Source of the DNA: Cyclobacteriaceae bacterium
GTDB taxonomy: Bacteria > Bacteroidota > Bacteroidia > Cytophagales > Cyclobacteriaceae
Reading direction: 5' to 3'
DNA: 64,000 nt
NCBI GenBank assembly: GCA_022841475.1
Contig: JALHRJ010000001.1
Coordinates: 27,430 to 91,429, forward strand
Positions 1 to 64,000 of the stretch are shown piece after piece. A program made the translations under genes and the position numbers. The notes under the pieces are model-generated. The model was not told the DNA's origin, did not search any database, and worked only from the letters and a program-made list of their open reading frames with translations. Within the stretch, counting starts at the first letter, position 1; each line of letters starts with the position of its first letter.

Positions 1-131
1 CTACAGGGTGTAGAAATATGTCGATATAGAGTGCATTAAAAATGTGTGTAATAAGCATTCTGCCTTGAAATTTCACAACTAACTAAACTGGTTCAATTAT
101 TAAGCTATGGTAAGAGAACAATTAAAACAAT

Positions 132-767
132 ATGAATTATTACAAAAATTATTTTCGAACAATTTTGGTGGTTGCCACTTTTATGCTTGTCGCAAATTTG
201 CAAAGCATTGCACAAACAAAACGAGCAGGTATAAAGGGTGGTTTAAATATCAGCAATCTCTATATTGACAATGTTACAGATGAAAATGCCCGTCTTGGAT
301 TTCATGTAGGTGTTTATGGTCAGCTCTTTTCTTCAAAAACATTTGCTATTCAACCGGAGTTACTCTTTTCAACCAAAGGCTCTAAAAATCAATACACGAG
401 CGGATCGCTTAATCAGGAAGTTCAATACAATTTGAACTATATTGATTTACCTGTTTTAGCTGTTTTCAAATTAGGAGAATCCGTGGAGATTCATGCCGGT
501 GGTTATGCGAGCTATTTAGTAAATGCAAATATTTCTTATAAGGGCGATTTAGTAACTGGGGCTGATGAAGTTGATAAAGATAATCTTTCATCCTATGATT
601 ATGGTTTAGCAGGAGGTTTAGGGTTTAACCTTAACAACGTTCAAATTGGTTTCAGGTACAATTATGGGCTTGTTAAAATTGCTGATAGCGATATTGCCAG
701 AGCTGCCATAGGTGATGCCAAAAATTCAGTTGCGCAAATATTCTTAGCCATCAATTTTGGGGACTAG
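132..767 (+). CDS. PorT-like outer-membrane beta-barrel protein
   Basis: Seen: residues 1-27 form a signal peptide (Lys/Arg start, hydrophobic core, cut near SIAQ-T). The mature part has alternating aromatic/hydrophobic strands such as AGIKGGLNISNL, FAIQPELLFSTKG and QIGFRYNYGL, and ends in a short terminal strand. Family knowledge: this matches the Bacteroidota outer-membrane beta-barrel family (OMP_b-brl_2, PorT-like), about 200 aa. These proteins sit in the outer membrane and mostly have no assigned substrate. The gene stands alone and ends at a hairpin shared with the convergent regulator gene. No specific function can be assigned. Confidence 0.8.
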   Translation: MNYYKNYFRTILVVATFMLVANLQSIAQTKRAGIKGGLNISNLYIDNVTDENARLGFHVGVYGQLFSSKTFAIQPELLFSTKGSKNQYTSGSLNQEVQYNLNYIDLPVLAVFKLGESVEIHAGGYASYLVNANISYKGDLVTGADEVDKDNLSSYDYGLAGGLGFNLNNVQIGFRYNYGLVKIADSDIARAAIGDAKNSVAQIFLAINFGD

Positions 768-788
768 TAGTATGGGGTTAGGTGAGGC

Positions 789-822
789 AAAGACATCCTG
801 GAAACGGGATGTCTTTCTTTTT
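789..822. terminator. Hairpin terminator between convergent genes
   Basis: AAAGACATCC (789-798) pairs with GGATGTCTTT (807-816) around an 8-nt loop and is followed by a T-rich run on the plus strand. It sits between the barrel gene and the end of the sigma-54 activator gene, so it probably serves the plus-strand gene and may act in both directions. Confidence 0.7.
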
Positions 823-2215
823 ATGCCAAAATATTATAGAGTCTCAATTTATTATACAGGGTTTTCCGATCGATGCTTAATAGTTCAGAGGCTTTTGATT
901 TGTTAAAGTTCACTTTCTCCAGCACATCCTTAATGGCCTGACGCTCGGCAGTCCATGCAATCGACTTTAATAAGCCTACATTATCCTGATTCATTTCTCC
1001 ATCGGTTAGTACAGGGCTCGTTTGCACTAATTCAGGAGGCAAGCTATCGGCAAGAATCATATCACCTGTGCTCAATAAAACAGATCTCTTAATCACATTA
1101 TTTAACTCACGGAGATTTCCATGCCAATGATAGTTCGAAAAAATTGTGGATACTTCTTTCGAGAATCCCTGAACACTTTTAGCGAGAGACTGATTTGCCT
1201 TCTGTAGAAAATGCTCAGCAAAGAACGTGATGTCATCTTTACGATCGCGCAAGGGCGCCAGTTGAATCTTAAATTCGTTTAATCGATGATAAAGATCTTC
1301 TCGCAATTTACCGTCCTTAACTGCCTTGGTAAGATTCTCATTCGTGGCTGTTATTATGCGTACATCGATCGAAATGTCCCGGGTGGCTCCAATGCGCTTT
1401 ATCTTACGCTCCTGAATTACGCGTAATAGCTTTACCTGATTTTCATAAGACAAGTTTCCAATCTCATCTAAAAAAATAGTACCGCCATCGGCTACTTCAA
1501 AACTTCCTTGTTTATCGGTAATGGCACCAGTAAAAGACCCTTTCACATGGCCGAATAATTCACTGCCGGCAAGTTCTTTGGGTAAAGCCCCGCAATCAAT
1601 TGCCATAAAGGGAAAATTGGCGCGCTTGCTGAATTTATGAATAGACTGGGCTACAAATTCTTTTCCTGTACCTGTTTCACCGTTGATTATTACTGATAAA
1701 TCTGACGGAGCTATCAACTCGATATAATGTTGAACATCCTGCGATTGTACACTTTTACCAATCAGGAAGTTGAATGTTGAAGAAACATGCTGATTTGTCC
1801 TTTTTAATTCGGGAACTGCTTCAGGATGTTCGTGAGCGTCATGAAACTTAAGTTGATTTTTTTCAATTGCCTCCTTTATAGTCACTAATAATTCGTCTGG
1901 ATACAAGGGTTTAACAATATAGTCACTGGCTCCAAAGCGAAATGTTTCTACCGCTGTCTTTACATCCGAATAACCCGTAACAATGATAACGGCTACCCTG
2001 GCATTTAGTATTTTAATTTTTTGCAGCAGTTCTACCCCGGTAACATCTGGTAATTTATAGTCGCAGAGCACCAGATCATAGTCTGTGGAGCGAAGAAATT
2101 TTAAACCTTCTTCGCCAGTATGGGCTATTGTAACCGCATAATTCTTTTTGTTCAAAAACCTGGACAACATAAGACACATGTCCTTGTCGTCATCAACTAC
2201 TAGTATATTTTGCAT
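821..2215 (-). CDS. NtrC-family sigma-54-dependent response regulator
   Basis: Seen: receiver domain at 1-120 with acidic patch VVDDDKD, phosphoacceptor Asp52 (VLCDYKLPD) and the conserved Lys in IVKPLYPDE. An AAA+ domain follows at about 150-390, with Walker A GETGTGKE, the sigma-54 contact loop as GSFTGA (a variant of GAFTGA) and Walker B IFLDEIGN. The C-terminus is a Fis-type helix-turn-helix (KSKASELLSIDRKTLYNKL). Family: phosphorylation drives oligomerisation and ATP-powered opening of sigma-54 promoters. No histidine kinase gene is adjacent, so it is an orphan here. Its targets are unknown, and I found no well-spaced -24/-12 promoter nearby. Confidence 0.93.
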   Translation of the reverse strand: MQNILVVDDDKDMCLMLSRFLNKKNYAVTIAHTGEEGLKFLRSTDYDLVLCDYKLPDVTGVELLQKIKILNARVAVIIVTGYSDVKTAVETFRFGASDYIVKPLYPDELLVTIKEAIEKNQLKFHDAHEHPEAVPELKRTNQHVSSTFNFLIGKSVQSQDVQHYIELIAPSDLSVIINGETGTGKEFVAQSIHKFSKRANFPFMAIDCGALPKELAGSELFGHVKGSFTGAITDKQGSFEVADGGTIFLDEIGNLSYENQVKLLRVIQERKIKRIGATRDISIDVRIITATNENLTKAVKDGKLREDLYHRLNEFKIQLAPLRDRKDDITFFAEHFLQKANQSLAKSVQGFSKEVSTIFSNYHWHGNLRELNNVIKRSVLLSTGDMILADSLPPELVQTSPVLTDGEMNQDNVGLLKSIAWTAERQAIKDVLEKVNFNKSKASELLSIDRKTLYNKLRLYNILA

Positions 2216-2378
2216 AGAGTGGGTAACTAAAAAGGTTTAATACCTACACAAATGTGTGGATATTATGCCCCCTTTTCGTTATACACAAACATGTCAATCT
2301 TACACCTTTCACACATTTTGAGGCAATTTGTCGCCTTTTGATGCTAATTGTAGACACCTATGCCGGATTTGAAAGTTT

Positions 2379-2531
2379 TTACTTAGAAACAGCTTCTTTA
2401 TTAACTGCTCTCCTTTCCAACTCCTCTTTGGTGAAAAATGGAAAAAACAATTTCTGAAAAATAAATACGATGGCCATAAAACCCAGGTATCCAACACAGA
2501 AAACCGTAAAGAATAAAATTAATTGACTCAT
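2379..2531 (-). CDS. Small single-span membrane protein (50 aa)
   Basis: This ORF is too short for the supplied track. It starts with ATG at 2531, reads MSQLILFFTVFCVGYLGFMA and stops with TAA at 2379. Residues 3-33 are strongly hydrophobic and end in KLFFPFFTK. The tail is charged (KEELERRAVNKEAVSK). The composition (membrane helix plus soluble basic/acidic tail) and clean boundaries argue for a real gene. The tracked ORF at 2309-2497 overlaps it in another frame and lacks such a pattern. Function unknown. Confidence 0.6.
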   Translation of the reverse strand: MSQLILFFTVFCVGYLGFMAIVFIFQKLFFPFFTKEELERRAVNKEAVSK

Positions 2532-2735
2532 TTTGATTTTTTACTCATCTAACAAGCAAAATCATGCCACAGGAATTTGTCTGGCTTAAGGCTGTATTTG
2601 ACATCCTTGTGGAAATATCACCCCTCACGATCGGGTAAATAATAGTCATCCAAACTTAAATTCGTTCCAAGTCCATTCTAAACGCCTTCTGTGCCGTTGG
2701 CATTATTTTTACTCTGACACTTGAAACAAAAGGCT

Positions 2736-2882
2736 ATGAACAGTTTACTTTATATTATCGCAGTAGTACTTATCATTCTATGGGTGTTAGGATTCTTTGT
2801 CTATAGTGCGGGTGGCATCATTCACATCCTGTTAGTGATCGCGGTTATTGCAATTCTGGTTCGGGTTATCAAAGGTGATTGA
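2736..2882 (+). CDS. lmo0937-family small membrane protein (48 aa)
   Basis: This ORF is too short for the supplied track. It reads MNSLLYIIAVVLIILWVLGF, then a second hydrophobic segment with GGIIHILLVIAVIAILVRVI, and ends in KGD. Family: this is the typical form of the lmo0937/DUF5670 proteins, two-helix membrane proteins of about 50 aa that are common in Bacteroidota and often lie near stress genes of the CsbD or YtxH kind (also present in this window). Biochemical role unknown. Confidence 0.8.
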   Translation: MNSLLYIIAVVLIILWVLGFFVYSAGGIIHILLVIAVIAILVRVIKGD

Positions 2883-2931
2883 TGCTGGTCGGACACTTCC
2901 GCATTATTAATACAAACCTCAGCGTGTCCGT

Positions 2932-4488
2932 ATGAAGTCTGGTAGGAAGAGAAAATTAGTCATTGCCTCAATCTGGTTGACGGGTGGAATTGTTTTACTA
3001 CTGGTAGCAGGCGTTTTAGCAACAAATTACCTTGAACGTGCTCTTATCGATGGACTTAGTAAACAAAACGGAAAAGCCTCCTCTATAACAGTTAATCTGT
3101 TGACTCGATCCATTCGAGTTGCTGGCTTGGAATGGAATTCTGAGACTGATAGCACCAACCATAAACGTCATGTACTCAAAGCCAAATCGATTTCGCTTAA
3201 CGGAGCAAACATCAATCAACTACTCCGAAACAAATCCGTTCGCTTCCATGAACTAATCATAGATAGTGGTTATCTAAACATTGACAATTCAAAATCAAAG
3301 GATTCGATACGTCAATCGAGAACCGATCCGACTTATAACGAATTTCAGATCAAAAATATTCAACTCAACAACATCGAGTTGCATATCACCTCCGATTCTA
3401 TTGAAAGTGCCTCTGCCCAGGTAAATGGACTGTTAACTGATTTTAAGGTTAAATTAGATTCCTCTACAATCTATTCTGCTCAGACAGGTGAATTATTAAT
3501 CGAGAAAATTCAGGTTAGTCGTTTCAGTGGAATGTACGGTGGCAGTGTTTCCCGACTATTGATTAGTACCGCTAATCAGACGGTAGAAATTGACTCTATC
3601 CTTTTAATTCCCAATTACGATAAATACGATTTTGCGCATCAAACAGGCGAACAAACAGCCAGATTAAACTTGTCTGTTCCACGCTTAGTTATAAAGGGCT
3701 TGCAGTTTGAGAAACTATTTGAAAAATCTATTATTGCTTCAAGAGTAGAGATACACTCCTTTGATTTATATTCCTTTAAGGATAAGCGTTTGCCCTTCTT
3801 ACGCAAAAAGCCAATTCCTTTACCAATGGCAAGCTTTGTGAAGCTGCCTTGGTTCATTTCCCTGGACACTACTATCATTACCAACTCACATATCTCTATT
3901 GAGGAATTTCCCGAGGGCGGCATTACAACAGGTATCATTACATTTGATAATGTAAATGCTTCATTTACACCGCTAAATAATCGAATCAAGAACAATGAAA
4001 ATCCTTATTCAACACTGCATGCAACAGGACTAATTATGGGCACCGGCAAGATCATTGCAGACTTTCAACTTCCGCTGGATGGGAAATCCGTCTATAAAGC
4101 AACAGGCTCTGTTTCGAACATTTCATTTACAGAATTCAACGACATTCTTAAAACAGCCGATTTACGCGCAGAGAGTGGCCAACTCAATAACCTTACTTTT
4201 AATTTCAGTTATAATGACGAGAGGTCGCAGGGGAATCTCGAAATTGACTATGAAGACTTAAGAATCGCAGTTCTGAACAAAAATAAAAACTCCACACACA
4301 CAGTTAAAACTATTTTAATTAACGCAGTTGTTAGAAGTAACAAAAATCAAGCAAGAGCTCCGATTAAAAGAATGGGTGTAATTGCTGCTGAGCGTAACCA
4401 ACAAAAATTTCTCTTTAATTTCTGGTGGATCTCACTTCTTGATGGGCTAAAATCCGCGATGACAGGTAATACTTCAGAAGCAATTTAG
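2932..4488 (+). CDS. AsmA/DUF748-like membrane-anchored protein
   Basis: Seen: a basic N-terminus (KSGRKRK), one transmembrane helix at about 9-32, then a long region of repeating short beta-strand blocks (IKNIQLNNIELHI, LNLSVPRLVIKGLQF, TTIITNSHISIEEFP, YKATGSVSNISFTEFND). This is the look of AsmA/TamB/DUF748 proteins, whose beta-groove spans the space between the membranes and is linked to lipid or envelope homeostasis. The C-terminus contains a short hydrophobic stretch (FLFNFWWISLLDGL). It begins 49 bp after the lmo0937-like gene and is probably transcribed with it. The family call rests on pattern, not on a diagnostic motif. Confidence 0.5.
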   Translation: MKSGRKRKLVIASIWLTGGIVLLLVAGVLATNYLERALIDGLSKQNGKASSITVNLLTRSIRVAGLEWNSETDSTNHKRHVLKAKSISLNGANINQLLRNKSVRFHELIIDSGYLNIDNSKSKDSIRQSRTDPTYNEFQIKNIQLNNIELHITSDSIESASAQVNGLLTDFKVKLDSSTIYSAQTGELLIEKIQVSRFSGMYGGSVSRLLISTANQTVEIDSILLIPNYDKYDFAHQTGEQTARLNLSVPRLVIKGLQFEKLFEKSIIASRVEIHSFDLYSFKDKRLPFLRKKPIPLPMASFVKLPWFISLDTTIITNSHISIEEFPEGGITTGIITFDNVNASFTPLNNRIKNNENPYSTLHATGLIMGTGKIIADFQLPLDGKSVYKATGSVSNISFTEFNDILKTADLRAESGQLNNLTFNFSYNDERSQGNLEIDYEDLRIAVLNKNKNSTHTVKTILINAVVRSNKNQARAPIKRMGVIAAERNQQKFLFNFWWISLLDGLKSAMTGNTSEAI

Positions 4489-4499
4489 TTGAATTAATT

Positions 4500-5657
4500 T
4501 TAATGACTTCCTAACGGCATTTGTACCTGGCTGATATAGGCCAGGATACCACCTTTTAAATTATACAAATTTTGAAAGCCCCAGCGATCTTCGAGTTGAC
4601 GAATTGCTTTGGCGCTACGTCCACCCACTTTGCAATGAATAACTACTTTTTTCTCCCGGCTAATGGAATCAGCAAAATCCAGAATACCCGATAAGGGAAC
4701 CAGTTGTGCCCCGATATTAACTTCTTCGTATTCAAGTGGCTCGCGCACATCAATGAGCTGAAAATCTTCGCCACGCACTTGCCAGTCATAAAGGTCCCGC
4801 GCAGTAATCTCCTTTATACTCTTCTCCACTACCTTTATCCCACAGAATTCTTCATAGTCAATTAACTCTGTAAGGGTAGGATTAGTGCCATTGAGTGGAT
4901 TGGTGGGATTACGTTTAAGGTTGAATGTTCTGGACTCGAATGTTAATGCATCAAAACTAAAAAGCCGGCCATTGAGAATTTCTCCAATACCTGTAATCAC
5001 CTTGATAACTTCGAGCGCCTGCATACTTCCTATAATTCCGGGAAGCACACCCAACACTCCGCCTTCTGCACAACTTGGCACTAACCCTGGAGGTGGTGGC
5101 ACAGAAAACAGATCGCGATAGTTGGGACCTCGCTCGCCCTGACTGTTTAAATAATTAAAAACAGTTACCTGACCTTCAAACTGAAAAATCGATGCATAAA
5201 CATTGGTCTTACCCAGCAGTACACAGGCATCATTTATTAAATACCGGGTTGGAAAATTATCTGTTCCATCTGCAATAACATCATAGTCCTTCAAGAGCGT
5301 TAATGCATTCTTAGAAGTAAGCTGTGTTTCATATACATGAATGTTTATATGAGGATTCAGGTTTAACAGTCTCTCCCTTGCTGCATCCACTTTTGATAAT
5401 CCTATGGAGTCGATACCAAATAGGACCTGACGATGTAAATTACTGTCTTCTACAACATCATAATCAATGAGGCCAAGGGTGCCTACACCTGCAGCTGCGA
5501 GATAAAGTAGTAATGGACTACCTAAACCACCTGATCCAATTACCAGAACTTTAGCAGCCTTTAGTTTTTGCTGAGCCACTAATCCAAATTCCGGGATAAT
5601 GATATGCCGATTGTATCTGGTTAATTCCTCCTTCGAAAATTGTATAAATTGGTACAT
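4500..5657 (-). CDS. E1-like adenylyltransferase with C-terminal rhodanese domain (MoeB/ThiF/MoeZ type)
   Basis: Seen: nucleotide-binding loop GSGGLGSP at 41-48, DYDVVEDSNLHRQ (ATP and Arg-finger region), DGTDNFPTRYLIND, and CAEGGVLGVLPG, the conserved Cys region of MoeB-type enzymes. I do not see the paired CxxC zinc motifs of E. coli MoeB. The last ~100 residues are a rhodanese domain (LIDVREPLEYEE; catalytic Cys342 in HCKVGGRS). Family: such enzymes adenylate the C-terminal GG of a sulfur carrier and load sulfur to form a thiocarboxylate. It is the last gene of the operon and lies 24 bp after the carrier gene, its obvious partner. It could also serve molybdopterin or thiamin synthesis, but no such genes are nearby. 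Confidence 0.9.
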   Translation of the reverse strand: MYQFIQFSKEELTRYNRHIIIPEFGLVAQQKLKAAKVLVIGSGGLGSPLLLYLAAAGVGTLGLIDYDVVEDSNLHRQVLFGIDSIGLSKVDAARERLLNLNPHINIHVYETQLTSKNALTLLKDYDVIADGTDNFPTRYLINDACVLLGKTNVYASIFQFEGQVTVFNYLNSQGERGPNYRDLFSVPPPPGLVPSCAEGGVLGVLPGIIGSMQALEVIKVITGIGEILNGRLFSFDALTFESRTFNLKRNPTNPLNGTNPTLTELIDYEEFCGIKVVEKSIKEITARDLYDWQVRGEDFQLIDVREPLEYEEVNIGAQLVPLSGILDFADSISREKKVVIHCKVGGRSAKAIRQLEDRWGFQNLYNLKGGILAYISQVQMPLGSH

Positions 5658-5681
5658 CCTATTTGAATTAAAACAGGAATA

Positions 5682-5954
5682 CTATCCTCCTGCAATTGCC
5701 GGAACAATACTAATCACAGTGCTGTCCTTTAATTCTGTTTTTCCAACATCAAGATATCGGATATCTTCATTATCCACGAAAATGTTAATGAATGCAGCAA
5801 TCTCTCCATCCGAATCAATCAAATGCTTTTTTAAGTCAGGAAAGCTTTCGGTTAGTTCTCGAATCGCCTCCGAAATAGTAGTTGCCAATATGGTTATGCG
5901 CGTTGCGCTGTTAGTGAATTTCCGCAAGGGTGTGGGTATGATTACTGTTGCCAT
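5682..5954 (-). CDS. MoaD/ThiS/CysO-like sulfur carrier protein
   Basis: Seen: 90 aa of ubiquitin-like beta-grasp pattern (TVIIPTPLRKFTN, AIRELTESFP, IAAFINIFVDNED) ending exactly in AIAGG and then a stop. The free C-terminal Gly-Gly is the adenylation and thiocarboxylation site. The ~90-aa length and the IRxLxxxxP element look more like CysO than ThiS (~66 aa). Its start overlaps the end of the JAMM gene by 44 bp, and the E1-like gene follows directly. Inference: it carries sulfide for a small-molecule pathway. Because it already ends in GG, it needs no proteolytic maturation. Confidence 0.9.
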   Translation of the reverse strand: MATVIIPTPLRKFTNSATRITILATTISEAIRELTESFPDLKKHLIDSDGEIAAFINIFVDNEDIRYLDVGKTELKDSTVISIVPAIAGG

Positions 5955-6378
5955 GATAGTGGATTGGATATAAATAAATTTGTTCTTCTTGAAAAGTAGT
6001 GTGATCGTTCAATCGCCATGATCGCATTTCAGCAAGCTTTCCATGCATCGTAGAAAAGATAACGTAGGAAAAGTAAGGCTGTGCAGCCGCCTCATCATAT
6101 TGAGATGGTAGTGCAGTCTGGTTAGGATGGGAATGATAGACGCCCAGTAATTTTAGCCCTTTGCTCACGGCAAATTGCTCTGCCAACAAATAGTCCTTGG
6201 CAGTAATTTCAAAATTTCTCTGTTGGCTTCCTTTATAGGCATTCGTAACAGGTCGGGATGTGATAACCCTTCGATTCTCATTCTCATCATAACCAATAAG
6301 AAAGCCGCACCGTTCGTCAACTGAATACTCAACGTTGAAAACCATTTCATTTAAAACTGAATGTTCAATTAACAGCAT
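5911..6378 (-). CDS. JAMM/MPN (M67) metallopeptidase, Mec+-like
   Basis: Seen: the complete zinc signature, with Glu22 (VDERCGFL), His82 and His84 (YHSHPNQ), Ser92 and Asp95, spaced H-x-H-x10-D as in M67 enzymes. At 155 aa it is a minimal single-domain JAMM. Family: Mec+ of Mycobacterium frees cysteine from the CysO-cysteine adduct, and QbsD-type enzymes act in thioacid siderophore pathways. Inference: here it releases a sulfur-bearing product from the GG carrier encoded next to it. No CysM-like PLP enzyme is in this operon, so the acceptor is probably not O-phosphoserine. It overlaps the upstream SDR gene by 14 bp. Confidence 0.88.
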   Translation of the reverse strand: MLLIEHSVLNEMVFNVEYSVDERCGFLIGYDENENRRVITSRPVTNAYKGSQQRNFEITAKDYLLAEQFAVSKGLKLLGVYHSHPNQTALPSQYDEAAAQPYFSYVIFSTMHGKLAEMRSWRLNDHTTFQEEQIYLYPIHYHGNSNHTHTLAEIH

Positions 6379-7762
6379 AATGATGATAAATTACATCGAT
6401 AAGGTCACTACTGTATACGCTATGATCCAGGGATGCCTGCAATAAAGGAACGATAAGTTGAAAGTCAGATACCTGTGCATTCTCTGCCTTTAAAAAGCGA
6501 GTATCCAGGCCCCAACGAAGAATGTCTCTTGTATCGTGTGGATTAACCCGTTTCAACGATGCACTCACAATGTTTTTTAATTCCTGTAACAGAACATCTC
6601 TGGTTTCCTTCTCTCCATGGGTTTTTTCCAATCGATAGAGCGATTTCATTAGAACAAACTTATCTGTCGTACACGGACGAGCGATAATAATATCCTCTTC
6701 CTCATTTAACCTTCGGTGTTTTCCCTCGTATACATTTATGAGGAGGTTGAGCTCATTAGGTCGAGACCAATCAAATTGTCCTCTGAAGAATTTTTCTGAA
6801 TATCCCAACGGGTTACCTAAAAAAATCACAGGAATTGATCTTCCTGACTCCTTTATATAATAGAGAGCCATCTCTAAACTTTCAACAGGCCACTCCAGGT
6901 GCCGAACCAGGAGAAAATTACATTGTTCCTTTTGAGAATAAATCAAAGCGTTAAGCATCAGCAATGCAGCTTCCAAGGCGTTTTGAGCAGTAACATATTT
7001 ACCCGGGCTATGTATACCTACATACTTATTATTACGACTGGCATTCACAAGTTCCTGATTCATTAAACTATTATCAAGAATATGAGTGCACCGGGTCATC
7101 GAATATCTTATTTTGCTGGAACGGGCGCAGGCATCAAAAATAAACTCAACCAATTTTTTGGTCCCTGCATAAATCTCTTCCGTAATGTACCGGCTTGCTT
7201 TTCCTGTGGAAGAGAATACCAATTGCTTCACTGAACCCACAGTTTCGCAAGCCACAATAACATTTAATGTGCCTTTCACATTGGTACTCACGGTCTCGAC
7301 AATATTCAATTCGGCCAGCCCCGGGTCACGCTTAGCGGCTGTGTGAAAAACAAAGTCAGGTTTATAGTGAGCAAAAACCTCATGAACAGATTTTGAATTG
7401 CGAATGTCACATTGTATTGTAACTATATTTTTATAGGTCAATGTCGGTGCAATCGCAGCGATATCAATTATAATTACATTCTTAACCTTGTACTTTAATA
7501 ACTCACGCACCAGGGCAGAGCCTACACAGCCGAGGCCTCCGGTTACAAGGCAAGTACTGCCTTTCAATTCCTTTTGAATTTTTTCTTTTGGCAGACTTAA
7601 GGTTCTTTCCCGGGTAGGACTAAAGGGATCATCTCTCAACCGACCCTGAACTTCATACTGTCCAATTAATTCCCTCGTTAATCTTGTGAGCCCCGAATAG
7701 GATTCAGGATCATCAACATAAGGAGATAAGGCCCAGATCTTAGTATATATTTCTTTTATCAT
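6365..7762 (-). CDS. Extended SDR, polysaccharide-biosynthesis (CapD-like) nucleotide-sugar enzyme
   Basis: Seen: a Rossmann NAD(P) motif GGLGCVGSALVREL that begins only near residue 75. It is followed by IIIDI, CDIRN, VFHTAAKRDP, a Ser in FSSTGKAS and YAGTKK, the catalytic Tyr-x3-Lys. Family: NAD-dependent epimerase/dehydratases of the Polysacc_synt_2 (FlaA1/CapD) type act on nucleotide sugars. Odd: the ~75-residue N-terminal extension and a ~150-residue C-terminal region (from about QFDWSRPNELN) are not part of the core fold, and I do not recognise them. Position: between the SAF-domain dehydrogenase and the JAMM gene, making it a candidate source of the substrate for sulfur transfer. Exact reaction unknown. 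Confidence 0.7.
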   Translation of the reverse strand: MIKEIYTKIWALSPYVDDPESYSGLTRLTRELIGQYEVQGRLRDDPFSPTRERTLSLPKEKIQKELKGSTCLVTGGLGCVGSALVRELLKYKVKNVIIIDIAAIAPTLTYKNIVTIQCDIRNSKSVHEVFAHYKPDFVFHTAAKRDPGLAELNIVETVSTNVKGTLNVIVACETVGSVKQLVFSSTGKASRYITEEIYAGTKKLVEFIFDACARSSKIRYSMTRCTHILDNSLMNQELVNASRNNKYVGIHSPGKYVTAQNALEAALLMLNALIYSQKEQCNFLLVRHLEWPVESLEMALYYIKESGRSIPVIFLGNPLGYSEKFFRGQFDWSRPNELNLLINVYEGKHRRLNEEEDIIIARPCTTDKFVLMKSLYRLEKTHGEKETRDVLLQELKNIVSASLKRVNPHDTRDILRWGLDTRFLKAENAQVSDFQLIVPLLQASLDHSVYSSDLIDVIYHHYAVN

Positions 7763-7777
7763 GGTAGTGCCTTCTTG

Positions 7778-9133
7778 TTAAGTTTTGATTTCAGAAAATA
7801 CTGATCTATCCTGAATCGTTAAGTCATGATTATTGACCGTTTTACCAAAATACTCATCCTGTTTTCTTCTGAGCGCATCACAGAATCTATTCTTAGGTAA
7901 GATCACATCAGCATACGTGATTACCTGATCTTTATGAACATCGTTTTTGAGGATACAATCTTTCGCCAGACCCATTGGCAACAATTGTTCCTGCATTGTA
8001 ATCTCAGCCGTTTCACATTGCCCGTAAGTCATATAGCAGCCAATGCCATCCAATGATTCACCTGCCTTAAGATTTACCTTGGCAGTAGCTACCACTTCAA
8101 CCATAGGCGCACCCAAAGGCGCTATAGTTGCATCGTGAAACAAGACAGCACGCGCGCAACTGTTGGGAACCTCAAGATGACACAGATGATAGGGGGTATA
8201 AAATAAATAAAGAGGCCCTTCACCTAGTTTATACAAATTGAGGAAATGTTGTTGTCGTGGATCATCATGTGTTCCTAACACAAATACACCCGGGCCGGGC
8301 TCTGCTCCTACTACATAATCAACAATGCCATCGCCCGATAGCAACGCATCGAGTGGGTAGCTGTCAAGCATGTCTTTAAGTGGTGTGCCTGCGGGTACTG
8401 AAGGACCACACATTCCTCTCTTACCAATAGACATACCCGTGGCATTGGCCACAATGGCTTGTTCAAATGAAATTTTAGTTCCATCTGCAAAGGAGGTTAC
8501 CATGGCCGGATTCTGTCCCCACTTCTTCGCAAAACTTTCTTGTGTAGTCGGATTTCTATACGGATCCTGTAATCCTTTGATGTTACCACATAATACAGGC
8601 TTCACGCCAATACCTTTTACAAATCGGAATAAGTTCATTTCAACGCCCGGTTGATCGCCATCGGCATTGGTGATGATCACTCCTGCTTTATCAGCGTGTA
8701 CTTTAAGAATGGATCCAACTGTAGAATCCAATTCAGCATTCATCAATACAACATGTTTTGAATTTCGAATGGCTTCCCATGCAACCCGCGAGCTGAATTC
8801 CACATCTCCGGTAACTTCTACAACCACTTCAATATTCTCAGCTTTGCAGATAAGCATTGGATCTTCTGTTATAGAATATTTACCACGCGCAATTCTATGT
8901 TCCAACGTTGCTTTGTCATTAACCACCGCAAAATCTGTGATACCGGCTGCCTCGTAAGCTTTCACTGCTCTATTAATATTTCGATTGTAAACGGCTACGA
9001 CCTCCATGCCCTCAACCGATTTTGCAATCTGCATGAGTACACCGGCACCCATAAAGCCGGTGCCTACCAATCCTACTTTTACAGGATTGTTCATGTGATG
9101 TCTTTTTGCCAGTGCTTTATCAACAATAATCAT
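7778..9133 (-). CDS. Homoserine-dehydrogenase-like oxidoreductase with SAF domain
   Basis: Seen: N-terminal Rossmann motif GLVGTGFMGAGVLMQ, then VVAVYNR, VVVEVTGDVEFSS and NADGDQPGVEMNLFRF. The C-terminal ~100 residues contain an SAF-like segment (VVATAKVNLKAGESLDGIGCYMTYGQC) as found in NeuB, FlgA and altronate-dehydratase relatives. Family: this NAD(P)-binding plus SAF architecture recurs in polysaccharide gene clusters beside cytidylyltransferases, but I know of no firmly established reaction. It overlaps the 3,5-epimerase gene by 4 bp and is clearly in the operon. A C3-branch or carboxylate-forming step on the sugar is possible, but that is a guess. Confidence 0.7.
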   Translation of the reverse strand: MIIVDKALAKRHHMNNPVKVGLVGTGFMGAGVLMQIAKSVEGMEVVAVYNRNINRAVKAYEAAGITDFAVVNDKATLEHRIARGKYSITEDPMLICKAENIEVVVEVTGDVEFSSRVAWEAIRNSKHVVLMNAELDSTVGSILKVHADKAGVIITNADGDQPGVEMNLFRFVKGIGVKPVLCGNIKGLQDPYRNPTTQESFAKKWGQNPAMVTSFADGTKISFEQAIVANATGMSIGKRGMCGPSVPAGTPLKDMLDSYPLDALLSGDGIVDYVVGAEPGPGVFVLGTHDDPRQQHFLNLYKLGEGPLYLFYTPYHLCHLEVPNSCARAVLFHDATIAPLGAPMVEVVATAKVNLKAGESLDGIGCYMTYGQCETAEITMQEQLLPMGLAKDCILKNDVHKDQVITYADVILPKNRFCDALRRKQDEYFGKTVNNHDLTIQDRSVFSEIKT

Positions 9134-9693
9134 AATACAAAAGCTTCCTCTTTCTTTGACGAAGAAGCCATAAAAGGTGGATGTGACTTATCTTTTTCAG
9201 ACATGAAAAGCGGAACGATGGGCCAGTTAATATTAATTTGAGAATCATCAAACTTAATTCCACGTTCTGCTTCTGCGGTGTAGTATTCGGTTACCATGTA
9301 ATGCACGGAAGAATGATCGCTAAGAGTTATAAAGCCATGCGCAAACCCTTCGGGCACATATAGCATTTTAAAACTTTCAGCCGTTAATTCAACTCCAATC
9401 CATTGTTTATAGGTGCTTGATTCCGGCCTGAGATCGATAATGACATCATAGATAGAGCCGGCTGTGCAAAGCACAACCTTACTTTCAGCATAGGGCCGTA
9501 CCTGATAATGCATGCCTCGTAGCGTGCCCCGGTTTTTACTATACGACACATTGGTCTGCACTACGTTCGCATTCAAACCGTGTGCAATAAATTCGTGATG
9601 GCACCAGGCGCGGCCAAAAAATCCTCTTTCATCTTCGCGTTTCTCAACTTCGATGATAAATGCTCCTGCTAATTTAGTTTGTGTGAATTTCAT
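9130..9693 (-). CDS. dTDP-4-dehydrorhamnose 3,5-epimerase family protein (RfbC-like)
   Basis: Seen: 187 aa, the family size. Motifs are EDERGFFGRAW, TNVSYSKNRGTLRGMHYQ (with the catalytic-type His), KVVLCTAGSIYDVIIDLRPES and LYVPEGFAHGFITLSDHSSVHYMVTEYY. These are the cupin core of RmlC-type epimerases. Family: epimerises C3/C5 of 4-keto-6-deoxy nucleotide sugars. Here it sits with a cytidylyltransferase rather than rmlA/rmlB/rmlD, so the substrate is probably CDP-linked. It overlaps both neighbours by 4 bp, which suggests translational coupling. Confidence 0.88.
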   Translation of the reverse strand: MKFTQTKLAGAFIIEVEKREDERGFFGRAWCHHEFIAHGLNANVVQTNVSYSKNRGTLRGMHYQVRPYAESKVVLCTAGSIYDVIIDLRPESSTYKQWIGVELTAESFKMLYVPEGFAHGFITLSDHSSVHYMVTEYYTAEAERGIKFDDSQININWPIVPLFMSEKDKSHPPFMASSSKKEEAFVL

Positions 9694-10757
9694 AATGTTA
9701 TCATTGCTGGTTGGTTTTGGAAATGCCAGCGGAGCTCAGAATTGAGCAGATCTTTGCTTTGTAAGTTGTTAAGCACATTCAATCGGATCCAGGACGACTT
9801 TCTAAAATCAACATCGCTAAAGTTTATTGACTCGAGTCCTTCTTTTAATCCGCTTATGGTTGACAGCAAATCATATTGTGGTTGGTGTTGAGGGGCTAAT
9901 TGCTGGTAACGCTCAAAATCTACATGATAAGACCGCTTATCAGGAGCTGCATTTTCATGAAACACTACTTCAACACCCGGAATTTGAAACGCTACTGCTT
10001 CAGCGAGTTGTCGTACCTGGTAATTGAACGACTGACTTCCCGTGTTTATGGCTAAAAACCTACCCAATGAAGATGATCTTCCCACTGCCCAATCAATCGC
10101 GAGAGCCATATCTTTTACATGAATGAGAGGCCGCCAGGGTGAACCATCGCTTAACAAAGTGATTTGTTTTGACGCTAGGGCACATGCAACAAAATCGTTA
10201 AGCACAAGATCGAGTCTTAACCTTGAACTTATACCACATGCTGTAGCAAACCGTAAACATGTGATTGAAAAACTATCAGAAGCTAATACCCGCAGATCTC
10301 TTTCGGCATAAACCTTTGATCGTGCATAGGTAGACAGCGGGTTTACATTTGAATCTTCATTGGCAAGTTTATTTGTTACGCCATAAATACTACAGCTGGA
10401 GGCAAATACAAATGATTTCACTCCTGCTGCTTTAGCACGTTTGGCCACGTGAATACATGCTTTGTAATTCACATCCATGGTAACTTGCTCAAACCGATTT
10501 CCCATCGGGTCGTTTGAGATGGCTGCCAGGTAAATGACGACATCTACCTCTTGCAGAATCGAATCCGGAAAATTTCGAACATCACCAAAAAATTGCAGAT
10601 CTAACTTTCTCTCCGGTAAATAATCGACCTGCGCAAGGCAACTGGCAAAGTAACCAGTATCATAACCAATAAGGGTAGCCGTTGGATAAGTCTCTCTCAA
10701 TCGCTCAACCACTTCGGGGCCTACATAGCCCATGTTTCCAATAATAACAATCTTCAT
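9690..10757 (-). CDS. NAD-dependent epimerase/dehydratase (extended SDR)
   Basis: Seen: GNMGYVGPEVVERL at the N-terminus (GxxGxxG), VVIYLAAISNDP, SFVFASSCSIYG (catalytic Ser region), YARSKVYAE (Tyr-x3-Lys) and CLRFATACG, all typical of nucleotide-sugar SDRs. The C-terminal ~50 residues (FRKSSWIRLNVLNNLQ...) are family-specific. Family: 4-epimerase, 4,6-dehydratase or 4-reductase activity on a nucleotide sugar. It follows the cytidylyltransferase gene directly, so it may act on CDP-glucose. It does not look like a standard CDP-glucose 4,6-dehydratase to me, but sequence alone cannot settle this. Confidence 0.8.
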   Translation of the reverse strand: MKIVIIGNMGYVGPEVVERLRETYPTATLIGYDTGYFASCLAQVDYLPERKLDLQFFGDVRNFPDSILQEVDVVIYLAAISNDPMGNRFEQVTMDVNYKACIHVAKRAKAAGVKSFVFASSCSIYGVTNKLANEDSNVNPLSTYARSKVYAERDLRVLASDSFSITCLRFATACGISSRLRLDLVLNDFVACALASKQITLLSDGSPWRPLIHVKDMALAIDWAVGRSSSLGRFLAINTGSQSFNYQVRQLAEAVAFQIPGVEVVFHENAAPDKRSYHVDFERYQQLAPQHQPQYDLLSTISGLKEGLESINFSDVDFRKSSWIRLNVLNNLQSKDLLNSELRWHFQNQPAMITL

Positions 10758-10792
10758 ATATAAATTAAAGTCATAGATTAATTTTCAAACCC

Positions 10793-11572
10793 TTACTGCC
10801 AATGTTTCCAGGGTGCTTTGCCAGACCTCCAGATTTCCTCCAGATAATTCTTATCCCTGAGTGTATCCATCGACTGCCAGAACCCACTATGTCGGTAAGC
10901 GAATAGTGTCCCTTCCTCGGCCAGGGTTTCAAGCGGTTCACTTTCCCATGTGGTAGCATCACCTTCAATGAGATCAAATACAGATGGCTCACAAACAAAA
11001 TAGCCACCATTAATCCATGGGGTGTCACCCGTAATTACCTTCTCCTTAAAATTTTTAATTTTCATATCATGGGCGCCTAAGGAAAACGTGCCGAAGCGGC
11101 CGGGAGGTTGAACTGCAGTGAGGGTAACTTGCCCGCCATGCTCCTTATGATAGGCGATAAGTTTAGTAATATCCACATCGGTTACACCATCTCCGTAGGT
11201 CAAACAAAAAGTTTCATTACCTACAAATTCCTTCACTCGCTTCAATCGTCCCCCGGTCATGGTGAATTCACCGGTATCAACCAGGGTTATTTTCCAGGGT
11301 TCAGCATGATTGGTATGAAACTCCATTTTATTGCCGCGTAGATCAAAGGTTACATCACAGCAGTGCAGAAAATAATTTGAAAAATAATCCTTAATAAGAT
11401 CTGCCTTATACCCACAACAAATGATGAAATCATTAATACCGTAATAAGAATATATCTTTAGGATATGCCACAGGATTGGCTTGTTGCCGATATCTACCAT
11501 AGGTTTTGGCCTGATACCACTTTCTTCACTTATTCTGGTTCCATGCCCACCCGCAAAAATCACCGCCTTCAT
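10793..11572 (-). CDS. rfbF: Glucose-1-phosphate cytidylyltransferase
   Basis: Seen: MKAVIFAGGHGTRISEESGIRPKPMVDIG, the nucleotidyltransferase signature, then WHILKIYSYYGINDFIICCGYKAD, LTYGDGVTDVDI and INGGYFVCEPSVFDLI, a close match to RfbF/DdhA along its length (about 259 aa). Reaction: CTP + glucose-1-phosphate to CDP-glucose + PPi, the entry step to CDP-deoxysugars. Start: the ORF track begins 30 bp upstream (MGVDGLNEAK), but the family starts at MKAVIFAGG, so I use the ATG at 11572. First gene of the sugar/sulfur operon. Two Crp-like palindromes lie 85-121 bp upstream. Confidence 0.92.
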   Translation of the reverse strand: MKAVIFAGGHGTRISEESGIRPKPMVDIGNKPILWHILKIYSYYGINDFIICCGYKADLIKDYFSNYFLHCCDVTFDLRGNKMEFHTNHAEPWKITLVDTGEFTMTGGRLKRVKEFVGNETFCLTYGDGVTDVDITKLIAYHKEHGGQVTLTAVQPPGRFGTFSLGAHDMKIKNFKEKVITGDTPWINGGYFVCEPSVFDLIEGDATTWESEPLETLAEEGTLFAYRHSGFWQSMDTLRDKNYLEEIWRSGKAPWKHWQ

Positions 11573-11656
11573 TTTCGCTTCATTTAAGCCGTCCACTCCC
11601 AACTAAATCAACTTTTGATCAGCTAGTAAAGGACATCATTAATGTAAATGATTTCA

Positions 11657-11670
11657 ATGATACGCGTCAT
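11657..11670. promoter_or_regulatory. Crp/Fnr-like palindrome, site 1a
   Basis: ATGATACGCGTCAT: TGA-N6-TCA, the half-site spacing of Crp/Fnr dimers. It lies 85 bp upstream of the rfbF start and 23 bp (about two helical turns) from site 1b. Binding by the Crp-fused regulator is inference. Confidence 0.5.
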
Positions 11671-11679
11671 AGTGATGTA

Positions 11680-11693
11680 TTGATACCCGTCAT
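11680..11693. promoter_or_regulatory. Crp/Fnr-like palindrome, site 1b
   Basis: TTGATACCCGTCAT: TGA-N6-TCA, sharing TGATAC-CGTCATAG with site 1a. The two sites are tandem direct repeats of a palindrome in the rfbF upstream gap. Confidence 0.5.
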
Positions 11694-11736
11694 AGAAGGC
11701 CCTGTGACAGTTACTACGAATTGAAATATTTAAAGT

Positions 11737-12636
11737 TTAGTTTGTGGTATTTTGGATAAACCTTCTGATTTTTCCACCAATTACAAATGGAAATATACCT
11801 CCGTAATACCTGAACAGAATACTCGAAAAAGATGAGGTTGCCAGGCCTAGTTTAGAATGAAATGGCATTTCGGAATAAACTTTCGAACGATACATTACTT
11901 CATTAAATGCATCGCACGCCATTTTTAAATGTGGAAAATTTCCGGCAAAGGTTGAATCTCCTATTTGTTTCGCATAGTGCCTGAAGCTTTTCGATGTTCC
12001 CCCAAAACTTTTATGGTATCCTACGAAATCAAAATGCTTGATCTCACCTAAAAAAGCAAGATTGGCTATAAAGTGATAATCATTACCAATGGCCTGCCGT
12101 AAACTAATTGATTTAGTAAGTTCTCTCCGCATTAATCCATGGATCATTCCTCCGTAAACAACTTTAGAGTAATAACCAATTACGCGGAGGCTGGAAGACT
12201 TTTGCTCAAACGTAAATCCCTTCTCACTTAAATCCTGATTGTTGTCGAGCCAGTATTTTATTTGTCCTGATACAAGAGAGTATTGGGGATGGGCCTCTAA
12301 AAAAGTAACATATTTTAAAAGCACGCCCACCTCCAACGCATCATCATCTGCCAACCACATGAAATATTTACCTGTTGCTTTCCGAAGAACAAATTCAAAG
12401 TTCGGAATCATACCGATATTTATCGGTTGCCGATAATACAGTAGCTCACGATGGCTCTTAGTAATCTCCGAAATGACTTCACGGGTATTATCAGACGAAC
12501 AGTTATCCGAAACAATGATTTCCAAATTGGGATAATGTTGTAACCAGACAGAATTAAGAGCTCTATCGATACCCTTACTTCTATTGTATGCAGGTATTCC
12601 TATGCTCACCAATGGATACACCTGTGCTGTTTGCAT
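11737..12636 (-). CDS. Glycosyltransferase family 2
   Basis: Seen: N-terminal PLVSIGIPAYNRSKGIDRALNSV, EIIVSDNCSSDNTREV (nucleotide-binding Asp) and YFMWLADDDALEVGVL, where the DDD is the metal-binding DxD equivalent of GT-A enzymes. The C-terminal third is hydrophobic near the end (FSSILFRYYGGIFPFVIGG), suggesting membrane association. Family: adds a sugar from a nucleotide donor to the lipid-linked repeat unit on the cytoplasmic face. Two bp separate it from the GDP-fucose synthase gene upstream, so it is the last gene of the gmd-fcl-GT2 operon. Donor and linkage cannot be read; GDP-fucose is a natural guess. Confidence 0.88.
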   Translation of the reverse strand: MQTAQVYPLVSIGIPAYNRSKGIDRALNSVWLQHYPNLEIIVSDNCSSDNTREVISEITKSHRELLYYRQPINIGMIPNFEFVLRKATGKYFMWLADDDALEVGVLLKYVTFLEAHPQYSLVSGQIKYWLDNNQDLSEKGFTFEQKSSSLRVIGYYSKVVYGGMIHGLMRRELTKSISLRQAIGNDYHFIANLAFLGEIKHFDFVGYHKSFGGTSKSFRHYAKQIGDSTFAGNFPHLKMACDAFNEVMYRSKVYSEMPFHSKLGLATSSFSSILFRYYGGIFPFVIGGKIRRFIQNTTN

Positions 12637-12638
12637 AC

Positions 12639-13571
12639 CTACTTTGCTAAAACCATCTCAAATTGATTACAGATCATTCTTATTCCGTCTTCCAATTCAA
12701 TTTTTGAAGACCACCCGAGATCATTAATTTTAGAAGTATCTAATAACTTTCTGGGCGAACCATCGGGCTGTTCTGCATTGAAATGAAGATCACCCTGATA
12801 ACCTACATGCTTCCTGATCAGTAAGGCCAGTTCCTTAATACTTAAATCAACACCCGTACCTACATTGATGATCTCGCGACTATTGTATTTATTCATAAGA
12901 AATAAACATGCATCGGCAAGATCATCAACATGAAGGAACTCTCGTCTTGGCGTGCCACTGCCCCAGATTTCAACAGACGAAAGATTTTGTTCTTTCGCAG
13001 TGTAAAATTTACTGATCAGTGCAGGTAAAACATGAGAGTTAAGAAGATCGTAATTATCATTGGGACCATATAGATTTGTTGGCATCAGGCTGATAAAGTT
13101 ACATCCATATTGCTGGCGATAGGCCTGGCACATCTTTATGCCGGCAATCTTTGCGATTGCATAAGGTTCGTTGGTAGTCTCTAAAAGTCCGGTTAATAGA
13201 GCTTCCTCCTTCATTGGTTGGGCAGCATCTCTTGGATAAATACAAGAAGAACCCAGGAAAAGTAATTTCTTGACACCGCAACGAAATGATTGATGTATTA
13301 CATTCGATTGAATAGCCAGGTTGTCATAAATAAAATCAGCGCGAAATGTATTATTAGCATGTATGCCCCCAACCTTGGCGGCTGCAAGAAATACATATTC
13401 TGGCCGCTCGGCTTCAAAAAACTCCTTTACTGCTTGTTGATTGCGAAGGTCGAGTTGAGAAGACGTTCTTGAAACGAAATTGTAATATCCTTCAAGTTCA
13501 AGGAGTCTATGAATGGCTGAGCCAACCATACCTAAATGTCCTGCGATAAATATTTTTGCCGATTTTTCCAT
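12639..13571 (-). CDS. fcl: GDP-L-fucose synthase
   Basis: Seen: [16 protein letters not shown] (NADP Rossmann loop), [15 protein letters not shown] (a hallmark of Fcl/WcaG), [30 protein letters not shown] (Tyr-x3-Lys) and [22 protein letters not shown]. At 310 aa it has the family length. Reaction: GDP-4-keto-6-deoxymannose to GDP-L-fucose (3,5-epimerisation and NADPH reduction). Its ATG overlaps the gmd stop by one base (TAATG). Together they supply GDP-fucose for the exopolysaccharide. Confidence 0.95.
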
Positions 13572-14692
13572 TATTCATCATTCATTAAAACCTCCATACC
13601 ATTTGATTGCAGCAATCTATCGCGTTGAAATAGTTTGAGATCGGATTCCATCATATCATGTACAATATCCTGTATAGTATGCAGGGCCTTCCATCCAAGT
13701 TTGTTATATGCTTTTGTGGCATCGCCTATCAAAAGCTCTACTTCAGTGGGCCTGAAATATTCAGGATCAACTGCAACCACTACTTTTCCAATTTCCATTA
13801 AATAGTCTGGATTGGAACATTCTGCCACCGTGGCCACCTCATGCACTCCTTCGCCTTCAAATACAAGGCTAACTCCAACTTCCGCGAAAGCCATGCGGGT
13901 AAAATCCCGAACCGTTGTAGTAATCCCCGTAGCAATAACAAAGTCCTCAGGTTTCTCCTGCTGCAGCATCAACCACATAGCCTCTACATAGTCTTTGGCG
14001 TGGCCCCAGTCGCGCTGTGAATTTAGATTTCCCAGATAAACTTTATCCTGCATGCCCAATGCAATACGAGCAACAGCACGAGTGATTTTTCGGGTTACAA
14101 ATGTTTCGCCTCTTCGTGGTGATTCATGATTAAATAAAATTCCATTGCAGGCATACATATTATAGGCTTCTCTATAATTAACGGTAATCCAATAGCCATA
14201 GAGTTTCGCCACCGCATAGGGTGACCTGGGATAAAACGGTGTAGTCTCCCGCTGCGGTATCTCCTGAACGAGACCATACAGTTCGGAAGATGATGCCTGG
14301 TATATTCTTGTTTTCTTGACCATATTAAGCAATCGAACGGCTTCCAGAATTCGCAGTGTACCTATCCCATCGGTGTTTGCTGCATATTCAGGAATATCAA
14401 AACTTACTTTAACATGAGACATGGCACCCAGGTTATAAATTTCATCCGGCTGCACCTCCTGAATTACACGTATCAGATTGGTGGCGTCTGTCAAATCTCC
14501 GTAATGAAGCTTTAAGTGGCCATCCCCTTCATGGGGATCCTGATACATATGATCAATGCGATCGGTGTTCAGTGATGAACTTCTACGCTTGATACCATGC
14601 ACCGTGTATCCCTTCTCTAATAATAACTCAGCCAGGTACGAACCATCCTGTCCCGTAATTCCTGATATCAATGCTACTTTGCCTTTGCTCAT
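13571..14692 (-). CDS. gmd: GDP-mannose 4,6-dehydratase
   Basis: Seen: [32 protein letters not shown], the near-invariant Gmd N-terminus, [54 protein letters not shown] (catalytic Thr/Ser, Glu and Tyr-x3-Lys) and [17 protein letters not shown]. 373 aa, full length. Reaction: GDP-mannose to GDP-4-keto-6-deoxymannose, the first step to GDP-fucose. It is divergent from the initiating transferase gene, and a Crp-like palindrome lies in the shared 147-bp gap. Confidence 0.96.
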
Positions 14693-14766
14693 AATCTCAT
14701 TTATAAATAATAGACAAGAATAGAGAGATTCATCATCTTGTTAAATGAGCATTGTTTTTCAAGACG

Positions 14767-14780
14767 ATGATTGTGATCAC
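14767..14780. promoter_or_regulatory. Crp/Fnr-like palindrome, site 2
   Basis: ATGATTGTGATCAC: TGA-N6-TCA, in the divergent gap between gmd and the initiating glycosyltransferase gene, 75 bp from the gmd start and 60 bp from the wcaJ-like start. One outer base departs from perfect symmetry. Confidence 0.45.
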
Positions 14781-14839
14781 GCCTTTAGAGTTCTCAATAA
14801 GGGAAATTTGTATTGAGATATTTTTAATTATCCAACATC

Positions 14840-16228
14840 ATGAAAGGCCAGTATTACTCGAGATTTATTAAAGTGATGATTTTCATCATCGATTTTTTCT
14901 TTATTTATCTTGCGTTTCTTATAACTGAAAAATTTGGAGTAGTCAATACGCTTTCCAACCAACAATTCACCTCTTTCTTTCTAACATTTGGACTTATTTG
15001 GATAATTGCGGGCTTCTTCAACAAAATATATCGTGTGGATACTGCGCTAACACAAAGTATCATCAATCTATTTGGCACATTTCTATTACATTTAATTATC
15101 ATTGAAATTCTAATAAAGACATCTGGTCTCTATCTGGTAAGTTTTGAATTTCTTGCCTCTATATATGCATTAGCCATTTTCTTCATTGTTGGCACCCGAA
15201 TATTTTACAAGCTAATCGCGAAGTATTACCAGTTTACGGGATTTGACCAGCGTAAAGTCGTCATCATTGGTGCCGGAAGTGCTGGAGTTGCGCTCTATAA
15301 ACACTTTACAGGCAACGAAACTGCAGGATATCACTTCGCAGGCTTTTTCGATGAGATTACTAACCAAACGCAGGAAGTTCAAGAAAAGATTGTTGGGCCT
15401 CTAAGTGCGAAGAGCATTAAAAACTACTGTATATCCCAAGGTATCGGTGAAATCTACTTTGCGCTTCCCCCCTCACATATTACACTTCTTCACGATCTCT
15501 CTCAATTTGCAGATGAACAGTTCATTTATTTTAGAGTAGCTCCAGATTTTAGTGAGCTGCGACACGAAAGTGGTAACATCTTTCTGATCAACTCCGTACC
15601 GGTACTTACCACAAGGAAAGAACCACTGGGTATTTCACTTAATGCCAATCTTAAAAGAGCCTTTGATATACTCTTTTCACTAACTGTTATCCTATTACTA
15701 TTTCCAATCATTCTTCCAATCATTGCGATTGCTATTCGCCTTGATTCACCTGGCCCTATCTTCTTTAAACAACTTCGCCCTGGAAAGAAGAATAAGCTAT
15801 TTGATTGTTACAAGTTACGCACCATGTTGGTAAATAATAATACCGAACTACAAGCTTCAAAGAATGACTCCAGAATCACTAAAGTGGGTCGTTTCCTGCG
15901 CAAAACAAACATGGATGAACTCCCACAATTCTTCAATGTGCTACTTGGCAATATGTCGGTGGTAGGCCCAAGACCAAATATGATCAGTCAGTTGGAAGAG
16001 TATTCTAAAACGATTAATAATTATAGAGTGCGTCACTTCGTAACACCCGGCATCACAGGCTATGCACAAGTAAATGGATGCCGTGGCGAAACGAGAGATG
16101 CCGGTCTCATGGAGAAACGTGTGAAATACGATGTTCAATACATTGAGAACTGGAGTCTTTCACTTGATATGAAGATTATTTTCCTGACGGTATGGAACAT
16201 GGTGAAAGGTGAAAAGAATGCATACTAA
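14840..16228 (+). CDS. Polyprenyl-phosphate sugar-1-phosphate transferase (WcaJ-like initiating enzyme)
   Basis: Seen: four to five N-terminal membrane helices (residues ~10-125), a CoA-binding-like Rossmann segment ([17 protein letters not shown]), another helix ([25 protein letters not shown]), then the catalytic sugar-transferase domain: [55 protein letters not shown] and [18 protein letters not shown]. Family: PHPT enzymes of the PssY/WbaP/WcaJ group move a sugar-1-phosphate (often glucose) onto undecaprenyl phosphate, starting the repeat unit at the inner membrane. First gene of a plus-strand unit with the WecG/TagA gene, 12 bp downstream. Confidence 0.93.
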
Positions 16229-16240
16229 TAACTCTAAGAG

Positions 16241-17041
16241 ATGAACAGAAAAAATGTTCTGAACTCTTCTATCTCTACGGGATCGTATCAGGAATTTATT
16301 AACGAAATATTTTTTCTTGTCAACCATAAGATTCCGTCTTATGTATGCTTTGCCAATGTGCATATGGTGGTAGAGGGACATAAGGATCGGAATTTTCAAC
16401 ATGTAATAAACCATGCAAATATTGTTGCTCCTGACGGAAAACCCATTGCTTTATTCTTACGATATTTTTCCAAAATAAAGCAAGACCGGGTATGTGGCAT
16501 GGATATCCTTCCTGATCTTCTCAAACAAGCTGAGTTAACTGGTAAATCAGTTTTCTTTTATGGTTCTACAACAAGTCTTTTGACTAGGATTACTGAAAAA
16601 GTAAATCTAGAGTATCCTTCACTGAAGATAAGTGGTTCGTATTCGCCACCTTTTAAAAATCTCTCCGAAGAAGAGAACCGTATTGCGCTAAGTAAAATAA
16701 ATGACACTTCACCTGATCTTGTATTTGTTGCTCTGGGGTGTCCTAAGCAAGAAAAATGGATGGCAACAAACAAAAATAAAATCGGAGCGTGTCTTTTAGG
16801 TGTGGGCCAGGCATTTAATGTATATGCAGGCATGGAAAAACGACTGCCAGTTTGGATGCGCAATCTTTCACTTGAGTGGATGTATCGTCTGTATCTCGAA
16901 CCGAAGCGACTATGGAAAAGATACCTGGTTACTAACTCCTATTTCCTGTTGCTCACTTTCAATTCTATGATCCATTCGTTGCTAACTCCCTTTACAAAGG
17001 TCAAATCCTCAGAAAGTATCTTACAAAATCCGAAGGCTTAA
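16241..17041 (+). CDS. WecG/TagA/CpsF-family glycosyltransferase (GT26)
   Basis: Seen: CFANVHMVVEGHKDRNF, NIVAPDGKPIALFLRYF, RVCGMDILPDLL, VFFYGSTTSLLTRI, PDLVFVALGCPKQEKWM and GVGQAFNVYAGMEKRLPVWM, which together define the family. 266 aa, full length. Family: soluble, membrane-associated inverting transferase that adds the second sugar (ManNAc, ManNAcA or others) to the lipid-linked first sugar. It follows the initiating transferase gene directly, in keeping with a role in the second step. Confidence 0.92.
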   Translation: MNRKNVLNSSISTGSYQEFINEIFFLVNHKIPSYVCFANVHMVVEGHKDRNFQHVINHANIVAPDGKPIALFLRYFSKIKQDRVCGMDILPDLLKQAELTGKSVFFYGSTTSLLTRITEKVNLEYPSLKISGSYSPPFKNLSEEENRIALSKINDTSPDLVFVALGCPKQEKWMATNKNKIGACLLGVGQAFNVYAGMEKRLPVWMRNLSLEWMYRLYLEPKRLWKRYLVTNSYFLLLTFNSMIHSLLTPFTKVKSSESILQNPKA

Positions 17042-17053
17042 TACCGGAAGTTG

Positions 17054-19345
17054 ATGAAACTTATAATCGCAGCTTTATTAGTCCTGTTTAACATTAGCAC
17101 ATTACGCGCTACTAATTATTATCTATCCGATAAAGGAAATGATAGAAACACGGGCACAAGTAAGACAACACCGTGGCAAAGTCTAGCAAACCTGGCAATG
17201 CAGGATTTAATCAAATCAGGTGACTCCATATTTTTTGAAAGAGGAAGCGTGTTTATTGGTACGTTGAGTGTTACCGAATCAAGTATCTATGTGGGAGCTT
17301 ATGGCCTGGGAAAAAAACCAATTATTAAAGGCTCTATTAAAATTGTCAACTGGGAGCTCTTCAAAAATAATATCTGGAAAAGCTATTGTAAGGAATGTAG
17401 TAAAGAACCGGCTAATGTATTTATTGGAGGGAATCCTCAGCCGTTAGGCAGATATCCGAATCAGGGGTATTTTGCCATTTCCAACGTTGCTGCAAATCGA
17501 CAATCGTTTACCGACAAAACCATATCCGCTACAGACTATTTCTGGAATCAATCTGAAGTAGTAGTAAGAAGTAGTCGATGGACGATTGATAAACTACCCG
17601 TGAACTCTTTTAGAAATAACACATTCACATATTCGCAACCACCTTCTTATCCACTTGAAAAGGGATTTGGATATTTCATTCAAAAGCACTTAGCTACACT
17701 GGACCAATCAGGTGAGTGGTTTTTTAATTCTGATACCAAAGAATTATTCTTATATATGGATGAAGGGTTAAGGCCCGGAAATAACATTGAAATCAGCTTC
17801 TACGAATTGGGACTCGAAATAGTAACTACCCATGATGTAACGATTGACGGTTTAGCCTTTATGAATCACCAATCAGGTTGCCTTGTAAAAAATAGTCTAA
17901 ATATCATAGTAAGGAATATTGAACAATTCAACTCGGGCAAAAATGGTTTCGAAATTATCGATTGTGAAAATCCAGTTGTAGAAAATAGTTTGATTGCTGA
18001 TTCAAATAATAACGGGGTAGAGTGGCTCAACAATTCCGGTGGGACTTTCATCTGCAATGAAATCCTTCGTACTGGTCTTATACCCGGACAAGGTGCAAAC
18101 GGAAATGGCAGTTATATCGCGTTGAATATTACTGCTAATAAAATCTCAATAGATACCACCCTGTTTCAATCTAACAAAATAGACAGTACTGGCTACTCAG
18201 GAATAGATTTTCGAACGGGCCATACATTTATTAAAAATAACCACATCAGTAATTTCTGTTTAACGAAAGATGACGGAGGCGGTATATATACCTGGGAAAA
18301 CAACCAGCTGGGCAAGCTCATTGAAGGTAACCATATTTCCAACGGTCGCGGGTCAGGGGAAGGAATTCTTAATTTTAATCAACGTTTTGCCAGTGGTATT
18401 TATATTGATGATCGCTCTAGTAACGTGGACATCTACAACAATACAATATCGCACTGCGCTACGGCCGGAATTTACCTTCACAATGCGCGTATGATATCTG
18501 TAAGAGAAAATAACATATCAGCCAATGGATTTACTGTATCAAATAAAGAAAAAGCACAATTATATATAAGGCTTGATAAACACGGGAAATATGGTGAAAA
18601 GAAAGAATTGGAATTGACCGTATCGAATAATAATTTGATTGCCTTACATGAAAACTCCCACTGTATATATTTAAGTGCTGACGAAAACCAGGATTTAGAA
18701 CAACTTGGCACATTCTCTAAAAATCAATTCAGTGGTCACATACTTAATCAAGCTATTGCAAAATCATATCATAAGACCGACCCGTGTTTAGCGCCAGAAA
18801 TATATACACTTGACCAGTGGCAACGAATTTCAATGCTAGAAAAAGGCTCAACATTCACTATTACACATAACACAGCATATAACAATGCTAGTAAAAACCT
18901 TATCAGCAATAGTAGTATGACTAAGGATGTTAGCGGTTGGATCATATGGCCAGAAAAGCAAAGACTTAAACAAGACAGGATAACTTCTGCGGAGAACCCA
19001 TCCCTTAACGTGATCATTGATTCTTTGAATACCGAGGCACTTGTCTATCATGGAGGATTTTCAGTAGGCAAAGAAAAGCTATATAGGCTATCCTTTACTG
19101 CCTGGAGCCATGTACCTATGTTACTGGAGTTCGTTCCGCTTATGGCTAATTCTCCCTGGCGAGCTTTGAGTGATTACATTTGTTTTCCTGTGAGTTCAAA
19201 AAGGCAATCATTTATCTATTATTTCCAGACAAATGAAAATAGTGTAAAAGCCAGAGTAAATTTCAAAAGCGATCAAAGTTTTTGGATCGATGATGTATCG
19301 CTTTATGAAATAATCGAGAAAAATAAATCAGACTTACCACTATAA
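17054..19345 (+). CDS. Secreted right-handed beta-helix protein, putative polysaccharide lyase or hydrolase
   Basis: Seen: signal peptide MKLIIAALLVLFNISTLRA, then TNYYLSDKGNDRNTGTSKTTPWQSL, the DUF1565-type start of many beta-helix enzymes. Asn-rich coils follow at about 240-560 (NGFEIIDCENPVVENSLIADSNNNGVEW). The C-terminal ~140 residues resemble a carbohydrate-binding beta-sandwich (ISNSSMTKDVSGWIIW ... FWIDDVSLYEI, CBM4/9-like). The track start at 17051 is TTG, and I take the ATG at 17054. It lies 12 bp after the WecG-like gene, so it is probably co-transcribed. Inference: it trims, modifies or releases the exopolysaccharide in the periplasm or outside. Confidence 0.72.
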   Translation: MKLIIAALLVLFNISTLRATNYYLSDKGNDRNTGTSKTTPWQSLANLAMQDLIKSGDSIFFERGSVFIGTLSVTESSIYVGAYGLGKKPIIKGSIKIVNWELFKNNIWKSYCKECSKEPANVFIGGNPQPLGRYPNQGYFAISNVAANRQSFTDKTISATDYFWNQSEVVVRSSRWTIDKLPVNSFRNNTFTYSQPPSYPLEKGFGYFIQKHLATLDQSGEWFFNSDTKELFLYMDEGLRPGNNIEISFYELGLEIVTTHDVTIDGLAFMNHQSGCLVKNSLNIIVRNIEQFNSGKNGFEIIDCENPVVENSLIADSNNNGVEWLNNSGGTFICNEILRTGLIPGQGANGNGSYIALNITANKISIDTTLFQSNKIDSTGYSGIDFRTGHTFIKNNHISNFCLTKDDGGGIYTWENNQLGKLIEGNHISNGRGSGEGILNFNQRFASGIYIDDRSSNVDIYNNTISHCATAGIYLHNARMISVRENNISANGFTVSNKEKAQLYIRLDKHGKYGEKKELELTVSNNNLIALHENSHCIYLSADENQDLEQLGTFSKNQFSGHILNQAIAKSYHKTDPCLAPEIYTLDQWQRISMLEKGSTFTITHNTAYNNASKNLISNSSMTKDVSGWIIWPEKQRLKQDRITSAENPSLNVIIDSLNTEALVYHGGFSVGKEKLYRLSFTAWSHVPMLLEFVPLMANSPWRALSDYICFPVSSKRQSFIYYFQTNENSVKARVNFKSDQSFWIDDVSLYEIIEKNKSDLPL

Positions 19346-19353
19346 TTGCCAGA

Positions 19354-20568
19354 TTATACCGGAACTAAATCCTGATCAATTCTGCTGTGAGATGGGTATT
19401 TATTTCGCTCAATAGTTTTATCATATATATCCGTTAATTGAGAGTAATTCGTTGACGGTGTATAGTATTTTAGATAATAGTCTCTTGCATTCATAGAAAT
19501 ACTCCTTCGAAAAGATTCAGATTTAGTTATCTCCATAATCTTTAATATCAAATCTTTTTCATTCCCCGATTCAAAAAGTAAACCATTTACTTTGTCAACA
19601 AATATTTCACTCATCGCCCCGAGATCAGAAGCAATAATAGGCGTACCGGTTGAAAATGCCTCTGCAATAGTAACCGGAAAACCCTCATACCAGGTTGATG
19701 GAAAAATCAAGGCTGTACATCGTTTGAGATAGTCGATCACTATTTCTTTTGGTTGAAATCCAACAAAAGAAATGGATGGATTTTGAAGTGCATAATATTC
19801 TACCACAGATTTTAGTGGACCATCGCCCACTATTATAAGTTTAAAATGATACATACTAGCAGCATTCAGCAACGTGCTAATACCTTTCTCCTCTGTAAGC
19901 CTGCCTATAAAAAGAAAATAATCTTCACGTACCTGTTGGCCAATACCTAAATCCTCTACAAAATTAGGTTTCACAAATAGCTTGTCCGGAGGCAGCGCAA
20001 TTGCAGCATTCATAAACTTTTCTCTTGCGAATTGAGTAAGCGCGATATAAGCTCCAACTTTATACTTCCAGGTACCCAACCAGTGATGGAAAGCAGTCAT
20101 ACATACGACCCCAGCAGTTTGCCATTTGGAGTTTCTATAAACTCCCTTCCATATCGCATTCCAGGGAATGATAGAATGTATACTGGTTTCATTTATCTGG
20201 CCGTTATAGAAAAGTGTAGCGCTTGGGCAAATAAGCCGGTAGTTATGTAGCGTTAAAACAATCGGAATATGTAATTGATTTGCCACAAGAAATACAGAAG
20301 GGGACACAATAGGAAGAAAGTTGTGTACATGAATTATATCGGGATCAAACTCAAGTATTTTTCTTTTAATTAATCTGGCACTATCTGGATTGTAAATGGT
20401 TTTCAGGCCCGACATAATTTTTTTAAAGGGCGTATTGATTGTTGCGTTCTCATAAACAAGTTGCTCCACCATGTGTCCATGTTGAACAAGCAACTCGCTC
20501 TCCGATTTAAAAACTGAATCTTCGCCACCAGCCTGCTTATATTTATTATGAATTACCAGAATTCTCAT
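19354..20568 (-). CDS. Glycosyltransferase family 4
   Basis: Seen: N-terminal MRILVIHNKYKQAGGEDSVFKSE (GT-B acceptor domain with the GGEDSV loop), DIIHVHNFLPIVSPSV, DYFLFIGRLTEEKGISTLLNA, and the donor site YEGFPVTIAEAFSTGTPIIASDLGAMSEIF with the E-x7-E pattern. 404 aa, full length. Family: retaining transferases that use nucleotide sugars at the cytoplasmic membrane. Convergent with the beta-helix gene (8-bp gap) and 5 bp after the degenerate methyltransferase gene, with which it forms a two-gene unit. Donor unknown. Confidence 0.9.
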   Translation of the reverse strand: MRILVIHNKYKQAGGEDSVFKSESELLVQHGHMVEQLVYENATINTPFKKIMSGLKTIYNPDSARLIKRKILEFDPDIIHVHNFLPIVSPSVFLVANQLHIPIVLTLHNYRLICPSATLFYNGQINETSIHSIIPWNAIWKGVYRNSKWQTAGVVCMTAFHHWLGTWKYKVGAYIALTQFAREKFMNAAIALPPDKLFVKPNFVEDLGIGQQVREDYFLFIGRLTEEKGISTLLNAASMYHFKLIIVGDGPLKSVVEYYALQNPSISFVGFQPKEIVIDYLKRCTALIFPSTWYEGFPVTIAEAFSTGTPIIASDLGAMSEIFVDKVNGLLFESGNEKDLILKIMEITKSESFRRSISMNARDYYLKYYTPSTNYSQLTDIYDKTIERNKYPSHSRIDQDLVPV

Positions 20569-20573
20569 AAATT

Positions 20574-21404
20574 CTACAAAGACCTCAATTGATGCTGATC
20601 GAATTGTCTTGTCAGATTTCTGTCTATCAATTTGTCTTGAAATTTGATATAGGCATTCAACTCAGATATTCCTTTGTCTCTTTCACTACCTCTGAGCAAG
20701 CGCACACTATTGGCTATAGTGAGTTTATGATTTTCCTTGTGCTTTGCATAAACCCGAAGTGAACCCGGAGGGAAACATTCAATCACATCATAACTAATCA
20801 AGCTGTGATACTTAAGTATTTTTTCAAATGTTGTGAATGAATAATAGGGAAACATGTTACCTATAACGACTCCACTTTCTTCAGCCATCCATGGCAATAA
20901 ATAAAGGAACTCAAAGGTGACAGAACCCTCCGGCTTCAGAAATAATTTTATGGCCGAGATGAAATCATTGATATCAGTTGCATATGTCAGCGCATCATGA
21001 CACATTAAGAAATCAGCTTTCCCATATACATCCATAAGCGTATGTAAATTTCTATTTCCGAATATCGGGTACCCATTTACCCTGGGATCAGCAAACTCTG
21101 CTACAAGTCGTGCATTCTCATTTTCAAACTTTTTAAATATTCGATGTGTATACTTTTGAAGTTCTAATAACCTGGCTGAAGAAAATGAAGAAAGATAAAA
21201 ACTTTCGATCTCCGATAGTTTTACATCCACCACTGACTGCACCAGAAAACAATGGGAACATACGTAGGTTGGAATTAAAACAAACGATCCACCCATTTCC
21301 ATTTCACTGCGGTTCTGATAGAATTCAATATCCGCAAAGGAATATTCCAGTTCTGCACCACAAAATTTGCATTTGTTCTTATCAACGTCTTTTTCGTTAT
21401 TCAT
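20574..21404 (-). CDS. Degenerate C-methyltransferase-like protein
   Basis: Seen: N-terminal zinc-type cluster CKFCGAEL ... YVCSHCFLVQ, as in sugar C-methyltransferases (TylC3/NovU/EvaC type). Then come GKADFLMCHDALTYATDINDFISAIKLFLKPEGSVTFEFLYLLP and FPPGSLRVYAKH, which match the middle of that family. Odd: the SAM-binding glycine loop (normally of the VLEIGxNDG kind) is replaced by LVAEFADPRVNGYP, and the usual C-terminal ~120 residues are missing (276 aa against about 400). It probably no longer binds SAM, and may be a decaying gene or a repurposed scaffold. The ORF is otherwise open and its downstream neighbour begins 5 bp later, so translation seems maintained. Confidence 0.6.
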   Translation of the reverse strand: MNNEKDVDKNKCKFCGAELEYSFADIEFYQNRSEMEMGGSFVLIPTYVCSHCFLVQSVVDVKLSEIESFYLSSFSSARLLELQKYTHRIFKKFENENARLVAEFADPRVNGYPIFGNRNLHTLMDVYGKADFLMCHDALTYATDINDFISAIKLFLKPEGSVTFEFLYLLPWMAEESGVVIGNMFPYYSFTTFEKILKYHSLISYDVIECFPPGSLRVYAKHKENHKLTIANSVRLLRGSERDKGISELNAYIKFQDKLIDRNLTRQFDQHQLRSL

Positions 21405-21536
21405 AAATAGTCACTTCGACAATTTCAATTTTTTTGAACTCTTTTTACTTTAAATAAGTTCTGGCAGGCATTGCATGGTGATTTAGATATTGCATATTGC
21501 GAACCACCAATCAAGATACTACGCTTAATCCTGACA

Positions 21537-21602
21537 TTTAGCGATTAGAATCTTTCAGAATGATGATCTTCGTCATCAATCCATAAAACATTAATCGCTA
21601 AA
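21537..21602. repeat. 11-bp inverted repeat enclosing a Crp-like site
   Basis: TTTAGCGATTA at 21537-21547 is exactly complementary to TAATCGCTAAA at 21592-21602. The inner palindrome TGATGA-TCTTCG-TCATCA lies between them. The 66-bp structure could be a compound operator or an RNA hairpin. Confidence 0.6.
21563..21576. promoter_or_regulatory. Crp/Fnr-like palindrome, site 3
   Basis: ATGATCTTCGTCAT: perfect ATGA-N6-TCAT, extended to TGATGA-N6-TCATCA. It is in the divergent gap between the methyltransferase/GT4 unit and the beta-helix lipoprotein gene. Confidence 0.5.
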
Positions 21603-21734
21603 ACCACCGCTTGAACGACTCTCAACGGGAATTACCGAAGGATGCTTTTACCCGTATTGTGAAAATTGCACCATTGCAACGCAGTTAGGAAGGTAATACT
21701 TTGAAGTAACAGATGTTCGGGATCAGTGGGGAGG

Positions 21735-21760
21735 CTTAAATGGGACAGCGCTCATTTAAG
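21735..21760. repeat. Inverted repeat CTTAAATG/CATTTAAG
   Basis: Eight-bp perfect arms at 21735-21742 and 21753-21760 with a 10-nt spacer (GGACAGCGCT), 116 bp upstream of the lipoprotein start. Possible operator. No T-run follows that would suggest a terminator. Confidence 0.4.
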
Positions 21761-21876
21761 AATAGAAAGTAGAAACACCCTTGTAGATCTAAGTAGTCAC
21801 ATAATGTCCTTGGAAAAAAAATCATTTTCCGGGTCGGGGAAGAATTACGTCCAAAAAAATAGCTGCCCATTATACG

Positions 21877-23967
21877 ATGAATAAAGCCTTAATATGCATT
21901 GCCGCTATGCTATTGCTTTTACAAGGATGCGATAGTGAATTAATAACGCCAGAGCCCAACCAACAAATGGTTGCAAATCAATCTCAGTCGCTGAGTTCCA
22001 ATCTGGTAGCAGCAAATACAAAATTTGTTAGTACTGCCGGAAATGACGCTGCAGATGGAACCCTGGAAAGACCCTGGAAGAGCTTACGGTATGCCGTAAC
22101 TAAAGTCCCCGCCAATCAGGGTTACACCATTCAACTTTCCACTGGAACTTTTATTGAGTCTGGCCTCATCGAAATTCCCCCCGGTGTAAATATCGTAGGT
22201 GCTGGTATCGATAAGACAATTCTTAAAAGTGCAGGTTCCTTTCACTATTACCCTTCTTCACCAGGATATGCTTTGGATAAGTATCTCCTGCGAATGAACG
22301 GAAGCAGCCCGATGAATGGCAATCAAGCCCTAAGGGGATTTACTGTTGACGGTGACTCCAAAAAATTGCATGGTGGTATTTATATCCGCTATCGCAATAC
22401 TGTTACCATTGAAAATGTGAAAGTTCAGAATACAAACTTCAATGGCATCTGGCTATGGGATGTAAAAGATTCAAAAATCAAAAATTCGCAAATCATCAAC
22501 AGCTCGTGGGGAAATACATCGTACTGCTCAGGCGCGTTGAATCTGGGTAATCTGGAGCGGGTAGAGATCGATCAACTTACCGTGGATGAAAACAAAGGCT
22601 ATGGAATAAAAGCCATAGGACCGAGTGGGAATAATAATATTAAGAATTTAAAGATACATGATAGCCGCATTTCAGTTCATCCCTATGGGTTATGGAAATC
22701 TGGTGGCGCCCCGAACATAGCCATCGAATTATGGCAGGTTAATCTCGTGGGTTCCGAAATCTATAACACGTATGTCGACAATACGATCTCTCTCGTGAAT
22801 AGTAATGCGACTCCATCCACAGGTATACAAACAATCCGTGTCCATCACAACATAATAGATCTGGAAACGCGCGCCAAAGGTGCCGGATATGGTATAGAAC
22901 TAACCATTCATGATGCCGAAATAGATCACAACTATTTTATAAAAGGAACCAATGGGATTGCCAATTGGGATCATGCTATGAAAAACTGGAACATTCATCA
23001 TAACACCTTTTATGCACTACAAGGAACATATCCTGGTGAAATAGTACGTTCGCAAAAGAATGGTTTACACAACGTTAAGTTGTACAATAATACTATTGAG
23101 TTTGCCGGCACCAAAACAATGAATGTAGTTGGACTTTATGGTGGCAGTAGTGATAACATTGACATCAAGAATAATCTCGTTATTAATAGCAACACGGGTT
23201 ATAGTTATTATCCGAACAAACTAATTCATCTGGAAAATGGAGCCAAGGTAAGTACGCTTACGGTGAAGAATAATTTATTTTCCGGATTACCTTTTGGAAG
23301 TGTGGCGGGTAGTTACTCTTCGAATTTAACGTCCGATCCACAAATCGCTAAAACAGGTAATCGCCCTGATGCCTATTATCAACCCAAAGCAGGAAGTCCA
23401 CTGATTAATGCAGGGCTTAATGTTAACTTTCCCTTCGTGGGCTCAGCACCTGATATTGGTGCCTTTGAAACTGGTGCAACAACTACCTCATCTCCAATAT
23501 CAACTCCAGTAGTTAATACACCATCTGGCTCAGTTGTTCAACTATATTTAGATTCATCCGATGCCTTTCTTGGTGGAAAAGTAACCACAGGCTACGATGC
23601 GGTCGCTAAAAATGGTAATTATTTTTATGTGCCATCGGGCAACGGCAGAAATTATATGATACCCCCGCCAGGCACTGCTACTTTTAAATTCCAGCTTCCG
23701 ACAACAGACGATTATGTTATTTGGGCAAAAGTGAAATCACCATCTACTTCCGATCAAGGCTATCATGTTTATGATGGAAAAGGCAAATGGATTAAATGGC
23801 TTGCCGGTGTTCAAACTTCATGGACCTGGGTAAAAGTAACCGAGGGTAACACGCCTGCCATGTTTGATTTTGAACAAGGAGCCAATGAATTTAAAATGGC
23901 ATGGTATGATGATAATGTTAAGGTTGATCAGGTATTGATAACAAATGACCTATTGTTTAATCCTTAA
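21877..23967 (+). CDS. Beta-helix lipoprotein with C-terminal carbohydrate-binding-like domain
   Basis: Seen: lipoprotein signal MNKALICIAAMLLLLQGC with lipobox Cys18. A DUF1565-type start follows (FVSTAGNDAADGTLERPWKSLRYAV), then right-handed beta-helix coils from about 90 to 530 (GGIYIRYRNTVTIENVKVQNTNFNGIWLWD). After a Thr/Ser/Pro linker (TTTSSPISTPVVNTPSGS), the last ~140 residues look like a CBM6/35-type sandwich (DAFLGGKVTTGYDAV ... KVKSPSTSDQGYHVYDG). Inference: an outer-membrane enzyme or binding protein for polyuronide or the cell's own exopolysaccharide. The catalytic residues of any given lyase family cannot be fixed by eye. Ends near a strong bidirectional terminator. Confidence 0.75.
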   Translation: MNKALICIAAMLLLLQGCDSELITPEPNQQMVANQSQSLSSNLVAANTKFVSTAGNDAADGTLERPWKSLRYAVTKVPANQGYTIQLSTGTFIESGLIEIPPGVNIVGAGIDKTILKSAGSFHYYPSSPGYALDKYLLRMNGSSPMNGNQALRGFTVDGDSKKLHGGIYIRYRNTVTIENVKVQNTNFNGIWLWDVKDSKIKNSQIINSSWGNTSYCSGALNLGNLERVEIDQLTVDENKGYGIKAIGPSGNNNIKNLKIHDSRISVHPYGLWKSGGAPNIAIELWQVNLVGSEIYNTYVDNTISLVNSNATPSTGIQTIRVHHNIIDLETRAKGAGYGIELTIHDAEIDHNYFIKGTNGIANWDHAMKNWNIHHNTFYALQGTYPGEIVRSQKNGLHNVKLYNNTIEFAGTKTMNVVGLYGGSSDNIDIKNNLVINSNTGYSYYPNKLIHLENGAKVSTLTVKNNLFSGLPFGSVAGSYSSNLTSDPQIAKTGNRPDAYYQPKAGSPLINAGLNVNFPFVGSAPDIGAFETGATTTSSPISTPVVNTPSGSVVQLYLDSSDAFLGGKVTTGYDAVAKNGNYFYVPSGNGRNYMIPPPGTATFKFQLPTTDDYVIWAKVKSPSTSDQGYHVYDGKGKWIKWLAGVQTSWTWVKVTEGNTPAMFDFEQGANEFKMAWYDDNVKVDQVLITNDLLFNP

Positions 23968-24023
23968 TCAAAGTCGTTTTGTGCCAGTAGATTAAATTCG
24001 ATTTATAACCAGTTTATTGTAAT

Positions 24024-24065
24024 GAAAGAAATCCCTGATTAAATTTTTAATCAGGGATTTCTTTC
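24024..24065. terminator. Perfect 20-bp inverted repeat, bidirectional terminator
   Basis: GAAAGAAATCCCTGATTAAA (24024-24043) and its exact complement (24046-24065) are split by a 2-nt spacer. It sits between two convergent genes, and the A/T-rich arm ends give a U-tract in either direction. Confidence 0.9.
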
Positions 24066-24099
24066 TTCTCAAAATCGTTTCATCTATATGAGCTGCTAA

Positions 24100-25368
24100 T
24101 CAAGGCTTTTCAGCAGTGTATAAGGTTGCCACTTCCGTTTCGGTAAGTGCTACTTTGAAAATTCTCACATCGTCCATAAGTCCTTTATAATGATACGTAT
24201 AAATTTCGGCTGGATTAGCCCAATCATGTAAAACCACACGGTTCTGGCTAGCTTGAATAAATCCAAGTGCTAATTTATTTCCACCATCCATATTTCCTGC
24301 AAATTTTACTCCTGTTACGTTTCTCCTCGCATCATCTATTGGCCAAAGATCAAAATCACTTTGTTTTACCATTTCACCATTGAGATACATAGTAGATAAT
24401 TTAGAAGCAGCATCATACGTACAAACAACGTGTGCCCATTTATCCTTAAAGTAGGTAGACCCAACACCACCGCCATGTGGCTGCACATCTTTATGAAAAG
24501 TCCAACCTTGATATCCGCCATTACTCATCATAGCACCTGTACCTGAAAACAAGTTGTCTTCGGCATCGGAGGGACTCGTGCCCTGATCAAATTGAGTAGC
24601 AAATTTAATCCATGACCAATCACTGGCGAGTTCCATGTGAAAACCCTTCCAAGCACCCAGCCCTAGAACAAAATGTCCATTTCTGGCTGCGTCTGCTTTA
24701 ATCCATGCACTAAGTGTCATACTATTATGTGCCATGTATTGCTCACCATCAGGAATTTCGACAATCGTGGTTGTTCCGTTAAACTCCCCTGCTAATCCTT
24801 CATAGCCGAACCGATCTACATTAAACGTTAGATCTCGAACGTCTGCCACAAGGGGTGTATGATCACCGGCTTCGTCATTCATATTCCCTGAGAACGAAAA
24901 ATAAGAAAGTTGATTAACGGATTGAGGTGGCACTACATTAGTTCTTCCATACGTTTTAAAATTATAGTCTGCTACAGCGGCAGGCGCTCCATCCGTAGCT
25001 TTCAGTGAAGATCCAATAGATATTGTATGGTTAGTTCCATTCATCATCAAATTGGTAGGCGTTATTGTAACATCAGTTCCTACCGTTGTTAATGTGCTTG
25101 GCACTCCCACTCCATCCATTTTGATTGCAATCGAATTTAAATCTACTGTCGATACATCCACCTCTTTATCAAAGGTTATAATAACCGATGAATTTACGGG
25201 AATGTCTGTTTTCACAGAGGCTCCATAAAGAGGCACCCCCAAATTCGTTGCTACACTTACTACTGTTAAAGGCCGTGGGTCCGCTTCTTTATCCTCACAG
25301 GCTTGTTGAAGCACCGTAACCATTGCGGTTACGAGCACAACTTTTAAAATTGTTGCAATTTTTTTCAT
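24100..25368 (-). CDS. LamG-domain lipoprotein with N-terminal Ig-like domain
   Basis: Seen: lipoprotein signal MKKIATILKVVLVTAMVTVLQQAC (Cys24). A bacterial Ig-like segment follows at about 40-135 (VNSSVIITFDKEVDVSTVDLNSIAIKMDG), as in the Big_5/SbsA_Ig type. Then comes a LamG/concanavalin-A-like domain at about 150-420 (FNGTTTIVEIPDGEQYMAHNSMTLSAWIKADAARNGHFVLGLG; WAHVVCTYDAASKLSTMYLNGEMV; YKGLMDDVRIFKVALTETEVATLY). Family: such proteins bind carbohydrate at the cell surface. Beside the beta-helix lipoprotein it suggests a surface module for holding or processing the polysaccharide. It has its own 344-bp upstream region. Confidence 0.8.
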   Translation of the reverse strand: MKKIATILKVVLVTAMVTVLQQACEDKEADPRPLTVVSVATNLGVPLYGASVKTDIPVNSSVIITFDKEVDVSTVDLNSIAIKMDGVGVPSTLTTVGTDVTITPTNLMMNGTNHTISIGSSLKATDGAPAAVADYNFKTYGRTNVVPPQSVNQLSYFSFSGNMNDEAGDHTPLVADVRDLTFNVDRFGYEGLAGEFNGTTTIVEIPDGEQYMAHNSMTLSAWIKADAARNGHFVLGLGAWKGFHMELASDWSWIKFATQFDQGTSPSDAEDNLFSGTGAMMSNGGYQGWTFHKDVQPHGGGVGSTYFKDKWAHVVCTYDAASKLSTMYLNGEMVKQSDFDLWPIDDARRNVTGVKFAGNMDGGNKLALGFIQASQNRVVLHDWANPAEIYTYHYKGLMDDVRIFKVALTETEVATLYTAEKP

Positions 25369-25712
25369 GTTTTCTTGTTTTGGTTAATATTCACTTCTCT
25401 TCATCCCTATCAATCTACCACTTATGAAACCAAGACTTTAACTACCAACGAAGGCTATAGATGAGTTGCTTATTATGTGTACAATTTTGTGCCATATTTA
25501 TTTTCTTTATGTAAATGAATTTTTGAAAGCATTTTAATACAGCATAAATAGATTGTGGAGATTGCGTGGTCTAGATTGTGGAATTTAATACTCGTTGGAA
25601 ATTACTTTATAGTGGTTGCAGAAGATTTCAAAATGTAATTTGATAAACAATAGGTAATGGAATTTTACTGCGCGAACAGCGCATCTATCTCAGGATGAAT
25701 TTCCATTTAAGT
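25369..25712. other. 344-bp intergenic region
   Basis: Very A/T-rich, between the LamG lipoprotein gene (its 5' side) and the end of the GT4 gene. It contains a small GC-rich hairpin TGCGC-GAACA-GCGCA at 25669-25683, just after the end of the long minus-strand operon, possibly a weak terminator. The remainder presumably holds the LamG gene promoter. No Crp-like site or coding potential seen. Confidence 0.5.
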
Positions 25713-26801
25713 TTACATCAACTTAGTATATACATCCTGTGTAAGTCTGGCAGTCTGTTGCCACGAAAATTCCTTTGCACGGTCAAACCCATTCTGTATA
25801 AGATTTGTCCGTATAGGTTGTTGTGATACTAATGTCTCGGCTACGGAGAGTATAGAATCCTTATTGGTTGGATTAAAATAGAGCGCAGCATTTCCGGCTA
25901 CTTCAGGCAACGAACTCGTTTCACTCGCGCCAATGGGGCATCCACAATTCATTGCTTCCAGTAATGGAATACCAAATCCCTCATAGACAGAAGGAAAAAA
26001 GAAGGCGAGTGCATTAGAATAATACTTCCTTAAATTATCATCAGTACCACCAAAATATTTTATTCTATTTTGAATTTTTAACTCTTTAAATAATGAATGC
26101 TCTTCCCTGGTAAATTTTCCACCGCCTACACAGTATAGATATAGATTCGATTTTTTTAACAACAATGGAGCAACGGAAGTAACAAAATATATAAAATTCT
26201 TGTAGTCATTTCTACCCCCAACAAATAATAAATAATCTTCATCCTTCATTTCCCCAATTACCTTACTCGAACTGGTAATCGAAGAAGCCAGATGAATAAC
26301 AGAAACTTTTTCTGGCGGAATTCCATAGTACTCAACCAGGTCATTCTTAGAACTGGAGGAAACGGCAATAATGCTATCCGCTCTGTTCAATGTTTGTCTC
26401 TTATGGGTTAGTGTTCTACGGTCATCAGTCTTATACTTTTCATGGATAATATCATGAAATGTTATAACAATTGGCTTTTTACTTTTTATATTCAGGTAGT
26501 AGGGATCATAGTACGTTGGATGAAATACATCAAAATTATCTTGTCTATAAATCGTCTTACTTCGCACTTCATTAAGCAAGTTCATTGTCTCTATCTTGCG
26601 CTGCAACTTAATGATCTTGAAGAAAGGAGTTGATTTGATAATTTTACTTTCCCTGATGTATTCATTGTTAGAAAACAAAAGTGAATTATAAACTGCCATT
26701 TCTGGTACTTTTTGAAATTGAGTTGTCAATTCATAAAAATATCTTGAAATCCCTCCGTACTCCTGAATTGTAAATGCCTGATGATCAAATAATATTTTCA
26801 T
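25713..26801 (-). CDS. Glycosyltransferase family 4
   Basis: Seen: FDHQAFTIQEYGGISRYFYEL at the N-terminus, DVFHPTYYDPYYL, PIVITFHDIIHEKY, DSIIAVSSSSKNDLVEYYGIPPEKVSVIHL, YLLFVGGRNDYKNFIYFV and the donor-site block PSVYEGFGIPLLEAMNCGCPIGASETSSLPEVAGNAALYF (E-x7-E). 362 aa, full length for GT4 of the WbaZ/mannosyltransferase type. It ends the minus-strand exopolysaccharide operon and starts 2 bp after the GT2 gene. Donor unknown; GDP-mannose would fit the gmd context. Confidence 0.92.
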   Translation of the reverse strand: MKILFDHQAFTIQEYGGISRYFYELTTQFQKVPEMAVYNSLLFSNNEYIRESKIIKSTPFFKIIKLQRKIETMNLLNEVRSKTIYRQDNFDVFHPTYYDPYYLNIKSKKPIVITFHDIIHEKYKTDDRRTLTHKRQTLNRADSIIAVSSSSKNDLVEYYGIPPEKVSVIHLASSITSSSKVIGEMKDEDYLLFVGGRNDYKNFIYFVTSVAPLLLKKSNLYLYCVGGGKFTREEHSLFKELKIQNRIKYFGGTDDNLRKYYSNALAFFFPSVYEGFGIPLLEAMNCGCPIGASETSSLPEVAGNAALYFNPTNKDSILSVAETLVSQQPIRTNLIQNGFDRAKEFSWQQTARLTQDVYTKLM

Positions 26802-26803
26802 GT

Positions 26804-27643
26804 CTATTTAAGCCAAAATCCACCAAGCCTCCTAAAATATCCTGTTACTAAAGCAGCAAACATTTCCTCATAGGGACAATTTCGAAGTGTGTAAATCGTG
26901 AAATTCTTAAGATTACCCCCACCCCTGATACTGAACAAATGATTAAAATAATTCTTCAGCGTCTTTTGTTTTCTGATCTTGTGATCACCTCCTTCTTCCG
27001 GATACGTATAGAGCTTTGCATCGTAATTACAATAAATAGTAAATCCATAAGTTCTTGCCCGTTGGGTAAAATCGTAATCAGCCATATAATGTGGCAAATA
27101 CTTCTCTTCAAAAAGGCCAATTTTTTTAAATACCCGCTCCGGTATTAATAGCCCACGTGCCGGAAACAACGAAACCTCATGCAAACCCATTTGGTTCTCC
27201 TTGACCAGGGTATCCAATAGATACGTGGATTGACCCGATGACCAATTAAATATTTCACCACCATAATAGGGGCGCTTAGTTTTAATATCAAGATCCAAAG
27301 CTCCAATTAAGGCTAATGGATTCTCTTCAGCGCTGATCATCATTTTCTCCACAAAATCAGGCGAAGCTACTGTGTCATTATTGAGAGTCATTATATAATC
27401 TGCATTCAAATCAAGAGCCACATTAATACCCATATTGATAGCAGCAGTCCAAAACAAATTTCCATCACCATGCAATACAATGACATCAGGAAAATTAGTA
27501 CTCAGCATTTCCCAGGTGCCGTCCGTTGAACCATCATCCACCACAATAATAAAATCAGCGGGTTGAGATTGCCTTTGCAATGACTCTAAACAATCGCGTG
27601 TAAAACTTTTTCGATTATGAACAGGAATAACTATGCAAATCAT
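26804..27643 (-). CDS. Glycosyltransferase family 2 (rhamnosyltransferase-like)
   Basis: Seen: ICIVIPVHNRKSFTRDCLESL, DFIIVVDDGSTDGTWEML, INVALDLNADYIMTLNNDTVASPDF (the NND metal site of WbbL/RfbF-type GT2), LFPARGLLIPERVFKKIGLFEEKYLPHYMADYDFTQRA. 279 aa. Family: many members of this subgroup transfer deoxysugars such as rhamnose. That the acceptor is the lipid-linked repeat unit is inference from the cluster. It lies 28 bp after the polymerase gene. Confidence 0.9.
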   Translation of the reverse strand: MICIVIPVHNRKSFTRDCLESLQRQSQPADFIIVVDDGSTDGTWEMLSTNFPDVIVLHGDGNLFWTAAINMGINVALDLNADYIMTLNNDTVASPDFVEKMMISAEENPLALIGALDLDIKTKRPYYGGEIFNWSSGQSTYLLDTLVKENQMGLHEVSLFPARGLLIPERVFKKIGLFEEKYLPHYMADYDFTQRARTYGFTIYCNYDAKLYTYPEEGGDHKIRKQKTLKNYFNHLFSIRGGGNLKNFTIYTLRNCPYEEMFAALVTGYFRRLGGFWLK

Positions 27644-27670
27644 GTTGATGTAATTTTAGTTGTCCATATA

Positions 27671-29002
27671 CTATACCCAATCAGCTTCAGTAGGTTTAAA
27701 TTCATGTACCATCAAATTCTCTTTATGCGCATTTCGTGTTGCCATGCGCATCTTCTCTAGTTTAGGAATGGCAATTATTGCCACCATGAAAGAAAATATC
27801 ACAAACCCCAAAGCATCGAGATATAAAAATGTGTCAATCTGTAAAATGAACAAGAAAAATATTACAACCGGAAAAAATGCACCCTCTGATCTTCCATCTT
27901 TACTCATCTGTTTAAAATATTGATAAATTCCATACAGGATAATGCAGAAAATGATGAAGAAGACAATTCCCTGACTAACCAGAATTTCCATGGAAGTACT
28001 GTGTAGGTGCATATGAAAAACGTCCTTTTCATTCCACATCTTAGCGACATCATCAATGAGCCCCAAGAAATAATGTCCTTTATAACCATTACCCCATATC
28101 CAACCTTGCCGATCATCGAGTAACCAATTCATTGCATCCTGCCATAAAAAAGCTCGCCCGTTAAATGTAGTCACATCTTCTATGTCAACCCGTTGCATCA
28201 TAGACGATAGCCCCGGAAGCTGCAATATTTTATAGATAGGAAGAGCTGATCCTAAAAGCATAGGGATGGTAAACAAGGACAAAAGATAAATCCCTCGCAT
28301 CCGGGCAATCCCCAAAAGGTAAAGACTCATCACAAGAACATATACCAGAATTGTGAGCCGTGAATTAATCAGAAAAAATAAACCGAGATTGAATAAGAAA
28401 TAAGCACTCAAGGAAGCAAATCGAATTGGATCAGTCCAATGCCGCTTTAGATAATATAATAAGAGTAAGTTAATGATGGCCAATAAACTGGCTCCGCTAT
28501 AAAAGCCGCCTAAAAAGGGAAAATTTAAACGGCCTTCCAGACTGTGTGTCTCGTTAGCTAAGCCCAACGCGAAATAACCAACTAAGTTGATAGCAAGTAA
28601 TAAACTCAAGCTGATTATTAACACTTGCAAAAGCTTTTCTCTGGTAGTATTGTTATATAACACTACGATAAGAAATGCATGAAAAGGTATTATTATTAAC
28701 AAGGATTTTGTGAAAGTGAGAATTGTAGTCGCTTCGGGTAGGCCTTTGTTTAAAGCAATAAATAAAGAGCCTGCTGATGACAACACAAACAACAACATAA
28801 AGTAATAGAACTTATTTACCCTACTGTCGAATCCCCCACTATACAAGCTGTTAATAAAATAAAACAGAATGATAAAAATAAAAGGAGCTAGTGAAATAAG
28901 ATATCCTATGGATGGACTATTAACTGCAGAAATATAGGTTCCAAGTCCATAAATTGGAAAGCTAATGATGCATAAGAAATTTATGATATCTCTTTTATAC
29001 AC
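27671..29002 (-). CDS. Wzy-like O-antigen polymerase/ligase family membrane protein
   Basis: Seen: about 11-12 hydrophobic helices over 443 aa, with a large hydrophilic loop near 290-345 (NGRAFLWQDAMNWLLDDRQGWIWGNGYKGHYFLG ... HMHLHSTSMEILVSQG). This is the Wzy_C/O-antigen-ligase loop with its conserved Arg and the HxHxxxxxxL-like segment. Family: polymerises undecaprenyl-linked repeat units on the periplasmic face. It is the only candidate polymerase in a locus that also has a Wzx flippase, a Wzc-type co-polymerase and Wza, so the Wzy role is well supported by context. Confidence 0.88.
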   Translation of the reverse strand: MYKRDIINFLCIISFPIYGLGTYISAVNSPSIGYLISLAPFIFIILFYFINSLYSGGFDSRVNKFYYFMLLFVLSSAGSLFIALNKGLPEATTILTFTKSLLIIIPFHAFLIVVLYNNTTREKLLQVLIISLSLLLAINLVGYFALGLANETHSLEGRLNFPFLGGFYSGASLLAIINLLLLYYLKRHWTDPIRFASLSAYFLFNLGLFFLINSRLTILVYVLVMSLYLLGIARMRGIYLLSLFTIPMLLGSALPIYKILQLPGLSSMMQRVDIEDVTTFNGRAFLWQDAMNWLLDDRQGWIWGNGYKGHYFLGLIDDVAKMWNEKDVFHMHLHSTSMEILVSQGIVFFIIFCIILYGIYQYFKQMSKDGRSEGAFFPVVIFFLFILQIDTFLYLDALGFVIFSFMVAIIAIPKLEKMRMATRNAHKENLMVHEFKPTEADWV

Positions 29003-29031
29003 AGCAAGTCAGGTTAAGTATGGCAAGAATG

Positions 29032-30060
29032 TCATGAGAAGATTGTGATAAGTGGTTTAACAAGTCTTGATAAAACTTCTAAAGGGAAAACATTTTTGAG
29101 TTGGGATTTAATCCTTGATCCAAAAGATGTATTGGCAAGTCTAAAGATCTTTGTCTCTTTCGCTTGATCAACCATTACAACTTTTGGATGGTACAGCGGA
29201 AATCTCATTTCTTCCAATTTAAGGTCATGCCCCACCGCTTTTAAATTACTGGTGTTTGTAGCATACTTTCCAAAACCCAGATTAATAACAAGATTGGAAT
29301 TTGGAACTATCACCAAACCGGAATTTATTTTACATGCAAACTGCCATTGATAGTCCCAAATGGTTTTAGAACTGGTTACCGCATCGCCTTCATACATCTT
29401 TTTAAAAACATAATTATAGAAATCCCGCTCATAGATGGTGTGATAAGTATCGCTCAGATATCTCTTCTTATCAATCTCTACGTGCTTGCTCATCGTAAAG
29501 TCAAAGAGCTTCCAGGCCCTGCGCCACGTTGCCCATCCCCATATATAGGTAAGGTTTGAAAAACGGTAAGATAATTCTCTATCACGCTGATCATTTGATT
29601 CCAAATTATTTCCTCCAATGTGCATTACACGCATATCCTCTCTGTACTTTGTCAACAACTCTTCACAAAACGGAAAGAAAGAAGCTGATGGCAAACAATC
29701 ATCTTCCAATATGATCCCCTCTGTTTCTTGCTCAAAAAACCAGGTAATCGCAGTACTGGGTCCTTTACCACAGCCAAGATTTTCTTGTCTTATTAATGTC
29801 TGTACTGAACACTCCCAATCTATTTCGCTAAGTATCGACTGCACCTTTGAACAATTTATTACATCTGTTGTAACCTCTGGTCTTGGTCCATCGAATGCTA
29901 TATAAAATCTTATAGGCTTTACCTTCCTGATAGCTTCAAATACAAGTCGTGTTGTATCAGGTCTATTGAAGGCAATCAATAAAACAGCAGTATGTAGCGC
30001 ATTCAAAGGCGTAGTATAGGAATTAAAAACCTTAGGTAAAGATGATAGAGTGGCTCTCAA
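29032..30060 (-). CDS. GT-A-fold glycosyltransferase, tandem paralog 1
   Basis: Seen: AVLLIAFNRPDTTRLVFEAIRKVKPIRFYIAFDGPRPE, QENLGCGKGPSTAITWFFEQETEGIILEDDCLPSASFFPFCEELL, and RFSNLTYIWGWATWRRAWKLFDF. The EDD inside ILEDDCLPS is the DxD-like metal site. Family: a recurrent but poorly characterised glycosyltransferase group of ~310-340 aa in Bacteroidota and cyanobacterial surface loci. It is clearly paralogous to the next two genes and closest to 30136-31128. The final ~50 residues (SRIKSQLKNVFPLEVLSRLVKPL) are shared only with that paralog. A Crp-like palindrome ends 7 bp before its start codon. Confidence 0.7.
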   Translation of the reverse strand: MRATLSSLPKVFNSYTTPLNALHTAVLLIAFNRPDTTRLVFEAIRKVKPIRFYIAFDGPRPEVTTDVINCSKVQSILSEIDWECSVQTLIRQENLGCGKGPSTAITWFFEQETEGIILEDDCLPSASFFPFCEELLTKYREDMRVMHIGGNNLESNDQRDRELSYRFSNLTYIWGWATWRRAWKLFDFTMSKHVEIDKKRYLSDTYHTIYERDFYNYVFKKMYEGDAVTSSKTIWDYQWQFACKINSGLVIVPNSNLVINLGFGKYATNTSNLKAVGHDLKLEEMRFPLYHPKVVMVDQAKETKIFRLANTSFGSRIKSQLKNVFPLEVLSRLVKPLITIFS

Positions 30061-30066
30061 TTTTCA

Positions 30067-30080
30067 ATGATCATCATCAT
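30067..30080. promoter_or_regulatory. Crp/Fnr-like palindrome, site 4
   Basis: ATGATCATCATCAT: ATGA-N6-TCAT in the gap before the minus-strand GT at 29032-30060. It is very close to the start codon and contains an ATC triplet run, so chance or low complexity is more likely here than at the other sites. Confidence 0.3.
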
Positions 30081-30135
30081 CAGGAATTGACAAGATTATC
30101 ATGTTTGGCGATTATAGTTGTTACCATTCTTATTT

Positions 30136-31128
30136 TTAGGTAAACAACGCCTGTAATGGTCGCACCAAGGTATCAACTACTTTTTCCGGAAGTATGTTTT
30201 TAATTTGAGATTTGATTCTGGATGACGGGGATGTGCAGACCAACTTGAAGACCTCGCTTTCCTTTTCATTATCCACCATAACAAACTCAGGATGCCTGAG
30301 TGGAAATTCCATTTTCTCTACCGCGAGGTCATAACCCACCGCAGTAGGATTTACTGTATTGGTTGCATATTCACCAAAACCCAAATTTTTTATCAAATTG
30401 CGATTAGGTACGATGACCAACCCGGAATTAATTTTACAAGCAAATTGCCATTGATAACTCCAAATAGTTCGTGAGCTTATCTTCTCATCACCCTGATGCA
30501 TCTTTTTAAAAACATAGCTATAATAATCCCGCTCATAGATGGATCCGAAAGCTCCAGCCAGGTATTCTTTTATATTTATTTCCGGGTAATGATTCATTTT
30601 GAAATCAAAATGTTTCCAGGCTCTGCGCCAGGTTGCCCAACCCCAGATATAGGTGAGATTTGAAAAGCGATAAGAATACCCATCGGTTTGCATAGAGCCT
30701 TCAAAATTATTTCCACCGATTTCCATCACGCGAGTATCATCTCTATACTTTTCCAACAACTGGGAACAAAACGTAAAAAAAGATAGTGACGGGAGGCAAT
30801 CATCTTCTAGTATAATTCCTTCCTCTTCATGTTCAAAAAACCAGGTGATAGCCGTGGATAATGCCTGACCCAAGCCGAGATTTTCGGTGCGATATAAGGT
30901 GCGTACCTCACAGTCCCAATCTACACCATCAATAATTCTTTTAGCTTCCTCACACTTGGCAGCTTCACCAACTTTACTGCTGCGCGGCCCGTCTGCCGCC
31001 ACATACAAACGTGTTGGTCTTGCTTGTCGAATCACTTCAAAAACCTGGCGGGTTGTTTCTGGTCTGCTAAAAATCATAAACAACACTGGAGTAGTGAGCG
31101 AAGCAGAGAACGTTGAAAGGTTTCCCAT
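30136..31128 (-). CDS. GT-A-fold glycosyltransferase, tandem paralog 2
   Basis: Seen: TPVLFMIFSRPETTRQVFEVIRQARPTRLYVAADGPRSS, LGLGQALSTAITWFFEHEEEGIILEDDCLPSLSFFTFCSQLL, YRFSNLTYIWGWATWRRAWKHFDFKMN and WQFACKINSGLVIVPNRNLIKNLGFGEYATNT. It lines up with 29032-30060 over its whole length, including the C-terminal SRIKSQIKNILPEKVVDTLVRPL. Function as for that gene: transfer of one sugar in the repeat unit. Tandem copies suggest duplication followed by a change in acceptor or donor. Confidence 0.7.
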   Translation of the reverse strand: MGNLSTFSASLTTPVLFMIFSRPETTRQVFEVIRQARPTRLYVAADGPRSSKVGEAAKCEEAKRIIDGVDWDCEVRTLYRTENLGLGQALSTAITWFFEHEEEGIILEDDCLPSLSFFTFCSQLLEKYRDDTRVMEIGGNNFEGSMQTDGYSYRFSNLTYIWGWATWRRAWKHFDFKMNHYPEINIKEYLAGAFGSIYERDYYSYVFKKMHQGDEKISSRTIWSYQWQFACKINSGLVIVPNRNLIKNLGFGEYATNTVNPTAVGYDLAVEKMEFPLRHPEFVMVDNEKESEVFKLVCTSPSSRIKSQIKNILPEKVVDTLVRPLQALFT

Positions 31129-31162
31129 AAATTTAAAACTAGTACTTATTCAAAAGCAACAT

Positions 31163-32077
31163 CTAATAGGAGAGCTTTGAAATGAGGTTCTCGATCATGA
31201 ATTCCTTAAAATATTTCTTATCGGAAGCAAAATCCCGGATAACGAAGGGTGGGTGTTTTAACGGAAAAGCCATCTCCTGTATTTGCAACTTAGCACTCAT
31301 GCTATTACTATTTTGCGTGTGGGTAGCATCGTCCCCAAAACCAAGATTCCGAACTAAATTATCATTTGGCACTATTGATAATCCTGCGTTAACGTATCTC
31401 GCAAAATCCCATTGATAGTCCCACCAATCAACGCGTTCAGCGGTCACTGTTTTTTCAAATTTTCTAAGTCGATACAATTTCTCCAGTGGATTCAAAAAGA
31501 AATTATCAAAGTATTTATTCCTTTTCACCTCATCGTATAAGGCAATTTTATAATCAAATTTTTTCCAGGCTCTGCGCCAGGTAGCCCACCCCCAAATATG
31601 CCCGCTTCTAGAAAAATAATAAGAGTAATCAGCATCATTTTGCCAGCCATTCAGAAAGTTGTTACCTCCTATGTGCATAATACGGGTGTCATTTCTATAG
31701 CGTTCCAATAACTCCTGACAATACCAAAAAAAACTCTGTGCGGGCAAGCAATCGTCTTCGAGAATAATTCCTTCTTCTTCGTGTTCAAAAAACCATGTGA
31801 TTGCAGTTGAAGGTGCGATCCCACAATTCAAGTTAACATTACTAAATAGCGTTTTAACTTCACATTCCCAATCCACGCCACGTATTACCTGTCTGGCTAA
31901 CTCACAATTAATCCCATCCGTAACATGGCCGTGACGAGGTCCATCAGCTGCCACATATAACCGAGATGGTTTTGCTTTACGAATAGCTTCAAATACAAGT
32001 TTAGTTGTATCGGGTCTATTAAAAATAATCATAAGCACAGCCGTTTGAAGAGGTTGCGGTGGATTAAAGGTTGACAT
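31163..32077 (-). CDS. GT-A-fold glycosyltransferase, tandem paralog 3
   Basis: Seen: TAVLMIIFNRPDTTKLVFEAIRKAKPSRLYVAADGPRHG, VNLNCGIAPSTAITWFFEHEEEGIILEDDCLPAQSFFWYCQELL, FSRSGHIWGWATWRRAWKKFDYKIA and WDYQWDFARYVNAGLSIVPNDNLVRNLGFGDDATHT. Same family as the two downstream paralogs but more divergent in the middle (a KLYRLRKFEKTVTAERVDW insertion region) and without their C-terminal tail. First of the three in the direction of transcription; a perfect Crp-like palindrome lies 48 bp before its start. Confidence 0.7.
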   Translation of the reverse strand: MSTFNPPQPLQTAVLMIIFNRPDTTKLVFEAIRKAKPSRLYVAADGPRHGHVTDGINCELARQVIRGVDWECEVKTLFSNVNLNCGIAPSTAITWFFEHEEEGIILEDDCLPAQSFFWYCQELLERYRNDTRIMHIGGNNFLNGWQNDADYSYYFSRSGHIWGWATWRRAWKKFDYKIALYDEVKRNKYFDNFFLNPLEKLYRLRKFEKTVTAERVDWWDYQWDFARYVNAGLSIVPNDNLVRNLGFGDDATHTQNSNSMSAKLQIQEMAFPLKHPPFVIRDFASDKKYFKEFMIENLISKLSY

Positions 32078-32124
32078 TACTAATTATTAGAACTTAAAAT
32101 TGCATTTTATGGGCCCATATATCA

Positions 32125-32138
32125 ATGATATAAATCAT
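32125..32138. promoter_or_regulatory. Crp/Fnr-like palindrome, site 5
   Basis: ATGATATAAATCAT: perfect ATGA-N6-TCAT in the 79-bp gap between the GT61-like gene and the first tandem GT, 48 bp upstream of the latter's start codon. Confidence 0.5.
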
Positions 32139-32156
32139 CCTGAAAACATAACATGA

Positions 32157-33404
32157 TCATGAAGGAGCAGCATGTATATAACGGCACATGTTTTTGTTGT
32201 ACACTTCATAATCGTTAATCATAGCAATTGTCTTGCTTGCTACTGATTTCGGATGCACATATTGATCAACAAAACGATAAAAGAAAAGCTGTAGCCGGTT
32301 GCTATACCGTACCGATATATCCTGAATCATATTTCCATAGCGATCTTCAGGTAAAATTTCAACGCAGCCAGCCGCTAAAGCTGTTGGTAAAAGCATATTT
32401 GAACCGTGAATGCCAATCACTACATGACTCTTTGCATAGGTAATACACCAGGCTCTTTCAATAATCGGGTTTAATCTCCACTTGCGTTCGTCTGAAGCAT
32501 AACCTGCAAATTTCCCCGTTCTTCCAAGTCCCACAATGTTAAAATTCGCCTCAGGCATTTTTTTTCTGATTAATCTGATGGTTTTTTTAACCATACCATT
32601 CTGCCTTTTTGAAAGATGCCTTGACCCCCAGGGTAAAATCTTGAGTTTTCGGCAAATGCGATAAAACCAAGAGTCTGCTATACCTGGAAACCACCATCGG
32701 TCCTCGCGTAAAACAAATGTAATTGTTGGTCTTTGTGTTGAATAGTTTTCAAGTTGAAAGGGTTTAACATCGGTTAACCGGCTAATATCAACCGTACTTA
32801 AATCAGGATGTGAATAGGCATAGCTTAAATAAATTTCACGAAACCTATGAGACTGATCCGAAACAAATTTTTGAATCGACCGATAGCTATAGACAAGCTC
32901 ATCTAAATTCAAATCAACTGCCCAAACTTCCGCACATCCCTTTGGAATTAACCACTTAAATATCTTGGGAATGATGATAATCAAACCAATGTCCTTCTGA
33001 TGATCCAGATGGTGAAATGCGTTATATAATTTCAGCAGCACATGCCCATATATTGAATCAAGTGTATTGAGAATAATAACTCTATCACATCTATTGTAGA
33101 TATTCATTTCTATTGACACATCATCTTGTCGGATATTCTCATGTGACCGTATGAGGGAATTCGCCAGCCAGGTAGGTGTTACATCTTGTTGATATAATTT
33201 TCCATTTAACTTACCTAAGGTCATGGGATAAGCCACCGTATGACCTACGGGCAGCACCTGGAAGAATTCCAGTCCACACGATCCACAGGTACAATCCGCA
33301 AGCACATTAATTGTTTCAAATCGAATTTCGTTTACAACCGTGCTTTGCGATAGGCACTCCGGACAAGCGTATTGATTTTCCAGGGTGGGTTTAAGTTGAA
33401 CCAT
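32157..33404 (-). CDS. GT61-like glycosyltransferase with N-terminal zinc ribbon (tentative)
   Basis: Seen: an N-terminal four-Cys pattern CPECLSQ ... CTCGSCGLEF that looks like a zinc ribbon. A ~280-residue body with little recognisable signature follows, then KMPEANFNIVGLGR and AKSHVVIGIHGSNMLLPTALAAGCVEILPEDRYGNMIQD. The HGSN-ML block resembles the HGAGLTN motif of GT61/DUF563 transferases. Family: GT61 enzymes transfer xylose, GlcNAc or other sugars. The position between Wzx and the tandem GTs supports a glycosyltransferase. The zinc-ribbon front end is unusual. Moderate certainty only. Confidence 0.5.
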   Translation of the reverse strand: MVQLKPTLENQYACPECLSQSTVVNEIRFETINVLADCTCGSCGLEFFQVLPVGHTVAYPMTLGKLNGKLYQQDVTPTWLANSLIRSHENIRQDDVSIEMNIYNRCDRVIILNTLDSIYGHVLLKLYNAFHHLDHQKDIGLIIIIPKIFKWLIPKGCAEVWAVDLNLDELVYSYRSIQKFVSDQSHRFREIYLSYAYSHPDLSTVDISRLTDVKPFQLENYSTQRPTITFVLREDRWWFPGIADSWFYRICRKLKILPWGSRHLSKRQNGMVKKTIRLIRKKMPEANFNIVGLGRTGKFAGYASDERKWRLNPIIERAWCITYAKSHVVIGIHGSNMLLPTALAAGCVEILPEDRYGNMIQDISVRYSNRLQLFFYRFVDQYVHPKSVASKTIAMINDYEVYNKNMCRYIHAAPS

Positions 33405-33414
33405 ATTATTATAT

Positions 33415-34713
33415 TTAATTAATCTCTTTTAGCCGCCAAAATGTAAAGATGCCTTTGAACATCAATTGTTGATTTTCCCTCGTTTTCTTAAAAAAGATAT
33501 CGACCAGAAAAATACTTATCGTAAAAGATATCATACTCGCTATCACCGAGCCCACCGAAGCGAAATGTGGGATCAGGAAATAATTTAGGGTAATATTGGA
33601 TATCGCACCTATTACAACAGTAAGTAATGAGTACTTGAATAAACTTTCGTTAACGATAAATACAGATTTACCCACACCCATGTTCGAAAAGAAAAGGCGC
33701 AAGGCAAATAATGATAACAGAAAACCTGCTGCCTGATACTCGATTCCATAGAGTAGAATTATAACTCTTTCTGCAAAAAGATAAATGGGAATAGCAACCA
33801 GCAGAAACGCTAAAAACATGAGACGATATAAATTAACCAGCCGGCTGTGATATAACGTCTCACTCATACCCTTTGCTTTTGTAATGGCGGGTGAGAACGT
33901 ACTCATTAGCACCATGGGCATGAAGCCAAATATTTCAATGAATTTTAATGCTACTGAATATTGACCTACTTCCGCGTTATTCAACATTTTTCCGAGCATT
34001 ACCTGATCAATGCGCGCTTGCGTGTGCAACGCCAAACCATATAACGCAATGGGCCACGACTCGCTCAAAAGTTTAAAGGCTAAATCCTTGCGAAACTTCC
34101 AATTGCGAATTGTACCCTGGCGCTTATGATAAGCATAGATAAAACCTGAAGCATTAAGTATAGACGCAAGAACGATCACAATGGCAAACCAAATCAGGGG
34201 CGCGTTTGCAAAAACTAGAGTCAACTTTATGGCGCTTACAAACAAGTTGATCCCTAGCTGAACTTGTACTACATACTTTGACATTACCTGAGCCTGGAAA
34301 AAATAATTGACTACCTCAAAGGCTTTGAAAAATTCAGCAAAAGCAATGATCATGATCAGCGTATTGGTAAAACTGTCATGCTTCATGAAAATGAGAATGA
34401 TAAACATCAATACCAATAAAGTGCTTGAGCCTATCATTTTCAACACAAACCCAGTTCCTAGCAAGTCGTTTTTAGATTCACTATGTTTAGCCAACTCCCG
34501 AACGATGATTTGATCTATACCCAACGTTGAGAACGCAGAAAAAATGCTGACAAAACTTATTGCGTAATTTAGGAGGCCAAAACTTTCGGGTTGGAGGTAA
34601 CGCGCAACATAGATACCAACCAACATACCTACCGCCAGGGTAAATCCCTTTTCAAAAATCAGCCATGAGACATTCTCAAAATATTTGCGAAAACGAAGTG
34701 GTATTAAAAACAT
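33415..34713 (-). CDS. wzx: Wzx-type lipid-linked oligosaccharide flippase
   Basis: Seen: 432 aa with about 12 hydrophobic helices. The N-terminus NVSWLIFEKGFTLAVGMLVGIYVARYLQPESFGLLNYAISFVSIFSAFSTLGIDQIIVREL is classic for the MATE/MVF-type polysaccharide transporters. Later come LYGLALHTQARIDQVMLGKMLNNAEVGQYSVALKFIE and NITLNYFLIPHFASVGSVIASMIS. Function: flips undecaprenyl-PP-linked repeat units to the periplasmic face for the Wzy polymerase encoded in the same operon. It begins 49 bp after the Wzc gene. Confidence 0.93.
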   Translation of the reverse strand: MFLIPLRFRKYFENVSWLIFEKGFTLAVGMLVGIYVARYLQPESFGLLNYAISFVSIFSAFSTLGIDQIIVRELAKHSESKNDLLGTGFVLKMIGSSTLLVLMFIILIFMKHDSFTNTLIMIIAFAEFFKAFEVVNYFFQAQVMSKYVVQVQLGINLFVSAIKLTLVFANAPLIWFAIVIVLASILNASGFIYAYHKRQGTIRNWKFRKDLAFKLLSESWPIALYGLALHTQARIDQVMLGKMLNNAEVGQYSVALKFIEIFGFMPMVLMSTFSPAITKAKGMSETLYHSRLVNLYRLMFLAFLLVAIPIYLFAERVIILLYGIEYQAAGFLLSLFALRLFFSNMGVGKSVFIVNESLFKYSLLTVVIGAISNITLNYFLIPHFASVGSVIASMISFTISIFLVDIFFKKTRENQQLMFKGIFTFWRLKEIN

Positions 34714-34762
34714 GACCTGCTACGTATGTAGTAAGCATTTAGTAGTATTGAAATAGGTAAGA

Positions 34763-37105
34763 TCATCCATACACATAGTTATATCCGTTAGCCGACACTT
34801 TGTAGTCATTAAGAAGTATGATCACATTTCGGATTTTGGCTTCGTTGTATAGTCTATTTATTTTATCAAGATGAAATTTCTTGGTATAGTTGGATCGAAC
34901 AACATAAATGTTAGCATTTGTGTATTTCATCAGAATGATATACTCCGAAACAAAACCCATTGGTGGCGAATCAAGAATTATCGTGTTATAAGATTGTTTA
35001 AGTGTAGTGATAAGCTGATCCATTCGGGGAAGTCCAATCAGGTCAAGGGGATTGGGAGGAATGGGGCCCGAGGTGATTACATCCAAACCTTTTATATGGG
35101 TCACATTGATACTCTCCTTTAATGAACATGCACCAATTAAATAACTGGAAAGTCCCACATCATTTTTTAGTTGAAATAATGTAGCGACTTTAGGTCTGCG
35201 CATATCGCAGTCAATCACAATCGTTCTTTTACCGGAATGCGCCATGGCCACAGCCAGATTAACAGAGCAAAATGTTTTACCTTCACTCTCAACAGATGAC
35301 GTGATACCGATCACATTATTTTCATTTCCCAAGGTGAGGTATTGCAAATTGACCCGCAAGGATCGAAACGACTCACCAATGGCCGATTTCGCCTGCGCAA
35401 CAATCACAGATGCCAACTCATTTTTGTTGCCATGCGAAATACTACCGATGTAGGGAATGCTGGTATTTTGCTCAATGTCTTTTGGAATAATGATGTTGTC
35501 ATTAATTACATCCTTAAAAACGATCAACCCTAAGGAAAAAGCGAATCCAAAAAGTACCGTCAGTAAATAGATTAATTTTTTATTGGGTGTAATAGGTCCG
35601 GCACCGACTTGCTGAGCCCGATCTACAATTGTTTTTTCAACCGTATTTGAGGCGATCGCTATTCCGGCTTCTGCCTTTTTTTCAAGTAAGTAGTTATATA
35701 CGTTATCGTTAAAGTCAAACTGTCGTTTAATACTTACCAGCTCACGCTCGCTTTGCGGAAGCCCCTGCACATTTCTCTTTACTTCATAAATCTGTGCATT
35801 GATATCGGCCAATGCCTGGCTGGAAGCACCTATAAAATTGCGAACATTATCAAGCAAGGCCCTTTTTACACTTGTTATTTTAAGTTCCAGAATTTCCACT
35901 ACGGGGTTTCCTTCTTTGGTACTATAATTTAAACCAATACGCTCTTGATTTAGTCTCGCTAATTCCATCAAGAGGTTATTCAACAACGGATCTTCAATAC
36001 CGAAGGTAGAGGGTGCACTAATATTTTTTGGATCGCTCTCTTTCTCCATGGAATTGGCTATGTATTGATAATACTTAAGTTTTTGTGATAGTAATGATCT
36101 ATCCGATTCTAGTTTATCAAGATTCCGGGTAAGATTTTCTGCGGTAGTATTAATATCCAGAATATTATTTCGAGACCGGAATGATTGAAGTGAACTTTCT
36201 ACCTGACGCAACTCATCCGAAACCCCACCCAGTTGGTTATCAATAAACCGAATGGTTTTAAGTCCTAATTCATTTTTTTTGTATAGCTCATTGGTGCGAT
36301 AGACCTCTAATAAGGTGTTTAATAGTACTATTCCTTTCTCCGGATTAGTTACTTTAAGTTTCAATTCAACAAGATTCGACTCGCGCGAGATGGGTTTTAT
36401 TTCCAATCGTTCCAGATAGGAGCTGGCCAGGGAATTAAGATTATGAATTACAAAATAATATTCAATACTACTCTCAGTAGTAAAGGGCTGCTTATACTGA
36501 ATTTTGAATCCCAAATTCAACTCACTTATCATGTTCCCTACTAATCCGGCAGTTTGAATATCTACCTGGGTAACAGTTTCCTGGGGTAGGTTACTATAGA
36601 AATTATAGGTTCCGGCCTTTTTTGAGGTGGCACGAATGGAATACGTGCTATCGGAAGTGCGTTTGATAAAAATAGGAACGCCTACAAGTTGATTAACTGT
36701 AGAGTCGAGGACTACGGTGAACGGATAAGCCCTTGCAGACGGTTCGTAGGAACGAAACGCTGACTTGGCATAATACGTAATCCCAAAATTTAATTTCCTG
36801 ATTGTACTTTCAGAAAGGTTACTGGACTTTAAGATACCTACTTCATCTTCCAACTCAGTGTTGGAACTCAACAGCTCCATTCCTTTAAGGAAACTGTCCG
36901 GGTTGAGTCCATTCCTTACGCCTCCATTTAATAGTATCGAAGCGCGAATCAAATATACATTGCTGGAAAAGTAGATATAGGCAAATGCAAGAGGTAGTAG
37001 AATGGCAAGTGTTATCAGAAAGTAATACCATTTGGCAGTGATCTTTTGAATCAATTCTTTGATGTTAATCTTCTCCTTGATCAAATCCTCATCATTATTT
37101 TTCAT
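34763..37105 (-). CDS. wzc: Wzc-like polysaccharide co-polymerase/tyrosine autokinase
   Basis: Seen: N-terminal Wzz domain with helix YFLITLAILLPLAFAYIYF, a long coiled periplasmic region (about 270-500; LRQVESSLQSFRSRNNIL), and a GNVR-like segment PQSERELVSIKRQFDFNDNVYNYLLEKKAEAGIA. A second helix (LIYLLTVLFGFAFSLGLIVF) precedes the cytoplasmic BY-kinase domain: Walker A ITSSVESEGKTFCSVNLAVAMAH, Walker A' TIVIDCDMRRP, Walker B YNTIILDSPPMG. The C-terminal tail has a few Tyr (DYKVSANGYNYVYG), fewer than E. coli Wzc. Function: controls chain length and export by cycles of Tyr phosphorylation. Starts 3 bp after the Wza gene. Confidence 0.95.
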   Translation of the reverse strand: MKNNDEDLIKEKINIKELIQKITAKWYYFLITLAILLPLAFAYIYFSSNVYLIRASILLNGGVRNGLNPDSFLKGMELLSSNTELEDEVGILKSSNLSESTIRKLNFGITYYAKSAFRSYEPSARAYPFTVVLDSTVNQLVGVPIFIKRTSDSTYSIRATSKKAGTYNFYSNLPQETVTQVDIQTAGLVGNMISELNLGFKIQYKQPFTTESSIEYYFVIHNLNSLASSYLERLEIKPISRESNLVELKLKVTNPEKGIVLLNTLLEVYRTNELYKKNELGLKTIRFIDNQLGGVSDELRQVESSLQSFRSRNNILDINTTAENLTRNLDKLESDRSLLSQKLKYYQYIANSMEKESDPKNISAPSTFGIEDPLLNNLLMELARLNQERIGLNYSTKEGNPVVEILELKITSVKRALLDNVRNFIGASSQALADINAQIYEVKRNVQGLPQSERELVSIKRQFDFNDNVYNYLLEKKAEAGIAIASNTVEKTIVDRAQQVGAGPITPNKKLIYLLTVLFGFAFSLGLIVFKDVINDNIIIPKDIEQNTSIPYIGSISHGNKNELASVIVAQAKSAIGESFRSLRVNLQYLTLGNENNVIGITSSVESEGKTFCSVNLAVAMAHSGKRTIVIDCDMRRPKVATLFQLKNDVGLSSYLIGACSLKESINVTHIKGLDVITSGPIPPNPLDLIGLPRMDQLITTLKQSYNTIILDSPPMGFVSEYIILMKYTNANIYVVRSNYTKKFHLDKINRLYNEAKIRNVIILLNDYKVSANGYNYVYG

Positions 37106-37108
37106 CGT

Positions 37109-37888
37109 TCAATTATTATTAACATAATTTAAGATGAGGACGGTGGTCGTAATACCCGCAAAAACCAAGCTCAATAGTTCAAGGTTTGTCTTTTTTGCGC
37201 GCGCTTTAAAAGGCTCAACATAAACAACATCATTAGGCATTAGGAAAAAAAACTCAGAACTCAAGAGCTTAGGATCTGTAATATCCAATAAGATAACTTG
37301 CGACCCTGAAGATACCTGCCTAATTAGTTTAATATTTTTTCGATTGGCTACGGGGGTAAGATCACCCGCTAATCCCAATACTTCTAAAATCGTTACCTGG
37401 TTATTAAATACATATAGATAGCCTGGGTTTTTAACTTCGCCCAGTACAGTAACTTTAAAGCTTGTAAGCTTTACAATTACGGTGGACTTATTAAGATATT
37501 TATTTGCACTTGCCTGAATGAGTTGCTGAGCTTCTTCAATGGTCAGGTCTTTTAATTGTACCGACCCTATAATGGGTAGTTGAATTCCTCCTTTGCTATC
37601 AATCGTATATCCTTCCAAGAATAGACTTCCTGGAGTTATATTCATACCATTTTGACGAGATGCAATATTAAAAAGTGTATTTGAAGTTTCTGTTTCTGTA
37701 GAACTCTTTACCTGTACTGACAAAACATCGGCAGGCTGCAAACGGTAAACCGACTTTTTGTTCTGTACCACTGTTGGTCGGTATTCCGAAAAGTCTTTAC
37801 CCTGTAAATAAACCATTCGCTTATTGTAATAGCAGGATGAAAGAAGTATTGGAATAGAGAGAAAAGAAATCAATCTGAAGATTTTCAT
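37109..37888 (-). CDS. wza: Wza-like outer-membrane polysaccharide export lipoprotein
   Basis: Seen: MKIFRLISFLSIPILLSSC, a lipoprotein signal with Cys19. A Poly_export segment follows (YRLQPADVLSVQVKSSTETETSNTLF) with an SLBB domain (FKVTVLGEVKNPGYLYVFNNQVTILEVLGLAGDLTPVANRKNIKLIRQ) and a C-terminal helix (LLSLVFAGITTTVLILNYV) that suits the outer-membrane alpha-barrel. The track start at 37999 adds 37 residues before the signal peptide. The ATG at 37888 gives the expected lipoprotein, so I use it; this also frees the upstream DNA as a promoter region. First gene of the long wza-wzc-wzx-GT operon. Confidence 0.92.
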   Translation of the reverse strand: MKIFRLISFLSIPILLSSCYYNKRMVYLQGKDFSEYRPTVVQNKKSVYRLQPADVLSVQVKSSTETETSNTLFNIASRQNGMNITPGSLFLEGYTIDSKGGIQLPIIGSVQLKDLTIEEAQQLIQASANKYLNKSTVIVKLTSFKVTVLGEVKNPGYLYVFNNQVTILEVLGLAGDLTPVANRKNIKLIRQVSSGSQVILLDITDPKLLSSEFFFLMPNDVVYVEPFKARAKKTNLELLSLVFAGITTTVLILNYVNNN

Positions 37889-37940
37889 AATGTTTATCGA
37901 AACGAGGATACAAAGTACCTGATCTGGTCGGTTACGTTCA

Positions 37941-37954
37941 ATGATTTCCATCAC
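37941..37954. promoter_or_regulatory. Crp/Fnr-like palindrome, site 6
   Basis: ATGATTTCCATCAC: TGA-N6-TCA with one asymmetric outer base, 53 bp upstream of the wza start chosen here. Confidence 0.45.
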
Positions 37955-38021
37955 TGCGTAATGATGACGTAGCGGACAATCAGCAAAAAAAAGGGTCATT
38001 TGACGTCCTTATAATTTTTTG

Positions 38022-38035
38022 ATGATCTCCATCAT
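38022..38035. promoter_or_regulatory. Crp/Fnr-like palindrome, site 7
   Basis: ATGATCTCCATCAT: perfect ATGA-N6-TCAT, 134 bp upstream of wza. A further palindrome, TGATGTCAATTGTCATCA, starts 8 bp away at 38043. It has the same outer elements but different spacing. Confidence 0.5.
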
Positions 38036-38224
38036 GACTTTGTGATGTCAATTGTCATCAACACCACTTAAATAATCGGTATATTTGTGTGTAATCTCTA
38101 ATGCTAAAACGCATTCCATGATCTCGGGAGGATATTCTGAATAAGCGACCTTGATAGTCAGCCTCCCACCTTGGCATTTCTGATTTAATTTTAACTGAGT
38201 ATTCTATTCGGGTAGTTCTGATTT

Positions 38225-40162
38225 ATGAAACAACATTCATATAGAAGCCCTGAGGGCGTTTTGATCATCAATGATAAAGGAACTATTGTTCTTATTAATC
38301 CTACCATTAACCACCTATTTAACTATACTGAAAAAGAGCTAATCGGTGTACAAGTAAAAGAGCTCATCCCCGATGGAATCTTTGATCAAACTCAAGATTC
38401 AGCAAGTTCTGGAAAGAAGTATTTGGGAATTAAAAAGGACGGTTCTGAACTTCAAATTCAGATAAACACTAACCATTTTCAAGGCGGCAAAGAGCAGTTC
38501 ACAGTTGTATTTATCTTAGAAGCGGTTGAAACAAAACCCGCAACGGACTCCACCATTCAAAATTCACCTGCGGTGATTTTTCTTATTCTCGACAAAAAGA
38601 TTAACATCTCCTTCATTAATAAGTATGGTTGCACCCTTTTAGGCTTCCCGCAGGAAAGTCTCTTTGGGCTTAGTTGGCATGAAAATTTCCTCCCTTCCGA
38701 AACCGCGCTTAAATGGCGTACTGGTTTCGATCAAGCCTGTCTGTCCGGATCAATGGAAGACTATGAAAGCGTTGTGATCAATACGAAAGGCGAATATTAT
38801 CCAATTTTTTGGACTACCTATGTTATCCATGACTCATCTGGGGAACCGGTGGGTACCTTCAACACAGGCTTTGACTTTGGCAAAAAGCTAGACCATGAAG
38901 TTGATCAAAATCATATCGATAGGATCAACAGACTCAATACTCAACTAGAACAAAGTGTTAAACAGCAGACTGAAAAATTGATCACCTCACTTGCCAATGC
39001 AGAAAGGATCAATCGTGATTTGCAAATACAAATTCAAAAGCGTAAAGAAATAGAGCAGAAGCTGATTAAAATTCAGCGACTCTATGACACGGTAGTGCAT
39101 AATTTTCCAGATGGCGTAATTGGCGTTCTTAATCGGGACATGAAATATGTACTGATTGACGGTAAAGAACTTAATACTATTGATTTACATGCCTTAGGTT
39201 TAATTGGCCAACGTGTATCAGAAAGTCAAACGTCTGATGAAGGAACCTTATCAAAAGTTCGGAAAGCATTTACCGGGGAACATGTTTCTTTTGAGACAGA
39301 AGCAAACGAACAGTTTTATCATATTTCTGCAGTACCCCTTCATGACGCAGACAATCAAATTAGTGAGATTTTATGCGTACTAAAAAACGTGACTGAAAAA
39401 AATAGGCTGGAAAGTGGCTTAATAAAAGCACTGGAAAAGGAAAAAGAACTTGGCGAGCTTAAATCACGGTTTGTGACTATGGCTTGTCATGAATTTAAAA
39501 CACCCCTCGCAACTATTCTTTCTTCATCCTTTCTTCTGGAGAACTATTCCGGTGAAGACTTTGAAAAAGAAAAAATAATACATACAACCCGAATCAAACG
39601 TTCGGTTAATAATCTAACCATGATATTGAACGAATTCCTCTTGCTGGAGGAGAGTAGGATAAATGTGAGCAACAGCACTATTAATATTCCAAATTTTATT
39701 CGTGATCTGATCAACGAAATGGAGCCGTTAAAACAAGCGGGGCAATCCATTTTATATCAACATGAAGGCGATGCAAAAATATTTTTAGACCCACATTTGC
39801 TGTGGAGCATTATCACAAACCTACTTTCCAATGCACTCAAATACTCTAAGCAAAACGACACCATTACGTTGAAGTCAGAAATAAGCGACCATATCCTGAC
39901 AATCACTGGCAAGGATGTCGGCATGGGAATTCCTGCCAATGAACTTAGCAATATTTTGGATCGGTTTTACAGAGCTAAAAACGCAGTGAATTTTGACGGT
40001 ACTGGCCTTGGTTTACATATTGTAGATAAAAATATAAAACTACTTCAAGGAAGTATCTCGTTTAAAAGTGTGCTACATTCTGGCACAGAATTTATCGTAA
40101 CCTTACCAAGCGGAGAGACTAGCAGTAAAGTGACTAGTGTTGCCCTTGACCAAAAAATATGA
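38225..40162 (+). CDS. Soluble multi-PAS sensor histidine kinase
   Basis: Seen: no membrane helix. PAS 1 is at 1-105 (GVLIINDKGTIVLINPTINHLFNYTEKELIG), PAS 2 at about 115-225 (FINKYGCTLLGFPQESLFGLSWHE), a coiled coil at about 235-285, and PAS 3 at about 285-395 (VIGVLNRDMKYVLIDG). HisKA has His422 in MACHEFKTPL. The HATPase has N-box LLSNALKYSKQND, a G1 box DVGMGIP (usually DNGxGIP) and G2 GTGLGLHIV. Function: cytoplasmic sensing and phosphotransfer. It overlaps the regulator gene by 4 bp (ATGA), so the pair is translationally coupled. It faces away from wza across the site-rich gap. Confidence 0.93.
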   Translation: MKQHSYRSPEGVLIINDKGTIVLINPTINHLFNYTEKELIGVQVKELIPDGIFDQTQDSASSGKKYLGIKKDGSELQIQINTNHFQGGKEQFTVVFILEAVETKPATDSTIQNSPAVIFLILDKKINISFINKYGCTLLGFPQESLFGLSWHENFLPSETALKWRTGFDQACLSGSMEDYESVVINTKGEYYPIFWTTYVIHDSSGEPVGTFNTGFDFGKKLDHEVDQNHIDRINRLNTQLEQSVKQQTEKLITSLANAERINRDLQIQIQKRKEIEQKLIKIQRLYDTVVHNFPDGVIGVLNRDMKYVLIDGKELNTIDLHALGLIGQRVSESQTSDEGTLSKVRKAFTGEHVSFETEANEQFYHISAVPLHDADNQISEILCVLKNVTEKNRLESGLIKALEKEKELGELKSRFVTMACHEFKTPLATILSSSFLLENYSGEDFEKEKIIHTTRIKRSVNNLTMILNEFLLLEESRINVSNSTINIPNFIRDLINEMEPLKQAGQSILYQHEGDAKIFLDPHLLWSIITNLLSNALKYSKQNDTITLKSEISDHILTITGKDVGMGIPANELSNILDRFYRAKNAVNFDGTGLGLHIVDKNIKLLQGSISFKSVLHSGTEFIVTLPSGETSSKVTSVALDQKI

Positions 40163-41223
40163 ACAGAAGCATTTTAGTAATTGAAGATAACCTGGAGATG
40201 TGCGAAAATATCGCCTCCATTCTAAAACTTGCGAACTATCAGGTGTACACTGCCAATAATGGTAGGTTAGGGATTGAATTAGTACAAAAATATCAACCCG
40301 ATTTAATTTTATGCGACATCATGATGCCTGATCTGGATGGATATGGCGTTTTGCATATCCTCAACAAGAATCCTTCTACGGCTAATATTCCTTTCATTTT
40401 CCTAACCGCAAAAAGCGAACACAAAGATTTTAGAATGGGCATGAATCTGGGAGCAGATGATTATATCACCAAACCCTTTGATGGACTTGAATTATTCAAT
40501 GCTATTGAACTGCGACTGAAAAAATATGACTTAATCAAAACTACGTTTCGTAATAATGTAACTGACATTAACGATTTTTTCGACAAAACAAGGCAACTTC
40601 CAGGATTTCAAAAAATCTCACCAGGCCGGCTGAGCCGTATTTACAAGAAAAAAGATTTCGTATTTATGGAAGGGGCTCAGCCGCTTCATCTATACTTTAT
40701 TTCAAAAGGCCAGGTAAAAACCTACAAATCAACCAACGATGGAAAAGAATTAATCACCGGCATTCATCATGAAGGTGAGTTCATAGGATTTCTTCCACTA
40801 TTGGAGAATAAGCCTAATAATGAAACTGCGGTGGTTTTAAAGGAAGCAGAAATCTACCTGATACCACAGCAGGATTTTCTTACTATGATCTACACGAACA
40901 AAGAAATAGCCAGAAAATTCATATCCATGTTATCAAGCAACTTATATAATGCCGAAAATTTATTACTTGAACTTGCCTATCAGTCAGTAAGGCAACGAGT
41001 ATCCACTGCTTTGATTAAACTTAATAACAATCATCGGCCGCAAGAAAATGGTGATTCTTATATTATTACCGTTACGAGAAAAGATATTGCAGGAATGGTA
41101 GGTACATCCACAGAGTCGTTAAACCGAACTCTTGCCGACTTTAAAGAAGAAGGTATTATCGAAATATTAGATAAGGGACTTCGGATTTTAGATTTGAAAG
41201 ATCTGGAATTAGTGAAAAATTGA
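40159..41223 (+). CDS. Response regulator with Crp/Fnr-type DNA-binding module
   Basis: Seen: receiver at 1-120 with acidic pair ED (9-10), phosphoacceptor Asp53 (LILCDIMMPDLDG) and Lys in YITKPFDG. A cNMP-binding-type beta-barrel is at about 150-265 (KDFVFMEGAQPLHLYFISKGQVKTYKSTNDGKELITGIHHEGEFIGFLPLLENKPNNETAVVLKEAEIYLIP), followed by a winged helix at about 295-350. Its recognition helix TSTESLNRTL places Glu319 and Arg323 where Crp has Glu181 and Arg185 (and Fnr Glu209/Arg213), the pair that reads TGA/TCA half-sites. The receiver-Crp fusion is known in Bacteroidota but little studied. Inference: it binds the TGA-N6-TCA palindromes of the exopolysaccharide locus in response to the kinase. 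Confidence 0.92.
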   Translation: MNRSILVIEDNLEMCENIASILKLANYQVYTANNGRLGIELVQKYQPDLILCDIMMPDLDGYGVLHILNKNPSTANIPFIFLTAKSEHKDFRMGMNLGADDYITKPFDGLELFNAIELRLKKYDLIKTTFRNNVTDINDFFDKTRQLPGFQKISPGRLSRIYKKKDFVFMEGAQPLHLYFISKGQVKTYKSTNDGKELITGIHHEGEFIGFLPLLENKPNNETAVVLKEAEIYLIPQQDFLTMIYTNKEIARKFISMLSSNLYNAENLLLELAYQSVRQRVSTALIKLNNNHRPQENGDSYIITVTRKDIAGMVGTSTESLNRTLADFKEEGIIEILDKGLRILDLKDLELVKN

Positions 41224-41229
41224 GAGACT

Positions 41230-41700
41230 TTAGATACGTAGCATTCCCTGTTGCGCACTGTGCTTCTTGACAGTAGAATTTGGCCGCTCAATCAAATATT
41301 CCCATCCTGGCGAATCAACCAATTCATCACGTATTTCTTTAAAGATCCAAACTAACTCGTCATCCTTGGATGATCGCACCAATTCACCATTTTCATTCAC
41401 ATTCAATGAGGACTGCCTGTTTGCCGTTGATATTGAAAATGCAATAGTCTTTAAATGTCTTAATTTTGGGTTTGACCGAATTTCTATCAAAGAATCTATT
41501 TTATCGTTCTCATTCAAGTTTGAATCAATCAAAACCAGATCAGGAAGTTCACTGTTAGACCTCAGCCTGGTTGTGAAGTAGTCCGTTAGTTCTGCGCTAT
41601 TATTCACAAAATCCATAGAATGTGCAACATTTAAATCTTTAAACGCAAACATTGCAAAGAGTCTGTTATCCGAATCCGCATCAACCATCAATATTTTCAT
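41230..41700 (-). CDS. Atypical single-domain response regulator
   Basis: Seen: MKILMVDADSDNRLFAMFAFKDLNVAHSMDF, LPDLVLIDSNLNENDKIDSLIEIRSNPKLRHLKTIAFSIS, a receiver fold with likely phosphoacceptor Asp in VLIDSN. The acidic pocket is VDADSD rather than the usual adjacent DD/ED, and the conserved Lys after the fifth strand is not in its normal KP context. A 40-residue tail (ELVDSPGWEYLIERPN...) follows, without a recognised output domain. It is convergent with the Crp-fused regulator (6-bp gap). It might act as a phosphate sink or adaptor for the neighbouring kinase. Phosphorylation competence is uncertain. Confidence 0.65.
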   Translation of the reverse strand: MKILMVDADSDNRLFAMFAFKDLNVAHSMDFVNNSAELTDYFTTRLRSNSELPDLVLIDSNLNENDKIDSLIEIRSNPKLRHLKTIAFSISTANRQSSLNVNENGELVRSSKDDELVWIFKEIRDELVDSPGWEYLIERPNSTVKKHSAQQGMLRI

Positions 41701-42044
41701 ATTCTTACCCTATTATCTCCTGAGATATACCCAATATCATGACGCAAGTTGGGAGGTTTGAAAAGATTAGTCATTACAAGTAATACCCGGATTATTATAT
41801 AAACCACAGATTTATCTGGTATTATTTATACCGGATTGTGGCGAAGACAGAAAGAATTCTGCCACACGGATGAGTTATTGAGCGATTATTTCCTCAACAA
41901 GAAAATAAATCCACATAGGAGTAAAGAAATGAGTTTAAACACTTTGAATGATGGCAAATCATTGTGGTATGGTTATCTCTATAAGAATAATAGGAGTGAT
42001 CTGTCGAATCTATCCTTTCGAACAATATAAAAATAAATACAATT
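41701..42044. other. 344-bp divergent intergenic region
   Basis: Lies between the atypical receiver gene (minus) and the DUF2541-like gene (plus). It is A/T-rich, with a loose repeat ATACCCGGATTATTATATAAACC / TTTATACCGGATTGTGG around 41790-41840. Track ORFs at 41836 and 41948 overlap it in unrelated frames and do not look coding. No Crp-like site seen. Confidence 0.4.
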
Positions 42045-42458
42045 ATGAAAGCAAGAACTATTCTAACATTCATGGCGATCGTTCTGATTATGTTACAAGC
42101 GCCAATGACTTTCGCTCAAACTGCCAACAAATCTCTTGATGGTTGGACTCTGTTGGGAACTCGCACAGTGGATTATACCCTGGACCGTGATGTGGTATCA
42201 ATATCCAACAATCAACATTTCTCCGAACTGAAGTTTATGGTGAAAAACGGAACGCTTAAAATGCACAAGTGCACAGTTCATTTTGCAGATGGTGACACCA
42301 AAGATATTTCATTTCCTGATGAAGTGAATAAAACAAATGATGGTCGTATCCTTGATTTAAAAGGAAGTAATAAAACGATTGAAAAGGTTATCTTTTGGTA
42401 TGATACCAAAAACGAATCTAATAACAAATCCATTGTGGAACTTTGGGGTAGAAAGTAA
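42045..42458 (+). CDS. Secreted DUF2541-like protein
   Basis: Seen: signal peptide MKARTILTFMAIVLIMLQAPMTFAQ. A ~110-aa all-beta mature domain follows: GWTLLGTRTVDYTLDRDVVSIS, FSELKFMVKNGTLKMHKCTVHFADGDTKDISFPDEV and IEKVIFWYDTKNESNNKSIVELWGRK. The order (LLG-start, xLKxxVxNGxxxhxxxxVxFxDG, ILDLKGxxRxIxKVxFxY) is like DUF2541/YaaI-type periplasmic proteins. Function unknown. Monocistronic, with a clear terminator 20 bp downstream. Confidence 0.6.
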   Translation: MKARTILTFMAIVLIMLQAPMTFAQTANKSLDGWTLLGTRTVDYTLDRDVVSISNNQHFSELKFMVKNGTLKMHKCTVHFADGDTKDISFPDEVNKTNDGRILDLKGSNKTIEKVIFWYDTKNESNNKSIVELWGRK

Positions 42459-42478
42459 TGCCAATAAGCAGATCACTT

Positions 42479-42507
42479 AAAAGGATCCTCGCAATGGGAT
42501 CCTTTTT
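42479..42507 (+). terminator. Intrinsic terminator after the DUF2541-like gene
   Basis: AAAAGGATCC (42479-42488) pairs with GGATCCTTTT (42497-42506) around an 8-nt loop, followed by TTTAATTTAA. Confidence 0.85.
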
Positions 42508-42575
42508 AATTTAATGAAAACTGAAAGACAATTTAATAAAAAGTCCCTACACATTTTTATGCTTAACGTAAAACC

Positions 42576-43136
42576 ATGAAACTGTATGTAAGAAATATGG
42601 CCTGCCTCAGTTGCAAGGTTGTGATAAAAGACGCATTGCAAGAACTAAACATAACGCCTATCAAAATAGATCTGGGTGAAATAGAAACTAAAGAAGATGT
42701 AGACCCCGATGAAAGGAAAAAATTTAATACCATCATAAAAAAAGCTGGTCTTGAATTACTGGAAAATAAACAAGGCATTTTAATTGAGAAGATACGGGAA
42801 GTAATTATTGATTATGTATACCATACAGATGAAAAAATAATTACCAATTTCTCTGATGTATTAAGTAAAAAGCTTGACTACAATTATACTTATCTAGCCA
42901 ATTTTTTTTCTGAGATAGAAGCTACAACTATTGCACAATATGTGATTTCACTTAAAATTGAACGCATTAAGGAACTGATCATGTTCGAGGAATTAACTTT
43001 ATCCGAGATCGCACACAAATTACACTATAGTAGCGCTGCTCATTTATCAACTCAATTTAAGAAAATAACCGGGTTAACTCCTTCGCACTTCAAAGCATTG
43101 AAAGATAAAAGAAGAAAAGCTATTCAGGATATATAA
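42576..43136 (+). CDS. AraC-family regulator with N-terminal HMA-like domain
   Basis: Seen: residues 1-70 look like a heavy-metal-associated fold: MKLYVRNMACLSCKVVIKDALQELNI, with the MxCxxC metal-binding pattern and the VxxALxxL helix, then PIKIDLGEIE. Residues ~90-186 are the AraC DNA-binding domain: NYTYLANFFSEIEATTIAQYVISLKIERIKELIMFEELTLSEIAHKLHYSSAAHLSTQFKKITGLTPSHFKALKD. Family: compact HMA-AraC proteins are a Bacteroidota type, probably metal- or redox-responsive. No metal-handling gene is adjacent. It is convergent with the giant glucan-synthase gene. Confidence 0.85.
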   Translation: MKLYVRNMACLSCKVVIKDALQELNITPIKIDLGEIETKEDVDPDERKKFNTIIKKAGLELLENKQGILIEKIREVIIDYVYHTDEKIITNFSDVLSKKLDYNYTYLANFFSEIEATTIAQYVISLKIERIKELIMFEELTLSEIAHKLHYSSAAHLSTQFKKITGLTPSHFKALKDKRRKAIQDI

Positions 43137-43143
43137 ATTATAC

Positions 43144-46100
43144 CTACTTCAATTCCAGAAGAGATTCAGTGTCTATATCTAAAGTATTCTGATCTCTGTT
43201 GCCCAGCGAAATTATAACGACATGTTCCTTACCGTCATTGACCATCTCAAAATAATCTGTGTGTTGGGCAACTCCATCTAGTAGTACCCCTCCTACTTTA
43301 CCAGCCTTCTGTTTTACTTCAATAAAATAATGCGAGGTTTCAAACCTGTATCGCATCGAAAAAGATTTCCAATGGGCTGGAATACAGGGTTCAAACCTTA
43401 CGATTGTCCCCTCCCTTCGTAAACCAAGAAAAGACTCAGTGATCAGTTGATACATCCATCCAGCAGAGCCGGTGTACCATGTCCACCCGCCCCTACCTGT
43501 ATGCGGATATACCCCATACACATCGGCTGCCATAACATACGGCTCCACTTTATAAATAGCTGTTTGACGTGAAGTGCTGCTATGAAGAATTGGGTTTATT
43601 AACTTCAATAGCTCCTCCGTTTTTTCAACATCACCCAATTTTGCAAAAGCCATCACAGCCCAGATCGCAGCATGTGTATATTGACCTCCATTCTCACGAA
43701 CTCCGGGCACATATCCCTTAATATAGCCTGGATCCATATCAGCTTTATCAAATGGTGGCTCCAACAACTGTATCAATCCCTTATCACGATTTACAAGGAA
43801 CTTGTTCATGGCCTCCATCGCTTTAGCTATTCTTTCTGCTTCTCCAGCTCCGGAAAGGACTGACCAACTCTGTGAGATAGCATCAATTTTACATTCTTCA
43901 TTATTTCGTGAACCCATCGGTGACCCATCATCAAAATAAGCGCGCAGATACCATTCTCCATCCCAGGCATTTTTTGTTAAATTTTCCTTTAGCCGGGTCA
44001 CCTGTTCATCACACTCAGTTGCAAATTCAACATCACCCTGAAGTATAGCAATTTTTGAAAACTTAATTAAAACATCGTATAGAAAAAATGCAAGCCAAAT
44101 ACTTTCACCACGACCTTCAATGCCCACGAGATTCATTCCGTCATTCCAGTCACCGGAGCCCATCAATGGAAGGCCATGTTCACCATATCGATAACCGTGA
44201 ATAATCGCTTGCTTACAATGTTCGTAAAGCGTAGCCTGTGAATCCAGGGTAACTGGTAAATCATAGTAAGATTCTTCATCTTCATTCAGATACCGGCCCT
44301 GTAAAAATGGAACCGACTCCGCCAATATCTGCACATCTCCCGTTGTTGCAATATACCGACTGGTAACAAACGGAAGCCATAAAAAATCATCAGAACACAT
44401 AGTGCGAACACCGCGTCCTTGTGGCGGATGCCACCAATGCTGTACATCTCCTTCAACAAACTGACGTGAAGCACAGCGTAAAATTTGTTGTCGGGTTAGA
44501 ATAGGCTGCGTATGCATTACTGCCAGTGTATCCTGAAGTTGATCACGATAGCCAAACGCACCGCCCGATTGATATAAACCACTGCGGCCCCACAACCGGC
44601 ATGATATTACCTGATACAACAACCAACCATTTGTTAAAATATTAACAGATTCGTCCGGTGTATGAATCTGTACTGCACCTAACGTGTCCTTCCAGAATTG
44701 GTGCACCCGATCAAGAGATTGCGTAACTGCTACACTATTCTGAAAACGCTGAATCGTTTCCCTGGCTGTATGCAAATCTTTACCAGCTCCCAGCTTGAAG
44801 ATAATTTTTCTTGTTTGTCCGCTCTCTAGTACAAAATCAACTTGAATGGCAGCACAAGGATCCATGTTGGCTCCTGATTTGCCAGAGAGATTTAGCCGAC
44901 TCATTGCTTCGGGATTTCGAAGGGAACCATTTCGTCCGATAAATTCTGTACGATCTGTTGTATAGGTATATTCCGGAGCATCGACATCGAAGAAGGCTAC
45001 ATAATTTTGGAATTCAGTATTAAAGGAGTTTCTGGTTATTAAGGCCCCTGTTTCAGAATCTAATTCAGTAACTACATGCATAACAGACTTAGATTTCAAC
45101 TCACCCAGAATCCATTCTACAAATCCGGTAGCTGAAAGCTTTCGCGTACGCCCTGACTGATTAACAACATTTATTTCGATGAACTTTACAGGTAACTCAT
45201 GATCAACATAGATGCAGATCTCCGATCGAATCCCGTCTTCCAGATGTTCAAATTTACTGTACCCAAATCCATGTTTCGTAACATATGTAGTTGAACTTTT
45301 CGCAGGCAATCCCAGGGGCGACCAAAACTGAGCACTTTCATTATCCCGCAGATAGAAAGCTTCGCCTGTACTATCAAGAACTGGGTCATTTCTCCAGGGA
45401 GTTAATCTAAACTCGTGAGCATTTTCGAACCATGTATAACTAGAACCACTTTCAGAAATAAGAGTACCAAAATGTGGATTGGCAATAACATTAATCCATG
45501 GCAGGGGTGTGTGTACGCTATTTCCTGTAACAATAACATACTCTTTTCCAGTTGGTGAAAAACCTCCGGTACCATTAAAGAACTGAAGATCTTTCGGAGT
45601 TTCAATTGACTGATTAATTATTGGGTGCAGTCGCGTAGGAACTAATTTAAGAACCGGAGCTTTTGCTGTTGTGCGCTTGCTCAACTGATCTTCTAAAGTG
45701 CCTCGCGTATCAGAGACAACAAGCCTCGCTACGGTTTCCAGGAGAATTCTATCTTCCTGCGTTACCTGATCTATAGGCCTTACAAAAACCCGACCCTTGC
45801 GCTCAACGGACATTGTTCCAATTCCTGCTGCAATTAAGCCTTGAATCTGATCTTGCAAAACCTGTCGATAGCCACTCGGGTCTTCATTAAGAATGATTAC
45901 ATCAACCGCCAGGCCTTTCATATGCCAGTATGCCTGCGCTTTTATCAATTGTTTAACCAATACTATACTTTCTGAATCCGTTAACAATAACAGTACAATT
46001 GGTAAATCACCAGATATCGAGTAACTCCACAAAGCAGATTGCCCCCGAAGGTTTTTAAAAATTACACTGGGGTGTGCTCGTAATACGGGATTAAGATAAA

Positions 46101-49100
46101 GAATGGAGCTAGCCAATTTACTGTATACCTGTGCATCAGCCTCTGTAGCTCCTATTTGTCGTATTACTACCTGGCTATGCGTCCATGCTAATTCAAATGC
46201 CCGATCTCGTAATTGCTTATCCTGATATTTATCAATTAAGCTTTGATTTATTTCGCGGGTATCAGCAGCTCCGGTTACCATATCAACAATAGCTGCTTCA
46301 CCAACACCTAACACAATTTTATATTGAATGGAAACAATAGGGTCTAGTACGGAACCTTGAGAGCCGGATAATGAGTTAGTGCTACTCATTGCAACGGGAT
46401 TGCTTAATGAGTACCCCCGGCCAATAAATTTACTTCGGTCAGTCTCGTATGAAATTTCCGTTGGCTCTACACCACTAACTTTCATTAAGTGAAACATCCA
46501 TGGAGGATTTTCTTGTTTGGATCGGGCTCTTCGGGTGCAACTAATTACATTTTGATGTTCATTAATTTCAGTTTGAACAAAAAGATTACTGAACGCAGGA
46601 TGCGCATCATCTGCAGCAGGGGCGGCCAACACCACTTCTCCATAACTGGTTACATCCATAGTTCTTTTACTGCGTGAATGATTTATAATATGCACACGTC
46701 TTATTTCTACATCATCTTCGGGTGAAACAATGATTACCGTGTACGTTTCAATACCCTCGTCTCGTCTTCTAAACTCTGCGCGGCCTTGCGAAAATATCGC
46801 CTCATAATTGTCAGCAGCTTTCAAAGTTGGTTGATAAGCGGTAGACCAGAATAGTTGGTTATCTAAATCGCGGATATAACAAAACATTCCCCAATTATCA
46901 CACGTTGCATCTTCACGCCAACGGGTAACAGCCAAATCGCGCCAACGACTATAGCCACCACCCGCATTGGTAATCATAATAAAATACCGGCCATTCGATA
47001 ACAGTTGAACTTCGGGAATCAGGGTATGCGGTGTGGTTATAATTCGGATTTCCGGAGTAACGGAAGGCGAGGTCACATTCTTATTGTCAGTGGAGCCGGA
47101 ATAGAAGCCCGTTGATTTAGGAACCCGCTCTTGCAATAATAATAATGCAGTTTGCAATTGCGTATCGTTCTCAAATCGCTTTTGCATAAGTTGACCCAAC
47201 AGGAGTGATGACAGTGAGAGCAAACTCATACCCTGATGATGTGCCATAAAGGTTTGAATGATTGCATGTGTTTGTCCACGTGACAGTCGAGTGGGTGTAT
47301 AATCAATAGCCTCGAAAAAGCCATACTTTCCTTCAAACCCAAGTGACTTCATTCTTTCCAAATTATTACAAGCAGCCTGAGGATCAATCATCAATGCTAA
47401 CACAGTGGCATAAGGTGCAATAACTAAATCTTGACCCAATCCACGCTTGAAGCCCAACCCCGGAATTCCGAATGCCTTATACTGATATGTTAAATGTGTA
47501 TCAACCAAATTATAGCAGGACTCCGAAATACCCCAAGGGATATCATTTATTTCACCATACTCAATTTGCTTTTTAACTGAACCAATGCCCATCTCGTCAA
47601 GCAGCGTTTTTTTATAGGTAGGCATAACTAAAGCAGGCATTAAATATTCAAACATGGATCCGCTCCATGAAAGTAAAACCGGAGTAGTGCCAGCGGTAGT
47701 TAGTCTTCTTCCCAAAGCAAACCAACTTTCTTGCGGAAGTTTACCTTGAGCAATTGCTACAAACAACCCAAGTCTTGCTTCAGAAGCTAACAAATCATAA
47801 AAGCCTGCATCGCGCTGATGGTCATCAACGGTATATCCGATCGCCAATAAGTGATGCGACTTATCATATAAGAAATCATAATCCTGATCTGTAAACTCTA
47901 AACACTTCGCAGCAAGAATTTGCAGTGTTGCTATTCTTTGGCGAGCATATGTGCTAGCCCTATGAACACATTGTTCGAAATGGTTTAGCCAATGATTTTC
48001 GGCTTCAGAGTTTTGAGGATCTGCTAACTTTGTAACTTCTGAAATAATATCCCTATCCATCCTCGCCAGCTCGTTCAGTGTAGGAATTCCAGAAACTAGT
48101 TTATGATCTATAAATTTTTCTGGTATTGCAAGATCAAACAACCAGGGTGCGCCCAACAAAAGATCGGCCTGAATAGACAGTAATTGCCGTTCAGCTGCGA
48201 TGAGCCATACCAATGCATCGACTGAACGACCATGAAGGGAAGTCATACAAGTTGTAAGCCTAAACAAAACAGCTTCGAAATGAACTTTGAGAGACGGTAA
48301 CTGAAAATCTTGCGTTTCCACCGATGCCTGTAATTCAAATAAAAGTAAATGCAAATCCTTTTCCTTCTGTGGAATTTCATTAAGGGCAAGCTGAAGAGTA
48401 TCCTGCAAGCCAAGCATATACTTGTGTTCCACAATTCGGTGATGGGGTATTTCCTGTAAACCCTGCCGCAATGTGAACAGATGCCCGGCAAGGTTGCCAC
48501 TATCCACGGTTGAAATATAACGTGGGTGCAATACACTCATGTTAAGTGTATCATACCAATTAAAAAAATGTCCAGACCACCGATCAAGCTTACTAAGAGT
48601 AGAAAATGTATTCGTAGTCCGATCAATAAGTTGATTAACCGTTACATACCCAAAATCAAAAGCGGCAAGATTGGCCAAAAGCGACAACCCAATATTGGTT
48701 GGAGATGTTCGGTGCGCAACAACAGGAACCGGAAACTGTTGTAAGTTATCGGGGGGCAGCCAATTATCTTCTTTCGTTACATAGTTTTCAAAGAATGACC
48801 AGGTTTTTCGCGCAAGCCCTCGTAAATAAAGTTTCTGGTCTTCATTTAATATAGATATTTCAGAGTCTAAAGGCTTACCAAGCAGGTTAACAATAAGCGG
48901 AGATAGCGACCATACCAACAAAATAGGTAGTACCATAAAAAGTGCTGGTGACGATACATTAATTAGGTGGATTAAAAGCCCCATAGATAAGGCAGGTGCA
49001 ATCCACATGGTGCGATACGTTGTAAGTAAATTTTCCTTTGAACTTACTATAGATCCTGATGCACTCCACTCTAATAATCTTTTACCACTAATGACTACAC

Positions 49101-51867
49101 GCCATAACGTGCGCAGAATAGCATCCATATTTATAAATGCTTCATAGGGCAAGCATACAAATGTGAAGGCTGCTTGCAGAATACTTCTGGATGTTGCCTT
49201 AGAGGCGTTGTTGATGTGTTGAGAGACACCCACTTCATCAGGCTTCCATGCGAGATTCCAAACCGAAATAATAATAGAAGGAATAAAAACAATACCCATT
49301 ACAAGTAAAGTCCAAAGCCAGGGTAAGGAAAACACAGTCCAGCCAACAATCAAAATCATAGTAAGTGCAACAGGCACCAGGCTACGTCTCAGGTTGTCGA
49401 ATATTTTCCAACGCGACAAGGCGGAAATTGAATTTTTCTTTAACCTATTGTCTCCACCAGGAACAAACGGTAAAAACCAAATCGCAATTTGCCAGTCGCC
49501 CCGAATCCATCGATACCGCCTGTTGGCATCAAGACGGTAGTTCGATGGATAATCTTCATACACCTGCACATCGCTGGCAAAGCCGCAACGTGCATAGGCA
49601 CCTTCTAATAAATCATGACTTAGAATTCTATTTTCTGGAAAGCGACCTTGTAATGCTTTTTCAAAGGTTTCAATTTCATAAATGCCTTTCCCAATAAAAG
49701 ATCCTTCACCAAATACATCCTGATATACATCGGAAGTCACCCGCGTATAAGGATCAATACCTGAATCATTTTCATGCAGATAGGTATACCCAGAGCGGGT
49801 AGCACCATGTAGACTAATGGCAATGCGTGGTTGGATAATCGCATACCCTTCCACTACTCGCTTTTTCTTCTCATCATACAAGGCATGATTTAAAGGATGT
49901 GCCATTAGTCCGACTAATTTCCATGCAGCATCGCGTGGCAATTGTGTATCGGTGTCGAGGGTAATCACGTATTTTAATGCATGATAAATACGAGCGTCTC
50001 CAACCACCAACGAAAACTGATTATCTGATTTTCTTAAAAGCAATTGGTTTAGGTCTGAAAGCTTTCCACGTTTTCGTTCATACCCCATCCATATCTTATC
50101 TGTGGAATTCCATACTCGTGGCCTATGAAAAAGGAAAAATGTATCATCCGACTCCCGTTCGTATCGTTGATTTAATTCTTTTATTCTCCTTTCAACCAAC
50201 TTAAACAATAAATAATCCTGCGGCAGTGTTTGGGAAGGTGCATCCGTAAAATCAGTTAGCAAACCAAAAACAAGATTAGGATCACGGTTGGCTAGAAACC
50301 GAACTTCTAATTGCTCTAACAGTTTTTCAACCTGAGTAATGCTAACTAATAACGTGGGTACAACTACAAGGGTTCTGTTCTCATTGGGGATACCCGTTGA
50401 AAAATCGAGTTTTGGTAATGGCTTTGGCTTGATCCAAAGTGTTACTCCCCAATTCACTATAGCAATAGCAAGATGACTAGTTCCGATTAATGCTGCTATG
50501 CTCATCACAATTAACCAGCTCATGCTTGGGTTACCCGCTGCTGCCATAAACATCATAGTACTGGCAATCATCAACGTAATAATTATCGCACTTAAGTTGT
50601 AGAGTAAGTGTTTTGCGTTGAGTATCCCCTTAAGAATAGTTTCAGGTGCCGACAATTGAACGCGGGCCATTCTTTCTGTTTGCGAAATACCTTTCCCGAT
50701 CAAATAATATCCTACATGTGCTTTCCTTTTGTCCAGACTATTTTCAGCATAACTATGCCTGGCAAATTCTATGGCAATGCGCGCAATATCGTTTTCATTC
50801 AAGCCACTGTTCTTTGCAATGGCTTCAACTTTGTGCCTGTATTCATCGCGTGTATAAAAGTCCATGTTGGCATAAACGCCATCAATGTCATGTCTTAGCG
50901 TTTGTTCCACAACGCTCATGGTTTCGACAAACTCACGCCAATCCATTTTTGCCAAGAATCGCAAACTATTGATGCTATTGCTAACAGAGACCTGGTTGGC
51001 TGCTTGTTTTTGATTTTCAACGGCAACCATCGAAGCGATTGTGTCACCGGTTCCACTAAGGTGTTGTTCGACCCAATTTAATGGTAAGGTAAGCTCGGGT
51101 CCTTTCCATTGTAGTTTCCGAACAAACTCTGCTACAAAAGCACTTACCATAGGGGGTGTTGACCGAGCCATATCCGCAATTATCAACACTAAATTCCGGG
51201 GTTCATTTTCAGCGGTGTCAACAATAAGGCGTGCCCATTTATTAGCAATAGCAGAGTCCTTTCTATCTACCGCAATCCGTGTCGCTATACGACTCAGATT
51301 TTCGAGCAACGCCAACCGAAGCATGATTGGGATAGCCCATAATTCGCCCAGTGTAAGGTTACTTGCTTTCTGATAAGATGCAATAAAATGACTTAAACTC
51401 TGAATGTCGATATGACCATCGCTGTGCGAAATTATTTCAATCGCAATGGAATAGACACGGGGGAATCCGCTTTTTAACTTTGGGAGACCTTTACTATACC
51501 CTTTGGGGAGATATCGCTTCCCAATTACTATCTCCTCCTCAATCAGGTAATAATTATCGAGAAGCCATTCAGCCGCAGGACTTATAGACTTTCGGTCTTT
51601 AACACTCTCCTTCAGGAGTTCATTAACCTGCGTAATGGTTTTCTCATTTTCAGATAATCCCTTCAGTAAGAGTTCCGGAGAAGTAGTCTTGCTCAGTACG
51701 TGAGTTCCCGCCAGATATTGGGCATGAAGTTCCATCTGATCTTTGCTGAAAAGTTCAGATCGGAAGGGAGGATTTTCATTAACCTCTTTATGAGTGAAAT
51801 TATCCTTTTTAAAATGAGATTTTAAGGGATCCAAAAGGTGATCAATCTCAGGAACAAGTAACCTCAT
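43144..51867 (-). CDS. Cyclic beta-1,2-glucan synthase-like protein (NdvB/ChvB/Cgs type, GT84-GH94)
   Basis: Seen: 2907 aa, the size of NdvB. A cytoplasmic N-terminus (1-420) leads to helices (IIITLMIASTMMFMAAAG, MSWLIVMSIAALIGTSHLAIAIV). The GT84 domain has TLDTDTQLPRDAAWKLVG near 639, a VFGEGSFIGKGIYEIETFEKALQGRFPENRILSHDLLEGAYARCG block and RRYRWIRGDWQ. More helices and a glycoamylase-like middle follow (LARKTWSFFENYVTKEDNWLPPDNLQ, SPTNIGLSLLANLAAFDFGY). The C-terminus has two beta-sandwich parts and a GH94 catalytic barrel with GSGDWNDGMNLVG near 2572. Function in the family: makes beta-1,2-glucan on a protein primer, then cyclises and trims it. No NdvA-type exporter gene is adjacent, so cyclic product and export are unproven here. 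Confidence 0.9.
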   Translation of the reverse strand: MRLLVPEIDHLLDPLKSHFKKDNFTHKEVNENPPFRSELFSKDQMELHAQYLAGTHVLSKTTSPELLLKGLSENEKTITQVNELLKESVKDRKSISPAAEWLLDNYYLIEEEIVIGKRYLPKGYSKGLPKLKSGFPRVYSIAIEIISHSDGHIDIQSLSHFIASYQKASNLTLGELWAIPIMLRLALLENLSRIATRIAVDRKDSAIANKWARLIVDTAENEPRNLVLIIADMARSTPPMVSAFVAEFVRKLQWKGPELTLPLNWVEQHLSGTGDTIASMVAVENQKQAANQVSVSNSINSLRFLAKMDWREFVETMSVVEQTLRHDIDGVYANMDFYTRDEYRHKVEAIAKNSGLNENDIARIAIEFARHSYAENSLDKRKAHVGYYLIGKGISQTERMARVQLSAPETILKGILNAKHLLYNLSAIIITLMIASTMMFMAAAGNPSMSWLIVMSIAALIGTSHLAIAIVNWGVTLWIKPKPLPKLDFSTGIPNENRTLVVVPTLLVSITQVEKLLEQLEVRFLANRDPNLVFGLLTDFTDAPSQTLPQDYLLFKLVERRIKELNQRYERESDDTFFLFHRPRVWNSTDKIWMGYERKRGKLSDLNQLLLRKSDNQFSLVVGDARIYHALKYVITLDTDTQLPRDAAWKLVGLMAHPLNHALYDEKKKRVVEGYAIIQPRIAISLHGATRSGYTYLHENDSGIDPYTRVTSDVYQDVFGEGSFIGKGIYEIETFEKALQGRFPENRILSHDLLEGAYARCGFASDVQVYEDYPSNYRLDANRRYRWIRGDWQIAIWFLPFVPGGDNRLKKNSISALSRWKIFDNLRRSLVPVALTMILIVGWTVFSLPWLWTLLVMGIVFIPSIIISVWNLAWKPDEVGVSQHINNASKATSRSILQAAFTFVCLPYEAFINMDAILRTLWRVVISGKRLLEWSASGSIVSSKENLLTTYRTMWIAPALSMGLLIHLINVSSPALFMVLPILLVWSLSPLIVNLLGKPLDSEISILNEDQKLYLRGLARKTWSFFENYVTKEDNWLPPDNLQQFPVPVVAHRTSPTNIGLSLLANLAAFDFGYVTVNQLIDRTTNTFSTLSKLDRWSGHFFNWYDTLNMSVLHPRYISTVDSGNLAGHLFTLRQGLQEIPHHRIVEHKYMLGLQDTLQLALNEIPQKEKDLHLLLFELQASVETQDFQLPSLKVHFEAVLFRLTTCMTSLHGRSVDALVWLIAAERQLLSIQADLLLGAPWLFDLAIPEKFIDHKLVSGIPTLNELARMDRDIISEVTKLADPQNSEAENHWLNHFEQCVHRASTYARQRIATLQILAAKCLEFTDQDYDFLYDKSHHLLAIGYTVDDHQRDAGFYDLLASEARLGLFVAIAQGKLPQESWFALGRRLTTAGTTPVLLSWSGSMFEYLMPALVMPTYKKTLLDEMGIGSVKKQIEYGEINDIPWGISESCYNLVDTHLTYQYKAFGIPGLGFKRGLGQDLVIAPYATVLALMIDPQAACNNLERMKSLGFEGKYGFFEAIDYTPTRLSRGQTHAIIQTFMAHHQGMSLLSLSSLLLGQLMQKRFENDTQLQTALLLLQERVPKSTGFYSGSTDNKNVTSPSVTPEIRIITTPHTLIPEVQLLSNGRYFIMITNAGGGYSRWRDLAVTRWREDATCDNWGMFCYIRDLDNQLFWSTAYQPTLKAADNYEAIFSQGRAEFRRRDEGIETYTVIIVSPEDDVEIRRVHIINHSRSKRTMDVTSYGEVVLAAPAADDAHPAFSNLFVQTEINEHQNVISCTRRARSKQENPPWMFHLMKVSGVEPTEISYETDRSKFIGRGYSLSNPVAMSSTNSLSGSQGSVLDPIVSIQYKIVLGVGEAAIVDMVTGAADTREINQSLIDKYQDKQLRDRAFELAWTHSQVVIRQIGATEADAQVYSKLASSILYLNPVLRAHPSVIFKNLRGQSALWSYSISGDLPIVLLLLTDSESIVLVKQLIKAQAYWHMKGLAVDVIILNEDPSGYRQVLQDQIQGLIAAGIGTMSVERKGRVFVRPIDQVTQEDRILLETVARLVVSDTRGTLEDQLSKRTTAKAPVLKLVPTRLHPIINQSIETPKDLQFFNGTGGFSPTGKEYVIVTGNSVHTPLPWINVIANPHFGTLISESGSSYTWFENAHEFRLTPWRNDPVLDSTGEAFYLRDNESAQFWSPLGLPAKSSTTYVTKHGFGYSKFEHLEDGIRSEICIYVDHELPVKFIEINVVNQSGRTRKLSATGFVEWILGELKSKSVMHVVTELDSETGALITRNSFNTEFQNYVAFFDVDAPEYTYTTDRTEFIGRNGSLRNPEAMSRLNLSGKSGANMDPCAAIQVDFVLESGQTRKIIFKLGAGKDLHTARETIQRFQNSVAVTQSLDRVHQFWKDTLGAVQIHTPDESVNILTNGWLLYQVISCRLWGRSGLYQSGGAFGYRDQLQDTLAVMHTQPILTRQQILRCASRQFVEGDVQHWWHPPQGRGVRTMCSDDFLWLPFVTSRYIATTGDVQILAESVPFLQGRYLNEDEESYYDLPVTLDSQATLYEHCKQAIIHGYRYGEHGLPLMGSGDWNDGMNLVGIEGRGESIWLAFFLYDVLIKFSKIAILQGDVEFATECDEQVTRLKENLTKNAWDGEWYLRAYFDDGSPMGSRNNEECKIDAISQSWSVLSGAGEAERIAKAMEAMNKFLVNRDKGLIQLLEPPFDKADMDPGYIKGYVPGVRENGGQYTHAAIWAVMAFAKLGDVEKTEELLKLINPILHSSTSRQTAIYKVEPYVMAADVYGVYPHTGRGGWTWYTGSAGWMYQLITESFLGLRREGTIVRFEPCIPAHWKSFSMRYRFETSHYFIEVKQKAGKVGGVLLDGVAQHTDYFEMVNDGKEHVVIISLGNRDQNTLDIDTESLLELK

Positions 51868-51941
51868 GGAGAGTAGAGTAAATGTAAATGACTATTTGCG
51901 TAGCTAAAATGTACGCCTGGGTTTCATATTAGCATAGTCCT

Positions 51942-52277
51942 TTAGGGGAACATCTTATTAAGTTCATCTTTTAAATAAGACTTATGAAGAATGCGGTACG
52001 AAGTTGAAGCGATCTTCGGAACATCCATGGCCGAGATAAGAATTAGTTTTGTTTCAGGATAATTCGCTAAAATAAAATCCGTCTTGCTCCAACCAAATCC
52101 ATCGGGCATGTTATTATCCAAAAAGGTAAAGTCAGGGGCCTGCTCGTGCAATACTTGCAAGCCCTCTGAGATAGTGTATGCTACAAAAACTTTACTACCC
52201 TTTTTTGAAAAGAATGCCTCCATTAAAAATCCAAAGTCCTTCTGATCATCAATGATCAATACCTTTTTATTTTTCAT
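51942..52277 (-). CDS. Single-domain response regulator (receiver only)
   Basis: Seen: MKNKKVLIIDDQKDFGFLMEAFFSKKGSKVFVAYTISEGLQVLHEQAPDFTFLDNNMPDGFGWSKTDFI. The acidic pair DD and phosphoacceptor Asp (FTFLDNNMPDG) are present, and the conserved Lys lies in ILHKSYLKDEL. The track start at 52349 adds 24 residues with no receiver homology, so the ATG at 52277 is preferred (111 aa). It lies 74 bp upstream of the glucan-synthase start, on the same strand. It may be co-transcribed with that gene, but no partner kinase is nearby. Confidence 0.8.
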   Translation of the reverse strand: MKNKKVLIIDDQKDFGFLMEAFFSKKGSKVFVAYTISEGLQVLHEQAPDFTFLDNNMPDGFGWSKTDFILANYPETKLILISAMDVPKIASTSYRILHKSYLKDELNKMFP

Positions 52278-52349
52278 CGCGTCACCTGTAGCGCGGTGTA
52301 AAACTTTGGGTGACGTAGGATTCATCGGGAGTAAAAAAGTTAAATTCAC

Positions 52350-52568
52350 CTATTTTGATTTTCTTCCCAAGGTCAGAAGTAATATCCCGGCAACGGCCAG
52401 CACGCCTCCTGTTATGGGTGACCAATAGATAGGTGTTTTTTTATTTGCACTTATCTCGACTGACCCGAGATCAACTACCTTTTCCTTTGTAACCAAATTA
52501 AATCCAGTGAAGATTGTCATCACTATTCCTATGACTAACAATACTGTTCCAACTATTTTCATATTCAT
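52350..52568 (-). CDS. Small two-helix membrane protein
   Basis: Seen: MNMKIVGTVLLVIGIVMTIFTGFNLVTKEKVVDLGSVEISANKKTPIYWSPITGGVLAVAGILLLTLGRKSK. Two hydrophobic helices (5-26, 52-68) flank a ~25-residue hydrophilic loop, and a basic tail follows. The pattern fits small conserved Bacteroidota inner-membrane proteins (DUF3185-like). Function unknown. Start chosen at the ORF ATG; M3 is an equally good start. Confidence 0.65.
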   Translation of the reverse strand: MNMKIVGTVLLVIGIVMTIFTGFNLVTKEKVVDLGSVEISANKKTPIYWSPITGGVLAVAGILLLTLGRKSK

Positions 52569-52752
52569 ATACTCATTATTTAAAATTTCAAGAAAATAAC
52601 CCTTGTGAATATTCGATTTTAACTTGCCTATTATATCCTTGTTCTCGATTGATCATAGCAATTAGTCAGCCACATCAAATTATGCCCTATGCCCTTTTCC
52701 GGCACGCGTGGGTGGGGAGTCCTTTCCACAGTCTGAATAGTTAACTTCACAG

Positions 52753-52791
52753 TAGAAAAAAAAGAAGCTCCCATAATAAGAGAGCTTCTTT
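52753..52791 (-). terminator. Intrinsic terminator after the OmpA-family gene
   Basis: On the minus strand, AAAGAAGCTC (91-82 side) pairs with GAGCTTCTTT (70-61 side) around an 11-12-nt loop and is followed by a run of T residues (eight A's on the plus strand at 52756-52763). It lies just downstream of the OmpA-family stop codon. Confidence 0.85.
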
Positions 52792-52807
52792 GCCAAATCT
52801 TCGCAAC

Positions 52808-54313
52808 TTATTTTAAGAATTCAACCTTCAGCTCTACACGCCTGTTACGGGTACGGCCACCCGGAGTCTTGTTATCGTCTATGGGTGTAGTTTCACCATA
52901 CCCGGTTGAAGAAATTCTAAGCGGAGTAATCCCCTTTGTAATTAAATAATTAGCTACAGCATCAGCCCTGTTTTTAGATAACGTAAGGTTGGTGGCATCA
53001 GAACCAACATCATCTGTATGACCACCTATCAGCAATTTATAACTTGGGTTATCATCCAACACCTTAACAATTGCATTCAAAATCGGAAACGAAACCGGTT
53101 TAATCACCGCCCGTCCCGAGGTAAACTGAATCCCCTGAAGCGCCCTCTGAAAAAGTTGCTGTACCTCCGGCTTAATTTCCGGACATCCTTTATTTGCTTT
53201 AATCCCAGCCAGCATTGGGCACCCGTCTTCCTCATCGTTGATACCATCGCCATCCGTATCTGGAATACAACCTGTTGCATCTACCTTAACGCCTGCAGGC
53301 GTATTTGGGCACTTATCATTAGCATCTTCAACACCATCACCATCCGTATCAGGACAGCCCTTGAAAATATCCAGACCTTTCTGATTGGGACAGTTGTCTT
53401 CGGAGTCCTGAATACCATCATCATCACTATCCGGGCAACCCGCAAATCGAACAACTCCCGGAACATCCGGACACTTATCATCCTTATCCGCAACACCATC
53501 ACCATCCGTATCCGGGCAACCGTTAAACTGCGTCAGACCCGCAACATTGGGGCATGTATCAAGATAGTCAGGCACACCATCTACATCTGAATCAACAGGG
53601 CAACCATTAGAATCTACCACTGCATTAGAAGGTGTATCTGCACAATTGTCCTTTTTATCGGGCACTCCATCTTTATCTGTGTCCGTTGGTTTCTTTAGAC
53701 TAAAAATTAACCCAGCACTGTGTTGTAAGTAGAGATCATTATTACCGATTGTGACTCCATCCCAACCATCATAAAGTGGTGCATTGATAGTATTCGCAAA
53801 CTCAACACCTACGCGGTCGGTCAATTGGAATAAAATACCAACACCCAATGCTACATTCGCTTTGAACAATTTATCAGAAATTATTGCATCACTAAGTTCC
53901 GTATCCACGTTGGAGTTAATACGGGTAACCCCAATACCCCCCATTAAAAAAGGAGCAATGGCGGCATCCTCCTTAAATATATAACCATTATTGAACTTAT
54001 ATCTCAACTTTAAATTGAGCGCAAACATTTCAGCTGCCATGCCAACCGTGCGATCCGGATTATTATAGATCATTCGGTTGTAAGAAAATTTCTCCATCAA
54101 ATTAAAAGATGGGTTAATGTATTGTTGCAACGAAAAAGCCCCGCCTAATTTTAGATTATTAAATTGATAAAAGTGATGTTCGTTGCCATTTAAGTCACCA
54201 TCGTACTCATTTACAGTAGCATGAAATCCCATAGCACCTCGTTGTGCCTGCGCTTGATAAAAACTTAAGGCTAAGAAAATCAAAGCCACTAGTTTTGTAA
54301 GTCTATTATTCAT
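52808..54313 (-). CDS. OmpA-family outer-membrane protein with thrombospondin type-3 repeats
   Basis: Seen: signal peptide MNNRLTKLVALIFLALSFYQAQAQ and an N-terminal beta-barrel (about 25-215). About six calcium-binding TSP3 repeats follow (DTDGDGVADKDDKCPDVPG, DSDDDGIQDSEDNCPNQKG). The C-terminal OmpA domain (LLIGGHTDDVGSDATNLTLSKNRADAVANYLITKGI, RTRNRRVELKVEFLK) has the Asp and Arg that hold peptidoglycan. The track start is 27 bp upstream; the ATG at 54313 puts the signal peptide at the N-terminus. Role: tethers the outer membrane to the cell wall. The TSP3 region is highly repetitive and gives spurious ORFs on the other strand. Confidence 0.93.
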   Translation of the reverse strand: MNNRLTKLVALIFLALSFYQAQAQRGAMGFHATVNEYDGDLNGNEHHFYQFNNLKLGGAFSLQQYINPSFNLMEKFSYNRMIYNNPDRTVGMAAEMFALNLKLRYKFNNGYIFKEDAAIAPFLMGGIGVTRINSNVDTELSDAIISDKLFKANVALGVGILFQLTDRVGVEFANTINAPLYDGWDGVTIGNNDLYLQHSAGLIFSLKKPTDTDKDGVPDKKDNCADTPSNAVVDSNGCPVDSDVDGVPDYLDTCPNVAGLTQFNGCPDTDGDGVADKDDKCPDVPGVVRFAGCPDSDDDGIQDSEDNCPNQKGLDIFKGCPDTDGDGVEDANDKCPNTPAGVKVDATGCIPDTDGDGINDEEDGCPMLAGIKANKGCPEIKPEVQQLFQRALQGIQFTSGRAVIKPVSFPILNAIVKVLDDNPSYKLLIGGHTDDVGSDATNLTLSKNRADAVANYLITKGITPLRISSTGYGETTPIDDNKTPGGRTRNRRVELKVEFLK

Positions 54314-54417
54314 AATAGTTAGTTTGATACATTTTGACATTAGTCAATATCTGTACCATTTAGAATATTTACACAATTGACTATTTGTTTGAAAGGATTG
54401 CTGTCTTACAATCTCTC

Positions 54418-54446
54418 TATCTCATTATGTAGAATTATTTTCTCAT
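54418..54446 (+). promoter_or_regulatory. Shared 29-nt upstream element, copy 1
   Basis: TATCTCATTATGTAGAATTATTTTCTCAT, 151 bp upstream of the hydroxylase-like gene. It matches 27 of 29 positions with copy 2 at 55564-55592. Strand and function (promoter or operator) are inferred from its position before plus-strand genes. Confidence 0.45.
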
Positions 54447-54596
54447 CAGCTGATTCATCGATTCGAAGAGTTTGAACTTTCCCGTTAGTGTATATTATTC
54501 GTAGTAATATTTTCTGAAAAATGAAGAGACCTTAGTAATGGAATTAAAAGGAACAATTATTGTCGTGTGCGATACAAACGAATCAATTTTTATTCA

Positions 54597-55504
54597 ATGA
54601 GTTTAGAAGACATTTTTGGAGCCGCTAAAATTCCCCTTACCAATATATCAATCCTTCAGGCAGACACCCCTAACTTAATCATATGGGCTATTCCTGTCAT
54701 GTTCTTTTTTGTTATCCTGGAGTACGTGATATCCTACATTCAGCGTAAAGAATATTATGATGTGCGGGAGACAATCGGTTCAACGTTGGTAGGCCTTGGT
54801 AACGTTGGCATAGGTGTTTTGATCAAAACACTTCTGTTCTTCTTATTCCTGTTAGCCTACAACCTGGTTCCCTGGCGCATGGAATTAAGCTGGTGGTCAT
54901 TTATACCTTGTTACATAATTTTTGATTTTTGTAGCTATTGGGCACATCGCATCTCTCATCATTTACGGTTGTTATGGGCAACGCATGTTGCACATCATTC
55001 AGGAGAACACTACAATCTAAGTATCTCCTTCCGCCTCAGTTGGGTTCAATACGTGAAAATCATCTTCTTTATTCCCGTGGCGCTAATAGGCTTTCATCCC
55101 ATTATCATCTTCGTGACAAATCAAATAGCCATATTATTTCAGTTTTGGGTTCACACAGAATATATCCGTAGACTACACCCTGCGGTAGAATACATTTTGC
55201 CACGCCCTCTAACCATCGAGTTCATCATGGCTCACAGGTTAAATACATGAATAAGAATTTTGGGGCGACATTTATTATTTGGGATAGAATATTTAAAACA
55301 CATCAAAAAGAAGAGGAACAACCCATTTATGGGATTACACATAACATAAACCGTAGTTATGATCCAATAGAAATTAACTTTCGTGAATACGTTGATATCA
55401 TTCAAGATGTTAAAAACTCAAAAAACTGGAAAGTTGCTTTGTTCTTTATCTTTGGCGATCCCATTGACATTGATCAGTATAAGAAAAAGTTACAAATTAA
55501 ATAA
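54597..55504 (+). pseudogene. Fatty-acid hydroxylase/sterol desaturase family gene broken by a small deletion
   Basis: Seen: the first ORF (ATG 54597 to stop 55250) has membrane helices and the first two His boxes (SYWAHRISHH, WATHVAHHSGEHYN). It ends abruptly after PLTIEFIM. In another frame the family sequence continues without a gap as HGSQVKYMNKNFGATFIIWDRIFKTHQ to 55504. Family members read about IEFIFNTPSHHRVHHGSQ at this point, so roughly 31 bp (3n+1) carrying the third His box HxxHH appears to be missing. Both frameshift and loss of metal ligands predict an inactive enzyme. The parts could be expressed as two ORFs (ATGA overlap at 55247), but the catalytic site would remain incomplete. 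Assembly error is an alternative. Confidence 0.8.
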
Positions 55505-55563
55505 TTTGAAATCGCATGTCTCATTGCAATACTATTGAAAGTCATTCATTGACCTTTTCGTAT

Positions 55564-55592
55564 TATCTCAGTGTGTAGAATTATTTTCTCAT
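55564..55592 (+). promoter_or_regulatory. Shared 29-nt upstream element, copy 2
   Basis: TATCTCAGTGTGTAGAATTATTTTCTCAT, 92 bp upstream of the AI-2E-type permease gene, nearly identical to copy 1. A degenerate relative (GTGTAGACTATTATGCTCAT) lies upstream of the YihY gene on the minus strand at 61402-61421. Confidence 0.45.
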
Positions 55593-55683
55593 TCCTTCTG
55601 TGGGAAGCGCGAGGATTCCGGCTTTCAAAAGAACTTCTCTGGCATGATAATTAACCATGATACCCTCGTAAAGTCAAATCTCT

Positions 55684-56748
55684 ATGTTCGCTAAACAAGA
55701 AAGTCCGTTCCATCAAAAATTTGCCTTTATTCTAATTATACTTGCCGCACTGTGTGTGGCATTAATTTATGGTAAAGACTTAATCTTACCTGTTCTATTT
55801 TCGATTTTATTAGCGAATATATTATTGCCACTTACTAGTTTTTTTTCCAGAAAGGGATTCAATAAACCATTTTCAATCTTAATCCCTCTCCTACTCTTCA
55901 TTGTGGTTGGTCTTGGCATCGTATACTTTTTATCGAGCCAGGTCATTAATTTCATGAATGATGTGCCAGCTATAAAAGAACGGATCAATGAAGTTACTAA
56001 ATCGTTTCAATTGTGGTTTAAGGAAAGTACAAACATGACCATTTACAAACAGAATCAATACTTTAAGGATACGGTTGATGATCTAAAAGACAATGCTCCT
56101 GAATTGGTGGGATTAACTTTTGTATCACTCACGAGCATTTTAACCTATGTAGTTTTAATGCCACTCTATACCTATCTGATACTTTATTATCGAAAGGTTA
56201 TTAAAACCTTCTTGATAACAGCCTTTAAACGTGATACAGAAAATAGAGTAGCAGATATTCTTTTAGAATCAACAACTGTAGCCCAAAAATATCTTACGGG
56301 GTTATCAATAGAAACTGCACTTGTATTTACTTTAAACACAATAGGTTTTTTAATTTTAGGTATTAAGTATGCAGTCTTCCTGGCGCTTCTTGCGGCTCTT
56401 CTAAACTTAATTCCTTACGTAGGCATGTTGGTAGCCAATGTGCTGTGTATGCTCATTACGCTGGTAAGTTCACCCGAACCCACCAAAGTACTTTGGGTAG
56501 GTGCAATTCTGGCGATTGTACAACTATTAGATAATAATGTTGGCATGCCCTTAATTGTTGGAAATCAGGTAAGAATCAACGCATTGGTAACGGTGATTGG
56601 GGTTTTAGTGGGCGGTGCGTTATGCGGGATACCGGGTATGTTTCTGGCCATCCCCGGACTAGCTGTTCTTAAAGTCATCTTTGATAAAGTGCCCGATCTT
56701 GAAGCGTGGGGGATCCTGCTTGGAGATAATACAGAGGAGAAAACGTAG
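55684..56748 (+). CDS. AI-2E/PerM-family membrane permease
   Basis: Seen: 354 aa with seven to eight helices. There is an N-terminal pair (FAFILIILAALCVALIYG, LILPVLFSILLANILLPLTSFF), a ~90-residue soluble stretch (VINFMNDVPAIKERINEVTKSFQLWF), and the family core KYAVFLALLAALLNLIPYVGMLVANVLCMLITLV and DNNVGMPLIVGNQVRINALVTVIGVLVGGALCGIPGMFLAIP. Family: AI-2E transporters (UPF0118). Substrates range from autoinducer-2 export to sodium/proton exchange, so none is assigned. It starts a plus-strand unit that continues with the holin-like gene 71 bp later. Confidence 0.92.
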   Translation: MFAKQESPFHQKFAFILIILAALCVALIYGKDLILPVLFSILLANILLPLTSFFSRKGFNKPFSILIPLLLFIVVGLGIVYFLSSQVINFMNDVPAIKERINEVTKSFQLWFKESTNMTIYKQNQYFKDTVDDLKDNAPELVGLTFVSLTSILTYVVLMPLYTYLILYYRKVIKTFLITAFKRDTENRVADILLESTTVAQKYLTGLSIETALVFTLNTIGFLILGIKYAVFLALLAALLNLIPYVGMLVANVLCMLITLVSSPEPTKVLWVGAILAIVQLLDNNVGMPLIVGNQVRINALVTVIGVLVGGALCGIPGMFLAIPGLAVLKVIFDKVPDLEAWGILLGDNTEEKT

Positions 56749-56819
56749 TGTTAAAGTATGATAATTAATTTAATCACGTATAAACAATATTTTGAAGTAA
56801 CATTTTAAAACAAATATTT

Positions 56820-57167
56820 ATGAGTCAAGAAAATAATAGCGCAGAAAATATAGCTAATACAGCTGTAGAACTTGTTGAGTCGTATCGAGATCTTGTGGCT
56901 CTAAAAGTCACGGAGCACACTTCGCTCGGGATTTCGGTAAGTATAATTGGAATTTTGTCTTTAATGATAGCCGTTTTTGTTTTCCTGTTTGTTGGATTAG
57001 GGGCCGCTTGGTGGCTTGGCGAATATTATCAGGATATGAAAATAGGATTTTTTATAATGGGTGGAATTTACACAGTTCTGTTTGGAATTATATTGGCTAC
57101 TTCCGAAAAAATATGGGTGCCTAAAATCAGAAATTTAATTATCAAAAAAATATATGACAAAGATTAA
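56820..57167 (+). CDS. Phage-holin-like (Phage_holin_3_6/YqjE-type) membrane protein
   Basis: Seen: 115 aa. A soluble start (AENIANTAVELVESYRDLVALKVTEHTSLGISVS) leads into two helices (IIGILSLMIAVFVFLFVGLGAAWWLG and IGFFIMGGIYTVLFGIILATS), then a basic tail. Family: YqjE/holin-superfamily proteins, in chromosomes usually paired with YqjD/YtxH-type stress proteins and not with phage lysis. It overlaps the next gene by 14 bp. No phage genes are nearby. Confidence 0.8.
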   Translation: MSQENNSAENIANTAVELVESYRDLVALKVTEHTSLGISVSIIGILSLMIAVFVFLFVGLGAAWWLGEYYQDMKIGFFIMGGIYTVLFGIILATSEKIWVPKIRNLIIKKIYDKD

Positions 57168-57522
57168 TAATTACGAGGAATTACTAGCCGAAAGAAAACG
57201 CGTTGAAGCCAATATAGTCGAACAGCGACTAACTCTAAAGGCAGGACTTCAGGATATAAAGGAAAAACTACAACCTTTCATGTATCTGTTACCCATTCTC
57301 AATATCTTTAAAAAGAATGATACTAATCACTCGCTCATGAGTGCCGCAACATCGGTGGGGATTGATCTATTTGTTGGTCAAAAGCTTCTTTCGAAGGCAG
57401 GGTGGTTTACCCGGCTATTTGTACCCATGATTCTTAAAGGGGTCTCTTCCATAATGATGCGAAATAAAAAAAAATCAAGTAGTGATGAATCTCTGGTTGA
57501 TGCCAGGCTACGTGAAAATTAA
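57154..57522 (+). CDS. Hypothetical protein paired with the holin-like gene
   Basis: Seen: 122 aa. The N-terminal half is charged and helical (NYEELLAERKRVEANIVEQRLTLKAGLQDIKEKLQPF), the second half weakly hydrophobic (MSAATSVGIDLFVGQKLLSKAGWFTRLFVPMILKGVSSIMM), and it ends KKKSSSDESLVDARLREN. It overlaps the holin-like gene by 14 bp, a pairing that in other genomes is the YqjE/YqjK-type arrangement. No enzyme motif seen. Probably an envelope stress accessory protein. Confidence 0.65.
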   Translation: MTKINNYEELLAERKRVEANIVEQRLTLKAGLQDIKEKLQPFMYLLPILNIFKKNDTNHSLMSAATSVGIDLFVGQKLLSKAGWFTRLFVPMILKGVSSIMMRNKKKSSSDESLVDARLREN

Positions 57523-57735
57523 TTTGAATACAGGCATCTTGTAATAAATCGTTTCTGCACGATGAGTGTCCATATTCTCACAAAGTACCTGTCCCTGATT
57601 CAGATCGAGTAACTCAAATCTGTACTGCGTGCGCCCGTGAAGCTTGCGAAAAATATCACCTGGCTTTAAAAAACTAGCCAGTTGTTCTACACAATTTACG
57701 ATCTTATTATCTATTATTTCGGTGCGTGGTTTCAT
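57508..57735 (-). CDS. Small hypothetical protein (75 aa)
   Basis: Seen: MKPRTEIIDNKIVNCVEQLASFLKPGDIFRKLHGRTQYRFELLDLNQGQVLCENMDTHRAETIYYKMPVFKLIFT. The mixed soluble composition with strand-like segments (YRFELLDLN, VLCENMD) resembles a small SH3-like or beta-barrel fold, but I do not recognise the family. It lies 12 bp downstream of the mlaD-like gene on the same strand and overlaps the convergent gene by 15 bp. Its position at the end of the MlaFED unit supports a real gene. Confidence 0.5.
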   Translation of the reverse strand: MKPRTEIIDNKIVNCVEQLASFLKPGDIFRKLHGRTQYRFELLDLNQGQVLCENMDTHRAETIYYKMPVFKLIFT

Positions 57736-57747
57736 GAGAAATATAAT

Positions 57748-58728
57748 TTATAATTTCTTAGCTTTTTCTTCAGCCTTTTTCTGTTTTCTAAAATATCCCC
57801 TCAGCAAAAAGTTATGCTGTAACGCTTCCATATTATCATCAAGTTTAATAGAGGCAGCAGCAGCATTATCCATAGTACCACGTAATTTTTGTGCAAAGAC
57901 AGTGTCTGCGAGTAAAACACCAACTGCGTTTTCGTTGCTATTTATTTTTGCAATTATGCGCTGAAGGTCCTCCGACATGGATTTGGAGTTTTTACCCACT
58001 TGTGCAATGTTTTGTAATGTACTTTCAAACGTAACCGCATACGTAGTATCATTGATTAATTTGGAAATAAGGCCATCTCCGTAATTTATTTCATTCATTA
58101 TTCTCTTAGCATCTTCGGAAATCCGGTCCGTATTTTCTCCGGTTGCTTTCAATGCCAACATGGTCTTTCGTAGGTCCATTGCAATCGGACCATCCCTTAA
58201 TAGTTCACCAAAAACTCCTTCCCCTTTATTAAGCCTTTCGGAAATTAATTTTATATCATTTGAAATTGAACGAGCATTTACACCCACCTCCTTGGCAATA
58301 TTGAATAGTTCCTGCGTATCGGTAGGTGAAAGTGCATTAATGGTGTCATTATCCTGAATAATTTTGGCCTCCGATCCAGGTCTGATTACCACAATTTTAC
58401 TCCCTACCAGGCCATCTGAACCCACATAGGCAGTAGCATCTTTTTTGATAAATTCATTTTGTTTGTCTTTCAATGAAAAGCTAACAACCACTTTTCCTTC
58501 GGACACAATTTGAACTCTTTTTACAGTACCAATCTTTACCCCGGACAGCCACACGTTATCACCCTCTTTAAGGCCCTCCACATTTTTAAAAATTGCTGAT
58601 ACCGTAAAAGTTTTATTAAACATATTACCCTCTCGTCCCATATAGAATACGGACCCTAAAAATATTACGATGCCACCAACGACAAATGCCCCTAGTTTGA
58701 TATTTCTTTTTACATCTGAATTTTCCAT
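57748..58728 (-). CDS. MlaD-family (MCE-domain) substrate-binding protein
   Basis: Seen: MENSDVKRNIKLGAFVVGGIVIFLGSVFYMGREGNMFNKTFTVSAIFKNVEGLKEGDNVWLSGVKIGTVKRVQI, that is, one N-terminal helix and the MCE domain with the signature GLKEGDxVxLxGVxIGxV. A long helical region follows (about 160-310) with repeated SxDxxRI elements (TDRISEDAKRIMNEI, SKSMSEDLQRIIAKI). The track start at 58815 adds 29 unrelated residues that run back into the ATPase gene, so I take the ATG at 58728. Role: shuttles phospholipid between membranes with the MlaE and MlaF proteins encoded just upstream. Confidence 0.9.
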   Translation of the reverse strand: MENSDVKRNIKLGAFVVGGIVIFLGSVFYMGREGNMFNKTFTVSAIFKNVEGLKEGDNVWLSGVKIGTVKRVQIVSEGKVVVSFSLKDKQNEFIKKDATAYVGSDGLVGSKIVVIRPGSEAKIIQDNDTINALSPTDTQELFNIAKEVGVNARSISNDIKLISERLNKGEGVFGELLRDGPIAMDLRKTMLALKATGENTDRISEDAKRIMNEINYGDGLISKLINDTTYAVTFESTLQNIAQVGKNSKSMSEDLQRIIAKINSNENAVGVLLADTVFAQKLRGTMDNAAAASIKLDDNMEALQHNFLLRGYFRKQKKAEEKAKKL

Positions 58729-58729
58729 A

Positions 58730-59506
58730 CTAATAATTAAAAAAGTGCTTAAGATTACTATCATTGGCTGCTTCCAGCTCTTCAAATGTGCCTTCCAGTT
58801 TGCTTTCACCATCAATCAATGCAACAACACGATCGGACACCTGCCTGGCGCAGCTTACGTCATGTGTAATAATAATTGATGCTGTGTGGTATTGATCACG
58901 AACCTGAAGTATCAGTTCATTGATTTCCTCGGAAGTTTGAGGATCAAGACCCGAAGTTGGTTCATCATACAACATAATCTTAGGTTTTAGAATTAAGGTT
59001 CGGGCGATACCAATCCTCTTTTTCATTCCTCCAGATAATTCATCCGGTCGCTGGTCTATGGCACGTTCCAATCCTACCTCCTTTAATGACGTCATCACAA
59101 TTTCATCTAATTGGTCCCGATCATAGATGCCCAAATTACGCTTAAGCGGAAATTCAAGATTCTGGCGAACCGTCATAGAGTCATAGAGCGCACTACCCTG
59201 AAAAGAAAAACCGACCTGAAGCCGCAACTCTATAAGTTTTTTGGCTGATAAAGAAGATACATCGTAACCCAAAACCTGAATATCCCCTTCGTCTGCTCTA
59301 AGCAAACCAACCATACACTTTATCAATACTGATTTACCACTACCCGATCTGCCAAGCACTGCCAGATTCTCCCGTTCATACAAATCAAGATTTACATTGT
59401 TCAGCACAACGCGATCATTAAAACTCTTTTTGAGATTTTTGATCTCCACCACCTTGGTCAGTGATGACGGCACTCCTGTTGTATGATTTGTTGTCAGGGT
59501 TACCAT
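58730..59506 (-). CDS. MlaF-like ABC transporter ATPase
   Basis: Seen: Walker A GRSGSGKSVLIKCM, Q-loop FSFQGSALYDSMTVRQN (typical of the Mla group), signature ELSGGMKKRIGIARTL, Walker B KIMLYDEPTSGLDPQTS and the H-loop IIITHDVSCARQVSDRV. 258 aa. Family: energises the MlaFED phospholipid transporter at the inner membrane. It starts in a 1-bp overlap with mlaE and leaves a 1-bp gap to mlaD, so the three genes are one operon (mlaE-mlaF-mlaD order). Confidence 0.93.
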   Translation of the reverse strand: MVTLTTNHTTGVPSSLTKVVEIKNLKKSFNDRVVLNNVNLDLYERENLAVLGRSGSGKSVLIKCMVGLLRADEGDIQVLGYDVSSLSAKKLIELRLQVGFSFQGSALYDSMTVRQNLEFPLKRNLGIYDRDQLDEIVMTSLKEVGLERAIDQRPDELSGGMKKRIGIARTLILKPKIMLYDEPTSGLDPQTSEEINELILQVRDQYHTASIIITHDVSCARQVSDRVVALIDGESKLEGTFEELEAANDSNLKHFFNY

Positions 59507-60258
59507 TAGCGAACCAAATTCAAAAATTGGAGCATAATTAAATCAATTATAAAAATGAACGTCATGGATGCCACCACAGCTATGTTTGCAGCTTTGCCAA
59601 CACCAATCGTTCCATTATCGGAATTATAACCCGAATAGCAACTGATAATACCAATGGCAAAACCAAATAAGGCAGCTTTTATCATAGACGAAAAGACATC
59701 CAGATAAGTGATGGATGTAGAAACTTCATTGATATACAACTGGAACCCGGAATCACTAAAGGAATTTACCATGATAAACGAACCCATAAGGGCTACCCCA
59801 TCTGCATATATAACCAAGAGCGGCAACATCAAGGTAGAGGCTACTACGCGCGTAACCACTAAATACGAAAAAGGTCTCGTTCCCGATACTTCCATAGCAT
59901 CAATCTGTTCTGTTACTTTCATGCTCCCCAACTCAGCACCCATATTTGAACCTAGTTTACCGGCACATATTAATCCTGTAATTAATGGACCCAACGATCG
60001 CACAACGGCCTGCGAAACCAATGAAGGCAGCCAGGATTCCGCGCCAAACGATGCTAACGATGGCTGAGACTGCTTTGTAAAAACTATACCCGCAAGAAAA
60101 GAGGTGAATGTTACCAGAAACAAAGATTTGTTCCCGATAGCAAAACACTGATTTAAAATCTCTCGTCCTTCATAGGGTGGAGAAAATGTTGTTTTGAAAA
60201 ATTCTATAATAAATTTATAAATGCTGGCTACATCAATTAGCGCCTTCTTTATCGTCAT
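59506..60258 (-). CDS. MlaE-like ABC transporter permease
   Basis: Seen: 250 aa with five to six helices. The family core is FAIGNKSLFLVTFTSFLAGIVFTKQSQPSLASFGAESWLPSLVSQAVVRSLGPLITGLICAGKLGSNMGAELGSMKVTEQIDAMEVSGTRPFSYLVVTRVVA, with the GAELGSMKVTEQIDAM motif. Then KAALFGFAIGIISCYSGYNSDNGTIGVGKAANIAVVASM. Role: membrane component of the phospholipid-trafficking MlaFED complex. First gene of the unit. Confidence 0.93.
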   Translation of the reverse strand: MTIKKALIDVASIYKFIIEFFKTTFSPPYEGREILNQCFAIGNKSLFLVTFTSFLAGIVFTKQSQPSLASFGAESWLPSLVSQAVVRSLGPLITGLICAGKLGSNMGAELGSMKVTEQIDAMEVSGTRPFSYLVVTRVVASTLMLPLLVIYADGVALMGSFIMVNSFSDSGFQLYINEVSTSITYLDVFSSMIKAALFGFAIGIISCYSGYNSDNGTIGVGKAANIAVVASMTFIFIIDLIMLQFLNLVR

Positions 60259-60356
60259 ACTTCACTTTGATGCACCCAGTAAGAAAATTTATGCCAGAAA
60301 AGATGCCTCGTCTGCATAGACTAAAACTAGTTGTAGCGTGGTAAGAGAAACAATTG

Positions 60357-61313
60357 TTATGCTTTAGTGTGGATTTTTTTTCCCACTGCTTGCTTTCTAG
60401 ACTTATCCGTAGACACGGCAACCGCGGTGGGTTTGGGTTTTCCACCATGCTTACCTATGTATACTTGTGTAAACTCAGCTCCAAACAAAAGAATCATCCC
60501 GGCATAGGAAACCCACAGCATAATTAGAATGATTGAACCTGCGGCTCCGTAAGTAGAACTAAAGTCGCTTTGGCCGAAATAAAAACCCAGAACAAACTTA
60601 GTGATAACAAATAATATCGAAGTTAGGAAAGCTCCTGGCCACACATCTTTCCATCCGATCTTTACATCTGGCAAATATTTATAGATGGAAGCAAAAAGGA
60701 AGGTTATTACGGCAAGGGAAATTATAATATCCAAGGCACTAAAAATAAAATTAAGAGACTCCGATAAATGCAATGATACCCAGGTACTGATTGCGCTTAG
60801 GCCTGCCGATAGCACCAACGATACCAGGAGTAAAAATCCTACAACAAGTATCAACCCAAAGGAAAAAACCCGGTCACGAATAAGTTCGAGTATTTTATGC
60901 TTTGTTTTAACTTTTGGCTCTACCTTCCAAATTTTATTCAGCATTTGTTGTAACTGATAAAATACTCCGGTAGCTCCAAAAAGTAGAGTGGCAACTCCAA
61001 TTATCGATGAAATGATAGAGCCTTCTGTCTCACTTGCCATCTTGACAATCGATTCAATGTCCTTGGCGGTGTCTCCGCCCATTACTTGTTGAATCTGCCC
61101 TGTAATCTGATTTGTTATATCTTGCTTATCATAAAAATATGCTGCCATATTTATTATAATAATTAGTAGGCCTGGTAAGGAGAAGATTGTGTAATACGCG
61201 ATGATAACACTATTATTAAATGGTTCCCGGTCAATCCATTGTTTAAATGTTTGTTTAAGTAAAACACCAAATTCACGTAGGTGGTGGATAGAATTCAAAT
61301 AAGAAAGATTCAT
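60357..61313 (-). CDS. YihY/BrkB-family membrane protein
   Basis: Seen: 318 aa with six helices. Motifs: FNNSVIIAYYTIFSLPGLLIIIINMAAYFY (the family's AAxxTxFxxxP-like start), FGATGVFYQLQQMLNKIWKV, YKYLPDVKIGWKDVWPGAFLTSILFVITKFVLGFYFGQSDFSSTYGAAGSIILIMLWVSYAGMILLFGAEFTQVY. The C-terminus is basic (PKPTAVAVSTDKSRKQAVGKKIHTKA). Once mis-assigned as RNase BN, the family is now thought to be transporters of unknown substrate. A degenerate relative of the shared 29-nt element lies ~90-110 bp upstream. Confidence 0.93.
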   Translation of the reverse strand: MNLSYLNSIHHLREFGVLLKQTFKQWIDREPFNNSVIIAYYTIFSLPGLLIIIINMAAYFYDKQDITNQITGQIQQVMGGDTAKDIESIVKMASETEGSIISSIIGVATLLFGATGVFYQLQQMLNKIWKVEPKVKTKHKILELIRDRVFSFGLILVVGFLLLVSLVLSAGLSAISTWVSLHLSESLNFIFSALDIIISLAVITFLFASIYKYLPDVKIGWKDVWPGAFLTSILFVITKFVLGFYFGQSDFSSTYGAAGSIILIMLWVSYAGMILLFGAEFTQVYIGKHGGKPKPTAVAVSTDKSRKQAVGKKIHTKA

Positions 61314-61401
61314 GGATATGTGTAGTCGTGTGCTTACCTCAATAGTCGGACCACTTTACCTTATAGTCATTATTCAATAAGGTTTTGCAATCCTCTTTGG
61401 G

Positions 61402-61421
61402 ATGAGCATAATAGTCTACAC
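61402..61421 (-). promoter_or_regulatory. Possible degenerate copy of the shared upstream element
   Basis: On the minus strand GTGTAGACTATTATGCTCAT keeps GTGTAGA and CTCAT, with the same 8-nt spacing as the two strong copies, upstream of the YihY gene. The spacer is only partly conserved. Confidence 0.25.
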
Positions 61422-61444
61422 TTCGTGCAGTCTGAATACACTAC

Positions 61445-61777
61445 TTATTTTTCCTGGCGATTAGATACTTCACGTACAAAATTTGAAACTACAACATCCG
61501 CATAACCACCAGGGGCATCGATGAGAGTTCCCTTTTTTCCTGTACGGGTTTCCACCAAATATAAGATTGACGTGTCCAGTGGATCGGAATGATTATCGAA
61601 TCGGTATGTATTGTTAATTGTAACATCCGTTGGTTCAAAGCTAAATTTACCGTCTGCGGTAGTGAGTTTTTTATCTATTACCTTAAATATTTCTGAGTAG
61701 CCGTGATCGTATGCTTCATTCGCCCGTTCTGACAACGTTTTTGTTTTTAGCGATGAATTATTCTTTTTTGTAATCAT
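61445..61777 (-). CDS. Hypothetical protein (110 aa)
   Basis: Seen: MITKKNNSSLKTKTLSERANEAYDHGYSEIFKVIDKKL, then a strand-rich second half (KFSFEPTDVTINNTYRFDNHSDPLDTSILYLVETRTGKKGTLIDAPGGYADVVVSNFVREV). No signal peptide or membrane helix. I do not recognise it beyond small conserved Bacteroidota stress-cluster proteins. Start: the track ATG (61813) lies inside the terminator hairpin of the upstream CsbD gene, so I prefer the ATG at 61777. Its place beside CsbD and YtxH suggests a stress role. Confidence 0.6.
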   Translation of the reverse strand: MITKKNNSSLKTKTLSERANEAYDHGYSEIFKVIDKKLTTADGKFSFEPTDVTINNTYRFDNHSDPLDTSILYLVETRTGKKGTLIDAPGGYADVVVSNFVREVSNRQEK

Positions 61778-61793
61778 ATCGTATCGGGGTGGC

Positions 61794-61827
61794 AAAAAAT
61801 TAAACGCCATCATTTCCGATGGCGCTT
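61794..61827 (-). terminator. Terminator after the CsbD-family gene
   Basis: On the minus strand GCGCCATC pairs with GATGGCGT around a 6-nt loop (GGAAAT), followed by TTAATTTTTT. It lies between the CsbD stop and the start I prefer for the next gene. Confidence 0.75.
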
Positions 61828-61854
61828 AAAAAAGTGGTTGTTATTACAACTTTA

Positions 61855-62040
61855 TTAAAGACTCGCTAATTCGGCCTGAATTTGTTCTTTCGTTTTACCT
61901 AATGATTTCTGAAGTCTTCCGAAGAGTTCGTCCTCTTTACCTTCTACATAAGTAAGATCATCATTAGTTAAGTTAGCATACTTTTGCTTTAGTTTGCCTT
62001 TCATTGAGTTCCAAGAACCTTTTATCTGAAGCTTATTCAT
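61855..62040 (-). CDS. CsbD-family stress protein
   Basis: Seen: MNKLQIKGSWNSMKGKLKQKYANLTNDDLTYVEGKEDELFGRLQKSLGKTKEQIQAELASL, 61 aa, matching CsbD from end to end (KGxWNxxKGKLKxKYxxLTDDDLxxxxGKxDELxGxLQxxxGxTKExxxxxL). Family: small soluble helical proteins induced by general stress; molecular role unknown. It lies 23 bp after the YtxH gene, likely co-transcribed. Confidence 0.92.
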   Translation of the reverse strand: MNKLQIKGSWNSMKGKLKQKYANLTNDDLTYVEGKEDELFGRLQKSLGKTKEQIQAELASL

Positions 62041-62063
62041 ACTTGTTGGGATTAAATTTAAAA

Positions 62064-62324
62064 TTAAACTTTAAGTCTTTCGTTCGTAGAATTAATGAGT
62101 TCCTTTCCACGTTTCGATACCTCGTCTGCTCCCATGTTAAACTTACCTTTCAGGGATTCAAGTGATTCTTCCACACTACCTGTTACGCTATCAACCAACT
62201 TCCTTGATCCGGTTGCTAAATTTTTACGCGTTTCTTTGCCAGTTGCAGGAGCTAGCAAAATGCCTATTGCCACACCAATCGCTGCTCCGGCCAATAGGCC
62301 CCCAATTAAATTTTTCGCATTCAT
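62064..62324 (-). CDS. YtxH-domain stress protein
   Basis: Seen: MNAKNLIGGLLAGAAIGVAIGILLAPATGKETRKNLATGSRKLVDSVTGSVEESLESLKGKFN. One Gly-rich membrane helix is followed by the LAPxxGxETRKxL signature and an amphipathic helical tail. 86 aa. Family: YtxH/YhaH general stress proteins, probably membrane-anchored. First gene of the YtxH-CsbD unit. Confidence 0.92.
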   Translation of the reverse strand: MNAKNLIGGLLAGAAIGVAIGILLAPATGKETRKNLATGSRKLVDSVTGSVEESLESLKGKFNMGADEVSKRGKELINSTNERLKV

Positions 62325-62920
62325 AATAGTCCTTTTTATTAGTTAAAAATTCTTCACACACCTTGCATGAATTAACTTCATAGAAGAAAATACTATGCCA
62401 TACAGTGCCCCAACTAATTTAAAAATTTGAACGGCATCATATCGACCATTAAGGAGATTTATCGACTTTAAAGCAATCTAATTTTTCAGATTATGAGACT
62501 ACGCTGTGAACGCTCCTACTTTGCATTGCACACAGTGTGGAATACGTCATCTGAAAGGGGTGAAAATTCCCCTTGGAAGAAATGTTGGAACAAGCTTTTG
62601 CTTTCTCATTTCGAAAACCTTACCACGCTAAACGGCCGCTCTCAATTGACAAAATGCATATCAATAGTAAAGAATTGAGGAAGAAAAAATCTGATTTTAA
62701 AAATTGCCTTTGGATCCTTAAGTGAAGACTCCCTTTGTCAAGGTCCTATTGCCAGTAAAATTATCTGAGTCTAAGAATGGGCACATCCGACCTCAATGAA
62801 GAATCTTATGTGACTTAAATACACAGTATGTAATCCCTACCAAGCATTTCTGTTATCTAAAATGAAATTCAAGTTATGGCATCATATTTTGAGTGAGTAA
62901 CATTAAAAACCAACTAATAC
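62325..62920. other. 596-bp intergenic region, no gene recognised
   Basis: Divergent gap between the YtxH gene (minus) and the PRC-barrel gene (plus). It contains only a short inverted repeat AAGGGG-TGAAAATT-CCCCTT (62555-62574). The tracked 61-aa ORF at 62493 has no protein-like pattern (Trp/Cys/Ser-rich, no homology recognised). Both promoters must lie here; I see no RNA gene. Confidence 0.5.
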
Positions 62921-63343
62921 ATGGAAACTTTAGAAAACGACAATATCACAGGAGTTAACGATAGCGGAAATAAAGCTAATACCCCTGTTAAATATTTAAC
63001 AGCGTTGACAATTATTGGAAATGAGGTTTACAATAATTCAGATGAGGATTTGGGGGAGGTAAAAGATGTGATGCTGAACCTGCACAATGGAAAAATTGAG
63101 TATGTGGTAATTGAGTATGGTGGATTCCTGGGCATAGGCGAAAAATTCTTTGCAGTGCCATTTAACGCATTGAAACTCGATACCAGCAGACACGCTTTCA
63201 TTCTTGATCAGAGTAAGGAAGTACTTGAAAATGCACCGGGGTTTGATAAGGATCATTGGCCAGAAACAAATTCCCAAACCATGGAGAAATCAAGCACGTA
63301 TTGGGGCAGTTTTATGGGACCGAATGTAGGCATATCAAGATAG
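62921..63343 (+). CDS. PRC-barrel domain protein
   Basis: Seen: KYLTALTIIGNEVYNNSDEDLGEVKDVMLNLHNGKIEYVVIEYGGFLGIGEKFFAVPFNALKLDTSRHAFILDQSKEVLENAPGFDKDHWPETN. This is a full PRC-barrel (GxxVxNxxGExLGxVxDxxxDxxxGxIxYxVIxxGGFLGxGxKxxAVPxxxL) plus the C-terminal xAPxFDxxxWP block. 140 aa. Family: photosynthetic-reaction-centre H-like barrels, in non-phototrophs linked to stress and RNA metabolism. Fits the surrounding stress cluster. Confidence 0.9.
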   Translation: METLENDNITGVNDSGNKANTPVKYLTALTIIGNEVYNNSDEDLGEVKDVMLNLHNGKIEYVVIEYGGFLGIGEKFFAVPFNALKLDTSRHAFILDQSKEVLENAPGFDKDHWPETNSQTMEKSSTYWGSFMGPNVGISR

Positions 63344-63422
63344 AAACATATCAAGAGAAAAAGTTGAGTAAATCTTACCTGGATGGACGTAAGCAAACCA
63401 AGTAGACTCGGTAGCCAGGGAA

Positions 63423-63453
63423 TCCCTGCCTGACTGCATCACGCAGGCAGGGA
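63423..63453. repeat. Palindrome within repeat copy A
   Basis: TCCCTGCCTG (63423-63432) and CAGGCAGGGA (63444-63453) with an 11-nt spacer. It spans the stop codon of the GIY-YIG frame and recurs in copy B. Confidence 0.8.
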
Positions 63454-63699
63454 ACCTGCATCTAGTATTTTATGAAGATACTTTTTGCCAGCTGCAGATT
63501 TGAAATATTTCTCGCGAGCTCGTGCAGCACCATAATCGGGATGTGGTTCCTTATAGATGACCTTCCATGGAATAAATGCTTTGGTATAGCGATTCCTTCC
63601 CTTATTATGTTCAATAAGCCTCCTTTCCACATCGTTTGAAATGCCAACATAAATTTCCTGATTGGCAGAGTTAGAAAGACAATAAACATAAATTGTGAC
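63439..63699 (-). CDS. GIY-YIG nuclease family protein, copy A (start unclear)
   Basis: Seen on the minus strand: VTIYVYCLSNSANQEIYVGISNDVERRLIEHNKGRNRYTKAFIPWKVIYKEPHPDYGAARAREKYFKSAAGKKYLHKILDAGSLPA, stop. IYVY and YVG are the GIY and YIG elements, RRLIEHN the conserved Arg/His helix, and AREKYFKSxxGKKYL the C-terminal signature of the UPF0213/YhbQ-like group. The track lists only the part from an internal GTG. No ATG precedes the domain within the frame, and an in-frame stop lies 27 bp upstream of the Val codon given here. The gene is therefore either started at a rare codon or has lost its true start at the repeat junction. The stop codon sits inside the palindrome. Confidence 0.6.
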   Translation of the reverse strand, partial: VTIYVYCLSNSANQEIYVGISNDVERRLIEHNKGRNRYTKAFIPWKVIYKEPHPDYGAARAREKYFKSAAGKKYLHKILDAGSLPA

Positions 63700-63710
63700 C
63701 CCGGCAGGAA

Positions 63711-63741
63711 TCCCTGCCTGACTGCGTCACGCAGGCAGGGA
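63711..63741. repeat. Palindrome within repeat copy B
   Basis: TCCCTGCCTG (63711-63720) and CAGGCAGGGA (63732-63741), spacer ACTGCGTCACG. Same structure as in copy A. Confidence 0.8.
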
Positions 63742-63987
63742 ACCTGCATCTAGTATTTTATGAAGATACTTTTTGCCAGCTGCAGATTTGAAATATTTCT
63801 CGCGAGCTCGTGCAGCACCATAATCGGGATGTGGTTCCTTATAGATGACCTTCCATGGAATAAATGCTTTGGTATAGCGATTCCTTCCCTTATTATGTTC
63901 AATAAGCCTCCTTTCCACATCGTTTGAAATGCCAACATAAATTTCCTGATTGGCAGAGTTAGAAAGACAATAAACATAAATTGTGAC
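63727..63987 (-). CDS. GIY-YIG nuclease family protein, copy B (start unclear)
   Basis: The predicted protein is identical to copy A over the whole domain. Because 288 is a multiple of three, the copies are in the same frame and only a single TGA separates the end of copy B (...KILDAGSLPA) from copy A (RSQAGIPAGVTIYVY...). Copy B in turn lies downstream of a third unit that starts at the window edge. As with copy A, no ATG precedes the domain. Confidence 0.6.
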   Translation of the reverse strand, partial: VTIYVYCLSNSANQEIYVGISNDVERRLIEHNKGRNRYTKAFIPWKVIYKEPHPDYGAARAREKYFKSAAGKKYLHKILDAGSLPA

Positions 63988-64000
63988 CCCGGCAGGAATC

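Follow-up and report, generated by a model that had tools for sequence, protein, structure and literature searches.

SegB of phages T4 and T6 is a free-standing GIY-YIG homing endonuclease of the tRNA region (PMC2988022, PMC13096335), and it has been shown experimentally that breaks and recombination at this region produce tandem repeats of a tRNA plus the nuclease gene, a process in which the 5′ tRNA and the 3′ nuclease gene share microhomology (PMC13096335). The locus described here lies at the end of a 64,000-nucleotide stretch of the genome of a Cyclobacteriaceae bacterium (the window) and resembles the SegB system in that a GIY-YIG enzyme is encoded beside tRNA genes. SegB homing is seen in mixed infection, and SegB co-localises with many isotypes. 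However, SegB is phage-borne and a full-length tRNA is amplified with it, whereas the present elements are chromosomal, encode proteins of only about 80-95 residues and leave their spare tRNA copies destroyed; neither a palindrome-bearing tRNA copy nor the fidelity of a lineage to one isotype has been reported for SegB.

Three further groups of known systems share features with this locus. By profile and by fold, the closest are the UPF0213/SLX1-like single-domain GIY-YIG proteins (PDB 1zg2, 1ywl; SLX1 6seh, 7cq2), whose solved members have been described as UPF0213 proteins or as SLX1 repair nucleases. Elements that integrate at tRNA 3′ ends, of the ICE or prophage type (PMC9897764), likewise restore the tRNA with their insert and leave a displaced tRNA fragment at the far end, but the present units measure only about 300-400 bp, have no integrase, restore either the 5′ or the 3′ part of the tRNA, are inserted in the anticodon, D or T arm, and contain a palindrome. 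Finally, REP/RAYT and Rickettsia-type palindromic elements also place short palindromes at many positions, one of them in frame in a protein gene, as is seen here; unlike REP/RAYT, the present unit has no Y1/HUH transposase and its palindrome is tied to a tRNA and to a GIY-YIG lineage.

A GIY-YIG array built on tRNA-Arg

The window ends in two 288-bp units (63419-63706 and 63707-63994, delimited with TRF and a repeat search), in which a GIY-YIG domain is encoded on the minus strand (PF01541, E 7e-16). The sole difference between the units is at 63438 (A/G), in the centre of a palindrome, TCCCTGCCTG-N11-CAGGCAGGGA, that occurs at 63423-63453 and 63711-63741 and spans the end of each frame. An earlier note on the window, made from its sequence, had described tandem 288-bp units that differ by one base, with a palindrome across the stop codon; both descriptions hold, and the TGA stop sits in the palindrome loop. 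The palindrome arms are 10 bp when the flanking TC/GA is included (63423-63453), and a degenerate 25-base version is expected 0 times in shuffled sequence. The features of the array are as follows.

63415..63424, minus strand: GATTCCCTGG, a diverged T-arm 3′ strand that closes the array (from sequence)
63419..64000, minus strand: the array inside the window, with two full units
63425..63451, minus strand: 27-bp palindrome in the tRNA-Arg T-loop, between GGTTC and GATTCC, supplying the TGA stop
63452-63462, minus strand: GATGCAGGTTC of this unit
63463..63693, minus strand: GIY-YIG domain of the terminal (tRNA-distal) copy (HMM match; Pfam PF01541 on the identical copy)
63695..63712, minus strand: GATTCCTGCCGGGGTCAC, the tRNA-Arg(CCG) 3′ end, running straight into the next GIY-YIG gene and identical to the intact tRNA 3′ end
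63713..63739, minus strand: second copy of the 27-bp palindrome, at the same T-loop site
63740..63750, minus strand: GATGCAGGTTC, which is the T-arm 5′ strand of tRNA-Arg(CCG), joined to the 3′ end of the GIY-YIG gene and identical to the intact tRNA
63751..63981, minus strand: GIY-YIG domain of the second copy, its protein identical to the first
63983-64000, minus strand: further occurrence of GATTCCTGCCGGGGTCAC
64112-64184 in window numbering, outside the window, minus strand: intact tRNA-Arg(CCG)

The window is part of a 208-kb contig in a draft genome of 282 contigs, and a 10-N assembly gap lies just past its end (64002-64011 in window numbering). A third unit, which the earlier note saw starting at the window edge, does exist as a partial copy, cut by this gap. 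Beyond the gap come the 5′ part of another GIY-YIG copy and then the intact tRNA-Arg(CCG) on the same strand, the order on the minus strand being tRNA-Arg, GIY-YIG, remnant, GIY-YIG, remnant. This nearby tRNA explains how the unit is put together: after a GIY-YIG gene comes a 3′ portion of tRNA-Arg(CCG), its T-loop split by the palindrome. The remnant consists of GATGCAGGTTC, the 27-bp palindrome and GATTCCTGCCGGGGTCAC, that is, the T-arm and 3′ end, and the insertion into the T-loop is clean, with no bases lost and no target duplication. GATTCCCTGG is possibly the displaced end of the original tRNA, as the architecture of other loci suggests. Because the intact tRNA lies outside the window, the tRNA-Arg origin of the palindrome flanks had been missed in the first reading. 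The intact tRNA is preceded by a degenerate tRNA-Arg(CCG) copy whose D-arm and anticodon loop each hold a different palindrome (locus L010, 1650-1780), traces of older events at the same gene. A PRC-barrel domain gene adjoins the array (window 62921-63343) on the strand opposite to the GIY-YIG genes, with no evident connection to them.

The absence of an ATG ahead of the domain, noted earlier for every copy, applies to both copies in the window; the copy adjoining tRNA-Arg has an in-frame ATG, located inside the tRNA gene. Readthrough into a poly-GIY-YIG protein, as then proposed, is not borne out, since the linkers (DAGSLPA*, IPAGV) are translated tRNA T-arm and palindrome, and since repeats elsewhere are often not in frame (spacings of 322, 323 and 365 bp). 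The protein consists of the domain alone, at about 80 residues (about 80-95 across members), and the catalytic residues Y5, Y16, G18, R26, H30 and E62 are invariant among 22 diverse members. A separate C-terminal DNA-binding region, as in I-TevI, is absent from it, the frame ending right after the domain in translated tRNA and palindrome. The nearest solved relatives by profile are UPF0213 proteins (1zg2, E 4e-16), followed by SLX1 (1e-7) and then I-TevI. An alignment-based structure model (pLDDT 94) has its best fold matches in the same order, UPF0213 and then SLX1 and I-TevI, with no Foldseek E below 0.001. PHROG homing families and TIGR01453 gave weak partial matches only, TIGR01453 below its cut-off. 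Together, the domain match and the conserved catalytic residues place the protein in the GIY-YIG nuclease superfamily. We have not filed it with the SegB family because it resembles phage homing families only weakly in sequence, has no extra DNA-binding region, and its cleavage in homing is putative.

tRNA linkage and palindromes across genomes

Related loci were gathered by similarity of the GIY-YIG protein alone, from relatives, named genomes and the phylum, and were not selected through tRNAs. In the phylum, matches (E 1e-8) were found in 126 of 198 genomes and in 72 of 102 genera. Among 138 distinct GIY-YIG loci or arrays, a tRNA gene lies within 170 bp in the same orientation in 101 and in the opposite orientation in none; 30, mostly more distant homologues, have no detected tRNA beside the gene, and seven are cut by contig ends. 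Linkage reaches 95 of 108 among members scoring at least 75 bits, as compared to 6 of 23 among weaker ones, and therefore belongs to a particular part of the GIY-YIG superfamily. The arrangement seen at the window recurs: the gene, in the orientation of the tRNA, is flanked by an intact tRNA on one side and by a partial copy of it on the other, and this copy was found as a significant match in 93 of the 101 tRNA-linked loci. There are two layouts. In the one that we call U, the intact tRNA precedes the gene and a damaged copy, generally extending to the tRNA 3′ end, follows it; in layout D a damaged copy beginning at tRNA base 1 precedes the gene and the intact tRNA follows. Each element is made up of a single-domain GIY-YIG nuclease gene, part of the cognate tRNA gene and a palindrome.

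The same arrangement appears elsewhere in the window's own genome (G000), where other stand-alone GIY-YIG genes of this type lie at tRNA-Met (two units), tRNA-Leu(GAG), tRNA-Phe and tRNA-Val (two units), most of them followed by a palindrome-containing, damaged copy of their own tRNA. Decayed GIY-YIG copies with stops and frameshifts also exist. Upstream of an intact tRNA-Met are repeated tRNA-Met 5′ halves, each with a TCCGCCAGTTGGCGGA palindrome in place of part of the anticodon arm (L012, 2100-2400; G000:C4).

The partial tRNA copy is broken up, or one of its arms is exchanged for other sequence, most often a GC-rich palindrome. Of 92 remnants, 53% contain a perfect, GC-rich palindrome whose arms measure at least 7 bp, as compared to 9% of intact tRNAs, 2% of shuffled remnants and 0.2% of flanks. 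GIY-YIG lineage, tRNA isotype and palindrome class go together: CCTGCC..GGCAGG occurs at Arg, TCCGCC..GGCGGA at Met and Asn, TCCCG..CGGGA at Val, Asp, Gly and Ala, and TGGCGC..GCGCCA at Pro. Agreement between class and isotype was scored by adding up the majority classes and came to 51 of 57, where 2000 shuffles averaged 32 and never exceeded 40; about a third of the remnants (36 of 93) have no palindrome of these four main classes. Within one isotype the interruption also falls repeatedly at the same place, for example around tRNA bases 38-48 in the majority of Met loci and 28-46 at Val and Pro, and only two of 306 control flanks contain palindromes of these classes. Therefore, the palindrome seems to travel with the element rather than being random litter. 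A census of 400 kb of sampled sequence found palindromes of the window class only beside tRNA and GIY-YIG genes, and on this ground a generic dispersed palindrome was rejected.

Some palindromes occur apart from a nuclease gene. Repeats of tRNA plus palindrome without a GIY-YIG gene were found in two genomes. On another contig of the window's genome, five tandem tRNA-Arg-like T-arm fragments each carry a palindrome of the same kind in the T-loop (L015, 3120-3520; G000:C30). Right after an intact tRNA-Arg(CCG) in genome G007 (L177) are three 92-bp repeats of T-arm and palindrome, which may be a remnant amplified alone or one whose gene has been lost. Copies of TCCCGA..TCGGGA also exist elsewhere, and related palindromes lie away from tRNAs, one of them being an 18-bp palindrome, TCCCGATAGCTATCGGGA, placed in frame close to the beginning of leuS, a leucyl-tRNA synthetase-like gene (L213; G000:C8:12317-12334). 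It would add six residues to the product, an arrangement reminiscent of Rickettsia palindromic elements.

Tandem arrays are common, and several lie in well-assembled genomes. For example, single-contig genomes carry five copies at 365 bp beside tRNA-Met (G210) and three at 323 bp beside tRNA-Ser (G172), a 3.3-Mb contig carries four at 322 bp beside tRNA-Pro (G226), and an equivalent array is found in a further single-contig genome (G228). The possibility raised with the earlier note, that the unit might be single-copy in all relatives, falls away with the arrays in single-contig genomes, and these arrays also rule out an assembly artefact as a general explanation. Outside Bacteroidota, members were found in Gracilimonas, Ignavibacterium, a Dehalococcoidales genome and candidate-phyla genomes, the last sampled as nine individual genomes. 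With 17 such GIY-YIG genes, one genome (G242, that of locus L121) is unusually rich in them for its 1.1 Mb.

Several known kinds of element were considered and set aside. The 288-400 bp inserts hold the GIY-YIG frame only, with no integrase or any other gene, which rules out an integrase-type element. Membership of REP/RAYT was likewise rejected, there being no transposase in the unit and no dispersal of the window-class palindrome in the 400 kb. A group I intron in a tRNA with its GIY-YIG endonuclease was ruled out, as an Rfam search of nine loci detected no intron RNA, and each locus has a single intact tRNA. Phage and plasmid records hold no close homologue, only distant ones under 60% identity, and a phage or plasmid vehicle was rejected accordingly; PADLOC gave only weak matches for a defence system.

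Nuclease lineages, occupied sites and empty sites

In a tree of 94 GIY-YIG proteins, isotype changes 26 times, where the least possible is 16 and 300 shuffles gave a mean of 69 and a minimum of 64; the tree was built on only 78 columns and many of its forks are unresolved, with groupings visible for Met, Asn, Ser(TGA), Leu, Arg, Pro, His, Phe and Val members. Purifying selection acts on the proteins, whose median dN/dS is 0.15 over 28 computable pairs. An orthologue of the window array was found at tRNA-Arg(CCG) in G030, with 71% DNA identity and a similarly interrupted T-loop; between the two proteins pN is 0.22 and pS 0.78, the latter saturated.

Both occupied and empty sites exist among relatives. 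At tRNA-Arg(CCG) the GIY-YIG gene lies after the tRNA in G000 and G030 and before it in G010, G035 and G017; the other genomes lack it there, and several of the GIY-YIG-free sites hold palindrome relics. An empty-site comparison at the window's own locus is not clean, because the neighbourhood is rearranged and older tRNA relics are present, and tRNA-Phe was therefore used instead. This tRNA is 100% identical in most genomes of the genus that were searched, and a GIY-YIG gene directly follows it at nine of 25 assessable loci, one of the nine being a weak, decayed match. With positions counted from the end of the intact tRNA, +385..655 of an occupied locus (L134) aligns with -16..258 of an empty one (L147), and +346..589 of the occupied locus in the window's genome (L155) aligns with -20..220 of another empty one (L154). 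The original downstream flank thus comes after the damaged tRNA-Phe copy, and therefore the element was inserted within the tRNA gene and brought along the piece, here a new 3′ part, that restores the tRNA. Judged by this presence and absence at tRNA-Phe and tRNA-Arg targets, the elements appear to work like free-standing homing endonuclease units. The patchy distribution could partly reflect loss.

A homing-type reading and its alternatives

We read the window array as one representative of a family of minimal mobile elements anchored at tRNA genes, with isotype-specific GIY-YIG nucleases of the homing type, a chromosomal counterpart of phage SegB, and put the probability of this reading at about two in three. 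The nuclease would cut its cognate tRNA gene in a loop, and repair of the break would copy the element in, with the tRNA sequence itself as the only homology needed. The element would then rebuild the tRNA that it has invaded. Its palindrome may mark the cut site and disable the displaced copy, and it would also block re-cutting of the spare copy and hinder loss of the element by recombination. Repeated cutting and unequal exchange would yield arrays, as for phage SegB. Several points count against this homing reading. The separate DNA-binding region of known homing enzymes is missing from the protein, and the nuclease would be expected to cut the intact tRNA next to its own gene as well. In addition, 30 of the 138 related genes have no detected tRNA beside them, palindromes also occur apart from tRNAs or nuclease genes, about a third of the remnants carry none of the four main palindrome classes, and phage and plasmid records gave no close homologue. 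The suggestion in the earlier note that palindrome and nuclease form a self-amplifying unit comes close to what the comparative evidence supports, since many genomes hold tandem arrays, sites are found both occupied and empty, lineages keep to one isotype and SegB offers a precedent, but it missed the key component, the tRNA gene.

Purifying selection, fixed orientation and loyalty to one isotype would suit a nuclease that serves its host in tRNA gene maintenance or tRNA processing and is kept beside the tRNA as a small operon. We consider such a function unlikely: most relatives lack the gene at the invariant tRNA-Phe, some copies have decayed, tRNA copies are duplicated and damaged, and copy number varies. 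Alternatively, the palindrome could be the mobile unit, as in REP/RAYT systems, with the GIY-YIG protein as its mobilising nuclease and the tRNA loop merely a preferred landing site. Clean insertion in tRNA loops without target duplication, the tRNA-plus-palindrome repeats that have no nuclease gene and the in-frame palindrome in leuS fit this idea, and the modelled SLX1-like fold may be suited to branched DNA. Yet the window-class palindromes are confined to tRNA and GIY-YIG surroundings in the 400 kb sampled, tRNA pieces are always part of the mobile segment, and many tRNAs in GIY-YIG-bearing genomes have no palindrome, all of which makes a palindrome-driven system improbable.

It is also conceivable that nothing binds the parts together, GIY-YIG genes gathering at tRNAs through other tRNA-targeting elements while neutral spare tRNA copies collect independent palindromes; tRNA genes are common integration sites where fragments are left behind (PMC9897764), and related palindromes do occur elsewhere. 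Such a coincidence is quite improbable in view of 288-400 bp inserts with no integrase or other gene, a palindrome class locked to isotype, an interruption position that recurs within isotype and the near absence of such palindromes from flanking DNA. A system acting on RNA, in which the protein cuts tRNA or the transcript of tRNA and palindrome is a decoy or antitoxin, could draw on the folding of the remnant RNA as an extended hairpin (z -4.0 and -2.8) and on the tRNA-like layout that many remnants keep. We regard it as very unlikely: the window remnant is a T-arm only, arrays and empty sites point to DNA events, and the substrate of GIY-YIG enzymes with known activity is DNA, which they cut. 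That the window array is a single unit multiplied by assembly can scarcely be credited even with the 10-N gap inside the array and a draft of 282 contigs, as the two full units differ by one base and equivalent arrays are present in the single-contig G210, G172 and G228 and on the 3.3-Mb contig of G226.

The homing-type reading can be widened to a new class of minimal selfish element in bacterial chromosomes. Isotype-specific GIY-YIG units of this class would invade tRNA genes by homing and restore the tRNA with sequence that they bring along, and a palindrome peculiar to each lineage would ruin the copy that is displaced; such units are found in Bacteroidota, Ignavibacteria, Balneolota, Chloroflexota and candidate-phyla bacteria. 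On this wider proposition we see the balance as even; a description of chromosomal units of tRNA, GIY-YIG gene and palindrome was not found in the open-licence papers searched. If it is true, many small proteins annotated as 'GIY-YIG nuclease family' and now read as orphan repair enzymes would be mobile elements, and each lineage would be matched to a single kind of tRNA gene by a domain of no more than about 80 residues. They would form a ready-made set for asking how so small a nuclease gains its specificity, and would bear on how an element lives inside an essential gene, on why a palindrome damages the spare copy and on the origin of many tRNA pseudogenes. The SegB mechanism of nuclease-driven tandem amplification would then extend from phages to chromosomes.
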